Under the pieces are notes generated by a model, which saw only the letters and a list, made by a program, of their open reading frames with translations, did no database searches and was not told the origin of the DNA. Of a stretch of DNA of 64,000 nucleotides, positions 1 to 64,000 are shown piece after piece (within the stretch, counting starts at the first letter, position 1; each line of letters begins with the position of its first letter). Origin of the DNA: Cymbomonas tetramitiformis (taxonomy: Eukaryota > Chlorophyta > Pyramimonadophyceae > Pyramimonadales > Pyramimonadaceae). The stretch spans positions 1 through 64,000 of the forward strand of contig LGRX02035075.1 in the NCBI GenBank assembly GCA_001247695.2, given 5' to 3'. The position numbers and the translations under genes are program-made.

Positions 1-1437
1 GGCAGACAACTTTACATTCCACCTACTGCCAAAGTTCCTACAGATGACGGTGAGATCACACAGCTTCGCCACATTCTACTTCATGAGTTTCACTCAGCCA
101 CTGTTTCTGGTCATGTAGGCAAAAATCGCATGCTCCATTTATTGCGTAGCCGATATTACTGGCCAGGAATGACGAAGGCAGCAATTCAGTACATTCGGGA
201 GTGCCCCATGTGCCAACGCCAGAAAACGAGGATACACAAACCTTATGGTCAGTCACATATTCGCTATTGTGTGCCTAAGACAAAATGGCTTGATGTATCA
301 CTTGACTGGATTACTGATCTGCCTATCACCACTAACGGGCACGACAGTATATTTGTGGTAATGTGCCAATTCACTCATCGCTGTCATCTCATTCCATTCA
401 ACATGACCTGGACTGCTCAGCACACTGCTTCAATATATATGCAGCATATCTTCAAGCTCCATGGTCTTCCGAGGAACATCATTTCAGATCGAGATCCCAG
501 ATTTACTTCTTCATTCTGGCAAACACCGTGGAAATCTACTGGTACGAGATTGTCTATGACGTCTTCACACCATCCACAGTCGAATGCAAGCAATGAGCGA
601 AGCCATGCCTTCATTGAGGACATCCTCAGGTATTTTACATTTTGTTTGATGCATGATTCACCAACCTTTGGTTTATAACGGATTAGAAAGTATTTTTTCC
701 TCAGGTGTTGTTGCAATGATACTTCAGCCAATTCGTGGGAGGACAAGTTGCCTCTGGTGGAGTTTGCAATTAACAACACAGTTTCTGCTACGACTGGTTA
801 TACACCTTTTTATCTCGACTCGATGGCGCAACCACTTTCGCCTCATGATCTGGCAATCACTATTCCGCCAGAAGCTCCTGTTCCAATACAGAATGCTATT
901 CGAGATCACTTTGACCAGTACTCGGCTGTTCATGCCAATGCGGTAGACAACATTTCCCCAGCAGCAGAAATTAGCCAAGCCAGATTCAATAAGACTCACA
1001 TGCCCCGACAATTTGCAATAGGGCAGGAAGTTCTTCTACGGACCGAGTTTATTCAATGGACTGGTTTGACAGAGGCAGGCAGACACTTTAAGCAGCCATA
1101 TATTGGGCCGTTTACCATATCCAAAGGTGTCAGCCATGGACGTGCTTATGAGCTAGATTTCGGGGATCTCGACATTCGTATCCATCCGGTTCAGCCTGTA
1201 TCCAGAATAGAGTTATACAACGACTCGATCCAAGCACCTTTGCCTCTGCCACAGATGATCACCGAAGAAGGGCAACCACTATTTGAGATATCACACATTC
1301 TCTCAGATAAGATCACTAGAGGTGTCAAGTACTATTTAGTGCGATATGCTGGCTACGGCCCTGAACATGACACCTGGGTCAGAGCCACGGAGCTGACCAA
1401 TGCAGCAGACATAATAGCTGCCTATGAAGGCTAACAA
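1..1437 (+). CDS. Ty3/Gypsy polyprotein, 3' part: integrase plus chromodomain (partial at left edge)
   Basis: The frame is open from base 1, so the protease, RT and RNase H part lies outside the window. In order it shows an HHCC integrase zinc finger (HEFHSATVSGH then CPMC), the integrase catalytic core with the triad Asp in SLDWITDLP, Asp in ISDRDPRF and Glu in SNASNERS (35 residues between the last two), a basic linker, and a C-terminal chromodomain (YYLVRYAGYG, DTWVRATEL) ending near 1434. This is the chromointegrase layout of Ty3/Gypsy elements, in which the chromodomain guides integration to marked chromatin. Coding is interrupted by an apparent intron at 630-704 holding the only stop (676-678). 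Removing it restores the conserved run from ILR to CNDTSANSWEDKLP. Flanks and LTR show it is the oldest layer of the nest up to 26554. Confidence 0.9.
630..704 (+). other. Apparent 75-bp spliceosomal intron inside the integrase frame
   Basis: The interval begins GTATTTTAC and ends TATTTTTTCCTCAG, a good polypyrimidine acceptor. It contains an in-frame TAA, and its removal joins two halves of the conserved integrase sequence in phase. The same eight bases CCTCAGGT lie across both splice junctions (625-632 and 699-706 approximately). An intron in a retrotransposon pol frame is unexpected because an RNA intermediate should lose it. Confidence 0.7.
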
Positions 1438-2106
1438 TATATTAAGCCTATTGCCCTTACTTCTTGTAATATATACTAATACATGTCGATCATCTATGTA
1501 CCCTGCTCTTAATGTTCTATCATTATGTTGTATCAGGAGCAGGAAATTGATCCTTCCTTGTTGAGGTGTAGTGAGCCTTGTACCAAACCATACCCTTGCA
1601 CAGATACGCATACATGCGGGTACCATATCTGTGGATAATAAAAAACTGCTATATATACTGCCTTTGCCAGACCGTGGTTTGTCATTCGGATCTTATGGCC
1701 AGTCATTCTGAACTGCCGGAATGTTCTGAGGTAGATGGAGTTGTGATCCTGAGTTGTGTTTGACATACATAACTATAACGAATTCACATTAGTACGTTGT
1801 CGAATCCATCTATGAAATGTTCGTCAGAGCGCGCGTACCGGACCAAAAAAAGGAGTTTGGCAGATCGGGTGAGGATTTAAAGTGGACTCATCATAAAGGG
1901 ACCCTCCGATATCTCGTTAAGCAGTGCCATCTCCGACTGCATTAAAAATCTTATCCACTCCGCCGTTGATACTCGAGAGCAGGATGGAGGGGAGGAAGGG
2001 TGGATGCACTATATAAGGCCGTGGAAACATGTACCCAATGGGTTTTCGTCGATCGGCAAGCGCAATATCTCTCCGTAACGTAAACCTCGGAAGATACCCT
2101 GAGCGT
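1438..2106 (+). other. 3' untranslated region of the old Gypsy element (segment 1)
   Basis: No ORF. The segment from about 1526 is matched in inverse orientation by 3675 down to about 3030, which is the 3' UTR of the younger minus-strand copy. Shared landmarks include TGAGCCTTGTACCAAACCAT-like sequence near 1571, the TATATAAGGCC box near 2011, the GGGTTTTCGTCGATCGG block near 2040 and the CGTAACGTAAACCTCGG block near 2078. It stops at the AGCGT target site (2102-2106), where the 14.8-kb element went in. The UTR resumes at 16864. Confidence 0.8.
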
Positions 2107-2700
2107 TGTTAAGGTCTCACAAGCGAGCCTTAAGATATAATATGATATGATAAGATAGCACATATGTTATTGAACAGTAACACCTTGTGCAGCGTAAGAG
2201 CGGGTGATGAGTGCAGTGCTTCGTCCGAAGATACTGCTGTAGCACAACGCTACCTCATCTATACCGAATGCCTCTCATCTCATAGATGACACCGCTATTG
2301 GGTTGTGAACCCAAGGCATTGGTTGAACGACTAGTATCGGCTGAACGAATAATGCGTTCGCCATATGATACTCGCATGCTTGTTCAGAACATGCTAGAAG
2401 CGAAGATGAATTCTTCTCCGAACCATTCGGTACTTCAAGATAGCATCTTGCTTCGCCATCTCGAGTCCGACATACTGGCCTCTCGATGACATGTGTCATT
2501 CAAGTCTTACCTTGAATAAATGACAGATGATATGACTTATCATCTCCATGACATGTACAGTCATAGTCGACCGTACTGACGACTGTCTGTCATTATAATA
2601 TATGACATGACTCGACATGACATGACATGGTATGACATGTCTGACAGGTATGACATGTATGACATGTATGCCACATGTGTCATCGATCATAACCCTGACA
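2107..2700 (-). repeat. 3' LTR of the 14.8-kb element
   Basis: 594 bp, nearly identical to 16261-16863. The TG...CA ends and the AGCGT duplication fix the limits. The inner end is rich in the repeated word ATGACATG (2560-2660). Differences from the other LTR are few, for example around 2513-2522, so the insertion looks recent. Confidence 0.9.
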
Positions 2701-3680
2701 GATCTCCCCTCTTAAAAGAGTTGTGACCTCACAACGGGCATACCTTTGTATATGTCTTTGATGTCTCTGTTGTTGTTGCTTCTGCTGGTACCAGTCTTCT
2801 TACACCGATTTGAGGCGTCCCTCATGGTGTTTTTAGGATATTGGGGGAAATTGAGTCCACTTTAAACCCTCACCTTAGGCATTAGCCTTACAGTTCTTAG
2901 GATGTAGCCCCCTTTGAATTGCGTATCGTATTGCAGAGTGACGATTCAAGGTTCAATGAATTGCGTTTCGTGATACAGATTGACGCTGGAACTGCGTATC
3001 GTGTTTCAGAGTGACGATTCAAGGTATCCGAGGTTTACGTTACGGATTATTTGCGCTAGCCGTCGACGCCTTTGCGAACGATGATCCCACGATTTAACAA
3101 TTTATAATCGAACGATTCTCGGCCTTATATATACAACCGATCGACGAAAACCCTTAGGTACATGTTTCCACAGTTATTATATATTAGTGCACCCAACCCT
3201 TCCTCCCCTCCTGAAGCTACTTTGGAGGTTCACAGGCGGTCACGGGGAGCCTGATGTTTCCGGAGTTATTTCACCGGGGGCTTGTTTTAATGCAAACGGA
3301 GTGGCCCTGCTTAACGGGATTGGACTTATAATCCTTTACCCGGTCTGCTCAACTCCTCAATTTTTAGTCCAGTACGCACGCTTTGACGAACATCTGTCGA
3401 TTCAGAGTGGATTCGCCACGTACTAATGTGAAATTTGTTTTAGTTATGTGTGTCAAGCATAACTCAGGATCACAACTCCGTCTACCTCAGTCGATGTCTC
3501 TGGTAGCTTCGGATGACTGGCCATAGGATCCGATGACAAATCACGGTCTTGGCAAAGGTAGCATTAGCAGTTTTTCACAGATATTGGTACCCGCATATGC
3601 GTATCTGTGTAAGGGTATGATTTGTACAAGGCTCACTACACCTCAGCAAGGAAGGATCAATTCCCGCTCCTGTCATATTA
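2701..3680 (-). other. 3' UTR and polypurine tract of the 14.8-kb element
   Basis: On the minus strand this ends in AAGAGGGGAGATC directly before TGTCAGGG, the LTR start. The same tract and LTR start occur in plus orientation at 20800-20825. The segment is the reverse complement, with modest divergence, of 1526-2106 plus 16869-16985 plus 18074-18109 plus 20737-20817. That match shows how the host Gypsy 3' UTR was broken up. No coding sequence seen. Confidence 0.85.
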
Positions 3681-3700
3681 ATTTGATGCAGGGTAAAATG

Positions 3701-3760
3701 TTAGGGATGTAACCCTGCAGTTCTCGGGATGCAGCCCTGCAGTTCTTGGGATGCAGCCCT
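3701..3760 (+). repeat. 22-bp tandem motif cluster GCAGTTCTTGGGATGCAGCC
   Basis: Two full units (3717-3738, 3739-3760) and a partial one before them. The same motif recurs in the 14.8-kb element near 2890, 6964, 9068, 9106 and 13203-13267, and in reverse in the Gypsy UTR near 16910. Confidence 0.7.
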
Positions 3761-4894
3761 GATATATATACGATCGATCGACGAAAACCCTTGGGTACAT
3801 GTTTCCACGGCCTGATTATTATTCGGTCGGCAATTATTGGCAAAAGTCATCGGCTATCAGCTTTTGACTCAGAAGCCACAATGTTATAGAAGCTGCGACC
3901 TATTGTGACCATATTCGGCAGTTATGCCTTCAGCATACGTAGACAATATGATTATGTGGAACTTATAATCCCACTTAAGTTGCATCATGATAAATTTATC
4001 CAGGTGTTAACAAGTGTTCAGGATTTGATAAGAGGTTGACGCCCCACAGGCCAAAGGTCACTGTCTCATAAGGCTCGCCTCAAGTGCGCGGCTTTGAGGA
4101 GTAGCGTCCCGGCAAGGCACAGGCATGATGCTCCCTTGACCATGCTGGAGCTGGAAATGAGAATGCTCAAGATACCCGAAGACAGGAAGGCTTTTTGTTG
4201 GCCAGAGTTGCTGTCTAGATGCTTAACCTCGATGGGGTTGCATTCGGATACAAACTGTGCAACCATGCATGTGACTTATGCATTGGTGTATGACTTTGAT
4301 GAATTGTCTCTTGTCATGAACCTGGAAGAAATGACGGGCAAATAGGTAGAGTGGCGGATCTCACTCACTCGGCTTTGCTGTTATGGAATTCGATGCCTGA
4401 TGGCACAACTGGCAATCCTTTGCTCAGATGCTTTACTTAAGACATTGGCAACAACTTGTGTGCCAGCTTCTCTAGATTTGGGGAGAAACCATGGATCAAC
4501 AATTCATCAATCAAAACACATGTTACCAAGGCTGATTCAACGAATCCTTCAACTCTTGAATTTCGACAATCAGCATCTCAGGCTGTTGACGTCAAAGTGA
4601 TGGTCGTAAGCTTACAATATAGCTTATTCACATTTGAAAAACCATCGTTCTCCTATGTCAGTGCCCTTCATATAATATGATAGAGCCGGAGAAATATGCA
4701 TCCACGATTTCTTCATAATGAACTTCATGTGTCAGTAAGTCAAATAAGACTTCATTTGATGCTTCAATCGGCATGATGTACCGTGTCATCAACTTTATGA
4801 CTGCTATACACAGATGCTGGAACTTTTGATAAGATTTTTAATCTTCCAAGCAAAATCACAATGATGTAAATCAATTTGGGTAGGCTATTTAATT
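3761..4894. other. Anonymous interior of the 14.8-kb element
   Basis: Contains a second short copy of the CGATCGACGAAAACCC block (near 3776) already present at 3140. Only short ORFs are present (4094-4345 plus is 83 codons) and none resembles a known protein. AT-rich and without recognised genes. Confidence 0.5.
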
Positions 4895-5261
4895 TAGAAT
4901 ATTTTTTCATGATTTTAGAATAACCCGTTTTCATGATGATTTTAGAATAAGTTTTCTTGATGTCATCCGGCTATGACCGGTGCATGCATCCATGACGCTG
5001 TACTGTACCTGTTGAGCTATCGCCATGCCATGCGAAATATTACACTGAAGGGTTGTCTTGCCGTGATGTCCATATGTCCGAATGGAACCAAAAACCGTTC
5101 GATTAAAATCGAACGGTTTTTGGTTCCATTCGGAAAGATTCACGGCCGTGAATCTAAAAGTCACGGCCGTGAATAACGACTTTGTCCGCATAATGACTTT
5201 TATTATTTGCCATCTTTGCCACAATAGACACTCACGGCGTGTTCTGCTTGAAAAAAAGTAA

Positions 5262-5960
5262 GTAACTTGAAGCCTTGAGCTTCAAGTTACTGAAAGATAT
5301 GTATCTTGGCAGTATGTTTGCCAAGTTTCGTGCTCTAGGACGCACGGGAAGCCCTCGGCTGTTTGGCATCTTTGGGTTTGGGTGTCACGTTCGAACCCAA
5401 ACCCAAAGCATCTGCCTTAGAAATAGATTGCGCGTTTCGCGCACAAGTAACTTGAAGCCTTGAGCTTCTTAACTTAAATATATGTATCTTGGCAGTATTC
5501 GTGCCAAGTTTCGTGCTCTAGGACGCACGGGAAGCCCTCGGCTGTTTGGCATCTTTGGGTTTGGGTGTCACGTTCGAACCCAAACTCAAAACATCTGCCT
5601 TAGAAATAGATTGCGCGTTTCGCGCACAAGTAACTTGAAGCCTTGAGCTTCTGTAACTTAAATATATGTATCTTGGCAGTATTCGTGCCAAGTTTCGTGC
5701 TCTAGGACGCACGGGAAGCCCTCGGCTGTTTGGCATCTTTGGGTTTGGGTGTCACGTTCGAACCCAAACCCAAAACATCTGCCTTAGAAATAAATTGCGC
5801 GTTTCGCGCACAAGTAACTTGAAGCCTTGAGCTTCTGGTAACTTACATATATGTACCATGGTAGTATTCGTGCCAAGTTTCGTGCTCTAGGACGCACGGG
5901 AAGCCCTCGGCTGTTTGGCATCTTTGGGTTTGGGTGTCACGTTCGAACCCAAACCCAAAG
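5262..5960 (+). repeat. Four tandem 184-bp units, each with about five hairpins
   Basis: The landmark CGCACGGGAAGCCCTCGG occurs at 5341, 5524, 5708 and 5893. Each unit holds GAAGCCTTGAGCTTC, CTTGGCA...TGCCAAG, CGTGC...GCACG, TTTGGGTTTGGGT...ACCCAAACCCAAA and GCGCGTTTCGCGC. The first and last units diverge at the array edges. Related units with the same period lie at 33010-33870. Confidence 0.85.
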
Positions 5961-6265
5961 GCAAAGGCATAGGACAGTTTCGTAGATTCTGTCCCGATGC
6001 CTTTGCAACCTCGCTTGCTAACTCATATTACAATGAATATTCGACATTCAAGCGTTGGATACCCCACGCCAACGGGAAGCGCTCGGCTGATTTGTTATTT
6101 GGGTATGCGCACCCAAATGACAAAAAACGCATCTTTGAAACTCGCTAGTTTCAAAGATGCGTGGCCGATGCCTTCGTGCTCATGTGTGTTAATCCATATG
6201 AAATATTCCATGGAATAAATGTGAATATCCCGCACAAACGGGAAGCGCTCGGCCGTTTTGTAAAA

Positions 6266-6490
6266 TTAGGGTGCACCCAAAATACAAAACGCATCTTTGA
6301 AACTCGGAAGTTTCAAAGATGCTTGCCGGTCGCGTGCAGCGGTAAAAGGCAAGTCAAAGGGTTTAGGATATAGAAGAAGTACAGGGGCCTTTTTTTCAAG
6401 CAGAACACGCCGTGAGTGTCTATTACAACGGCGCCCACCATTATCACAAGCGAGACAAACCTTCTTAAAGCTTTTTGGAGGCTTCCTCAT
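6266..6490 (-). CDS. Short protein with N-terminal MRKPPK and CxxC...C motif, in hairpin element copy 1
   Basis: A 74-codon ORF beginning MRKPPKSFKKVCLACDNGG with a further Cys three residues on (RRC). Copy 2 of the element encodes MRKPPKKYTRVCLSCDNGG...RC at the equivalent place (35562-35690). Conservation in protein and position across two diverged elements suggests the N-terminal 24 residues are a real product, perhaps a small zinc-binding or DNA-binding peptide or the first exon of a longer one. The rest of this ORF runs through the inverted repeat and 184-bp-type repeat and may be incidental. I do not recognise a family. Confidence 0.45.
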   Translation of the reverse strand: MRKPPKSFKKVCLACDNGGRRCNRHSRRVLLEKKAPVLLLYPKPFDLPFTAARDRQASLKLPSFKDAFCILGAP

Positions 6491-7013
6491 GATGGCACCA
6501 GCGGGAACGAGAGCGTTTGACCTGTGTGCACATTATTTGAACACGAGTCGTGAAAAGGACCACCGGTCATAGCCGGATGACATCAAGAAAACTTATTCTA
6601 AATTCACGATGAAAACGGGTTATTCTAAAATTATGAAAACTTATTCTATATTAATTATTTTTCCATCAATTTGTGGTAGCTGTATGAAGAATGAATGAAT
6701 CTATACTCCTTCCTCCCCTTTTAAAAAGAGGTGTATCAAACCAATCAGATGGTGATGGAGAATGCTATTTAATCATTATGTTATGTGAAAATGGTTTGAT
6801 AGAAAATCAGACTGAGATTACTCATCGAATGCTTTCGAGGTAACAATGTCAATATGAACACCGATTTTCTCTACGTCATACCGGCAATATGCCTGACGTT
6901 TTTGAATGTGGCAAATGCCAGATGATGTCAAATGTTCATGTCAATTCACTATGATTCAATATGCAGTTTTTGGGTTGCAGCCCACATACATTGTCAGTTC
7001 AGGGTCACTATAG

Positions 7014-7076
7014 TGTGCCCAACTTAGACAATGGTGTGCCCAACTTAGACAATGGTGTGCCCAACTTAGACAATGC
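7014..7076 (+). repeat. 21-bp tandem repeat, three units
   Basis: Three copies of GTGTGCCCAACTTAGACAAT with one joining base, perfectly conserved, so recently expanded. No function apparent. Confidence 0.85.
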
Positions 7077-7366
7077 TTCTGGATAATGATTGTCATAATG
7101 AACAACGAAATCAGTGATGGTACCGAAGTTAACTTTGGTATCGAAGCTAATGGAGAGTCAATTAAGAAGTGTCTTGTAATGACAACAACTTACTACGAGT
7201 TGTATTTCCGTAGTTGATGGATGGCTGGCATGTCATTTCATTGTGACTAGAACATGGCATCGCCTAGTGATATGTGTATCTTCTTCAGTACATGATCACT
7301 TATCTCTATGGTACCCATTTTATTTTTGGGCATACATTATTCAGAATGAACTGCGCTTGGAAACCA

Positions 7367-7432
7367 TATGCAGATTGCGGGTTCGAGTCCCGACATGGCT
7401 TTTCCAAGACTTCGTGGCCTAATGGACGGGGC
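7367..7432 (+). other. tRNA-Arg-like fragments in permuted order
   Basis: A T-arm-like run (GCGGGTTCGAGTCCCG, near 7376-7391) lies upstream of a 5'-half-like run (GACTTCGTGGCCTAATGG, near 7408-7425), which resembles the acceptor and D arm of eukaryotic tRNA-Arg. This is the reverse of normal order, as in known permuted tRNA genes, but the bases after the T arm do not pair with GACTTCG as an acceptor stem should. A tRNA-derived SINE remnant or chance is at least as likely. Confidence 0.25.
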
Positions 7433-9067
7433 GACAAATTTCTAAACATTCCGGAATGATCTTTCAAAGAGTCGTAATTCCTCAATGAAGCATGTTTGTC
7501 TTATGTGCCAAAATGATATGAAACCACAAGTATGATGTCAATCTATATGTGGATGGTTTATACCATTTGTATGCTATTCCACAAATAAGTAGTGATGTCA
7601 GAATAAAACTTTGGACAATTGTAACTCAGTACAAACCCGAGTGCATTCAAGTCCACTTGTATGCTCAGAATCTGAATCTAATGTACTTTCTATATGCACA
7701 GGATAGAATATATTTTCTATGTGATTCTGGATTCAGGAACTAGAGTCAATGAAAAGCTCCTTTCCTATTTCAGAGGATGAAACCTTTATTCCCTTGGGTG
7801 CAATACCTTATCTTAAGGAATGGTCATTTTCAATACAAGTTTCAATCGATTTTCTTAAATCTGTCACTTTATGATGATCAGACGGGTCAATTTTACAGCA
7901 TAACCACTCCCCCTTGTTGAAGGAGAGGGCGGTATGTTGGCTGTTTTCATATAACACATGGAAAACATGAGTGGCTCTTGGAGAATTTCGGGATAAATAT
8001 ATATCCTGAATTGGCTGACTATGCCCAAGAATGACCGAAGAGATTACTTGCCATCTTTAGCCATATGGCGCAGAGGCCGCTTACCAACGGTTGGGTCATA
8101 AGCTGGATAGCTATGTTAGCTATGTTGGAGGCTGAATAGCCATGATTGCACAGATTCTGTCTTCCGTGATGAATAGACCTCTGAGATATGGTGTCTGACA
8201 AATCAATACTTTTGACAACAACTCAACCTTTAGGTATGATGAAGAGCTGATGATCTTTGCTGCACTACAATTGTTTAATGTGCACTACTGAAATGCCTCG
8301 TGATATAATAATCTCACAGAATAGGCATTGTTCAATGGCGGTATGATCAGATATGTAATGATCAATGAAGACAAGAAGATTGGTATGGCTCATTCAGCAG
8401 GCATGATTACCTCAAAGAGATGCCAATACACAGATACATTTCAAGACATAAGGGTAATAGACTTATTATGTAGTCTTCAAAGGCAGCTAGCATTATTTAT
8501 GCTGCATTGGTCAGCTCAGTGGCTTTTGACCTTTCTAGGTGTTGTACTCAGGTCGTAGCCTGCATATTGCATTGAGTAATCTTGACACCTTTAATGATCC
8601 AATCAGATGATATGTATGAAATATCAAGAATAGTTGCCCTTTTTCAATGATCATCGGTGGCAGAGGCTATGGTGCTTGCACCGAGTCAATATACAATTCT
8701 AGTCTGGATACATGATAGACCAGATGTATACAATGTCTAGGTCTTCAAAATCAAGCTCATATGTATGTCATGGCTGATGACCTTAGAAATGTTTGATATA
8801 TATATATATATATGTATGTCAACTTCATGGAGTTCTGCATGGTTTGACTGTATATAGTCACGATTACCAAAACAAAAACGATGATGCAACTTACTTTGTT
8901 TTATTATTTGTCTTTATTATTTATTTGGGTTTTAGTTGTATTTTTAACTTATCATCTTCCCCCCTCAAGGAAGTGTATTGCTAGGCGGTTGTCAAGCGCC
9001 GTTTAAATACAACAGAGGTCCGACCTCTATATGTGATGACGTGGAAGCTTACTATGAAGCTGGACAG

Positions 9068-9128
9068 CAGTTCTCGGGATGCAGCCCATTGCACCGAAGG
9101 TGCATTGCAGTCGTTGGGATGCAGCCCG
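9068..9128 (+). repeat. 22-bp motif, two spaced copies
   Basis: GCAGTTCTCGGGATGCAGCC at 9068 and GCAGTCGTTGGGATGCAGCC near 9106, separated by a small hairpin (GCACCGAAGGTGC). They mark the downstream side of the transposase-like gene. Confidence 0.65.
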
Positions 9129-9225
9129 AATTCACGTCATCAGCGTGGGTCATATAGTGCCCATGCATGTGCTGCATAAAATACAACACTACCCTCCAGC
9201 GGCGAAGTGGTTTGCTAGTCAGAAA

Positions 9226-9285
9226 CGTTACGGGTTGGACTGGCTACCAACTCTCGTGCCTTTCGGCACAGTCCGTGACTATTGG
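9226..9285 (-). repeat. Structured intronic repeat, copy A
   Basis: About 55 bp, roughly 90 percent identical to 10288-10342. It can fold into an outer stem (GTTACGG with CCGTGAC) and two inner arms (GTTGG...CCAAC; GTGCC TTTC GGCAC). It lies in the intron that starts at 9333. Confidence 0.6.
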
Positions 9286-9333
9286 CGGAGTCATTTTCAC
9301 GAGCCAAAAAAATACGTGCTGCGTGCAACTCAC

Positions 9334-11732
9334 CGCTCCGAACCAGGAATCGTTCACGAGGTATGTGTGTCCAGTCGGGGGGATTTTTACGTCCATCCTT
9401 TGGTACATGAACATGCTTGGAATATCGGGGTCCGTGATCTCCAGGTTATAACGAAGCATCGTACCGTTGTTGCACTAACTGAAGGTACCGTCGTACCATT
9501 TTATCAGGTTCGTTGCGCCAGACCCATAGTGCAAGTGCTGGTAGTGCTCGATGGACACGCAGTTGTTTGCCCCCTTCTCGGCTATTTTTTCATTCCAAAA
9601 ATACAGGACAGTGCGCCTGCGTGCCTGAGAAAAAATGCTGTAGCAAAATGTGGCAAGAATGCGAAGGTAGTAGGCCTCGCCGACCGTGAGCTTTGGTGTC
9701 CTCAGGTTCCCGCCGAAGTCCTGCGTCTGCGTCTCCACTTTCTTCAGAGAATTGAACGCGGGCTTTTCATCGTTCGCCAGGGGCAAAGGATAATACTTGT
9801 TGGTGGTGTTTGCGTCAGCGTTCCTGGAGTCGTAGGACGTGTCAGCTCCCCTCCTGTGTTCGTCCCACTCCGCAGACACCTTCTTCTCAATCTCGGAACC
9901 CGCTGGAGCCTCCGCAAACCGGTGCTTAAAGTTGTCGCACTTGTCACACGTGTCGACCTTCACTTGGCCGAAGGAGAGGTCGTAGATGCCGATGAGTTTC
10001 AAATACCAGCTGAAGGTCAACGGGGGCTTTAGCAAAACCCCACCAGAAGTCTCCAGCTCGACAACGCTGGGTGGCTTCGCTCGGTCGGAATCCAGCGACC
10101 GCCACCACCCCAGCTTTTTAGCCTGCTGTGCAAACTCCGGGAGGTGCATATGGCAAAATAATTGCCAGAGCTTGGCTGGGAACAAGTCGGGAGACAGAAA
10201 GTAGCGGGCCATTCCGCCGTTCATGTCGTTGGAATAATGGCTGGCTTCCCTGTGGCAAGGCAAAAAAAAAAAGGGTTAGAATGAAACGGTCACGGGTTGG
10301 GCTGGTTACCAACTCTCGTGCCTTTTGGCACCGTCCGTGACAATCACGCAGTAGCGAGGGAGGGATACGTAAAAACTGAAAACCGATCAAAGCAAACCCG
10401 ATCTACGAAACTGCCCACCTAGGAAATAGCTTGATATGATCCTTGACTTTGTTCATCGTATCTAAGGAGGCCTCTGGCCTTTGCTATCTCGGCACCGCGG
10501 TTGGCAGGAGTCTGATTCGGGAAACCCTGACTGTGACACTCTTGGAGTAGCGTTTTAACAATTTTCCCTTCCTTGCCGAGACCGAAAGTGTTTCGGAAAA
10601 ATTGCCAGCAAACCGGAAACCCACTGATGGACTTGCTATCAGGCGGCAGGACAAAATCGGCACGTCCTTTTTTCTGCAGCGTCCGCACGTATTCTTGCCG
10701 CAACGTTTCGAAATATGCGGTCCCCTCATCAAAATGAGGGCAGCCAAGAACTCTTACTACCTGAGCATGCGTTTCACCGGTCTCTTCTGCTTCATCGAGA
10801 GGGAGCTTGCGACGTGATAGTACTCTACGAGCTAAAGCTGTGAAGTTGTGATTGCGGGGTAGTGGTACCACCCCGACTGCGACGGTGCCGATGCCCAACC
10901 GACAGTACTTGCAGCGCATACCCGCCACCTGTTTTTTCGCACTTTCCCTGGTGGTCAAATATCCACGGGAAGCTCTGACTTTCGAAGTGTCTTTTTTCTG
11001 AATGAGGCAATTCAGAAAGCTGGACACACCACGCTTGCCCCTCGACTTGTACTCCTGATTCAGTTGTTCACGCAGAGCTACGCGATGAGCCATAGGAACC
11101 TTATCACACTGAAATTTGCAAGTGGGTGGGCACAACTCTTCTTGAGGCTTGAGCTCCGCATGAAACTTAAACCCCAGAGCACGCTTCCGAGCGCGCTTCC
11201 ATTTACTCTTGTCCTCCACACGTCGTTTTTGTGGCGTGGTATGAACTGCCGTGGAGACAGTCTCCTGTCGACTGGGAGGCAGTGCATGCTGCAAAGCACT
11301 GAGCTTAGTCGGAGTCACGCTCTCGCCCTCTTCGAGAATCAGCCTGTGCTCCGACTCGGTGCGAACAGGAGTCCCGGCAGCGATACCTGGAGAATTAAGG
11401 ACACGCGACCCTCCTGCGATAGAATGCACTGACAAATTTCGCCCAGAAGACCGTCGCTTCCTCTTGTCCTGCCGGATGTCCTCCCTGATCTCCCCATCCA
11501 ACAGCACGAGCCGTGCCTTAATCCACTCAAATGAGAAGTACCAAAATTCTGAGTCTTCGCCATCTTCAACGATTTGGCACTTGTAAGGGTTAGCTGAATC
11601 TTTTTTCGGACAATATTCGTGAATAACTCCTGTCCAATATCCTACGACAGGGCATACATTACTATACTGTGGCCAGTCTTCCTTGAAAAGGTGAAAATTG
11701 CGCCCTACGAGAGCGTTCTTCTTTTTGCCCAT
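9334..11732 (-). pseudogene. Transposase-like gene (RNase H-fold family with CxxC modules), two visible exons, two stops
   Basis: Exon 1 (11732-10419) starts MGKKKNALVG and has a basic middle and a cysteine module (CPPTCKFQC) followed by CKYCRLG. Exon 2 (10249-9334) has DTCDKC, then FGGNLRTPKLTVGEAYY, then WNEKIAEKGANN and GHTYLVNDSWFG. This succession is what I recall for a widespread, poorly named family of transposase-like proteins of plants, fungi and animals (the core is probably the one labelled DUF7869). The intron at 10250-10418 has a long pyrimidine tract and CACAG acceptor. A second donor GTGAGT begins at 9333. TAG codons at 10419-10421 (abutting the donor) and 9475-9477 (between TFS and CNNG, in frame) look like Gln-to-stop changes. 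Downstream exons were not identified. Assignment to a DNA transposon is inferred and no terminal repeats were delimited. Confidence 0.65.
10288..10342 (-). repeat. Structured intronic repeat, copy B
   Basis: Same fold as copy A with outer stem GTCACGG/CCGTGAC and hairpin GTGCC TTTT GGCAC. It lies about 40 bases from the acceptor of the 10250-10418 intron. Confidence 0.6.
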
Positions 11733-14700
11733 CGTTTATTTTGATAGTTTTGGGCGAGAGCATCGATAAGACAGCGGGGCCATCGGCATTGGCAACTCTG
11801 TAGACCGATAACTGTTATCGATAAAATCGACCCTAATCGTTGCCCTAGCGGCCCTAGCGCAGGCCCTACGGTGCAAAACGCCCTGTATCTCGCGATCCTG
11901 AGTCTCTGCACTTTTGTCTCAAACCGCCTCCGCGTAAGCCGTACCTTGATTACCATCATCGTATGCTGTGGGATATCAAATATATGATCAGAGAACATGG
12001 TAATATATGTACCATGTTTGTCAATATCGGAGAGACTGTGTCTTCTTTAAAATCCTCATGACTATATGTATAATGGTGTTGTGCTGATGCCAACACCTTC
12101 TCTCTGAGTAATTTATTAATTTCAGATGTGATGTCGTGGCAGTCAACCTTATCCGCTTGTACCGGAGGTTGCATGAATTGTGTCCATGCATACGCGATCT
12201 CAGCGCAGGTCACAATACAGTGCCCGAGCATACGCGATTTTAGCGTAGGTCACATTGTGCCTCAATTTATTACATCTGAGAATATCTATTACTCATCTTT
12301 GTGAGTTTAGACAGCATTGTACTGATTGCAACGCTTCTTCTGATGATTTATATATCACAGATTATACCAAATGTGGTGATCAGACCAGTGCAAAATATGT
12401 CACCGGAATGTACAGGGATTGTGAATGATTGCAATCCAGCCGGAGGAATAATCTCAGCAGCTGTTCTGTACTAATGAATTCATCGGAGTTATACTCATTC
12501 CGACGATTCGAAACCCATGTTATTTGTAGTGATGACAACTCATATGAATATATAGGGGTTTCCTCAGAATGCTTTTATGTGATGCGTCAACATATTATGA
12601 ACAATTCACTTGCATCTTAGGACAAAGGAGTTACGCTTGGAAGGTCTTGCATGGTGGTCACCAACAGTTATCAGCTGTTATTCGGGTGTCATATTCTGCC
12701 TTCAGCACTGGGACTATATCAACCAGTCTTACAGCGATGCACTTGTCCTTCCCACTCTTATGTACGGCTATAGTGCCAAAGTGTATCAGGTGGGATATAT
12801 ATATATATACATTATATAACTATCATCTTCTGATCCAGGATATGCAATTAAGCATGGTATCAGGTTATATGTTATGTATATAGTTCAGCATTCCGAACTT
12901 GCTCGAGGATGTAAATGCTGAGCAAGAGTCAACTTATAGTCATTGGGATGTAGTTTCCCATCCGATTTTACACTTTGTTAGTGACGGTGGATTTAACGTT
13001 GTACAGATTTCAACGTTACTTGTGGATGCAGTGGTTTTATCAAAAGCAATCCATCAGAAATCACCAGATCGGAATATAAAATGGATATGTGTGAATCCTA
13101 TCCACCTTCTTCCCTTCTCAAGGAAATGTGAACGCACAGGCAGTTGTCAGTTGCCTTTATACCTCATGATATAGCATGCAGTCCTTATAGGAAGCAGCTT
13201 ATACAGTTTTAGGGTTGCAGCCCTACAGTCTTTGGGTTGTAGCCCTGCAGTCTTTGGGTTGTTGCCCGAAATATTGTCATGTTTGTGCTTATTTCAGCAT
13301 GACATATATGCCAAACACGAAGTGTTTCCTATTACATAGGTGGCATTTAGGGTATGTAACGTTACAGTGACCCTTATCTCCCACAGTGATATTAGGGTGT
13401 TACTTACCATCAGTAACCTTAAAATATGTTAAATTAAAGCAGTATAAAAATTTTGCAAAGATATTTAAGCAAAACTGCATTTAATTTTGTACGGTGTGTC
13501 ACGTGGTTTTTAGGAGGTATGTTACACCCCCTGTAACTGTACACGTGAATTTAGGGAGTATTAGGGTGTTACATGTGCTGTACTATTTTGAGCATATTTT
13601 TCAATAGCCATTAAAATAGGATAACGAAAAAAATGAAACCAAAATTTTCACTTTCAGATCTAACGTATTTATTTTTTATGTATTTTAGTACAGCAACTCT
13701 GTATACCCCTAGATATTACACACTTGATATTTAGGGTGTTACACGAGATATGACCATGGTCATTATGTTTTTCTGATACCTTAATAGGTATAAAATCATA
13801 ATTTAAAATAAAATGGGGTCGGAATTTCAGTTTTGAAATTTATCGCCAACGATTTTTACCCATTTTCCACCTTTTTTTGGCCATTTGATTATATACCTCG
13901 GTAATATATCTCGGTGTGTGTGGAAGTTGCAAGTTACAGAACTAATGCAACTTATCTCACTTTTGCACATGATAATTTTCATGGCATAATAGTGAATATC
14001 TCTGATGATCAACATCTGTGGTTGATCATAAATATGGGTTTTACTGATTTGAAACCCATGGAAGTTGGTTCACTTCCTGATGATTTATTAGGTGTATCAA
14101 CTGTAAGCGGATTAACCACTTAAGTGATAACTTGTCAGAACCTATGATATATTTGGGCATATAGCTGTGCACTAAGAGCATATAAAAGTGATATCTCTAG
14201 ATTCCAAATATATCAGGACACAGCTTGATAATAATCTAAGCAGTTCAACACAACACAATGTGTGTGTGTGTGTGTCCACAACAACCTCTGTCAGTTCAAT
14301 ATGTAAGTACTGATCTGAGTATGTACATGCTTATTGTGCTGATCATATCTGAATCAATTGTCACAATGCAGTGTGGTTGTTGTTCTTGCTCCAGCGATGA
14401 TATGTAGGACGTGTGAACAATGCTCAGCAGTGACCAACTGCTATCTGAGCATTGTATGATGCCTTCGGGTCTGGAGATTTCTCCATCCAGCCCTACAGCA
14501 TGTTGGATTATTCTGTCCCCATCTATCGCCATCACTTGACATCCAGTTGTTATCGTGATCAAACTGGATGGTGCTATGTATCATGTATTGATATGATTAT
14601 TGATTATTGCACTTTCGAGTCAGTGCATTATCAATCTACATAGTAGTGTCAGTGATAATTTATTACACTTGTGAATCAGTGTAAGGTCATATATTTAATG

Positions 14701-16260
14701 ATCCATAAGTAATGCATAAGTATAGTGACTTGTTTAAGCAGTGACTTATGTTTATGTACTTGCTGACTGAGTACATGCAAGTGTGCGTGGAATTGTTCAC
14801 TGTACACACTTGTATGCAGGTGATTTCTGGTATTACAATATACCAAGATGATTTATCATGCAGGATGATCTGTATACCAAGTACTGAATAAATCTAGCAT
14901 GATATATATATCAGCTTAGTGGTGATTGTAATCCTGCATACTCTCATTTACAGCAATGAGTTGCTTGGTTTATTTCACATGTAGTTCCGGTGAGCATTCC
15001 ATTCAGTGATCCACCATAGAACGAACATGCTCATCCCAAATCCTTCGTCAGAGCATGTCGAGCTAATTATGGTGTCAAGATCACCTTCAGGCACCTTACA
15101 CTTACATGGGTTCCAATATAGCTTACATGCACTGCAGTATGCTTTGTGCAATGTATGATGTATTGTGATGTGATGCTATATGTCCCAGTTGTTATCGTGA
15201 TCAAACTGGTTTGTACATTACAACTGTTATCGTGGTCAAGCTGTATGAATAATGCATGCACAATTCACAGTGATGCAGTCACTCAGTATAATAATGTACA
15301 TGTGGTGTAATGCACATCTGCTGCATGCACTCAGTATATACTCAATGATGGTGTATACTGCAAGTATATGTGTGTATGTGTGTGGTGCTGCAGTCATTAT
15401 AATCTCCACACACTCGAATTTTGCACACACTATGATGTTGCTGCAGAGTATTCAATGATCTGTCATGTTGAGCGTGTATGTGTGTATAAGCTACTCACAC
15501 AGCATGTATGCAGTTCACACTCATGATTGCAGGTTGGTATACGAATCTGACAGTGAATAGATTATAATATCTCAGCAAACATCAGAGTATTATATGGCAT
15601 GCTGCAATATACTGTCATCATGCGTCCGTTCATGATAATCCCAGTAAGTATACACATATTCTGTAAAGGATATCGTGACGCGCGCAGATGATGCATCAGT
15701 GATTATTGCGACTATCGATAATGACGGTGTGTTGATGACATTTTGCATACTGACATCGTCATCAAAAAACTGCAAAATAATCATCGTGTACAGTAAGCGA
15801 TTTATTGCGATCATGAAAATCGCGATGGTGCGCGCTGCTGATAAAGAGCACATCTTGTCGCAGTATGTATAGCACATGATACGAGTGCTATTTTTCGCGC
15901 GGATAATGATTCCGCTGATGATTTTTGTGTCCGCGTCTCATATTGCGAATTTCGTACAGCTGCGAATCGTATCTGCGCGTACATGTGATCGCTGCGCATA
16001 TGTATGCCGCATGCACACCTTTTCGCGCTGTATAGGCGACGATCAGCTGCGATGTAAGATCTGCGATTGTGTATGTGACGATATATCCTCGCGCACAATA
16101 TTCGCTTATGCAGCGGTCAGTATATGCAGTATATCAGTATTTGTGCGATTGCGACGCCAGATATTATTCGCGCTCCGCAACCTGCATACACAAAATATTC
16201 GATATCTATGCTGCACTCACACTAGAGTTCTCGTTCTCGCCTTGACGATCGAATACCAAC
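11733..16260. other. Non-coding interior of the 14.8-kb element, 5' side
   Basis: No gag, protease, RT or integrase was seen on either strand, although the 5' part of a minus-strand LTR element should lie here. Present are a 41-bp-spaced duplication (GCATACGCGAT...AGCG.AGGTCACA near 12187 and 12228), three 22-bp motifs (13203-13267), scattered TTAGGGTGTTAC words (13389, 13562, 13732), a GT microsatellite near 14262, a thrice-used hairpin CCAGTTGTTATCGTGATCAA (14541, 15183, 15218) and a CG-richer stretch at 15650-16250 of different base composition. The LTR-proximal bases on the minus strand (GTTGGTATTCGATCG) could be the primer site, with an offset. Confidence 0.5.
13203..13267 (+). repeat. 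22-bp motif, three tandem units
   Basis: Units at 13203, 13225 and 13247 with the core TTTGGGTTG.AGCCC, the same motif as at 3717 and 9068. Confidence 0.75.
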
Positions 16261-16863
16261 TGTTAAGGTCTCACAAGCGAGCCTTAAGATATAATATGAT
16301 ATGATAAGATAGCACAGATGTTATTGAACAGTAACACCTTGTGCAGCGTAAGAGCGGGTGATGAGTGCAGTGCTTCGTCCGAAGATACTGCTGTAGCACA
16401 ACGCTACCTCATCTATACCGAATGCCTCTCATCTCATAGATGACACCGCTATTGGGTTGTGAACCCAAGGCATTGGTTGAACGACTAGTATCGGCTGAAC
16501 GAATAATGCGTTCGCCATATGATACTCGCATGCTTGTTCAGAACATGCTAGAAGCGAAGATGAATTCTTCTCCGAACCATTCGGTACTTCAAGATAGCAT
16601 CTTGCTTCGCCATCTCGAGTCCGACATACTGGCCTCTCGATGACATGTGTCATTCAAGTCTTACCTTAAAAAAAAAACAGATGATATGACTTATCATCTC
16701 GATGACATGTACAGTCATAGTCGACCGTACTGACGATTGTTTGTCATTATAATATATGACATGACTCGACATGACATGACATGGTATGACATGTCTGACA
16801 GGTATGGCACGTATGACATGTATGACATGTATGACACATGTGTCATCGGTCATAACCCTGACA
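16261..16863 (-). repeat. 5' LTR of the 14.8-kb element
   Basis: 603 bp, nearly identical to 2107-2700, followed by the AGCGT duplication. It includes the same 74-codon antisense frame and the ATGACATG-rich end. Confidence 0.9.
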
Positions 16864-16989
16864 AGCGTCACTCTGAAATACGAAACGCCAAGCGATCAGG
16901 GGGGGCTACATCCTAAAAATTGTAGGGCTATATGCCTAAGGTGAGGGTTTAAAGTGGACTCAGTTCCCCCCGATATCCTAAAACACCTT
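16864..16989 (+). other. 3' UTR of the old Gypsy (segment 2)
   Basis: Continues the UTR broken at 2106. CACTCTGAAATACG and the GAGGGTTTAAAGTGGACTCA block match the reverse complement of 2840-2965. Ends at the CCTT site used by the TIR element. Confidence 0.8.
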
Positions 16990-18069
16990 TGTCCACTACC
17001 CGGTGGTACATGGGGATGTACCCAAGAGGGTCTGGGTACATAGGGATGTACCCAAGCTAAATCGACGGTATGGGGGCATAAATTTAACGGTTTGTCGTTA
17101 CGAATCATCAATATAGCTAGCCAACATCATCATGGACACGGGAATGTGCCGTCACAAGCATCCTGGTAGGATATATATCATGCCAGGTGCATTCAAACCC
17201 ATGCAAATCACAACTTGGCTCCCAAAAACATTTTTCTAATTGTTTTTTTACCACGGTTTGTTGCGACTCGCCTTTTTCACAGTCTCGCATATCTTAGGGG
17301 GGGGATTCTTCACAAAGTGGAATACTTTTTAAGGGTTGTTACACCACAATATCTTAATTGATTTATTCTCGTCATGTTCGGCGTACCCTAGATCCCCAAG
17401 CTTAACTGCTTACTTGCCGCACGGCACGAGGTACCTTATCGGGTATGGGGACGAGTCGACGCGAGCGGTTGAAGGTGACCTGTGATATTGATTATTATGA
17501 CCAAAAATATTTGTCAGCTCATTCTTTGGCAATCGTATTTGAGATAACATGCATTGCACATGTAAATATGCCTTCGTTCAATAGATCGATGGGTGGGAGT
17601 CATCACACATGTCCGCGCGCATTTTTTCAGGCGAAATCTAAAATCTGACACTGATTTATGATGAGAAGTCTTGATGATGAAGTATGATAACTTGTGAGGT
17701 ATGGGACCGACCCATGATAAAATACGTGCTTTGAAGGGTCTATGTTAATGCCCTAATGAAACATCGACCAAATATGCAATTTTCATGTGCATAACCATGC
17801 ATACAAATCGATGTACCCAAGCGATGTACCCAAGAATTTAGAACTTGAGAATTTCGTCTTTTCTGGAAAATCACCTAGGCAACCGCCCCCAAAAACCCAT
17901 GTCTATGACATGAATACCGCCAAACATATGGTTCATACCCAAGATTGGTGTGTTATTGACAACCTATATCGGCCATATGGACACTTGAAATGTTTCGAGC
18001 TCGCCATGGCGTGCGGAACAAAGAGTGGCTTGGGTACATCGTGATGTACCCAAGACCGGGTAGTGGACA
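16990..18069. mobile_element. 1.1-kb non-autonomous TIR element with 4-bp TSD
   Basis: Ends are TGTCCACTACCCGG and its inverse CCGGGTAGTGGACA, flanked by CCTT on both sides (16986-16989, 18070-18073). The sequence on either side rejoins to match the homologous UTR at 2820-2830. Subterminal copies of GATGTACCCAAG occur near both ends (17035, 17052, 17813, 17823, 18042), as in many MITE-like elements where a transposase binds. Only short ORFs inside. Superfamily not assigned. Confidence 0.8.
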
Positions 18070-18109
18070 CCTTGAGGGACGCCTCATCGGTGTAAGAAGA
18101 CTGGCCAGT

Positions 18110-20728
18110 CAGTGCTGGGATCAAGGCGCTGCGGACCGGTCCCTGACTCATCGGGGTCGTGAAAATGGGTACCCGGACCTACGGGGGACCTATACCTCTT
18201 TTCTCGCGGGGCTTATGCCGCTCCGGGGTGGATTATGGCCCGGACAGTCCGGGACTGTGCCGGACCTATGGCGGACCTACGTCGACTCCCAGATTAAGAA
18301 TCTAGAATGATAATTCATAATATCGGACGGAGTTCAGACGTTCAAAACCTTTATGGGCGTTGCAGCGGCTGCTCGTACGTGATGACGTGGCTGCTCGTGC
18401 TGACGCCGCTCAGCCATTCATAGTGAAACTGGAACTGGACACATAGTGAAACTGAAGCAGCCTCACAAACTGGACGTGAAAAGTTCAAGAATTGCTAGAG
18501 ATTAACAGCAAGCATGGGGTTTAGAACGACTCCTTCGCGCTTCATATTTCTCACTCTCATAACATGTATATTCCTTGTTGCGTTCGCCGTCACAGGCCCT
18601 CCCTCTGGTCTCCTTGAATGTGAGCAAACTTTAGGTTGCCACGAAGTTATCGAAACCCAGACGGGCCCTGATCTCATAGTCGTGCAAACTAGAGTGACTC
18701 CGCACCCAGACAGTTCATTTGGCGAAACGCGTATCACCGTCACGCCTGCCGAAAACTCTCTCAATCATGCAACTACTATCGCCGCTACTACTATTGTTTC
18801 AGAACGCACGGATGTTTCAGCAGAGGCCCACACCTCGCAGAGTAGCGAACCCGTGTCGAAAGCACCCCGTCAGAGCTTTTTGAAATTTAGTACAACATTT
18901 AACCCCTTAGTTGCGGTTGGAATTTTTTGCAAAAATATGTGGTTTGGGGACAATTCAAAGTATTGCGTGATCATGGCCGCATGCACGCATGCGACATCAT
19001 GTATGTTATAGGAGACCATCAAATAAGCCACAACGAATCATGGTATAGCTATATCTATCGTATATCTCGAGATATATGGATTATCCAACCAAAATTTTGA
19101 GTATTTTGAGCATAGAAATTACGCATACGTCTTGTGTACGATGCGTGACTGCAGTCTTATTGACTTGCATCATGGTAAAATATCGCGGAAATTAACATGT
19201 TAGACTATCCCTAATCCATAGTACGCATTAATACCGCCCAATGTGCCAAAAAATACCAAAAATGGCCAAAAAACACCGAAAAAACACTTGGATTCAAATG
19301 TTTTCCTCACTTAAGAAATGGTTTCCATACTTAAGCTAAAACTCAGGTGATTTTGCTCATAAAATGAGACTATGTGGTGATATAATACCCCATGTTGCAT
19401 GCGAGACTGGGGTTGGGATCCATTTCTATCGTATATTTCCACATGGCCACGTATATGCTTACCAATACGGGATGTTTATGGCTTGGTTAGCTACTTTTCA
19501 AAGCCAAATTTAAGCGCAAAATGACACAAATAGACAAATTTGGGTTTGGGAATACTAACACGTGAGAGAGATATCGCACTAGTATATGTGCTATACTATT
19601 GGTTAACCTGTAGCCATATATCATGAGTGCACCCACAAACCTTACCACATTCGATGCGCCAACCGCACATATGCAGTTTCATGGTAAGCCACGCTCTCAT
19701 TTTCGAGGCCTTGTTGAGAATTCTCAACGTGTCGCAGCTAAGGGGTTAAGAAAGCGCCAGCCTCCTCAAAGGCTCGTTTCAAGAACGGGGCTATCTCTGA
19801 AAGTGCACACGACCTGATTCGCAAAGATTCTCGGAAGAAAGCTGCAGCTATCAGTGAAGAAATGGAGGATCCGCAGGTGCGTACGTACGCTACAGTGGAT
19901 CCCTACATACCCAATACCTTCGTGCATAAACGAGATGGACTTTCCTGGAGCTGAGGGTTTTTGTGTGATCACGACAGTACCCACAGAACTAACTCCCAAG
20001 AGTTTGAAGGGCAAGTGGATAGCATACCGTTTTAATGATGCGTGACATATAGGTGTTTTCAAATACTGTACATTCAGAGATCGATCTGTCAAGCTCAAGG
20101 GGTGGCATGCGGTTTATTATACACATGACAGGTTGATTTACAAGCACTGTTTGACGGTTGATACGTATGGCATCGACCAGGATTGGATTTTTGTCAAGAA
20201 AGACTCCAGTGCGTCTCGCAAAGACGATTAGACGTGTGGGGTCCACCATCCCTTTGCATTACTTGATTGGTTTGGATTTGAAGGATTTTATTTAGTACCG
20301 TATTTATTGGTTTATCATATTTTGGTTGTTATACAGATTTCTTACATAGAGGATTTATTACTTCCGGCTTTTGAAAGAGGATTTTGCAGATGGTTTAATT
20401 AATTAGTCTCAAATTTAAGATTTGCGCAGCTTGGTGGTCAGTACCGTGAATAATGAATAACGTGTTAAATGTATAATGCTATGGTCCTTGCAACCTGTTG
20501 CGTGCGTGTAGCGAGCATCTGTTCCCTTACAAGAGTTGGGGTACCGTATGTTGGTAGTAATTTGCGGGATACGTGGATTCATTTGAGAAATAAGATACGT
20601 AAATTGCCGGACTTTGCGGACTTACCGCGGACCTACGACATAAATTAACCGGACCGACCGGACTTATCGCGGACCTATATATCAACCAAAATGCGGACAT
20701 ATGAAAAAAATTGGAGATCCCAGCACTG
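18110..20728. mobile_element. 2.6-kb hAT-type element, no transposase seen
   Basis: Terminal inverted repeats CAGTGCTGGGATC and GATCCCAGCACTG, with an 8-bp duplication TGGCCAGT on both sides (18102-18109, 20729-20736). Eight-base duplications with CAGTG-type ends are the hAT signature. Both ends carry CGGACCTA-rich subterminal repeats (18125-18290 and 20600-20690). The interior has two ORFs of unknown origin (18514-19011 and about 19745-19960) and a large AT-rich region. No hAT dimerisation or RNase H motifs were seen, so it is probably non-autonomous. Confidence 0.85.
18514..19011 (+). CDS. Uncharacterised ORF with N-terminal hydrophobic segment, inside the hAT element
   Basis: 165 codons from an ATG. 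Residues 10-28 (FIFLTLITCIFLVAFAVTG) are a strong signal peptide or membrane anchor. The rest is Ser/Thr-rich with several Cys at both ends and no recognised fold. A separate open segment further along (about 19745-19960) is rich in Lys and Ala. Both could be host exons captured by the element, as in Pack-type transposons, or chance frames. No introns could be confirmed. Confidence 0.3.
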   Translation: MGFRTTPSRFIFLTLITCIFLVAFAVTGPPSGLLECEQTLGCHEVIETQTGPDLIVVQTRVTPHPDSSFGETRITVTPAENSLNHATTIAATTIVSERTDVSAEAHTSQSSEPVSKAPRQSFLKFSTTFNPLVAVGIFCKNMWFGDNSKYCVIMAACTHATSCML

Positions 20729-20736
20729 TGGCCAGT

Positions 20737-20817
20737 TCAACAACAAAGACATCAAAGACATATACAAAGGTATGCACCCTATATTGTGAGGTCACAACAC
20801 TTCTAAGAGGGGAGATC
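20737..20817 (+). other. End of the old Gypsy 3' UTR with polypurine tract
   Basis: Matches the reverse complement of 2701-2780, including AAAGACATATACAAAGGTATG and GTGAGGTCACAAC, and ends AGAGGGGAGATC directly before the LTR start TGTCAGGG at 20818. The segments 18074-18109 and 20737 onward rejoin across the hAT element. Confidence 0.85.
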
Positions 20818-21050
20818 TGTCAGGGATATGACCGATGACATATGTGTCATACGTGGCATATCTGTCATACGTATCATACCATGTCATGTCATGTCATGTC
20901 ATATGTTATAATGACATACAGTCGTCGAGTATTGTTAGTACGGTCGACTATGACATGTACAATCATAATGTCTGTCATCCACCTAAGGTGAGTGGCATCT
21001 GTCATCGAGAGGCCAAGTATATGGCATCGAGATGGCGAAGCAAGACAAGT
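20818..21050 (+). repeat. 3' LTR of the old Gypsy, left half
   Basis: Starts TGTCAGGGATATGACC and follows the inverse of 2700-2450 with clear divergence. Interrupted at 21046-21050 (CAAGT) by the gag-only element; the rest is at 26239-26554. Confidence 0.8.
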
Positions 21051-21292
21051 TGCGAGAAAGACAGATACTACTGTCCGGCTAAGCTCGCTACAGATCAAAC
21101 AGATAATCAGATAAACAGTGTCCGGCCGAGGCTTTATGCTCTCGGAAACCCGGACAGTGAAATAAGACTGTACTACTGTACTGTACTGCTGTACAGTACA
21201 GTGCTAGGATGTCACGGACACGATACGGAAGCAGGGTCAGGCTACGGCTAGTCAGAGCCCATAATAACTAAGCCTAAACCCGAAGTCCAGCA
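21051..21292 (-). repeat. 3' LTR of gag-only copy 1
   Basis: 242 bp beginning TGCGAGAAAG and ending GAAGTCCAGCA in plus orientation, with internal ACTGTACT repeats. About 239 bp of the same family form the LTRs of copy 2. Confidence 0.9.
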
Positions 21293-23140
21293 CACCACCC
21301 GTGGGTGTGACTGCCTAGCAAAGCAGGTACAGGATAAAACAGCCACGAAACAATAAACAAACACCTACGTGTACCTCGGTGGAAACTGATCACTGCTAGC
21401 TGGGTGCCGGGGTCTTGACCCGGTCATCCCACTACTGGGCTAAAGGTAATCAAGCTGCCAGGATAATTGCTAGGAGAACTCAGCCACTCTCAGGCTGGTC
21501 AGCAGTGCCGAGTTCAGCGGTCGGATGCAAAGTAAATAAGAATCCTGAAGTGAATTGTAAGTTGTCTGTCACAGATTGAGCACCACCAGGCCCAAGCGGG
21601 CAAGGTGGATCCGCAGCAGAAAGTAAAGTGACAGAAGATCGCAAAGATTCCAAAAACACCGAAGAACTTATATAAGTAGAATCCCACGGCGGTTTGAGCA
21701 TTGAAGAAGAGGACACAAGAACTCCATCATCTGGCGGCCAATCACGGATGCCCGCAGTACCAAGTGGCGGAACCGCAACAAACTGAGTCCCAGCACACCG
21801 GCGGACGGTGGCTCCGGGCTCAACCAGGCCCCTGTCACCACCACCCACGGTAACCAGGGACGCCGTAGCGCTGGCCAGCAGAGAACAACAGAGCACAGAA
21901 GTCATTAGTGCACATCGGAGAAAGCTCGGCGGAGTCCGCGGACGGTACATCGGAGTCAGAGCGGCTACTGGCGATGCTCCCCCGTCAGAGTCATGCTCAA
22001 GAGTGCCGAAGGAGCCAAAAGCCACTTGCTGCCCGCCGTCAGAGCCATTGTCAGAGCCTTGGTCACCGCCAGAGACCTCAGAGCCAATGTCAGAAGCCTC
22101 AATCCGCATGCCTGCAAACAACGGAGCTGGCGCAGAGCCGGAGACGCCATGCTGGAGCGACGGGGCAGAGTCAGGTAAGCCGAGAGAGTCAGGGATTACC
22201 ACCGGCGGGTCATGAGCCGCAGGCACACCACCAGCCACGAGTGCAGAGGGATGCCGAACCGCAGGCGGTGGCGGCATCGAGTCCCGAGCACCCGAGTGGA
22301 ACGTGGCCCGAGACCAAACTGAGCCATGCCGTCATCGTCAGGCACGGTGGCGGAAGCCGCCGCATCCTGAAAGTGCCGCAGAGAGGTGGGCTCAGCTGTC
22401 ACAAATGAATGTGCGGACAGCTCACACACCTCTGGACGGCCCTCCATAGTGCAGAGTGACTCGAAGGCCTGCTCATCGTCAGCGTCGTAGAACCGCTGGA
22501 AACGAACAGCCAAGCAGTCAGACTCATAGTCCTCGACTGCACCACAATAGTGGGCAGATTGAGGACCGCCGTTGGGGCATTCAGCATGCCAGTGCTTCAA
22601 ACCACTTTGCGCACACTCCGCATTTCTGCAGTGAGGCACGAAGGCACCGCTCTTCTTGTCAAATGAGACAGGAGGAGCAGTGCCAAGTGGTTTAACACCA
22701 GCACGATGAAGCTTTGCAGCAGAGCGGGGAAGGTGTTTGCCCGTAGGCGGTGACCCTTCCCGCTTCTGCCGCTTTAGGTCACGAATGTCCTGCTGCATGC
22801 GCTCCAGCTGCTTCTCGCAGACTGGACAACGCCGCAGCCAGGTCAGACGCGCCATCGCCGAATGACAAAGCAGAAACAGGGGTGTCAGAGACTTTCAGGC
22901 CGTGGCGGAACTGCTCCCGCACACGAGCCTGAATAGTCAAAAGAGACACGCCCTGCCGCTGGTCAGCCCGAGCCAAGGAATTAGCCAAATCACGGTACAA
23001 AGCCGAATTGCCGAGAGCCTTGAGAAATTGCCGCTTCACCGCGTCCTCTGGCAAGTTGTGGGAACGCTGAACGTCCCGCAACAGGCCATTGAACTCACGG
23101 ATGCCGCGGTCAGGATCTCCGCTGCCGGGGATGCGAACCG

Positions 23141-23387
23141 TCATGGGGAGACAGACTTTCGCCCCCCCCCCATAAAATGGGGGTGACTGTCTCTTCCTGT
23201 GTCACCCCTCGCCGTGTAGTGTCACTTGCATCTTGCCTGCCGTCAGTTCCGTCCGATAATAAAACACCTAAGTTATTTTATTATCTCATCTTTTTGACTG
23301 CGAAACCCGTGTGAGCCACTGCTCAGCTTTCTTTGCCTGCGTTCATATATATATATTCACTATATATATATTTCACACTCCCCGTCA
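23141..23387 (+). repeat. 5' LTR of the small element
   Basis: 247 bp containing a C-rich tract, the AATAAAACACC word and two TATATATATA runs; nearly identical to 24744-24989. Confidence 0.9.
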
Positions 23388-24743
23388 GGTTATGGGTTAC
23401 CACTAGCTGGTGGTTTCTCACGTTCTTTTTAGCTTTCATTCAGATCCCGCGCAACGCGGTATACAGTGACGCAACGTCACTTCTCATCAAACCGGCCGGC
23501 AGTCACGTACCGTTCCTCCGCGCCCTCCCCCCCAAACGTGCTGCAACAGCATCCGCAGTTCTTTATTTGAGCGTATCGCCCAATCCTTGTCTTCGTGCGC
23601 AACGCACGCTTACGGCCACCATTTTCGACTACGTCTTCACAACGTCGCCCCTCGCGTCGTTGATCTTCATTTGAGCACCCTTGTCCTCTACACCTCCATC
23701 TTGACCCCGTGTGCCTCATCGACACCGGGAATTTCGTCGAGCACCCTGTCCTCGACCCAACATCTACGCGCGCACCTTTGTCCTCGACGATTTTACTTTG
23801 CGCTCTGGCCAGCAGCACCTCAACTGCAGCACAATTGGCTTGTCGCACGACGTTTTTGACGTCACCACCGTTTTCCACGCGAAAATCTACCCCGATTTGA
23901 CCCTTCCATCGCTGGATTCGGTTGATTTTTCAAAAAGTTATCTCTCCACTTGGGAACCCTATCTTTTGGTCCGCAGAATTCTGCAGCCTGCTGTCGGCCA
24001 TGTTTGTTGAGCTCCAACGTGCTCGCATGACCGCTGTTCGGGATGCCCTTGCGTCCCTTCGGGCGCATCGGCAGCTTTTTACCGCGGATTGTGGTCTGGT
24101 GGTGTCTGGTGGTGCTTATGCACCAGACACCAAAGTCGAGTCCATCGAACCCATCGTCGACATGAGCTTTGACCACTACGAGCTCACCCCGCAGCATCCT
24201 CCACTCTCCCCTCCACCCTGCGTGCCCCTTGGCCACTGCCTGGTGGTGTTTGGTGGTGCTGCAGCCATCATCCCGCCGCTTTTCCTCTCTGCTTTCGCGC
24301 TTGTGTGCGGCAGAGTGGAGGCACACCTCATCTTCCACCTTCGCCTCTCTCAGAGTGCCCGCGTCACCGCACGCGCTCTGGTGGTGCCGCCCACCCTCGC
24401 CCCGCACCGCGTAGGCGTTGGTTGACCGCATCTTGGCGGCGCTCGACTTCATCCACCATCGAGAGCTACGCCGCCATCCACCCTCGACCGCTGGAGCCTA
24501 GGATTGCCGGCTGGCCTGCGGGAGTAGCTTATCCCCGCAGCACATGCATGGGCGTAAGCCCCTAGAGCACGCATCTAGAGACCAACGCAGGCGAAGCCAC
24601 ACTAGTTGGGTTGAAAAAGACCCCTTTGGGTCTCACGAGATGTATGTTTCCTTAGGGTTTTGCCTTTGTGCTTGCCGTAGGATGTTAGGCCTGGCCTGGC
24701 AAGTTGGCATCGTGGCACCTCACACCTTCAGGGTGAGGTGGTG

Positions 24744-24989
24744 TCATGGGGAGACAGACTTTCGCCCCCCCCCATAAAATGGGGGTGACTGTCTCTTCCT
24801 GTGTCACCCCTCGCCGTGTAGTGTCACTTGCATCTTGCCTGCCGTCAGTTCCGTCCGATAATAAAACACCTAAGTTATTTTATTATCTCATCTTTTTGAC
24901 TGCGAAACCCGTGTGAGCCACTGCTCAGCTTTCTTTGCCTGCGTTCATATATATATATTCACTATATATATATTTCACACTCCCCGTCA
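24744..24989 (+). repeat. 3' LTR of the small element
   Basis: 246 bp, same ends as the 5' LTR, preceded by the hairpin CACCTCACACC TTCA GGGTGAGGTG and followed by the AACCG duplication. Confidence 0.9.
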
Positions 24990-25984
24990 AACCGCCAGCA
25001 GCGACTCAAAAGAGTCAAAGGGCTCTGAGCGTTCCTGGAGCATGCGTACCACCTCTAGGGCAGCACGCTTGCCATCTCCAGGAACGTCAGACCCAGAGGC
25101 CTCAAGCCAATCACGAGCAGGCGAGCCAGGCCGAGCCAGAAACGTCAAAGCCGAGAGCAGCAGCTCATTCGCCTCATGCCTAGCCTCAACAGCCATGTTA
25201 GCCAGGTCAAAGAGAGGAGCAAATGCTTGTGACTGGAGCAGAAATTGTGCGCGAAGTTCATGCATCAGCTGTGAAAAAATGTCCACTGCGGCTGTCTCTG
25301 TCCCTGCAAAGCGCTCCGATTTGTCTCCGAGAATTTTCGTGGCAACGACTTTGGCAACCTTTCTGTCAAAGTTGTCTCGAGCTAGCTGCTGAAAATTTTC
25401 AAGAATCTCCCTCGCAGCTGCGGTGGTCGGAGCCGGCAGCTGCGGTGTGTGTGGTGTCGCAGTGTGCTGCGCACCCACACCATCAAAAATCGTCTCTAAT
25501 CTACGGACGCGAGACCGCGTCATTCTATTCGCTGTAGCAACCATGATGGAGAGACAGTGGAAAAGTTGAGCTAATCAAGGGTGGTGGTATAAAATCGTCA
25601 CAGCGGCCAGATAATCCGTAGAAGTCTCAGCACAACAGATCGGAATTCACAGGTCGTGAGCGGAAGAATGAGAGCGGCCAAAATTCACAACGTGTGGAGC
25701 GACCTCGCCAGGGCCAGTGGCGCACGATGCAGATCAGCCCTCGCTGCGACGATACTGCTGTAAAAAAAAAACAATCCGTCACAAGCTGCTGATCTCCTGT
25801 GCAGCGAAGGCGAGCACAACGCGTGCCGCCATCACTGCCATGCTAAAAGGCCATACCGCGAGAACAATACACCACCGCCCAAGTGGGCGCTCAACCCCTC
25901 CTACGTCCTACTTAGCCGAACATGGCAACAGCAAGGCGCTGTGCCATCATCAGAATCACCGGAAAGCCGGTGCGGGCCATAACC

Positions 25985-26238
25985 TGCGAGAAAGACAGAT
26001 ACTACTGTCCGGCTAAGCTCGCTACAGATCAAACTGATAATCAGATAAACAGTGTCCGGCCGAGGCTTTATGCTCTCGGAAACCCGACAGTGAAATAAGA
26101 CTGTACTACTGTACTGTACTACTGTACTGTACTACTGTACAGTACAGTGCTAGGATGTCACGGACACGATACGGAAGCAGGGTCAGGCTAGGGCTAGTCA
26201 GAGCCCATAATAACTAAGCCTAAACCCGAAGTCCAGCA
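25985..26238 (-). repeat. 5' LTR of gag-only copy 1
   Basis: 254 bp, differs from 21051-21292 mainly by one extra ACTGTACT unit. TG...CA ends, then CAAGT. Confidence 0.9.
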
Positions 26239-26554
26239 CAAGTCTCGAAGAACCGAATGGTCCTGATAAGACGCGTCTTCGCTTCTAGCATGAAATGAAC
26301 AGCATGCGAGCATCAAAGGCTATATCGACCAGCCGATGCGGGAAGTTCACCCAGTGCCCTCGCGGTTCACAACCCGATGGTGGTAACGCATGAGATGTGT
26401 GAGGGCACTGGAAGTATATGAGGAGCATTGGGCTCAAGCAAGCACTTCTGGTCACCAGACTGCTGCACTCATAACCCACCATAATATTACTTTCGGCTGT
26501 TACTGTTCAATAGCAGCCGCGTCAATACAACGTTCGCATAGCGAGCCCTGACAC
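26239..26554 (+). repeat. 3' LTR of the old Gypsy, right half
   Basis: Continues the LTR interrupted at 21050. CTTCGCTTCTAGCATG, GGTTCACAACCC and TGTTACTGTTCAATA-like words follow the order seen in the reverse complement of 2107-2440, with much divergence. The distal end is uncertain because a MITE follows. Confidence 0.7.
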
Positions 26555-26797
26555 CAAGGCTCTATATCGGTTTGGATTTTCGGTATCGATAGGATCCGAT
26601 ATCCGAAAAACGGTCTCGATAATCGGCACAATCGATAAATAATCGATTATTTGGGCATTTATATGTATTTTGTTATAGATTAAATATGGAACACCAAAAC
26701 CTGCACAATCGATAGTTTGATATTGTAATCCGATAATCGGCGATAAATACGATATATCGATAGTATCGGATATCGGAAATATCGATATAGAGCCTTG
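26555..26797. mobile_element. hAT-type MITE, 243 bp
   Basis: Ends CAAGGCTCTATATCGG and its inverse, flanked by the 8-bp duplication CCTGACAC (26547-26554, 26798-26805). Interior is AT-rich with many ATCGAT/TATCGG words. No coding capacity. Confidence 0.9.
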
Positions 26798-26805
26798 CCT
26801 GACAC

Positions 26806-27125
26806 TAGCTGAGCTGAAAAAGGCTCCTTAGGTTTTCAGATGTAGGATGGCCGGCAGGCCTTTTAACATTGTTTCTTGTGCCACCTCTCTTCTTTAGGAG
26901 GAGGTGGTGTCACGGAGAGAGAGATCTGACCCCCCCCCCCTAAGGCGGCGGCGGCGGGGGGGTGTCTCTTCTCTCTTGTGTTCCCCCCTTCGCCGAGCAG
27001 TGTCACAAGTCACTTAAACCCTAAGTATTTTTATGTTATGCATCTTAGTCACCTGAAAGTCTGTGCTTCCTGCTGTGCTCCGACTGTAGTGTATATATAT
27101 CGCTTATATATATACCCACCCGACC
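26806..27125 (+). mobile_element. 3' end of a relative of the small LTR element
   Basis: TAGCTGAGCTGAAAAAGGC, a GGAGGAGGTGGTG tract and then TCACGGAGAG with a C-run parallel 24605-24760. The following 200 bp keep the order of the small LTR (GTGTCACAAGTCAC, CCTAAGTATTTT, paired TATATATAT runs). Diverged and 5'-truncated. The hairpin before the LTR is preserved with different bases (CCACCTCTC...GAGGAGGTGG). Confidence 0.65.
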
Positions 27126-29967
27126 GACCGCGATATCACGTCTTTCTTCAATCTTAACAAAAAATAGTGAGGAATTTCAAATTCAAAATTTAAAATTTCT
27201 TCTTGTCAAGACAACCGTGTACATAGGATTCCCCCGCCCGACAATCGGGCGACACAGGTCCCCCCCCGCAAACCCTCAAGGGCAGCTAATGCCGGCGGGC
27301 TGCCTTTGATTTTTTTGAATATAATAAAATTTCGAGACGCCCCGTGAGTTCACCGGCAGTGAGTTCAACCCACCATTTTTTCTGCCGGAAAGGGTCTGCG
27401 ATCAGCTAAGGCTGCAGGATAATTATAAATCTGTCCCACCTCGCGCAAATACCCAAACACTGGTTGCCACGCACACCACCCGCAAAAAAGCAGCCACGAC
27501 CAGCCTCACAAGAACTCGCGGAAGCGGGCTGTGCGCCACTGGAGGCCACTACTGTCATAATTTCGGCAGTCAAGTCACCCCAGCCACCGTGACAGTGACA
27601 CCCACTTCTCCTCCGCACACGACACGACAAGCTTGGGTTCGATCGTACGAAACTATGACGATGAGAAAATATCTAAATATGTTGCGATCGCGGTTGACCA
27701 TTCGATTGGTACGAGTTTGGCTTCCACCAATCGCGAGTCACCAAAATAGCAAGACGCAGACGTGCCATGGCTATGGCTGCCCTCTGCTGCCCTGTCGATG
27801 ACATCGTTGCATCACATGGCGGTTTTACAACGATTCGCTGCGCTGTTGACGCAAGCCGCAGAGCCGCAGAGACAAGTGCTCTGGAATGAGCGATCGCGAT
27901 CTGACGGCATATATCGTCAGCGCAGTGTCAAGAATTATTATAAATGTATCTAAATGGTCTCTTCGTCACCATCTGTGACTGTCGTGTGACACATCTCAGA
28001 TCTCACCTATCACGATCGTCATCATTTAGAGCCCTATCGAATTCGATGTTGATCATCGAACATTAATTAATTCGGCATCATCGAATTGCCGATGAAGCGA
28101 TGCGCGATGATCACGATGTAACAGGTGATGATGATGAGTGAACGCGAACGTGACCCGTGATGACCTGTCTCTGTCGTGGCCAATATGATTGTCCGTCGTC
28201 TCGTGCGCAGGCTTAGGCCTGTGCTACACCGAAACTTGGGAAAGCAAATGTGTTGATCGCAGCGATTTCATTGGCTCCTGTCGCGACTGTCATCCAGCGA
28301 TGTCATGCGAGGTCATGCGAGGTCATTATTTGTGAAATGCCAAAAAGCAAATAATCGTCCAATATTTGGGACCTCGAAATCGTTATAGGAAATCACGGTT
28401 GGACAACATCAACATTTGCACCAAATGTCACCCAAATGTCGCCTGGGACAAATCCTGGATCATCAGATCAAAAAAACGGGAACGGTTTAGAGAGACCACC
28501 GGCTAGCTGGGATGCGAAGATCGTGTATCGCTGGACTAGAATATGCTGCATTTTCCAATCACAGACACTGTTCAAGATGGGGTCGTCTAGTTTTCGACGT
28601 GGAGTGTTCCACATGCTTCCGCTCGCTCGGAAAATCAGAATTCTGCACATATCCTGCACATATCGCGCGTTTGCCCGAAATATTCCTTTTTAAGTCGTTT
28701 CGCACGTTCGATAAGGCGAATGTCGATTTTAATCTGATCGCGCGGACTGTGATTTATAGATTTAATAACTCGTCTGAAAATGATCGCCGGGTCATATGGA
28801 GACTGTATGACCCGGCGAAACGAATCTTATTTGCTTCTCGACAGTGTACCAAAATCCGGTGTAGCACAGGCCTAATAGCCAACACAACAGCGAACAGTCG
28901 AGTTTCGTGCTTCGTAGCGTTGCGATAGGCTTACAGTGTCACACTTCAATACAGTATTCTATTGCATTATTGGACGATATTTTTCCTTTCCCGTTTGGAA
29001 TTCATCAGCGGACAAACGAAAGCCCAAAGTGTACGAACGACGACAATTTTCATACGCGGGAAAGGCAGGAAATCGTGGTGAGATAATATCAACCTTCTGA
29101 AGCAAGGCGTAAGCAAATATTTTTCAGGAGCTATCCAGAGTCACGAAAGCTGGGAGGCATATCTTTTTAGATTGCTACAACAAAAGCGGGGCCGTAAAGC
29201 AGGGCCTTCATTTCACCTGCTACGCGGTATTTTAGTCGCTTGAACAGGCTTGCAGGCAGACCTCAGGTATTTCGTACACCATGCACAACAGAGTCTCTCG
29301 CGACTTATTGTATGTTCACGAGGACAAGCTTCCACCGCCCTTTTCAGCAAACCCCGCTCATGTCCGTGTGCACGCGTCGTCTTCCATCCGGACGCTGTCC
29401 GCGTGTGATGGGAGCTAATATGCACTCGCTCCTTTCACCTTGTTCTTGCGTACAACGTCAGTACAATGCAACTTTTATGGACAGCCTTTGAGTTGGAACC
29501 GTGTCTGCCTGTCTCCGTGGTCGAGTCCGGCTTCTGTTCTCAACGTGCGCTTTGTTCTTTGAAGTTATGAAGCCTGTTGTGCGGGCGGAACGCGTGTTAC
29601 ATAGATGAAGATAGTACCCCTACCCACCCACTAGCATATCTCTACTGAGCTGGTTGTGTTTCACTTTCGAAGTTTTGACGAGCGCCGATTGACTTGCATT
29701 GCGTAACTCGGTCTCTTTGGACCACCTCCATTCACTTCCCCCCCTCACCTGGCAACAAGTTGTCTATTGTATCCAACGGACAAGATAACTTTTATTCTGT
29801 GGTGTATTTTTACTGTTGAAGGAGAGCTGTACTCCCGTCCCTTAAAAGCGCCTCGTGACAACGAGTCTCTACGTGAGCCACGGACTGGTTTTCTCCAACA
29901 TATATTTCTGCGTTTTTGAACGGGAGTGCGAGGGGACTGGGGAGTGATTGGGGCAGCTTTCGCGGAA
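27126..29967. other. Intergenic region upstream of the LRAT-fold gene
   Basis: Only short unconvincing ORFs (the longest is 28512-28928 plus, 138 codons, no recognised domain). No repeats, RNA genes or TE ends were recognised. The sequence just upstream of 29968 should hold the LRAT gene promoter, but no clear TATA box is visible. Confidence 0.5.
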
Positions 29968-30618
29968 ATGGAATTTCAGAAAGACCAACACATGTTTGTA
30001 CCGGGAGATCTGCTAGCGTTCAAACGTGGCTGGTACACACACTGGGCTTTGTTCCTTGGCCATTTCGAAGGTGAAGCGTACGTGATTCATCTGTGGAATC
30101 CCGACAGCGAACTAAACTGTGATAAAGTGAAAGTGATGATCAACCGCTTGATCGAGGTAGAGGGAACTCCGATACTGAGCAATCATGTGTACGACAAGAA
30201 GTATCGCCCGCTTCAGCCGGAGGAGACGTTGGCGCGCGCCATGAGCATGTTGGGGAAGGGAAACTACAACGTTGCTGCCAACAACTGTGAGCACTTCGTA
30301 ACGTGGGCACGTTATGGAGTGAAACACAGCCGGCAGGTGCTGCCCCTTTTCATGCGTTTGTCCTCCGTTGCTGTTTTGATTCTCCGATAGCAAACTCGAG
30401 ACTAAGCCTTACGACTTGATCGTCTCCAGGTGAGGCGTTGGACCAGTAAGCTTGGTGCTTTCTTGAGCGCAACCGTAGGCTTTTTCGTCAGCCACTTACC
30501 GCTACCATACGCCTCCACCGCCGTGATGGGTCACCGACTTTACAGTTACGTCGGTTTAGTTGCACATCATTTTATTGGCAAATATCGAGAGCACACCGCT
30601 CAAAGATCATCAAGGTAG
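29968..30618 (+). CDS. LRAT-fold (NC-domain) thiol acyltransferase/phospholipase-like protein, two exons
   Basis: Exon 1 (29968-30336) and exon 2 (30430-30618), joined over a 93-bp intron with GTGCTG donor and TCTCCAG acceptor, encode about 185 residues. The LRAT-fold core is intact: His25 in WYTHWALFLG, a second His at 41 in VIHLWNPD and the nucleophile Cys107 in NNCEHFVTWARYG. In this family (PLAAT/HRASLS, LRAT, plant NC-domain proteins) these residues carry out acyl transfer or phospholipid hydrolysis through a thioester. Exon 2 adds a hydrophobic stretch (GAFLSATVGFFVSHLPL), like the C-terminal membrane anchor of PLAAT proteins. I start at the ATG at 29968 because the open frame upstream has no other ATG. 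Likely the only standard cellular gene here; substrate cannot be told. Confidence 0.85.
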
Positions 30619-32445
30619 GTTCCTCTGCTTTCACCTCTTTCACCTTGAAAGTCTAATGTAAAAGGATGATCGTCTTTTTCCATTTACTGCTGTTGGTAAT
30701 GTGGTTTTTATTGAATAGAGTTCACGGGTAAATTTTTTGACGTGCAGGGCTGGATGCCTCAAACTAGAGTTTACCTCGGAGACCATCAAACGACAAGCAG
30801 ATGTGGCACTGGATGTTCGCTTGCCCAGATATAGGCTGTTGCTTGCGGGTGTAACGATGCCAAGTTGTGCGCTCTCCTTTTTCAGCCGTGTGAAGGTGCT
30901 GCCTTTTGTGTCTCCTACTCTCGTCCGTACACGTATATGTTGAGACTGGAGTGTGTGCTGCTCTTAACTTTGTTAGACTGTGCAGTTTTCTGAAAATCTT
31001 CGGCTTGCAGTTGAGAAGGTGTGCTTTCCCTTATTTTTTATTCCTGAATCATTGGGGTTGGTTGTTTTCTATGTTTCAGAGGTGTATTATATATGAAAGG
31101 GAGGAAGAATATGATACTGTACTAACAACCTTAAAACGAGTGCAGACTCTGCGACTAGCATACTAGAAAAACGGAAACCAAGGGTATCCAAATCTAATCT
31201 TGTACCTGCCATGTCAGGTTTGTCTTCCTGACATGAACTTGTACATCAAGATTGTATCCTTCGTATGCTAAAGTGTGAACCCCCTGTATGAGGTGCTTGA
31301 AATGACATTGTAGGAATAGTCTTGTGAACCTTATAGGCGCAAAAAGTGTATGTATAATAAAATGTATGCATCAAATGGCTCGGGGAGTGAAAGTACTATT
31401 TTGAGCTGCTTGTATCACAAGGTGTCCTGGTTCAAAATGTCTTTGAAAGTCAATTTGGTTCTTGCTGATGCGCTGAGGAATCTTGCCAAAAAGAGTAACC
31501 TCATTATCTGTGAATGCTTCTAGTGATGCTTGAGGTGAACAATTCACAGTAAATAGTTACATTGCCTTGTGGTTTGTTAACATTATCTTCCAATGTCAGT
31601 GTTTATCAAAATGTTAACAGAATGCTTCTAGTGATGCTTGAGGTGAACAATTCACAGTAAATAATTACATTGCCTTGTGGTTTGTTAACATTATCTTCCA
31701 ATGTCAGTGTTTATCAAAATTTTAACATCCAGTTCAGCCCTGACTCATAGACAGTGGCAAGTTAGGTCGAACCACTCGAGACCACTAACATCGAGACATG
31801 TTGTATGCGTGTCAATTCTACTTTCATGCATTTCCCATCGCCGCATCCAATCGAGTCTCGGTACTGTTGCAACGAGCAGTGATTTAAAGACGGAGCATGC
31901 ATTGAACACTTCTGGTGTTTCACTTTGCATTGCCAGTAAGTGGAAAGCTTTTGTCTTATAGTGTATGACATGTGCTGAGATATACAAAAGAAAAAAATAC
32001 AAATAAGCTAGACCGATGCCACTGCAGTACTGACGGATTTTATAGAAAACGTATCGTAATTTCGTGGCGGTTATCTAAAGAAGTGTCCAATAAGAAAAGA
32101 AAAAAATCGGCTGGTGATCACACAACCGAAACTCTCGCGAAGGGGAGATGAGCATCCTACATGATTAATGTATGTGAAGGCAAACTCGTGAAGAGCAAGG
32201 CGGTTGCGCTTGCATGTTACAGGTTGCGGATCACAGCACGCTACCATAACTAGCAATATACGCCAGCAATGCAACATTATGCGGTGTGTGTGCATGGCTC
32301 AATGGACAATTGAGCTGGTCAAGGCCAGACCGCCCTTAGGGGACCTTTCGTATAAAGGCAGCCACATCTAGCAGGAGCACTACGAATATATGAGCGACGA
32401 CATGCGATAGCGTATCACATGCGACTTCCGACGCTCGCATAGAGC
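30619..32445. other. 3' flank of the LRAT-fold gene and intergenic DNA
   Basis: An AATAAA lies near 31354 and could end the LRAT transcript. A tandem duplication of about 107 bp lies at 31512-31725. No other gene seen. Confidence 0.45.
31512..31725 (+). repeat. Tandem duplication, two units of about 107 bp
   Basis: Units beginning GAATGCTTCTAGTGATGC at 31512 and 31619 differ at very few positions (for example TAGTTAC against TAATTAC), so the duplication is recent. Confidence 0.9.
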
Positions 32446-33009
32446 GGAAAAAAGGTTATCGAGGAATAGAAAACTCCAAAATGGGGAATAGAAATTTCGA
32501 TCTGTTTTTGGGGAATAGATTATATGTCACATGTAACCATGCTTAATTCAATCGAGCGCCAAAAAAATTTACAAGCAGTCTGACTAGCGTACTCGGTACC
32601 CCGGAGGTACAAGCGCAAGCGGTTCAGCGTGTGCAATATTTTGCGTCTGGCACACCCCCTTCTTCAAAACAATTTTTTGCATGTAGCATGAAGCATAATT
32701 TTTTCCACCATTCGATTCTAAAGCGGTTGAATTCATTAGGTGAATACCTTTCGTTTGAGCTATCGATTGGCCCCATCCGCAACCGCATCAGCTTAGCCTT
32801 CGCGACTGCAAGCTAAGTTGGTGCGGTGTGAGATGGTTTCAACCACTTGCGGCTTTGCATAATAGGGGTTTTCGTGAGAATCTTCTCACGAAACTTGGCA
32901 GTGATATTGTTCATATCAATATCAGTGCACCCTCAAGAGCATATGGCAAGCCGTTGAGTATATTAAAGACGGCCGCGTGCTGGCATGATGCCTTTTGGGT
33001 TTGAAACCC

Positions 33010-33870
33010 AAACCCAAGCATGCCAAACAGCGAAGGGCTTCCCGTGAGTTCCAGCGCACGTAACTTTGCAAAATATATTGATAAGATGCATATATTTCAC
33101 TTTTCTGAAGTGCAAGGTTTGCGATAGCTTGTGCGCGAAGTTAACATATCATTTCTTTGACCCAGATTTATGAGTTTGTATATCACGCTAAAATCTGTGT
33201 CAAAGAAATAGTAATACCATTTTGTGCACAGACTTTCTTAGACCTTGTGCTTCGAATATATCAAAGATAAATATCTTGGCAATATTTCTACGCAGTTACG
33301 TGCGCTAGAACGCACGGGAAGCCCTTCGCTGTTTAGCATGTATTGGGTTTGGAAACATTCGAACCCAAGCCCAATAGATCTGCCAAAGAAATAAATTGAT
33401 GGTTTTGCCAACAAGTTATCTCAAACCTTGTGCTTCTGAGAACTGAAAGATATGTGTCTTGTAAATATGTGTGCATAGTTTCGCGCGCTATAACGCACGG
33501 GAATTGCTTTTCAGTTTGGCATGTATTGGGTTTGGGTAAACTCGAACACAAACCCAATAAATCTCCAAAGAAATAAATTGATGGCTTCGTGCACAAGGCT
33601 TTTGAGGCCTTGGGCCTTTGGCAACTAAAAGATATATATCTTAGTAATACTTTTGCAAAGTTACGGGCGCTGGAACTCACGGGAAGCCCTTTGCTGTTTG
33701 GCATGTTTGGGTTTGGGTTTGCATGTACCCAAACCCATGATGTGTAGCACGCGTTTTGCGCATAGCTTACATCAGAGGTTGTGCGTTTGAGGGTGCACCA
33801 ATATTGCTGTTAGCAATATTGGTGCCAAGTATCGTGCGCTAGAACGCACGAGAACCCCTCCGCTGTTTGA
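33010..33870. repeat. Diverged 184-bp-type units, one inverted and about four direct
   Basis: CGCACGGGAAGCCC-like landmarks at 33311, 33494 (GAATTGC variant) and 33677 keep a spacing of 183 bp. An inverted unit lies at 33020-33065 and a shortened one near 33845. The TTGGGTTTGG...CCAAACCCAA stem is kept in most units. Confidence 0.8.
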
Positions 33871-34189
33871 GTTTTGATGCGATGTGCATGAAAGTTATAA
33901 GGGCCTCTCAGCTTAGCTCGCAGTCGCGACTGCAAACTGAGCTGATGCGGCCACGGCTCAGTCAAGAGCTCAAAAAACTCCTACCTAAGAGTCTAAATGA
34001 TATATCTTTGTGCATTACGAACGTTGGAAAATGTTTTCCCAATCTAATTTACTCGCAAACAGTGTGGGCAATCATACGTGCAGTGAAATATTCACGGCCG
34101 TGAATTCCAGATTCGGGAGGGCGTAAACCGTACGTTTATGTGAGAACTGAAGTCGGCTTGGTTGCAAAGACCTGTCTGGTATTTTCTCT

Positions 34190-34560
34190 AAGTATTTTCA
34201 GACGTTCCCAAAGTGACCAAAAACCGAACGATCGGCGATCGAACGGTTTTTGGTCACTTTGGGAGTGAGATCGTGAGTTTAGGCTTGGTGACAACACGCG
34301 AAACCACTGAGTATTTTCAGACGTGTTCCCAAAGTGACCAAAAACCGAACGATCGGCGATCGAACGGTTTTTGGTCACTTTGGGAGTAAGATCGCGAGTT
34401 TAGGCTTGGTGACAACACGCGAGACAACACTGAGTATTTTCAGACGCGTTCCCAAAGTGACCAAAAACCGAACGATCGGCGATCGAACGGTTTTGGTCAC
34501 TTTGGGAGTGAGATCGTGAGTTTCTAAGGCATGGTGACAACACGCGAGACAACACTCAGT
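34190..34560. repeat. Three tandem hairpin units of about 122 bp
   Basis: Each has GTATTTTCAGACG, then a long palindrome with core CCAAAAACCGAACGATCG and its inverse, then GTGAGATCGTGAGTTTAGGC. The central AA:AA mismatch is the same in all three. Copy 1 of the element has one comparable 56-bp palindrome at 5078-5133. Confidence 0.9.
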
Positions 34561-34610
34561 GTTTAAGTATTACCAGTGTTTAAGTATTACCAGTGTTTAA
34601 GTATTACCGT
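34558..34610 (+). repeat. 18-bp tandem repeat, three units
   Basis: Three copies of CAGTGTTTAAGTATTAC, the last running into GTCTGAAAATACTCA, the inverse of the hairpin-unit leader. Confidence 0.8.
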
Positions 34611-35334
34611 CTGAAAATACTCACTGTTTGATTTGTTAAATATGCAATTTTAACTAAAGGCGGAAGGCTTTCTCTCCGGGAGTGTGCCCCTGTCCAGCGA
34701 AATAAAGATCTCTAAGATTGAATACTAATCTGAGTAATCTTTTGCTTCAAAATATTATCACATATTCCTACTTAGTATGATGTGGGTACCCGTTTCGCTT
34801 CAAAGAAGATGAAACCCCATAGCGCAACTATTGCGGGTTTCAAATTCCTTAAATTCCACCCGCTTCCGCCAAATGAACGCGTCATCCCACAACGAGATGT
34901 GTGGTTGACCGTTCAGTTTGTGCAATTTGTTTAGGGAAAACAACGCATACGAAATACTATTTTTGCTAACGCTTCCCTCATCCGTTGCCCAGGCTCTCTT
35001 GCAAACGAGCGCGCGAATGAGGGAAGAAACGCCTAGCGGAAACGTGGACGCGGTTGACATCCGCGTTTCCGCTAGAGGTGAAATTGCACTGCCAAACGGT
35101 CAGTATGTGTTTATTATGCTTATATGATATGCGTGATATGTTCATGCTGTGCAGGATGCGTCCCTGTTGGGCGTGAGTCGAGTTGGCTGGCTCGAATCAC
35201 GCCCATGATTACCCCCCTCACAAGAACCGTCAAGCATCCTAGATTCCGAACGGATCTTGCTTCCAACCCATTCTAATTTGAGCAGAATTGCCTGCACACT
35301 CGGTATCGTGGTCAGGAACTCGCGTAGAATTACG

Positions 35335-35455
35335 TATCCGGTTCACTGAAAGCCCCATATCCGGTTCAACGAAAGCCCTGTATCTAGTTCAATGAAAGCC
35401 CCGTACCTGGTTCAACGAAAGCCCCGTATCTGGTTCAATGAAAGCCCCGTAATCT
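35335..35455 (+). repeat. Tandem repeat of about 26 bp, five units
   Basis: Units of the form GTATCTGGTTCAACGAAAGC with small differences. Lies between the hairpin array and the MRKPPK ORF. Confidence 0.75.
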
Positions 35456-35561
35456 TGCTTGCGCAAACAAAGTTGTTCCTAACACTTATTATGTAGTCAA
35501 CTGTACAAGGGAACCGTGGAAAGCAAGGGCAACGCACCTTTCATTTTTGATGGAGAATCTT

Positions 35562-35690
35562 TTACCCTGTCCTCTTTCTTGAATAGAGGACAATAAAATG
35601 CATACCATCAGTGTGTTCAACAGTACAACGATACCCGCCGTTGTCGCAAGAAAGGCACACCCTAGTGTACTTTTTCGGAGGCTTCCTCAT
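35562..35690 (-). CDS. Short MRKPPK / CxxC...C ORF in hairpin element copy 2
   Basis: 42 codons starting MRKPPKKYTRVCLSCDNGG with the third Cys in YRC. It matches the ORF at 6266-6490 in position relative to the right inverted repeat and in its first 24 residues, then diverges. Either a tiny protein or the first exon of a spliced one; I see no clear donor. Confidence 0.45.
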   Translation of the reverse strand: MRKPPKKYTRVCLSCDNGGYRCTVEHTDGMHFIVLYSRKRTG

Positions 35691-35875
35691 GTTTGCAAAA
35701 CCAAAGTGAACAGATGGGTGGGGGGAAAAAATTTAAACGCATTATTAAAAATTTAAACGCAAAATTTTAGACGCATATGCATGTGTCACAAACCTATTCC
35801 CCAAAAACAGATTGACATTTCTATTCCCCATTTTGGAGTTTTCTATTCCCGAATCATTATGCTACCGCATAGAGC

Positions 35876-37834
35876 CATAAACGCATACGTGCTCAAGCAT
35901 GCTGGACTCGTCAATCACTTCGCTCCTACGACATGTTTATTCAATCGTACTTGCGCCGTGATTTATTTTACCGATTTACCGAGGACATGGCATACTCATG
36001 ACCGCCTGTCGTCTTGTTTAGTTCAGGCTTTGACATATCTCCCCACTTTGAAGTATTGTGACCTCGCAATGAAAATATACGGATAAGAGTCAGTTGAGAT
36101 CTTTGTCTGCTACGGTGAAGCTGGCCGCAGCATTTTGATAACCATGTACAACCATTCATGTCGATTCTCTTGCTCATGGAATCATCGCTAACCAATTCAA
36201 CTATAAGCAAAGCAAACACGACTATATATACTTCGAAGCATATATATATATGGATTTATTTCAATATGAGCGTAGGCAAATGTGTTGGATATACCCCTAG
36301 GACCCGGGATATATTCACTCAGTGATAGTTTTCTCAGAATGTAATAAAGTTGATCAGTTAACCCGATATAACGGGCATAAACAGTTAGGGTTCAGGTTCG
36401 GGTGACAGTCAGAAAGCACCTTTTTTTTGTCGCGAGGTGTATTTTTTCTGTCGTGTCGCAAACAGATCCGATTATACTCAACATTATACACCGACGGTTC
36501 GCAGCTTTTTCAAAAAAAAGCTGCAAGGTCCTGCGTTTCCCTTATAGGAGCGAAACAGGTTTTCCTGGAAAAAGTGACATCGACATACACGATACTACCA
36601 GAACTGTCCACCTTGGGGCCCTTTTTTACGGAAACAGTGTGATTTCCCCGACAGATCGGGAGTAACCGCCCATATATAATTATGTTGCAGTCCACACCGG
36701 TCACCTTAAGATGACAAGCAGGAGAGTTATACAAATCGATCGAGCATTGCCGCCAATCAGAGACGCATAGAATATTCCTGGGCGTAGTATCGAATTATGG
36801 ATATTCATGCAGAAGTTATCAGCGCGACAGATTTCAGATGGCGTATAAAAGATATTTCCGACCGATCGCGCATAATCGCCAATCAGAGAAGCCATGAGAT
36901 TAGATAAACTCCATGAATATGGGTCACACGCGAAATACCATAAGCTGACTGTGCACGTAGAAGGAGCACGTGTTTTTTGTATAATTATAGAAGGAGCACG
37001 TGCTACAGATTTCAGGGTGGCTTACATGAGATGTTTTCGACCGATCGCGCGTAACCGCCAATAAGAAGTGCGAGCACCTGAGATAGGCACCATGAATATG
37101 GGACGACAAGGAAAAGGGATCGCACGACAAAAACGAGATGGTTTGCAGACGCTGGCTAAGCCAATCAGCGACGCGATCAGTTTCGATTTATATATTGGTA
37201 AATTAAAAAACTGCACCACAAAAAGCCCTTAAGTGTGGCGTCCTCGCGACAAATGCGATGCGACTGGATTCAGACTTTCGCAACATGCTGACATGGCATG
37301 GTTTTGCGACACGGTGTACTTTCTTTTGTCGCACGAAGATTACAGTGTCACAGTTGAATGCCACACCCGCTAGACATGTCGGTGTGACCTCCATCCATCG
37401 TCCGGTCGACATCAACATGGCAACGCATGTCATGTCATGGCGAAATCGGCTCACCGGTGAGACCCACGCGGGCCGCGGCGGCGGCTGGCTGATTTCACAT
37501 ATCCGATATTATCTCGATTTTGACACATAAGTTCACTCTTGACGCTTTGGTTATGCGGCGCACCTCACACTGTTTCCTGCTGTGTCCTGCTTTGTCCTGC
37601 TGCATGTATTTTTTCCTTGCATACTAACTAATTTCCGGTTAGATCGTAACATCCTTGCTGAGTTGCTTTTCGTTGTTCTACAGGTCGCGTTCGTTGTTGC
37701 TTTACGTGTGACGCCGCCAGCAGCATTCGGTTGCTGGCGGCACTTAAATTTCTTCGTAGACGGCATTCGTTCTTGTAGGCCGGCTGACGGGCTGTGCCTA
37801 AGCCCGACGGTTTTCATGTTGTCACAAGCTTTCA
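35876..37834. other. Intergenic region with a dispersed short repeat
   Basis: From 36735 to 37190 a unit containing CGATCG.GC...CCGCCAATCAGAGA recurs about four times (36737, 36861, 37041, 37157), two of them followed by CCATGAATATGGG. From 37600 to 37834 several splice-acceptor-like strings are visible (TACTAACTAATTTCCGGTTAG; TTTTCGTTGTTCTACAG), so untranslated exons of a plus-strand host transcript are possible but not shown. Confidence 0.4.
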
Positions 37835-37839
37835 CTAAC

Positions 37840-38078
37840 TGCGAGGAAGACAGATACGCTGTCCGGCTAAGCTCCCTAGGAAACAAACTGATAATCATAT
37901 AACTTGTCTGGCCGAAGCTTTATGCTCTCGGAAACCCAGACAGTAACAATGACTGTACTACTGTACTGTACTACTGTACAGTACAGTGCTAGGATGTCAC
38001 GGACACGATACGGAAGCAGGGTCAGGCTAGGGGCTAGTCAGAGCCCATAATAACTAAGCCTAAACCCGAAGTCCAACA
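37840..38078 (-). repeat. 3' LTR of gag-only copy 2
   Basis: 239 bp, TGCGAGGAAG...GAAGTCCAACA in plus orientation, preceded by CTAAC. Confidence 0.9.
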
Positions 38079-38263
38079 CACCACCCGTGGGTGTGACTAC
38101 CTAGCAAAGCAGGTACAGTACATACAGCCACGAGATACAAACAAACACCTAACATTCACTTCGGTGGAAACCGATCACTTCTAGCTGGGTGCCGGGGTCT
38201 TGACCCGGTCATCCCACTACTGGGCTAAAGCTAACCAAGCTGCCAGGATAGATGCCAAGAAAC

Positions 38264-41020
38264 TCAGCCACTTTGAGGCTGGTCAGCAGAGCCGAGTTCA
38301 GCGGTTGGGATGTAAATACAGAAGAATCCCGAAGTGAATTGCAAGCCGTCTTGTCGAAATTGAGCACCACCAGGCCCAAGTGGGCAAGGCGGTTCCACAG
38401 CAGAGAGTAAATCAACTGAAGAATTCTGATAAGTAGGATCCCACGGTGGTTTGAACCCTGAAGAAAGAGTTTGAATAACTCGATCGCCAGGCGGCCAATC
38501 ACGGATGTCCGGAAAGCCAAGTGGCGGATCCGGAGCAAAGAGATCTCCAGTAGACCGATGGACGGTGACTCCGGGCTCAACCAGGCCCCTGTCACCACCG
38601 CCCACGGCAACCAGAGACGCCGTAGCACTGGCCAACAGAGAACAGCAGAGCACCGAAGACATCAATGCACACCGGAGAAAACTCGGCGGAGCCCGTGGAC
38701 GATACATCGGAGCTGCTAGTGGCGATGCCCCCCTGTCAGAGCCATGCTCAAGAGTGCCGAAGGAGTCAAAAGCCACTTGTTGTCCGCCGTCAGAGTCATT
38801 GTCAGAGCCTCGGTCGTTGTCAGAGACCTTCAGAGCCAATTTCAGAAGCCTCAATCGTCATGCCAGCAAACAGCGGAGCCGGTGCAGAGTCGCCAAGCCA
38901 GAGCGATGGGACAGAACCAGGCAAGCCGAGAGAGCCAGGCACAGCCACTGGTGGGTCATGAGCCGTAGGCACACCACCAGCCACGAGTGCAGAGGGATCC
39001 CGAACCGCAGGCGGTGGCGGAATCGAACCCCGTGCACCCGAGTGGAACGTGGCCAGAGGAAAGTGAGCCTCGCCGTCATCGTCAGCTGCCGCATCCTGAG
39101 CGGAAGCCGCCGCATCCTGAAAGTGCTTCAGAGATGTGGGCTCAGCCGGCACAAAGGAATGCGCCGACAGCTCGCACACCTCTGGGCGACCCTCCATCGT
39201 GCAGAGCGACTCGAAGGCGTGCTCATCTCCCGCGTCATAGAAACGCTGGAAACGAACAGCCAAGCAGTCAGTCTCGTAGTCTTCAACCGCACCACAATAG
39301 TGGGCAGAGTGAAGACCGCCGTTGGGGCATTCAGCATGCCAGTGTTTCAAACCACTTTGTGCACACACCGCATTCTTGCAGTGGGGCACGAAGGCACCAC
39401 TCTTCTTGTCAAACGAGACAGGAGGAGCGGTGCCAAGCGGCTTAACACCAGCACGATGATGCTTAGCAGCAGAGCGGGTAAGGTGCTTGCCCGCAGGCGG
39501 TGCTCCTTCCCGTTTCTGCCGCTTCAGGTCACGAATGTCCTGCTGCATGCGCTCCAGCTGCTTCTGCAGACTGGACAACGCCGCAGCCAGGTCAGACGCG
39601 CCATCGCCGAATGACAGAGCAGAACAGGAGTGTCAGAGACTTGCAGGCCGTGGCGGAACTGCTCCCGCACACGAGCCTGAATAGTCAAAAGAGACACGCC
39701 TTGCCGCTGGTCAGCCCGAGCCAAGGAATTAGCCAAGTCACGGTACAACGCCGAATTGCCGAGAGCCTTGAGAAACTGCCGCTTCACCGCGTCCTCTGGC
39801 AAGTTGTGGGAACGCTGAACGTCCCGCAACAGGCCATTGAACTCACGGATGCCACGGTCAGGATCTTTGCTGCTGGGGATACGGACCGCCAGCAGCAACT
39901 CAAAAGAGTCAAAGGGTTCCGAACGCTCCTGGAGCATGCGCACTACCTCAAGGGCAGCGCGCTTGCCATCTCCAGGAACGTCGGACCCAGAGGCCTCAAG
40001 CCAGTCACGGGCAGGCGAGCCAGGGCGAGCCAGAAATGTCAGAGCCGAAAGCAGCAGTTCATTTGCCTCATGCCTAGCCTCCACAGTCATGTTGGCCAAG
40101 TCAAACAGGGGAGCAAACGCCGTCGACTGAAGCATAAACTGCGTGCGGAGCTCATGCATTAATTGTGAAAAAATGTCCACAGCGTCTGTCTCTGTTCCAG
40201 CGAATAAGGCTGGCACTGGTTTTACCACTGGTAATACCTTTACCGGTATTACCCGGTAATTTTACCGGTAATACCAAGGCCCATAATCCTTTACCATGCT
40301 CTAGTGTGGTAAAGTGCCAAATTCCCAAAATCCTTTACCATTGGTAATACCATTTTGGTATTACCATTGGTATTACCACCTGGAATCACGATTTTACCCC
40401 ATTTTACCCCTGTGTTACCATGAATCCGTGACTACCATACCAGGTTACCAGCCGCCATCCATGGGTAGTGGTTCCGTGAATTCGTCTCATCGAAACTTTA
40501 CTCAACATTTTCGTTGACGGGCCTGCGTGGCGGTGCCATACCCATTTAAAAATGTCGGAATCGGACATTTGGGGCAGTGCGCAAAAGTGTGTGTATAGAT
40601 AATGTCCTCGTGGGGGCAGTGCGCAAAAGTGTGTGTAGAGAGAATGGCCTCGTGGGCAAGGTTTTGAGAGTCCCTCGCACGTCGGTATTACCACGGTATT
40701 ACCCAGTAAAGTATTACCGGTAATTTTACCGGTATTACCGAGGCCGAAAATCCTTTACCCGGTAAAATGCCAGCCTTACCAGCGAAGCGCTCCGACTTGT
40801 CTCCGAGAATTTTGGTGGCAACAATTTTGGCAACCCTTCTGTCGAAACTGTCTCGAGCCAGCTGCTGACATTTTTCAAGAACTTCTCTCGCAGCTGCGGT
40901 GGTCGGAGCCGGCAGCTGCGGTGTTTGCGGTGTCGCTGAGTGCTGTGCACCCACATCGTCAAAAATCGTCTCCAATCTACGGACGCGTGAACGCGTCATT
41001 CTATTTGCTGCGGTAACCAT
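38264..41020 (-). pseudogene. Gag-like protein of copy 2 (MITE-interrupted, frameshifted)
   Basis: N-terminus at 41020 (MVTAANRMTRSRV). The frame is broken at ERFAG by the MITE, continues to about 39620 where one base is missing relative to copy 1, resumes through the coiled coil, the CKNAVC...HWHAEC zinc motif (near 39380) and the acidic part. It shifts again near 38850 before the hydrophobic segment (SSVLCCSLLASATASLV). The breaks differ from those of copy 1, so the family's gag was intact when both copies moved. Confidence 0.8.
40205..40778. mobile_element. hAT-type MITE with GGTAATACC arrays
   Basis: Ends TAAGGCTGGCA and its inverse, flanked by the 8-bp duplication CCAGCGAA (40197-40204, 40779-40786). 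Both halves are dense in ACCGGTAATACC/GGTAAAATTACCGG words that make long imperfect inverted repeats. An internal tandem duplication of about 45 bp lies at 40569-40658 (GGGGCAGTGCGCAAAAGTG). Confidence 0.9.
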
Positions 41021-41463
41021 GATAGAGAGACAGGGGAGAAGGTTGAGCTGAACAGGGGGGATGGTGAAAGAACGCTCACAGCGGCCAGATGCTCTGTAGA
41101 AGTCTCAGCTGAATGGATCGCGATTCACAGGTCGTAAGCGGAAGACGCAAGAGCGGCCAAAATAAGTCACGTGTGGAACGACCTCGCCGGAGCCAGCGGC
41201 GCACGAAACAAATCAACTCTCGCTGCGACGATGCTGCCGCAAAAATAAAAACAATCCGTCACCAACTGATCTCCTGCGCAGCGAAGGCGAGCACAATGCG
41301 TGCCGCCATCACCGCCAAGCTAAAAGGCCATACCGTAAGAGAACAATACACCACCGCCCAAGTGGGCGCTCAACCCCTCCTACGTCCTACTTAGCCGAAC
41401 ATGGCAACAGCTAGGCGCTGTGCCATCATCAGAATCACCGGAAAGCCGGTGCGGCCTATAACC

Positions 41464-41702
41464 TGCGAGGAAGACAGATACGCTGTCCGGCTAAGCTCCC
41501 TAGGAAACAAACTGATAATCATATAACTTGTCTGGCCGAAGCTTTATGCTCTCGGAAACCCAGACAGTAACAATGACTGTACTACTGTACTGTACTACTG
41601 TACAGTACAGTGCTAGGATGTCACGGACACGATACGGAAGCAGGGTCAGGCTAGGGGCTAGTCAGAGCCCATAATAACTAAGCCTAAACCCGAAGTCCAG
41701 CA
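41464..41702 (-). repeat. 5' LTR of gag-only copy 2
   Basis: 239 bp, nearly identical to 37840-38078, followed by the CTAAC duplication. Confidence 0.9.
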
Positions 41703-41707
41703 CTAAC

Positions 41708-42130
41708 TGATATTTTGCAGGAAATAATAATAATAATAAAACATTTACGCTAGCAGAAGGGACAAAGTCCTGAGAGTGCGGTAACCCTGCAAAGCAGGCT
41801 AGTGAAAACACTAGGGGCTACTCCCTCTACTATAGCGCGCCCACAAAGGGGCTCAACCCACTTTTCAGCAGGGTGACATCTAGAGAAAAAGCTAGGTGCT
41901 AAGCAAAAAACTCTAGAAGATGGAGAAGCAGCCATGGCCGGGTGAGTGGAGGGGTGGCTGAAACTAGGCGGTGGGGAGGGAAGTCGAAGAATTAAGGGGG
42001 TATTTGGAGACGATGAGGAAGGAGGTCAGGGTGGGCGGAGGAGAGGGGGGGGTGGTGGGGGAGGGGAGAGGGGGGGGGGCCCCTCCCCTATAGGACAGAG
42101 AGCCATCTTTTATTGCAAGACTTTTGAAAA
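41708..42130 (-). other. 3' UTR and possible tail of the LINE-like element
   Basis: On the minus strand an AATAAA lies at 42108-42113, just after the ORF2 stop, followed by a G/C homopolymer-rich stretch (42030-42090) and, near 41725, a (TTA)n run that could be the simple-repeat tail of a LINE. The exact 3' end is not fixed. Confidence 0.5.
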
Positions 42131-45100
42131 TTATTGCAGGAGGGTTTGAAGAAAGTCATTTGTTTTTTGCACAGCTTCTGTTTCAGTCATGGTCTCATTG
42201 CCCAGGATGTCAACTGTATGCGGGTCAGTGTTCAAGGTGGTGGGGGTGTTTAGCAGAAACAAGTCTCGCCTATTTCTGGTGTGTTGCCTACAGATTCTTG
42301 AAAGTTTTTTAAGGAGAGTTTTAATCTTGCCACGGGGAACACCTATCGTGTTGAGGACAGTACCGAAAAGAGGAGGGAGGTACCCCATGAGTGTAAGTGC
42401 TTTGGGCCATTTCACGGTGCTAATGAAGGGCTTAGAAGCTGCATTGGTGATTGTCGTATCATGGTGACCGCCATAATAATGCTCAGCACCATTCTGATGA
42501 TAGGGGGGGTCTTGAGTGGGCCATGGGCACAACGAAGAAGGGAGTACGTTGTCCCTTTCGTTCAGAACTTCATTCCAAATATCAGAGCTAACTCCGGTGT
42601 ATTCTAGTCTCCTCTCCGTGACTCTGGACTTAGGAAGGACATTGAGGAACCATCTAGCAATCTTTTTCTGTGTAGGCCTCCAGTCAAAGGCTGGTTGAGT
42701 ATCGCTGGGTGCACTGTCTATAGCTATGATAACGACATCCGAAAAATCATCCTTATAGCATCCGCCACCTGGGAGAACGTAGGGGTCATCACCCGTCCAA
42801 TAACCATGTGGGATAAATGGAATAGTGTTATGCGGGAATCTGAAAACGAGTTTAAAACCTTTATCAAACCATCTTTTTTGGTTTTTGGGAGACAGTGGAA
42901 GAATCCATGTTCCTGAAAATCCGGGTACAGTGTTGGCCGCTTTATGTCCCATTTCCAAGGTAGTCATAACCGCCGAAGATTTGCCCTTATCCTTTCCATC
43001 AAAGGGGGGATTTCCGTAAACTATTCTGCCAATGCCTGTTAACGGGTCCACGTAGGCATCCCAAGCGAGGCCATCAAAACCGATTTTCCCATGATAACAG
43101 AAGGGCTTGAGGGCTTTTTTCATTCTAGTGGTGGGTATGCATCTTCTCGAGTAAATTCTAGGGTGGGCATTTAGTGGGTTGGAGAAAAGTTCACAGCCGT
43201 TTTTGTCAAGGTTTCTGTCATCCACCAAAATATCTAAGAGGCTTCTTCTTATTGCATAGCAGTTTTTAGGGTCTCCCGATTCAAACTTACATGCATTGAG
43301 GGCTTCATGGATATCGTGTGCCCTATTCGAGTACTCCGCAAGTGAGCATGGGACTGCTTTGTTGGAAAGGCGGTGCCAAGCCAAAAGTTTCCAAAACTCT
43401 TTCTTTTGGACATATTGGAGTTCGGGATATTTAATTGTTCCCGTAACATGGTCCACTTCAGGTTTTGCGGTCACAGCAATGGTATTCTTTTTTGAACTTG
43501 ATGGACGGTACATGCTAGCTTCCGGGAGAGCGTGTAAGTATAATTCTTCATTCATTTCCTGTCTTAGGTCAGCAAGTGGAAAAAGTTTCGATGGTTGTGT
43601 TCTGATGTATGTGGTACCCTTTCCAGGGTTTAGTAGTTTAGGCTTTTCTGAGATTTCTTCAGCGATGATTTTCCTTAGTTCGATATCTTGGGTTGTTCTA
43701 AGGTTATACAAACTATCATTATGTCCTGGGCATTCGAGTTGGATGTGTTCGAAGGTGCATTTTGTATTCTGTTGGCAGTAGGGGCAGTTTTCGGACCCGA
43801 TTTTCCCCAGTTTAAATAAGCGTGCAGGAGAGGCTTGAAGACCCAGGAGTTCTCTACTTCTAGAAGCGGTGAAAGCTTTAGGTGTCATTTTGGAAATATC
43901 TTTGGTGGGGGCGGTGTTATTCTCGTTGAGCATTCTCAGATGCTTCCCTTGGGACTGTAGGGTTCTCCAATTATGATAGTGTGAGAGTCGTTGAATTCTT
44001 CTGATGTGGCTACGTATATCGCCTAAAATAGGGACCTCAAAAAAGAATAATGAGAAGGGTAGTTCCTCAGCAGGGTCGTAGCGGGAGATGTCAAAACAGC
44101 CCCCTCTGAATGAGGCTCTTTTAGCAGTACGGTCCACTCTGTCGTGGACTTTGTCATTATTGTGACCCCTAATCCATTTAAGGATGATTTTACTGTGGTC
44201 TCCTTCACTGTAGAAGCCAAGTTCTTCTAGCAGTAGGCGAACAGCCTGCACATCTCTGCGATTAGCTTCACGTAGTTTGTCCCGAGCACTCATGGACCTG
44301 CCATCCTTTGTTACCGCAGATATTGCTGCCATGGAGTCAATGGCATGTACCATTGGAGTAATAGATTTGAGGAGTTTCTCTTTTTGTTCTGTGAGTAGAA
44401 ATCGCAGTCCCGCAATTTCAGCAGATGTGCTACTCGGGTTTTGGATATCCTCCTTGATAAGGAGCCCCTGTGCGGAGAAAGTTCTTGAGGGGGGGATATT
44501 CATCTTCCGTACAAGTGGCATCCCGTTGTCAAAGTTTTTTATAGCATATGCTGCCCCACTGCATGCTGTTTTCTTTCCAGCAAAAAGGGAACCATCGCTT
44601 GCCATATCGTAGTCTTCCATTTGTTTGCTCTTTTCGGCGTTGGGGGTGAATTCTTCTTCCGAGTCGCTAGGGCAACTGTATTCACTTTCTTCCTCCGCAG
44701 TTTTGTTTTTCATTCTAGCAATAATGGTTTCATACTGTCTGTCTGAGATGTAATCATAGTGTGAGTTGATATCACTAACTGTAGCAAGGACAGAAGAGGG
44801 CGGGTCCATGTGGTCATTATATTCAAAAATAGAACCTGCTGGAATTAGGATGCAACCGTCATTGGTGATGCTATATTCAAAGTCGTATTGGAGACTGTTG
44901 GTACCTTTGATTCTGACAAAGACATTAGGGTTTATGGCATTGTTACTGTATTCTGTATATTGTATTGACATGGCCTCTAAGTCAATATTGGTAATGTGAA
45001 TAAGAGAGATGGAATTTCGGTCACCATTTCCTTTCCAATGAAATTCACCCGTGTCAGGGGGTACTATGTTGTCTCTATATTGTTTCTTGACATATCTAGC

Positions 45101-48100
45101 CTGTGGGTCCAAATCTACAGGGTTTTGAAGCATTTCCTTTTCGATTTCGGTTAGCCATCCAGGGGGTCTACTGCCATTCAGCCTGAAAAAACATTTATTT
45201 TCTTGCCAGTTTTTTAACATTCCACCGCAGGGAGTTAGAAAGGAACCTGTGTGCTTGAGGTTGTATTTTTGTATTGCGGAGGTAACATTCCTCGACATGT
45301 AGAGTTGTCTGGGAAGGGTGGTGATTAATGTGGTTTCACCCGCTTCATTTTCAGGGTAATTTTTAGAGTCAATAGCGTATCCAAGTTTTGCCATAATGTG
45401 ACCTGTGCGCCTAAACCAGTTAAAGCGTTTGTCTTTAGTATGACTGTAGGTTGCATAGTGCGATAAGGGGAAACCCGATATAACATTTTTACCCATTTCG
45501 TTGTTCATGTTTTGAATTATTATTTTAAGCCATAGATTGCTATTTCTACGGTATAGTGAGATGAGGTGGGGATCAGTGATACGGTCCGTGTGGTTGTGTT
45601 GCCAATATTCGTGTTCATCCGCAGAACACAGGGTGTTCATAGTTTCGGTGATACACGACGCGGTTACAACATCAAAGACACTATCAATACCGTACCCGCC
45701 TTGGCAGACTGCTGTCCAGATTATTTGGTGATTGGTGTCAACTGGGCAGCCCAAATATTTAATTATAAACGAAGCTATCATTTTGTCTAATTCAATTGCG
45801 ACATTCTTTGAGGAGTTGGCAATTGCTGAGGTAACTTTAAGGGGGTATGCCATCCTCGGAACTACAACCGCATTTATAACATATCTTAGCTGATGTAGAG
45901 TCATGTGTTGCAGTTGGATGGATGTGAGAGTAGATTTAAGTCTGTCGATAAGGATTTCCGACTGTTTGTCCCATTCCCCATTTAGTGCAAACCATACTCC
46001 GAGATATCTGTTTACCTCTTTGCTGTTGGCGAAATCGAGGAATTCTGGTGACTCAGGGGGTATCCATTTCGAATCAATGGAAGGACTTGAGTCATTTGTA
46101 TTGGGCTCCAGGTGACCCCCTGAGATGAGTAAATCATCGGACGGGTCATATCGCGTTACTGTTTTGCCCTGAGGTTTAATGCGCTTTCTGTAAGAGTATT
46201 TGGATTTCTTAACATTGATGGGAATACCAATGAAGCTCATAAATTCATTAACTATACCTAGCATGTCTTGAACTTCGTCTTTAGTTTTCCCCACGAGAAT
46301 GATGTCATCACAAAAGAACCGTGCAAAGACATTTAAAGTGGTGTCCTTTTCTAATAGGTTTTGGGAGGGAGGAATAACATTATTTCCTGGTTTGTCTGGT
46401 CTATGGCGTTCCGAGCTCAGTTCATATCCATATGTGGATCCTGTCGGGTTTACACCGTTTGCTCTTTTTGCTAACCAAATTGCCAGAATGTCCATAATGG
46501 CTACAAACCTTAGTGGGCTCAAAACTTCTCCCTGAGGGACTCCACATTCTAGGGACCATTCATCCGTGAGGCCTTCTTCAGTGAGTACCATTCTAGAGGC
46601 ATCATTAGTAATGTCTGAGATGATGTTGATTATTTGTGATGGGAGTCCCAGCTTTCTCAGCGCTAAATTGCTCATCCAGAATTCAGCTCTGTCAAATGCT
46701 TGTTTGAGGTCCAAGTAAACTACGTGGAGGTCTTTGTCGTATCTATTGGCATCCGAAATTACTTCATTCAGAATTTGAAGTGAGTCATCTATGTTTTTAT
46801 TCGGAAGAAACGCATCTTGGATGGGAAAGAGAATGGGGTGAGTGTTAAGTATTGTTTTGAGACGGTTAGCAATTATTGTGTTAAATAGTTTAAGACCCGT
46901 TTCCAACATTGTGAGGGGTCTAGAGTTATCTATTGTACATGGTGCAGAGGGATTTTTAGGGATTGGAAGGATGACTCCAGATTTTGCACTCTTTGGAAAT
47001 TTCCCAGTTATAAGAATGTGGTTAAAAAGTGAGACAGTAACCTCTTGAAAATTCTCTGGGCCCTTGATCCACTGCGAGTATCTCATTCCTGAGGGTCCTG
47101 GTGCTGTGGAGATACCACAGTCCGAGTATGCTTGTTGGAGTTCTTTGTGCGTGATTTCTGCCAGTAGTCTAGCAGCGGCCGTATCGGGGATTTTAGGGCT
47201 GTCCTTTAGAATGTCAGTGAGCCACTGTGGGAGTTCATCTGGCTCGTTCGGGTTAGTAGAAAATAGTTTTTTATTTTTGTATTCATCTAGTGTTGTGTTT
47301 AGTCTTTCTGTCTTTGTCTCAGGTATCTTTCCATCACTACCTGGGGTAGCGGCTGCACCTTTTTCAGTAGGTTTCATCTTTCCCATGACTGTGTCTAGAA
47401 ACCTCGAAAGGTTAGTTGAGAAAAGATGCTGCAGGGCTTCCTTTTCTCGGAGATTGCGTCGTTCAATGTCAGTGTCTCTGCTTTTCTGAAAAGCATTTCT
47501 GATTATTACATAATTTTCATGCAAACGTGATCCCCATGTGGCTGCCGTTTCATTGTGTTTGGGTTTGAGCGAGGCAAAAGGTAGCGTGCGGGCAGCCTTT
47601 TTGGCTTGCTTAGGAATGTTGCTTGCATGAGTTCTTGTGTCCAAATATTTGATGATGCGGCGTACTGTGTTTAGCCATTTGTATATATAGTTAGATATTG
47701 CTGATGGTTTTTCAGACCTCCCAGCTATGTTCAGATTCTTGGTGCCAAAGGCGTCACTTGCCGCCTGATGTGCCAATTTGTGCAGGGTATCCCATGTCGC
47801 GTCAGGGTGCATTTCCTTGAGGCCAGTGCCGCCGTTTCTAGTTGCTTCCGATCCATTTTCCATTTCAAGTGTGCTATGTAGTCTTTCAGTGTAAGACACC
47901 CAGCCTGTAGCGTATTGGAATAAATGGGCGGTGCAATCTATTTTTTCCGAATGCATCTCAGATCCGTACAGGTTCCAGAATTTAGCAGGCATATGGGGTT
48001 GTAGGAGAATATTCCAGCTGGTCATGTGCTCCTCTGTGTTGGATTTCGTGATTTTCTTAACTTCCAGTGAGCTGAATGACAGATGTCGTTTGAGATAGGC

Positions 48101-51100
48101 ATTAACATCTTTCTTATTTAAAAGGTGAGGCGAACCTATATGCCAGATGTTATCTTTGTCGTTATGGCCTAAGTTGAGACCACCTTCCGGCATCCCCTTT
48201 CCTCTAGAGAGTAAGTGGGCTGCATGCCATGGGCTATTAAGGTGAATCCACCATTCCTTGGGTTTGTTGTGCCATTTCAGACATTGTTCTATATTGTCTG
48301 CCTCTTTATTTTTAGCTATGAGCTTACTCACTGTTATGGGGCTGCCGTCAGTATTATCCCGTTTAAGATCAAGATCAGTGGTGTCACCCTTAATGGTGCT
48401 GATAGCGGTTCTAGCTTTGTTTTTATTGATGCACGCGTGCACGAGTTCGTTTGTGCTGTATCCGTTTGCTTCGAGAAGTCCTACAATATCTTTCCTGTTT
48501 ATTTTCCTTTTTGTACCCTTATTTTTGTTTGTCATTCTAATTGGGTACCCTGGGTACTCATCATGTGTAGTTTCCTTGGCACCATTAAATCTAGGTGTTG
48601 GCAAAGTTGTATCGGTGGAAATCTCCGGTTTGGTGTCGATTTGAGGGAGCTTAAATTCAGCCCATACTATCCCGTGGTCGGAGATGATATAAGGGTTTTC
48701 CTCCGTCCATCCTGTTTTAACGGTCATTTCTGCCATAGCTGTGTTGGCCATGATATGGGTGAGTTTTGCTTTTGAGTTTTTGGATATGACATGTGTGAAA
48801 ATTTCCGTGTTTGGATTACGGTCCATTATCAGTTCATTAAGGGAGCATCTGTCATTGTTGAAATAGGTTAAAAGATGCTTATTCTTTTCGACATGCTCTT
48901 GATACGACATGTAATTTCCACCTGACACCCGCTGATTTGGGGTAATGGTGCAGTTTTTGTCACCTATCTCTACGTAGGCCTTTTTTGGATTATTTCCTGC
49001 CCTCCCTGCCCAGTCAGTAAGTGTGTCATATAATTCCACTTGTTCCTCTACTAGTGTAGCATCATTCATATAACCGCTGGCTACGTAGAGCTCAAAACCG
49101 TTATTTCCTGAAAATTTGGTCATTACTGCTCTCTTTGCATCTCCATCGATTGTGGTGACCGAGGTGGATAGTGGCAAACTTTTCGGATTCCATAGGATCA
49201 TGGAACCAATGGAAGCTCTTTCATTTACATGAGACGTGCGAAATTGGATTCCTTTTTGTGTCATTAGGGTTTTGATTAATGCAAGGTTTTCAGTATTTAC
49301 CTTGGTTTCTGATATACATATTATATCAGCCCGTCCGTCAATTAAAAGATTGCAGATTGTTTCTAATTTGATTAAACTGTCTTTATCTTCTTTGTGGTGT
49401 CGGAGGCCTCTCATATTCATACCCATTATAATCAAATTGTTAGAGTGTTGTGCTAGTTGTAGTTTAGTGAGTCGGTCTATTTCTTCTGACTGTCTCATGG
49501 CGTTTTTGTGTTTTGCTTTTTGTAGTATGCATCTGCCATCTGCGTCATAAATGTTCTCGATATCAAAGATTTTGTTTGTGCATTTGGTTTTACGGATTAT
49601 TCTCTTTTGTTTATGAGAGTGTTTCCTGCGGTATCCATATGTGTGAGGTTCACAGGAAGGCTTTCCTTTGCCTGAGATGAGGTGATTATACGCAGTGTGG
49701 GTGGATTTACAGTCTTTGTGCTCAGAATTTGGCTTTGTTGGATGTGCATCAATTTTCGGATGGTGGGTTCTCAGTGATTGTCGTATGGTCGAAATGGCTT
49801 TATTATTTTCGTGTTTGGTTATCCTGGCTTCTCTACCCGTTTGTGGTAGAATTCTAATGTTTAGGTTTTCAAGTTCGTATAGTAGGTCTCTGTTTAATTG
49901 TGCTGCTGAGAAGAATTTAGTGTTGTGCAGAATGTGACAGACTTTGTGGGCTAGTGTAAAATTGAAAACCCCCATGTTATTCGGGTGTACTCCCAGTTTC
50001 AAAGTTATGCGGTGCACCCTCAGGTCTTGAGGAAAAAGTGTGGAAATGTCTTTCTGGTGTTTATTGTTAGAGATATCAAACTCACAGTGAATAATCTGTC
50101 TTTCTGGAATGATGTGGACTGCAGTTGACCATATGTCCTTAGCCACAAGAAGATGAATTTGAATGTTGGTGTTATCCGTGTTCGAGGTGTGATGATATTT
50201 CCTATGCGATTCGATGGCTTCTGAAACTATTGTTTCATTAGTGGTGTGTGTCTTCCATTTCAGTTTAAAAGTTTCTATCAGAGTTTCTATCTGCTTTTTG
50301 GGTGTGGCACCTCTGCGTGTGAGGATGTGGTGGGGAGGTAAGGTCATATTAGGGCCGCTGATTGCGGCGTCATTTCCAGCGTGCTCCAAGTGTTTGAGCT
50401 CCAGTGTGTTACAGGTATTCTTTACCTGCAGCCCTATTTCTTCCCTCATTTCTAATCGGTATTTATGTATTTCCTTTTGCATCGTTTTGTTGCCATACTC
50501 CCCAATATATAAATCAGATTTTAGGTACTCGAAAAATGAGGTCTGGTGCAAGCCTCTGTTCCATTGTGCCCATCTGAAGGCGGTTTTTGCTACCCATGTG
50601 CCACAGTTGTATGTATCTGTTTGAAATGTTTCCTTGCTAGTGGTAGTTGTGAATTCATTATATTCTGTAATGGTTATGAAATTTTTTAACCAGGTTTTGA
50701 GTGCTGCCTCAATCATATTAATGGTTTCTCTTTCGGCTTTATCTCCGAAGGGATCATATATGTAAGCTTCTATTTTCCCAGGTGATGATGAGCGAATCAT
50801 TATGAGACGCCAATGTATATTGTCACACACGCCTATTTGTGTGTGGCCATATTTCTTGAGTCTGCTATTAATGAGTTGTGTGAGTTTTTGGTCCTCCCCT
50901 GTCATCTTCAGCATCATGTCTGTAAGGTCCATAGGGGCTATGGTACTCGGGTCCCGTATTTTCATTGCATCACCAACATGGGTTGCATTTAACCACCCCT
51001 TTTCTGAAAGGAGTGATTCCGTGGCCATTGTGGTTTCAACTACTGCGTTATCTTCGGTGCTTGCTCCACCGCTTAACAGCTTCTCGGGTTCCGAAATATT

Positions 51101-51517
51101 ATATTGTTTGGTATCGTTATCCTTCTTGTGGTGGGTTTTATATTTCATTATTCTTGAAGGTAAATTCATTTTGGGTTTCTTTGCAGTTTGGGTCCGTGTT
51201 CTCTCCCAAAGCCATGCCGTTTTGGGGTTTTGAATCATGTAGTTCAAGGCGCTCTTGCTTATCCTTTTGCAAGCTTTAGGTCTCTTGTGGGCTAGGTATA
51301 TTATGACTCTAGGTCCCGGGAAATATAGTTTAGGGTTCGACTTCATTTTGCTGAGTCCCGCCATCAAATGAAAAAACATGATAGTGGGCCCGTAAGTGGT
51401 TGTTTGCAGTTCCGCTCGTGTTTTAATAATATTTTCCTCACATCTCAAGAGGTGTCTCATTATGTAATATGTCATAATTATGCTGCCGCTTATGTCTTTA
51501 TCTATTTTTATTTCCAT
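42131..51517 (-). CDS. LINE-like ORF2: Ulp1-like protease, APE endonuclease, RT, RNase H, zinc knuckle, Dam-like methyltransferase motif
   Basis: A single intact 3128-residue frame. (1) Ulp1/C48-like cysteine protease, about 160-330: His235 (NIHWRL), Asp255 (IYDPFGD), Gln299 and Cys305 (YNCGTW). (2) APE-type endonuclease, 695-960: Asn701 (NMRGL), Glu737 (ISETK), GDKN at 852, SDH at 946-948. (3) Reverse transcriptase, about 1460-1790: Asp1603 (LDLKQAFD), GVPQGEVLSPL at 1659, FCDD at 1735-1738. (4) RNase H, 2305-2470: Asp2308, Glu2367, Asp2394, His2452/Asp2455. (5) CCHC-type knuckle C2578, C2581, H2591, C2596. (6) About 2700-2970: DGLAWDAYVDP then RIVYGNPPFDG, the NPPF (motif IV) at 2836-2839, as in Dam-like N6-adenine methyltransferases. 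All catalytic residues are present, so it could be active. The start ATG overlaps the stop of the upstream frame by 10 bases (AAATGGAAATAA). Domain roles are known family knowledge; the methyltransferase call is by motif only. Confidence 0.85.
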   Translation of the reverse strand: MEIKIDKDISGSIIMTYYIMRHLLRCEENIIKTRAELQTTTYGPTIMFFHLMAGLSKMKSNPKLYFPGPRVIIYLAHKRPKACKRISKSALNYMIQNPKTAWLWERTRTQTAKKPKMNLPSRIMKYKTHHKKDNDTKQYNISEPEKLLSGGASTEDNAVVETTMATESLLSEKGWLNATHVGDAMKIRDPSTIAPMDLTDMMLKMTGEDQKLTQLINSRLKKYGHTQIGVCDNIHWRLIMIRSSSPGKIEAYIYDPFGDKAERETINMIEAALKTWLKNFITITEYNEFTTTTSKETFQTDTYNCGTWVAKTAFRWAQWNRGLHQTSFFEYLKSDLYIGEYGNKTMQKEIHKYRLEMREEIGLQVKNTCNTLELKHLEHAGNDAAISGPNMTLPPHHILTRRGATPKKQIETLIETFKLKWKTHTTNETIVSEAIESHRKYHHTSNTDNTNIQIHLLVAKDIWSTAVHIIPERQIIHCEFDISNNKHQKDISTLFPQDLRVHRITLKLGVHPNNMGVFNFTLAHKVCHILHNTKFFSAAQLNRDLLYELENLNIRILPQTGREARITKHENNKAISTIRQSLRTHHPKIDAHPTKPNSEHKDCKSTHTAYNHLISGKGKPSCEPHTYGYRRKHSHKQKRIIRKTKCTNKIFDIENIYDADGRCILQKAKHKNAMRQSEEIDRLTKLQLAQHSNNLIIMGMNMRGLRHHKEDKDSLIKLETICNLLIDGRADIICISETKVNTENLALIKTLMTQKGIQFRTSHVNERASIGSMILWNPKSLPLSTSVTTIDGDAKRAVMTKFSGNNGFELYVASGYMNDATLVEEQVELYDTLTDWAGRAGNNPKKAYVEIGDKNCTITPNQRVSGGNYMSYQEHVEKNKHLLTYFNNDRCSLNELIMDRNPNTEIFTHVISKNSKAKLTHIMANTAMAEMTVKTGWTEENPYIISDHGIVWAEFKLPQIDTKPEISTDTTLPTPRFNGAKETTHDEYPGYPIRMTNKNKGTKRKINRKDIVGLLEANGYSTNELVHACINKNKARTAISTIKGDTTDLDLKRDNTDGSPITVSKLIAKNKEADNIEQCLKWHNKPKEWWIHLNSPWHAAHLLSRGKGMPEGGLNLGHNDKDNIWHIGSPHLLNKKDVNAYLKRHLSFSSLEVKKITKSNTEEHMTSWNILLQPHMPAKFWNLYGSEMHSEKIDCTAHLFQYATGWVSYTERLHSTLEMENGSEATRNGGTGLKEMHPDATWDTLHKLAHQAASDAFGTKNLNIAGRSEKPSAISNYIYKWLNTVRRIIKYLDTRTHASNIPKQAKKAARTLPFASLKPKHNETAATWGSRLHENYVIIRNAFQKSRDTDIERRNLREKEALQHLFSTNLSRFLDTVMGKMKPTEKGAAATPGSDGKIPETKTERLNTTLDEYKNKKLFSTNPNEPDELPQWLTDILKDSPKIPDTAAARLLAEITHKELQQAYSDCGISTAPGPSGMRYSQWIKGPENFQEVTVSLFNHILITGKFPKSAKSGVILPIPKNPSAPCTIDNSRPLTMLETGLKLFNTIIANRLKTILNTHPILFPIQDAFLPNKNIDDSLQILNEVISDANRYDKDLHVVYLDLKQAFDRAEFWMSNLALRKLGLPSQIINIISDITNDASRMVLTEEGLTDEWSLECGVPQGEVLSPLRFVAIMDILAIWLAKRANGVNPTGSTYGYELSSERHRPDKPGNNVIPPSQNLLEKDTTLNVFARFFCDDIILVGKTKDEVQDMLGIVNEFMSFIGIPINVKKSKYSYRKRIKPQGKTVTRYDPSDDLLISGGHLEPNTNDSSPSIDSKWIPPESPEFLDFANSKEVNRYLGVWFALNGEWDKQSEILIDRLKSTLTSIQLQHMTLHQLRYVINAVVVPRMAYPLKVTSAIANSSKNVAIELDKMIASFIIKYLGCPVDTNHQIIWTAVCQGGYGIDSVFDVVTASCITETMNTLCSADEHEYWQHNHTDRITDPHLISLYRRNSNLWLKIIIQNMNNEMGKNVISGFPLSHYATYSHTKDKRFNWFRRTGHIMAKLGYAIDSKNYPENEAGETTLITTLPRQLYMSRNVTSAIQKYNLKHTGSFLTPCGGMLKNWQENKCFFRLNGSRPPGWLTEIEKEMLQNPVDLDPQARYVKKQYRDNIVPPDTGEFHWKGNGDRNSISLIHITNIDLEAMSIQYTEYSNNAINPNVFVRIKGTNSLQYDFEYSITNDGCILIPAGSIFEYNDHMDPPSSVLATVSDINSHYDYISDRQYETIIARMKNKTAEEESEYSCPSDSEEEFTPNAEKSKQMEDYDMASDGSLFAGKKTACSGAAYAIKNFDNGMPLVRKMNIPPSRTFSAQGLLIKEDIQNPSSTSAEIAGLRFLLTEQKEKLLKSITPMVHAIDSMAAISAVTKDGRSMSARDKLREANRRDVQAVRLLLEELGFYSEGDHSKIILKWIRGHNNDKVHDRVDRTAKRASFRGGCFDISRYDPAEELPFSLFFFEVPILGDIRSHIRRIQRLSHYHNWRTLQSQGKHLRMLNENNTAPTKDISKMTPKAFTASRSRELLGLQASPARLFKLGKIGSENCPYCQQNTKCTFEHIQLECPGHNDSLYNLRTTQDIELRKIIAEEISEKPKLLNPGKGTTYIRTQPSKLFPLADLRQEMNEELYLHALPEASMYRPSSSKKNTIAVTAKPEVDHVTGTIKYPELQYVQKKEFWKLLAWHRLSNKAVPCSLAEYSNRAHDIHEALNACKFESGDPKNCYAIRRSLLDILVDDRNLDKNGCELFSNPLNAHPRIYSRRCIPTTRMKKALKPFCYHGKIGFDGLAWDAYVDPLTGIGRIVYGNPPFDGKDKGKSSAVMTTLEMGHKAANTVPGFSGTWILPLSPKNQKRWFDKGFKLVFRFPHNTIPFIPHGYWTGDDPYVLPGGGCYKDDFSDVVIIAIDSAPSDTQPAFDWRPTQKKIARWFLNVLPKSRVTERRLEYTGVSSDIWNEVLNERDNVLPSSLCPWPTQDPPYHQNGAEHYYGGHHDTTITNAASKPFISTVKWPKALTLMGYLPPLFGTVLNTIGVPRGKIKTLLKKLSRICRQHTRNRRDLFLLNTPTTLNTDPHTVDILGNETMTETEAVQKTNDFLQTLLQ

Positions 51518-53131
51518 TTAAAATATATTTCGGACCGTGCTGGGCTTACTATAAGATACATATCTTGTGTTAAGTTAGCAGCCCGTATTTTGAGGTAAAG
51601 CTGCCGTGTTAAGTTAACACATATGTGTGTTAAGTTGACATATTGTTGCCTTAAGTTAACAGGCTGCCGAGTTCGGTTTGAAGACTGTTTTCTTAAGCTA
51701 TTAGTGGTGTATATTATGCTAACAGACTGTATTGTCACACTACCAAACCGGCATTTATTGGTGGCATAGGAACTAGTTACGTTCCTAACTTGTTTAGTGA
51801 CCTCTACGTATCTGTTTGAAAGGTTTAGTCTTCTATGTATCAGTCTGACAGTGCGCACCCTGCTTCCCCCATTCCCGTGGCTTCTAAGCATTATTGCGCT
51901 CTCCGTGTTACGCGTTACACCCACCTGTTGCCTCCCCTCAGATACCATATCGTTTATTTGGGCATTCCTCTTTCGCACATGGTTTCGTATATGTCCTCGG
52001 GTCCCTTCCTTAAAATTTTTTGGTTCTAGGCTCTTTTTTGCAAAATTTCGATTTTTAGCGAATTGTGCCTCATGCAATTCGCTTCCGGTCCAAGGTTGTC
52101 CGTTTTCCTTTATTTTTTCCCTACTATCCCTTATTGTCATATATAAGCATTGTGTGAAATATTTTCGCCCAATTTTACTCCTACGCACCTCTACCCGTCC
52201 CATATTCCCTAGGTATCGACTCGAGAGGTTAGGGTTTCCTATTATTTTGGTGCTTATAGCCGCCTTTCCCCTTAGAATCATGTGTTCGTGCCCCCGGGTC
52301 TCTCGTAAAATATTTTTATCATTTCTATTACGGTGTATTGCATTCAGTACTAAGTTGTTTAAACACCAGGCTAAGTTTGCCGCAGCCCGCTTCAGGTTAG
52401 CAGCAAGCCGCTTCGGAAAGTATATGAGTTTATTTAAGTTATTAGTTAACCGCTTGTTGCTTTCCGAGCACCGTGTTAGTGATATTAAACTTACCGAGTT
52501 ATTTGCACATCGTAATAAAGTTACTAGGAGCCATATTGTGCTGTCTACGGGCTGTATTATTAAGTCAGCTAGGCACTTCATTGAGTTATGTGTAAGCCGT
52601 CTTAAGTTATCTGCATAACGAGGTAGGGTAGCTTTGGGCCTAGTATGGTTATTTTCAGACTGTTTGAAGTTGTCTGAGCACCGCGTTAAGTTATCAGACT
52701 GCCACCTTAAGTTTTCATGTTTCCAGGTAAGGTTGGAACATGAAGTGCTACGGTTATCTGTTAGTTGTATTGTGATATTGAGCCCCAGTTTAGAGACAAT
52801 ATCATTCCCGGGTTTGTCATAACAGGTGAGGGGGGAAATTTGAAAGAGCATATGTGTGAAGTTTACTAATCTGAAAAGGGGGCTAGAAAAGCAGTGCTGA
52901 TGAAATAAGTTGTAAACACAGGACAGACAGCACAGGCAAGCACACTTGACATAATTATCATATGCTCTGCTCTTACTTAGAGAAGAGAATTGGAAAGGAA
53001 GCAAGTGTGAGGAAGGTGAGTCCTTTCTGAGTATTATATTGTGCTCTATTGAGTCACACACCGTGAGATGCCGTACAAATCTTAAAGTGCAGGTAAGAAT
53101 TGAGAGCCTGGGGCAAAGAAGGTCAGGAAAT
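51508..53131 (-). CDS. Open spacer between ORF1 and ORF2 encoding Asn-Leu heptad repeats
   Basis: The ORF1 frame, if intron C is retained, stays open for over 500 more codons and stops inside the ORF2 start. Residues 492-624 of that 899-codon frame (52336-52734) form about 19 heptads, most beginning Asn-Leu (NLTWKHE, NLRWQSD, NLTRCSD, NLRRLTH, NLKRAAA, NLAWCLN). A second short run lies at 51595-51699 (NLRQQYV, NLTHICV). At DNA level this is a degenerate 21-bp minisatellite around TTAAGTTA on the plus strand. The non-repeat part between is basic and Arg/Asn-rich. It may be a genuine protein extension, or a minisatellite whose unit happens to lack stops. I know of no family. Confidence 0.4.
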
Positions 53132-55455
53132 TCAAATGTCAAAGTCCATATCTTGCAGAGCAGTGAACCTGTTTTGCAATTCTGCCCCTTCGGCCTGTGC
53201 AATCTCGCTGAGTTGTTCTGCTCTGCCTTTACCAGAGCCCTTCTTGCGGTCCCCGGGACTTGGTGATGTCTTGATTTGTGAGAGAGCTCTCTTTTTCCCT
53301 GAAAGGATTTGAACAGTTCTCGATCACGAAGTGGAATTGCAAGTCCGCAGGGCTCAATGGAAAGGTTAATGACGTTTTTGCAATGGAAGAGAGTGAGGGG
53401 AGAGAATGTAAAAAACTTTCGATCACGGGGTTCAGTTTCAACACCGCAGAGCTCAATGGAGAAGTTAATGATGTTTTTGCAATGGAGGAGAGTGGAGATG
53501 CTTTCACCTTTCTGGCAGGCCGTGCACCTGCAGTTTGGAGGATGCCCTCCGTGCCTCAGAGATGCCAAAGTAGCTGCGGTTTGAGCTGTTGTGTTCTGAC
53601 CGGAGCCCTCTTCAAATCCTGGTGGGAATGAAGCCTCGTCTGGCACTGCTTTTGCTGCTGCCGCTGCGGTTCGGGGGACTTTCACGTTAGGAGATTTCAA
53701 ACCGTAGATCCTGGCCGGGCAGTTCTTGGTGCTGTGACCGTTAGCAGATTTACCTTCACACTCACGGCAAATTAGGGCTGAGCACTTTGAGATGAAAGCT
53801 GTTCCCAGGCCTGACCAGTGGTATTCCAATGGAAGTGCGTACAGGGCGTGCTGTATGTTTCTTTTGTCAATCTTAGCAGGCTCCGGGTGACGGCCCAGTC
53901 CCGTTTTCAGAAGCACAAAGATTTGACGGATCAATCTCGAACGCCGCTTTGCTCCACGCACTCTGCTGTGAATTGTAAACGCCTGTTGGAATGTGACTTC
54001 TTTGATGAACTTTGAGAAGGGAGAGGCTCTGATGTGAGTGAGAATGTGAGCCAGTTTTGGTTGCTTGCCCGCCCTGAGAGACTTAAATCCTAACGTGATG
54101 CTGGTTAGTTTGCTGCTCTTTGGTGTAATGACAAAGTCTTGAGAGTCTACGACCACGATCGCGTATTCGACTAGTACTCTAGCTTCCTCGATTGAGGCAA
54201 CTTTCACGTGCAGGAAAGGGGTAGCGCTGTTTGGGTATTATTTCCCTTCCACACTGAAGATTGCAACTGTTTTTTGAGCTTGCAACAGCACCCCTTTCAG
54301 GAGTCTGCTAACTTCTGAGATCTCGCGCTCTGTGAAAGGTCCTGCGGTCAATGCGCCCAGTCTTTTGACTTTGACAGATGCTAGGAAGTCGTCGTTACTG
54401 AGACCACCGTCTTCGTCGTCAGTGTCGTAGTCGTCGTTCTCTTGCAGCTCCTTGTCGAGTTTCTCAAATTCTTCTGCTTCGTCGAGAGTAGAGAGGTCAA
54501 ATTCGTCACCCTCTTCGTAGTCTTGCATACCCGTTGGTTCCTGTGATGCGTCAAAGAAATGGAGCGCTATTCTAAGCTTGCACTCGTGAGAATGCAATTG
54601 TGTGAGCATATAATTTGAGCTTACCTCAGGTGGGGTGCGATCCTCTGCCGGTGGGAGCTGCGGCTCAGGTGGTGGTTCCACTTCAGGTTCAGGTGGCGCT
54701 TCAGTAGCAATGTCTTTTAGCTTCTGCCTCTCCAATGACTCCACTAGAAGCGAATGCTCACTCCTCGTGTCGTGCTCGCCTGAAGAGATGTCTCTAAAAA
54801 TGTTGGCAGCAGCTTCCAACACACGCGAGTACTGGTCGTAGTCCAGCAGCTGTTCTCCAACGTTCTTCAGGTTCTCGACGGTCAATTCAGAATTCGTGGC
54901 GGAAAGGATCTTCTTGGCCACGTCGCTCGCGCCAGCAACAAGCACTACTTGTTCTCCGTCCCTTGTCGCCACGTAGAAGAGGTCACTACAATTCTGTGCG
55001 AGATGCGCGTTAGTTACAGTTAGTGAATTCCACACTGGGTAAATTTCAGTTAGGGCTAACTTTCTGGAGTCATAATGGAAGATGAAAAGAAAGAATTTAA
55101 CAGGATTATTTACCTGCGCAGGTTTATGCATAACAATGCACTTCAAGGTTTGAGTGAGGAGGTTATAGGCTTGTACCTTGAAAATTGTGGCTGAGAGAAG
55201 TACTCGATTTCGCAATGCCAAGTCTCCAAAGTAAACAGGTACGTTCACTTCTTCGTGTTCGTCCAGGTCCTCTTTTACTGCCTTCATAAACTCAGTGTAG
55301 ATGTTGGAGCCAATTTCAATCCTCGTGAAACCAGAAGTTTCCCATACTTCGAATTGCGTTTTGATCTCAGCGCTGCGGTGTTTGATCTCTTCCAGGGTGG
55401 CAGCTTTATCCCAAGCTTGCCCTTGCGCGCTCTCCATATCTGTTTCTGCCTCCAT
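53132..55455 (-). CDS. LINE ORF1 (gag-like) with three apparent introns and one in-frame stop
   Basis: I start at the ATG at 55455; the frame upstream to 55680 begins just after a stop and looks like intron or leader. Apparent introns: A 54994-55113 (120 bp, GTAAAT...CGCACAG), B 54541-54624 (84 bp, GTAAGC...CATCACAG), C 53299-53507 (209 bp, GTGAAAG...CTTTCAG). Splicing A gives HKPAQNCSDLFY, B gives RTPPEEPTGMQDY, C gives CQKGKKRALSQ and a stop at 53132 after LQDMDFDI. All three are also free of stops if retained. A TAA at 54238-54240 interrupts an otherwise continuous frame (VEGK then YPNSATPF). Features: acidic region near 54450, a gag-like basic region, a zinc knuckle (CRECEGKSANGHSTKNC, near 53750), a second Cys cluster (NCRCTAC) and a likely coiled-coil tail. 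Likely the RNA-binding partner of ORF2. Confidence 0.6.
53298..53510 (-). repeat. Intron C made of two tandem repeats of about 105 bp
   Basis: Two units, each with CTCCATTGCAAAAAC, TCATTAAC and GATCGA words, fill most of intron C. In the retained frame they encode the paired segments LHCKNIINFSIELCG and FHCKNVINLSIEPCG. Confidence 0.7.
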
Positions 55456-56640
55456 ATCTGTTTCAATTTGAGAAATTGACAAACACACAAGCAAGATCGT
55501 TAGAATGTTTCGCGTATAGCGTCGTTTGTGGTGTTTGTTTATTTTCGTTTGTTGTACGATGTCGTTTGAAGTACTAGATGTTTGGTACCTCGCGAGCGCA
55601 GAGCAGAGCTCTTTGCTCACTTCACCAGGCTTATTTTTACGTACCTTTCCCGCAGAGATTAACTCGTTGGGCTCAGGCACGGGTTAGCGAAAGAAGATCA
55701 TAGCAAAATTTTGCGGGAAAGGCATATGTAAGACAGGGTTTGGGCATATTTAACAGAACAGGAAGGCGCAAATCACGCTGCAAAAAACAGCGCGCTTTTA
55801 CCTTCGCTTTTATCTTCCTCCAGCTTCGAAAAACCTTCAGAAAATATTATATCATAGTATTATTTTTTGGGTTCGGTATCATGTGGTTGGGTTTGAGCCC
55901 AAGCAAGGTTGGCATGAATCACGATTTTGAATTTACTATTGGTTTTCGAGCGCCTGTTTTGTATTCGTTCGTTCTGTTCGTTTCCCCTGTTGTGTGCGTT
56001 TTTTCCGAGGGCGATATCTGCACAGATTGTGCAGCGTGGTTTCGAGTCCCACCGCTCTCACTGACTTTGCGCTCTGTAATTTTGCAGGAGATTCCTGTTT
56101 CGCCGCAATGCTGAATGCCTGCTTGCCTTCCTGACTGCTTGTTTCGCGTGTGTGCTGTTACCCATTGCGTGTGCAACTGGTTATGTTATTTCATCTTATT
56201 TCTGACTTGTCTGCGTTTACTGCGTGCAGGTTTTTCTAATCTTTTATGATCATCGGCGAGACGCATGTTGCCGTGTGGAATTTGTGAAGAGTGTATTTTG
56301 AGCTATTTTGCTTATTGTTCTCGGATGTTTGTTTGCCTGACTGTTTTTATGATTTTTGCAATATTTTTTCACTTCGTTCTGACGTTTTAGCGTTCGCTGT
56401 GTGCAGGTATTTCAGTTTAACTTTCATCGCTGGCGAATTGCATGTTGCCGTGCCCATCATCCTGCCTAGCTTTTGGATATCAGAAGTCACTCCTTGATAG
56501 GATTTGTTTTGTTCATAGCTGTGACTTCATATTCGAAATAGTATGCACTGCGCTTTTATTGTAAATGTATATGCATAGTAATGTAATGAAAATAGAGTAG
56601 AAAATAGAATCATGCTGTGCTAACGTGAGCGCATTCTCCC
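55456..56640. other. Region upstream of LINE ORF1
   Basis: Includes a 3' splice-site-like run just before the chosen ATG (AATTTCTCAAATTGAAACAG on the minus strand). The rest is AT-rich without recognised genes and may contain the LINE 5' UTR and promoter. A tRNA-like T-arm at 56038-56060 was rejected. Confidence 0.4.
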
Positions 56641-56989
56641 GCCGATTGTTAGTTAGTTTGAATATGCCAGCGTGTCAAAATTGTTTCTTCCGTAAACTGT
56701 AATATTATGTTTACAGTCATAATCTTTTGTACAACTTTCCGTAAATATTCTGTCGGTAAATATCAGTCTTCTTTGTGTCGCTGCGTCAATAATGAGTCCC
56801 CTACTCCCTGTTTGTCGCACTGCGACAATAATGAGTACCCTACTCCCTTTTGTCGTCCCAGAATATAATTGCTGTGTCGCATGGTGCGACAAAAATAATA
56901 GATCATGCGACAAAAATGAAGTGCTACCTGACAGTCATACACACTACTATAGGAAGAGTCACAAAGTAAGCGGTGTGACCATTCCAACA
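56641..56989 (-). repeat. Probable 3' LTR of gag-only copy 3
   Basis: On the minus strand it starts TGTTGGAATGG at 56989, directly after AGGTGGTG, the same boundary word as in copies 1 and 2. The region has two tandem GGGAGTAGGG.ACTCATTATTG units and several GTCGCA...TGCGAC palindromes. The distal end and partner LTR were not identified. Confidence 0.45.
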
Positions 56990-57203
56990 CACCACCTAGT
57001 GTGGTGACTGGCCAGCCGAGGTGGAAACCTGTGAACAAACACCATCTACAGCGGTGGAAACTGAGTTCTAAGGGAAGGCCTGTCCTTTCTGGCAGGGCTG
57101 TTCCAAGTCAAGAGTTGCAAATCTGAAATCGGTCCGCGATCGGACCCCTCTGCACATACAGCTACGGTCAATTTCACTGTGCAGGAGCGGCATGATTAAC
57201 TTC
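56990..57203 (-). other. 3' non-coding part of gag-only copy 3
   Basis: CACCACCTAGTGTGGTG, AACAAACACC and CGGTGGAAACTGA parallel the same part of copies 1 and 2 (21291-21390, 38079-38170). Confidence 0.6.
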
Positions 57204-59598
57204 CTAGCCACTAGTTGGCGGTGGCACTGCTGTGCCAGCCCGCAGCACAGTCATGGTGCCGTGAATTGAAGATGTCGATGCCGTGATTGAATCATTCGTA
57301 GAGCCACAAAAGAAATCTGAAAGGTCTCGATCGTCGTGCGAGGGGTCCTCCCCCTCTTCCTCGTCTGTAGTAGGGCCCGGCGAATAATCCGGTGACGGTG
57401 GGGCATCCCAGTACAGCGGTGGAGGTGGCGGGTGCACCGGGATGTAAAGTCCGATCGGCGCATTGTGAAGCCCCTGCCGAGCACGGTGCCGGCCGTGCCG
57501 GCGCGGTGGAATAGCAGCCGGCGCCGCAGTGCCCAAGCCGGTCTCGCGGCATGCCAAAGCCGCAGAAGTTAATGTGGGCACGCCTGTGGCTGCCTCTGTA
57601 GCACCACCGACCTCCAGGCCGGTGTGGTCCGGTGCGCATGCCTCGCCAAGAGCGGCAGCCGAGAGTGGCGCCGCGGTGGCGCAAACACAGAAGAATGCAC
57701 ACACCATCACCGCAATTGCCGAAGAGCGGCCAAATCCCCAAGGCGGTGCACCGCACCCTTGACGAGATGCTGGAGGCTGCGGGACCGCATCCTCACCATC
57801 TCTAGGGTCATGCCCCGCAGCAGACTCGTCCACGTCGCTGTCGCAAGAGTCGGTCTCCGACTCGGCGTGCATGTACCGCATCGCGAAGTCCTTGCCCTCA
57901 GCCGTGATCGAGAGTCCCCCCATCTGCGCGATCCGGTCCGCAAAGCAGAGGTCGGGCTCGTGCGCGTGCATGGGGTCCACCGGCATCATGTCACCGGCGT
58001 CGGACGCCTCCGACTCGTCCGGGTAAACATGCGTGATTGCCGCCGGCGGTGGCGCCGGCGGTGCGTCCTCGCGGACATGCGTGCAAGCGGCAGCCGAGAT
58101 CCCGTCTGCCACACCACCCACTGTGAAGCCTCCCATGTGGGTGGCAGGCTGGCAGTAGGGCAGGAAGTCCTGCAACGCACCGTCCTCCCGCTCCGGCTCG
58201 AGCCCGAAGGCACATGCCGAAACGCCGTCGAGCATTTCCGGCTTGCCCCCCGCCAGAAGGCAGAGCGCATCGAACCTCTCGCCGTCGTGCTCGTCCATGG
58301 CCGTCTGAAACTGCTCCGCCAGTAAGTCGTTCTCGATGTCACCGAGGGAGAAGCTGTGGAAGCTTCCCCCAGCGCCGTGCTTGCCGCCGTTCGGGCAGTC
58401 GCGGTGCCAGTGGCGGGCCTCGTCCTTCTTGCACGTTGAATTTTGGCAGAACGGAATGAAGTCGCCGCTGCCTTTGTGAAAAGCAACGCGCTTCCTCCCC
58501 TGCGACTGCGACCAGTTCCCCCCCGTCGGGAGGTCACCTGCCGCAAAACGAACACCGGAGCCGCCTCCCCCGTTGCCGATCTTGTGCTTGTCCGCTCGCG
58601 GGGTAAATCCCCGCCCGTTGACCTTGTCCGTGAGGACCTTCAGCTGCCGCTTCACGTCGAGGATGATGGCCGTGAGGTCGGACAGCTGCGAGGTGTCACC
58701 GTCAGCGGTCACGGCCGCCGCAGACAGGGTGTACGTGGCAGTGTGCGTACCGGCTGTGACGTGTCGGGCGTAGCACTCGAGAACCCATTGCTGCATGGTG
58801 AGGAGGTCCACAGCCGCCCGCTGCTGGTGCGTGAAGAGCCTCGACACCACCGGCGCGTAGAATCCAGGATCCAGCGCCGCGAGGAACAGCTCCTTCATCT
58901 CGTCATCGTCGAGGGTGTTGCGCCTATTGGCGGACCGCAAGGCCGCGTTGAAATCCGTGATGAACTCGGACGGGTCGGTGTAGGCCTTGAAGCGGACGCC
59001 AAGGAGGTCCGCGTGTCCCCTGAAAGGGTGCACCGGAGTCCAGCAGTCGCCGTGCGAGCTCCAGAAGGGCTCGCTTGCCGTCCAGCGGGTGCAATGTCGC
59101 AGAGGCCTCGAGCCAGTCACCCGCCGGAGAGGCGGGACACACGATGAGCTCGAGCGTTGAAAAAAGAAGCTTGTTGGCCTCGGGTCGGACGGCCAACGTT
59201 GAGTCCTCCAAGTCGAAAAGAGGTGCAAATAAGGCGTCCTCCGCCTCGAATGCCTCCTGAAGAGCAGGCACCAACTTGGAGAGAAGCACCTGCGCATTGG
59301 ACTCCGTTCCCGTGAATCGGTCATGCTTTTCACGGAAACATTTCCGGATCACGTGCTTCGCCACGCTCTCGTCGAAGCGCTCACGGGTGAGCGAGCGAAC
59401 ACCCGCCAAGAAAACAGCCTGGGCGGAGTTCGCAGCCGGAACACCAGTAGGTGCCGGCGTAGCCGGCGTGACGGAATTACGGGCAGCAGCGGAGTCGAAA
59501 ATTGTAGCTGTCGCAAACGCGTGCACATGATGGGACGAATACTGCCGGACCCGAGCAATCTCAACACTCGCGGGTAAACATAAACTCGTCTTTAACAT
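57204..59598 (-). pseudogene. Diverged gag of the same family (copy 3), GC-rich, frameshifted
   Basis: Two overlapping frames (59598-58924 and 59333-57204) make one gag once a shift near 59040 is allowed. Shared with copies 1 and 2: an ATIFD start, LFAPLFDL, AGDWLEAS, DGKRALLEL, the zinc motif C-x4-C-x7-H-W-H-x2-C-P-N-G-G (near 58440) and a late hydrophobic segment (AIAVMVCAFFCVCATA, near 57700). It is much more GC-rich than copies 1 and 2, consistent with a separate lineage. The first 31 residues come from a 219-bp sequence repeated at 60251-60469. Confidence 0.75.
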
Positions 59599-59724
59599 TC
59601 ACTTGTGTCGGTAATTATCCAGGCAATCTTAACACAGCACAAGATCGTAGAGCTACAAATTTTTTGAAATTCTGATATTCTGAGATCGAATGCTAAGCTC
59701 TTATATGCAAGCCCAAATTTCCAA
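59506..59724 (-). repeat. 219-bp repeat, copy A (covers gag copy 3 start)
   Basis: Over 97 percent identical by eye to 60251-60469. Contains a TATATAAG-like box (GCATATAAGAGC on the minus strand) and the first codons of gag (MLKTSLCLP). Confidence 0.85.
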
Positions 59725-60250
59725 TATGTAAAAGAATAAAAACAGCAGTAAAATATATTCATCAAAAGATCGGTATGATAACCAAAAGTACGAATTATTG
59801 TACAAAACTGTGAGCAGAACTGTTTTAGCAGTCTAGCACTGGCACGCGAACAGCCACCTAGCACTTGCGAACGCAAAACAATAATGAGTCCACTAGTCCT
59901 GACCTACGGTCAGAGCTTACTTATATCTCGATTCTCTGTCACATCTCCCAAAACTGTAACAGACTTCCGCCCTGAAATCTTCATCTAGCCAATGGAAAGT
60001 CGTCATTCCATGCCAGCTTTAACAATGTTACCGTTTACCACATTCTGACTGACACGTCAGTGGCAAAGTAGTAACTGTCATATCATCTTATCACTTCATG
60101 GTCACCCGATAATGACCATATCTTCTCTGGCAGGTCTACACCTCTCGAGCAGTCATCTTACGCGAGATCTGTCATACTTGTCATATCTGTCACGTCTGTC
60201 ACCAGCTGGACAAACCCGGCGCGGTACCACGGGAAGCCGGCGTTTGTTAC
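59725..60250. other. Unassigned DNA between the 219-bp repeats
   Basis: No ORF of note. On the minus strand it begins TGTAACAAACG and ends TTTTACA, so it could be a solo LTR or part of one. GGACTCATTATTG occurs here (near 59880) and in the probable LTR of copy 3 (near 56790). Confidence 0.35.
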
Positions 60251-60469
60251 AGCTGTCGCAAACGCGTGCGCATGATGGGACGAATACTGCCGGACCCGAG
60301 CAATCTCAACACTCGCGGGTAAACATAAACTCGTCTTTAACATTCACTTGTGTCGGTAATTATCCAGGCAATCTGAACACAGCACAAGATCGTAGAGCTA
60401 CAAATTTTTTGAAATTCTGATATTCTGAGATCGAATGCTAAGCTCTTATATGCAAGCCCAAATTTCCAA
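60251..60469 (-). repeat. 219-bp repeat, copy B (after the PHD polyprotein)
   Basis: Begins about 40 bases after the stop of the PHD/methyltransferase frame. On the minus strand TGTTGGAAATTT at 60471 looks like an LTR start following ACAGATGGGGGA, so this may be the 5' part of that element's 3' LTR. Confidence 0.6.
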
Positions 60470-60508
60470 CATCCCCCATCTGTAGCTGCTGCCTGCAGTA
60501 GCACAGAC

Positions 60509-63500
60509 TCAAATATGGGCTTGTTCAGCATACTGGGTAGTATCACCATCTGCCATGAACTTGCCCAAACTGAAAGTGAACATACCAATGCCTTCACCTT
60601 CTCCGCCCTGCAACATTCTAGCTCTGACCAGCGGGTTCTTGAACACCAAGACCCACATACACCTGCGGCCAATAGGTCCATGTTCCAGATGCCCAATCAC
60701 ATGCAGGCGTCCAGACTGACTCAATCGTCTGAAGTACGCGGCTCTGCTCTCAGTCATATCTGTCAAATAGTAAGAGGGAACATGCACGCATGCCACCACA
60801 CGGCTGGCCATAACTGCCAATGGGAATGCGATATCCAGCGCTGCAAACCAGGGAGAGGTCACCACGGCATCACAGACGCCATACTTCTCCTTCCATATGC
60901 GATAATTACCTGGCTGAAGTGCATCACGCGCCTCAGACCAACCCAGCTGAGGGTTCCAGTCATTGTTCATAAATCTCAACTGTGGCCATTGCTCCACCAT
61001 CACATCACTGATGACCCCAGTACCTGCCCATGGGTCCCACACGCCATAGATGGACTTCCAGTCCACCTCTGTCGCCAAGCGCCTCACCTCGGAAGGCACT
61101 GCGATAACCAGCTCAAGCCCCCACTGCAGTGCGCTAGCTTCGCGCACCTGGGCCCTGGTCATATGTCTCAATTCTCCTCGTTTTTCAACCTCTTCTTCAG
61201 CCAAAGCAGGCACCAGAGGTGCATCCCTCAGTTGCCTTGCCATTGCTTTCTGTTCTCGATACTTCTTGCTCAGCACGGTGCGATGTCCCTCATTCCAATG
61301 CCCAGGCATGAAGATCTTCACAGCCTCTGAGAGCTTGTCCTGTCTGCCCCAATCCACCTGATCTGGCATGTGGAGGAACAAGTCCTTCTCTTCCAGCATC
61401 ATCTCCCTTGACGAGATAGCATGCCATGGCTGAAACTTATCTCCCTTCACCACACGACGGGGACCCACGTCTGCTGGCAACAGGCGCATGTCTGAGGACA
61501 GCTTCTCGTTCAATTGCTGCTCCTTCATCCCCAATCTGTCCTCCAGGACACAAGAGCTCTTGGTTTCCTGGGTCTGCACCTCAGCGCTAGCAGCTTGCAT
61601 CCTCGTGCCTGAGCACCTAGGACATAGCCACTCGCCTTCTGGTACTTCATCCAGTGCTGGGGTAAGACACCACAAATGGTACCCCTTGTTGCACGTGTCG
61701 CACAACAACATCTCTGCCTCTCCATCAGACTTCCTGCACACTTCACATGCAAGATGTCTACTGGGCACGGCTGCACTACAGTCATACTGGTCCTTCACCT
61801 GCAGGTGACACGGCGCAATGCTCTGAACAGTGCTCTTCTCTCTTAACTTGGTGGCGTCCTCAAGAACCACAACACCATCTCGCTGTATCTTGACCAGCTT
61901 CAGGATGGCGGACTTGGTGGCGACTTCCATGCCGCTGCGAGGCTTCTGTCTGATGTAGACGAAGTCCCCCACCTTAAACTGGTGTGGCTTAGGCTCGTAG
62001 CCCCCACCCCTTCTCCCTTCATAATGTAAAGTATCACGATGCTGCGCAACCTCCAAGCTGCAGCCAGCATGCACCATCAACCGCCTCACTACCTGTGCTC
62101 TCAGGAGGAGGTCCTTGACTCGGGTGTCCTTGTCATCACTGACCTCTGGACTGAAATCCATGCTGGGCGCCTGCTTCAGATCTGGCGGCACCACTGCCTC
62201 TTAGGCATACAGCAAGGTAAACGGCGCCACTCATGTGGACTCTTGGCGTGCTGCATTGTAGCTCAGCACGAGTGGCCAGAGTTGCTCATCCCACTCGTAA
62301 TCGAGGACCTTCTCCAAGGCGATCTTCTTGAAGCAAAACTTCATTGTGCGCACCACTCGCTCGGTGAGGCCGTTGCCTTCTGGCGAGTCTGGCGAGGTGA
62401 CCCTTCTGTCTATCAGACAGTCTCTGCATAGCTGCTCGAACTCACCCTCGAACTCTTTGCCTCCATCCACCAAGCACTCTGCTGGCGCACCGAACACGGC
62501 TAGCACATGACTGCGAAATGCTGCCGCAATGGTGCTCGCCTCCTTGTTGGGGATAGGCACACAGACTATGAATCTGGTGTAGTGCTCGGTCATGATGAGC
62601 ACCCTGCTGTTACCAGCCTTTGTTACCCTCCTCGAAGTCCATGCCAAGTCCAGTGACCAACGATACATGAATGACACGATCTCAAGGGGGGACAACCACG
62701 CCTCCTCCCTCGCGTAATGGGTCTTCACACGATGGCAGGTCTCGCACTGAGTGACCACTGCCTCTACGTCCTTCTTCAGGTCGGCCCACCAATGACGCTG
62801 CCACAAAAGATGCTGTGTGCGCCTTATTCCCCAATGGCCAGTCCTGGAGTGGTACTCCTTGACCAATGTAAGACGGTCAACAAGCTTAGGTATCCTCACC
62901 TCCTTGCCCGACAATGTGATCATGTAGATCTCGTCTGTGGCCTCATCCCATCGGTGCCGTGCTGCGCGCCTCTTCACTCGACGGGCTTCATCCTCTGGCA
63001 ATTTCACGCTGCCATTGGACTTCAGCCATCTGAGGCACCACGCATCGTCATGCACATCTCGATGCTTGTCGCGGTCATCCTGCTGCTCAGCAACACTGGC
63101 CATCAAGTCCACAAATCTTGTGGTACATGCCAGCCTGGGAACTCTCATCTCTTTATCTTTACCAGGCGGACTCCAAGCAGGCACCTCAGCGCGTGCTGGT
63201 GGAGTTGCGCCCTCCTTCACGAAGTGGCTCTTGTGCCTCTGACGATACTGTTCAATGGCGTAGAGCTGCCACTCCTTCTTCTTCTTCTTCTTGGTTCCAG
63301 CCTTCTGTCGCTGAGCCCCAATTCCTTCTGCACCTTTCTGCCCTTGCGAGCACATTATCTGCAGCTTCTCTTCCCAGTCGCGGTGGCTCATAGTCTTCGC
63401 CACTTGCTGAGTGTATGCGTTCGAATTTCCAACCCATTCCGCCAGCAAAGCTTGTCTCTGCTGAAGGTCCGACCTCGCGTGGTCTGCCCAGTTGTTGTCT

Positions 63501-64000
63501 ACAGCGATAGGCTGTCCTGGGGAATTCTCCGCCACTGGGGATTCCTCGCTGTGAGGAAGTCCCTTCCTGCTTGCTTCTGCGACCGCCATCAACAGTTCCA
63601 TGACCCTGCGATCCATGGCCAGGCCCAGAATGCTTGCCAACTCTACGTCGTTCAGGCCATCAGCCATGCGTAGTTCACTTGCGCTGTAGCCCATGGCTCG
63701 CGCCTTCTCGTCGAGGTTCACTTCTCGGGATTCCTCCTCAGTGTCCTCATTGGCAGTGCGCACCACGGTGCCCATTCTCGCCAGTCTGAATGCTCTCGAC
63801 CCTTGCGTTGCCATGATGGTGGGAAGAGCCCTCAGCGGTTCTCCCACCACGTTCACCACATAGTGGGGCACGCGGTCTGTCCTTATCACCGGTCTGGGCT
63901 GCCAGCCCTTGCATAAGATTGACGATACAACTCGCCCTTCTGGCCTCGCCACCTTGCCCATCACAGAGCGAAATTGGTGGTTCTGGAACAGGTTACTCCA
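60509..64000 (-). pseudogene. Gypsy-type polyprotein end: integrase, PHD finger, methyltransferase-like domain (two stops; partial)
   Basis: Open from the window edge. Upstream part: HHCC zinc finger (H372, H377, C407, C410 counted from 63964) and integrase core Asp439 (SLDLAW), Asp500 (LVDGGKEF), Glu535 (NGLTERVV). In-frame TGA and TAA lie near 62231 and 62197, 10 codons apart; reading continues in the same frame. Counted from 62194: an SH3-like post-integrase segment (about 70-135, VGDFVYIRQK), a complete C4HC3 PHD finger at 150-194 (C150, C153, C165, C168, H173, C176, C191, C194) and a methyltransferase-like domain at about 360-525. The last shows DPWAGTG (387-393, SAM-binding motif I), NDWNP (411, motif II position) and TSPWF (446-450, motif IV position). 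PHD fingers read histone H3 tails; the domain fusion suggests chromatin-guided integration plus DNA or RNA modification, which is inference. Protease and RT lie beyond 64000. Confidence 0.75.

Follow-up and report, generated by a model that had tools for sequence, protein, structure and literature searches.

The minus strand of the window (the 64,000-nucleotide stretch of Cymbomonas tetramitiformis DNA analysed here, contig C24895:1-64000) carries a LINE ORF2 of 3128 residues that continues beyond its zinc-binding segment, which raises the question of what the C-terminal domain encodes and on what it would act. A sequence-only reading had described this domain as a Dam-like N6-adenine methyltransferase. 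An N6-adenine-type class I enzyme was supported by the present analysis, but the Dam-like part of the assignment was not, as no Dam-family match was found in Pfam, PHROGs or NCBIfam, and we replace it with PCIF1-like. The best explanation, to which we assign a probability of about 0.55 taken as a whole, is an APE-type LINE whose ORF2 is ordered Ulp1-like protease, endonuclease, reverse transcriptase, RNase H, zinc finger and PCIF1-like methyltransferase, with the methyltransferase acting on the element's own RNA.

Architecture and copies of the element

The window was compared with other copies in a genome assembly that comprises 25,745 contigs and 851.7 Mb, and the bounds of the element (Table 1) follow the limits of these matches. 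The copy match ended at 55868 on the 5' side (L050), and each of the six further copies compared, all carrying the complete ORF2 frame, ended at 41720-41732, in a (TTA)n tail. Outside these bounds the flanks of the copies compared were specific to each. The 3' tail and the differing flanks of the printed copies are as left by target-primed reverse transcription; inspection by eye revealed no target-site duplication at the window copy. The element is a full-length, recently mobile APE-type LINE with a gag-like ORF1, which is split into two frames in the window copy and is open throughout in L050. The end of the second ORF1 part overlaps the start of ORF2 by 10 nt.

Table 1. Features of the element in the window (aa, residues of the encoded protein).
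Feature	Position	Strand	Basis or remark
Whole LINE element, 14,146 bp	41723..55868	-	5' end 55868 (AAAAAAT...), 3' end 41723
(TTA)n tail, 3'	41723..41741	-	TTA repeat of variable length, then copy-specific flank in loci printed
ORF1 part one, 480 aa in window copy	54238..55680	-	L050 has one open frame here, 1391 codons
ORF1 part two, 899 aa, CCHC knuckle CRECEGKSANGHSTKNC by eye	51508..54207	-	
ORF2 polyprotein, 3128 aa	42131..51517	-	Single frame without stop
Ulp1/C48-like cysteine protease, ~aa 200-345	50483..50920	-	Motif by eye
APE-type endonuclease, ~aa 690-960	48638..49450	-	Exo_endo_phos E 0.0065, below Pfam curated cut-off
Reverse transcriptase, aa 1519-1783	46169..46963	-	Pfam RVT_1 7.4e-22, whole protein searched
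RNase H, ~aa 2300-2470	44108..44620	-	RNase_H E 0.00069, below curated cut-off
Zinc-binding segment CPYC...H...C, aa 2566-2597	43727..43822	-	zf-RVT E 0.17; motif by eye
Putative PCIF1-like methyltransferase domain, aa 2694-3010	42488..43438	-	Profile alignment, model, selection, conservation in P0004
ELFSNPLN, aa 2776-2783	43169..43192	-	Counterpart of PCIF1 ECFASPLN; profile alignment
NPPF, aa 2836-2839	43001..43012	-	Presumed catalytic motif

The ORF2 frame was uninterrupted, as had been read from the sequence, and the reverse transcriptase reported upstream of the domain was confirmed by Pfam; it is of the non-LTR type, with R2 (9.9e-24) and LINE-1 (3.2e-17) chains among its best solved relatives. 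The RNase H and zinc knuckle lay in the order claimed, with Pfam scores below the cut-offs. The same held for the endonuclease, which showed the motifs ISET, GD.N and SDH by eye and lies upstream of the reverse transcriptase; all three matches were under the Pfam cut-offs, yet their order is the expected one. The protease motif HW...DPFGD...Q..YNCG was seen by eye in the translation near the N-terminus, around residue 305, and in Pfam this segment matched ElaD-SseL-like_C only (E 0.11).

From an initial 5505 candidates, 77 matches to the 569-residue C-terminus were scored, and all were 99-100% identical. The full frame of 3128 or 3129 codons was present in 13 of the 77 and shorter in 64, and a stop fell within the 569-residue stretch in three; since only the best-scoring copies were scored, these counts show a large and recent family and do not speak to the share that is intact.

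Five of the six compared copies lost their match to the window beyond 52720 and had a different 5' part in common, and the sixth (C122, L049/L050) matched it up to 55868, which indicates two 5'/ORF1 versions on one ORF2. The other version was seen to its end in L040 and L044, 3121 bp past the switch point. Both versions encode a gag-like ORF1, in which a CCHC knuckle was recognised by eye, and their 5' ends, otherwise unlike, start with six or seven A in 4/4 ends read, with the flank of L040 also ending in A. The sharp switch near 52720 (window 52720-55868 against L040/L044), beside a nearly identical ORF2, is a module exchange in a LINE. Subrepeats of the AACTT type precede ORF2 in the window (51518-52720) and in L040; in the window version they lie inside an open frame that ends just within ORF2.

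Identity and conservation of the C-terminal domain

The motif DGLAWDAY begins at residue 2815 of ORF2 and is followed by NPPF, both where the sequence-only reading had located them. No Pfam match was obtained with the 569-residue C-terminus at E up to 10, and residues 2690-3060 had no match in Pfam, PHROGs or NCBIfam. No Dam family was reported by any of the three at E up to 10; PCIF1 was missed by the same searches too, and the domain did not reach the curated cut-off of PF12237, with no match at E up to 10. A PDB search with profile A2 gave no match. Two protein relatives, P0001 and P0004, had weak PHROGs matches only, of unannotated function.

A fold search with a low-confidence structure model ranked PCIF1 first, above RlmJ, KsgA/Erm and Dam types; PCIF1 had been named for comparison in the sequence-only reading. 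The first AF2 model (509 aa, pLDDT 42) was left out of this search. The match to PCIF1/CAPAM (PDB 6irv, 6irw, 6irx-6is0; PF12237), a cap-specific adenosine-N6 methyltransferase, spanned 139-156 residues and covered model residues 61-265 only; helices precede the fold in this model. The RlmJ, KsgA, METTL5 and METTL16 folds scored 5.8-6.8, one to two Z units lower than PCIF1, and Foldseek placed ErmE first. The domain shares with PCIF1 the NPPF motif and an E.F..PLN landmark upstream, here ELFSNPLN, which forms predicted strand 83-86 of the model and may have a SAM-side role. It differs from PCIF1 in being missed by the Pfam model, in its insertions before NPPF and in its place in a LINE polyprotein; the helical cap-binding part and the WW domain of PCIF1 were not found in it. 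The Dam-like assignment was not supported, given the absence of a Dam-class family match in these databases and the ranking of PCIF1 above Dam types by the low-confidence model. A fold nearest to PCIF1/CAPAM is supported but not proved, and the domain, with its conserved NPPF, resembles a class I methyltransferase of the N6-adenine type.

These comparisons also bear on whether the domain might be a DNA enzyme that methylates adenine N6 in the cDNA or the new insertion of the element itself. Parallels have been discussed for Dam-like enzymes in DIRS elements and for cytosine enzymes in other retrotransposons, but the nearest fold here is an RNA cap enzyme, the next are the rRNA enzymes RlmJ and KsgA, and no DNA-methylase family was matched in Pfam, PHROGs or NCBIfam. 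We regard this function as rather unlikely; self-methylation of cDNA, which the sequence-only reading had raised, is possible, though not the best-supported substrate.

The expectation that NPPF would be kept in other copies was borne out. It was intact in the primary match of all 30 loci read (L009-L038, the window's own copy L010 included), these being the best-scoring 30 of the 77 scored copies and biased to intact ones. A second copy in L049, 92% identical, has NPLF instead and two in-frame stops, and is dead. Compared with the window over core residues 2700-3010, it showed 40 synonymous and 18 non-synonymous differences, an N/S ratio about 0.14 of neutral (neutral N/S 3.12). The corresponding values were 0.10 for RNase H, 0.15 for the segment before the core, 0.24 for the zinc segment and 0.42 for the tail. 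Purifying selection on the domain is thus shown, as estimated from this one diverged copy.

Seven protein relatives of the domain were found (P0001-P0007), among them P0003, which is CYMTET_2905 of C. tetramitiformis and aligns with 34% of the query at 66% identity. P0004 (813 aa, ENA source) is 34% identical to the window domain over 307 columns and keeps ELFSN.LN, DGL..AY, YGNPPFDG, PFIP..YW.G and GCYK. It has a Pfam match to Peptidase_C48 (E 0.036), and its methyltransferase-like domain precedes the Ulp1-like segment, the reverse of the window order, which indicates that module order varies. Residues 2690-3060 gave no match at E up to 0.001 in a search of long proteins. A prokaryotic or phage source was rejected, as no relative appeared in viral_contigs (window domain and P0004 as queries) or genome_contigs (A2), scans that may omit entries from the window's own genome. 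Chance occurrence of NPPF was ruled out by the 30/30 conservation, the N/S selection and P0004. Judged by its residues in these loci and in P0004, the catalytic NPPF of PCIF1 appears to be present, and the domain would bind SAM and methylate adenine N6 through it.

A second repeat family with a PCIF1 domain

A search of the genome with PF12237 gave at least 151 matches (150 scored of 2094 candidates). The eight loci read (L001-L008) belong to a repeat family different from the window element; L051 is also a member (family loci include G000:C20989, C7214 and C323). Like the window element, this family has a Ulp1-like segment, a PCIF1-type domain and RNase H within one frame, as seen in L003 and L006. 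It differs in its clear PCIF1_WW match (L006: 7.2e-21, over the Pfam cut-off; RNase H 3.3e-17), in the placement of the domain before RNase H, and in having NPEY for NPPF in 7/7 regions printed (L007 left out). L006 matched human PCIF1 at 1.3e-11. Also present in the family are a zinc segment and, at the C-terminus, a stretch that is nuclease-like by eye.

The two families were compared with hhalign, using seven window-family rows and four second-family rows. The alignment covered 149 columns with a score of 33.7 (P 0.00042, probability 34%), against a maximum of 21.1 in 60 column shuffles, and paired ELFSNPLN with EVFASPLN, NPPF with NPEY and FIPHGYW with FLPPDHW. With human and zebrafish PCIF1 added, the score was 32.8 (probability 26%) against 24.0 in shuffles; the window family against human and zebrafish PCIF1 alone gave nothing (P 0.26). 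In HMMER, the window profile matched seven of the eight second-family frames marginally (E 0.001-0.005), and the second-family HMM reached ORF2 at E 0.056, with a marginal best domain of -3.6 bits at 2813-2910; with PCIF1 added to that HMM, ORF2 was not matched. A tblastn search of ORF2 against L001-L008 found no similarity in the domain and aligned just a single 37-aa piece in the region of the protease. A pairwise alignment (A4, L006 against the window C-terminus, 25%) was set aside as evidence.

A class I methyltransferase with another substrate, whether the adenine of an rRNA, tRNA or snRNA, or a protein in the manner of HemK-type enzymes with NPPF/Y, would account for the RlmJ, KsgA, METTL5 and METTL16 scores and for the Foldseek result. 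PMC8868631 describes NPPF/Y as common to RlmJ, METTL5, METTL16 and N6AMT1/HemK, the last a protein enzyme. Set against this are the higher Z scores of PCIF1 and the alignment of ELFSNPLN and FIPHGYW with a PCIF1_WW family of the same genome, and we consider another substrate quite improbable. Less probable still is a non-catalytic fold of PCIF1 descent, retained for a structural role or for binding RNA. NPEY in the second family, whose listed genome matches were all strong, indicates that a non-canonical form can persist, and few lineages attest that NPPF is conserved; on the other side, P0004 retains NPPF and the residues around it at 34% identity, and purifying selection acts on the core.

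Proposed substrate and relation to known elements

LINE ORF2 proteins bind their own RNA, and PCIF1 methylates the adenine adjoining the mRNA cap. Because ORF2 proteins do so, and because the top folds PCIF1, RlmJ and KsgA are RNA enzymes, the preferred substrate of the PCIF1-like domain would be the element's own RNA in the ORF2 RNP. The Ulp1-like protease may cut the ORF2 polyprotein. The target base would most likely be the cap-adjacent adenosine, since both 5' versions begin with six or seven A. Against this base stand the unmatched cap-binding helical part of PCIF1 and the Cap-0 ends that were the only form in the green algae tested, according to PMC11923408. That the LINE supplies its own enzyme for methylating the cap-adjacent adenosine and so marks its mRNA in cis, with m6A or m6Am at the starting A, is offered tentatively. 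Methylation would help transcript stability, translation or escape from RNA-level silencing, and the benefit of the mark would come before target-primed reverse transcription.

Captured cytosine methyltransferases in retrotransposons, which the sequence-only reading had mentioned, are indeed described in LINE, DIRS and Gypsy elements in PMC5890265. SymbioLINE-Dnmt and SymbioDIRS-Dnmt3 of Symbiodinium and Gypsy-Dnmt3 of Klebsormidium are, like the window element, algal retrotransposons with a methyltransferase under purifying selection; theirs are cytosine-5 DNA enzymes, in ORF1 in the case of SymbioLINE-Dnmt, whereas the window enzyme is adenine-type, has a PCIF1-like fold and forms the last domain of ORF2. 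DIRS retrotransposons with a Dam-like N6A methyltransferase, cited in the same paper, share an adenine-type enzyme with the window element, which differs in being an APE-type LINE with a PCIF1-like fold. NeSL/Utopia non-LTR retrotransposons (PMC4640811, main text) likewise have a Ulp1-like protease at the N-terminus of the reverse transcriptase protein; they carry a restriction-like endonuclease, unlike the APE-type window element, and the word methyltransferase is absent from that main text. The remark that an adenine-type enzyme in an APE-LINE could not be placed was fair, the precedents found being of other kinds. The kind of element, a retrotransposon with a captured methyltransferase, is already known; a PCIF1-type (RNA cap) enzyme in one would be new, no report of it having been listed in full-text searches of a collection that lacks most subscription papers.

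These results suggest the takeover of an RNA-marking enzyme by a selfish element. Were the domain active on RNA, the element would write its own epitranscriptomic mark, and, together with the second family of the same genome, PCIF1-type enzymes would be recurrent retroelement cargo. The effect of cap-adjacent adenine methylation on an RNA, and any use of RNA modification by transposons against host control, would then become testable.

A published long-read Cymbomonas assembly of 914.3 Mb in 35,945 scaffolds is described as rich in retroelements in PMC10675990. Two neighbouring minus-strand ORFs in the window, 60509-62194 and 62231-63964, are perhaps another retroelement, with matches to a PHD finger (7.4e-13) and to an integrase (Integrase_H2C2 8.6e-15, rve 3.2e-9).
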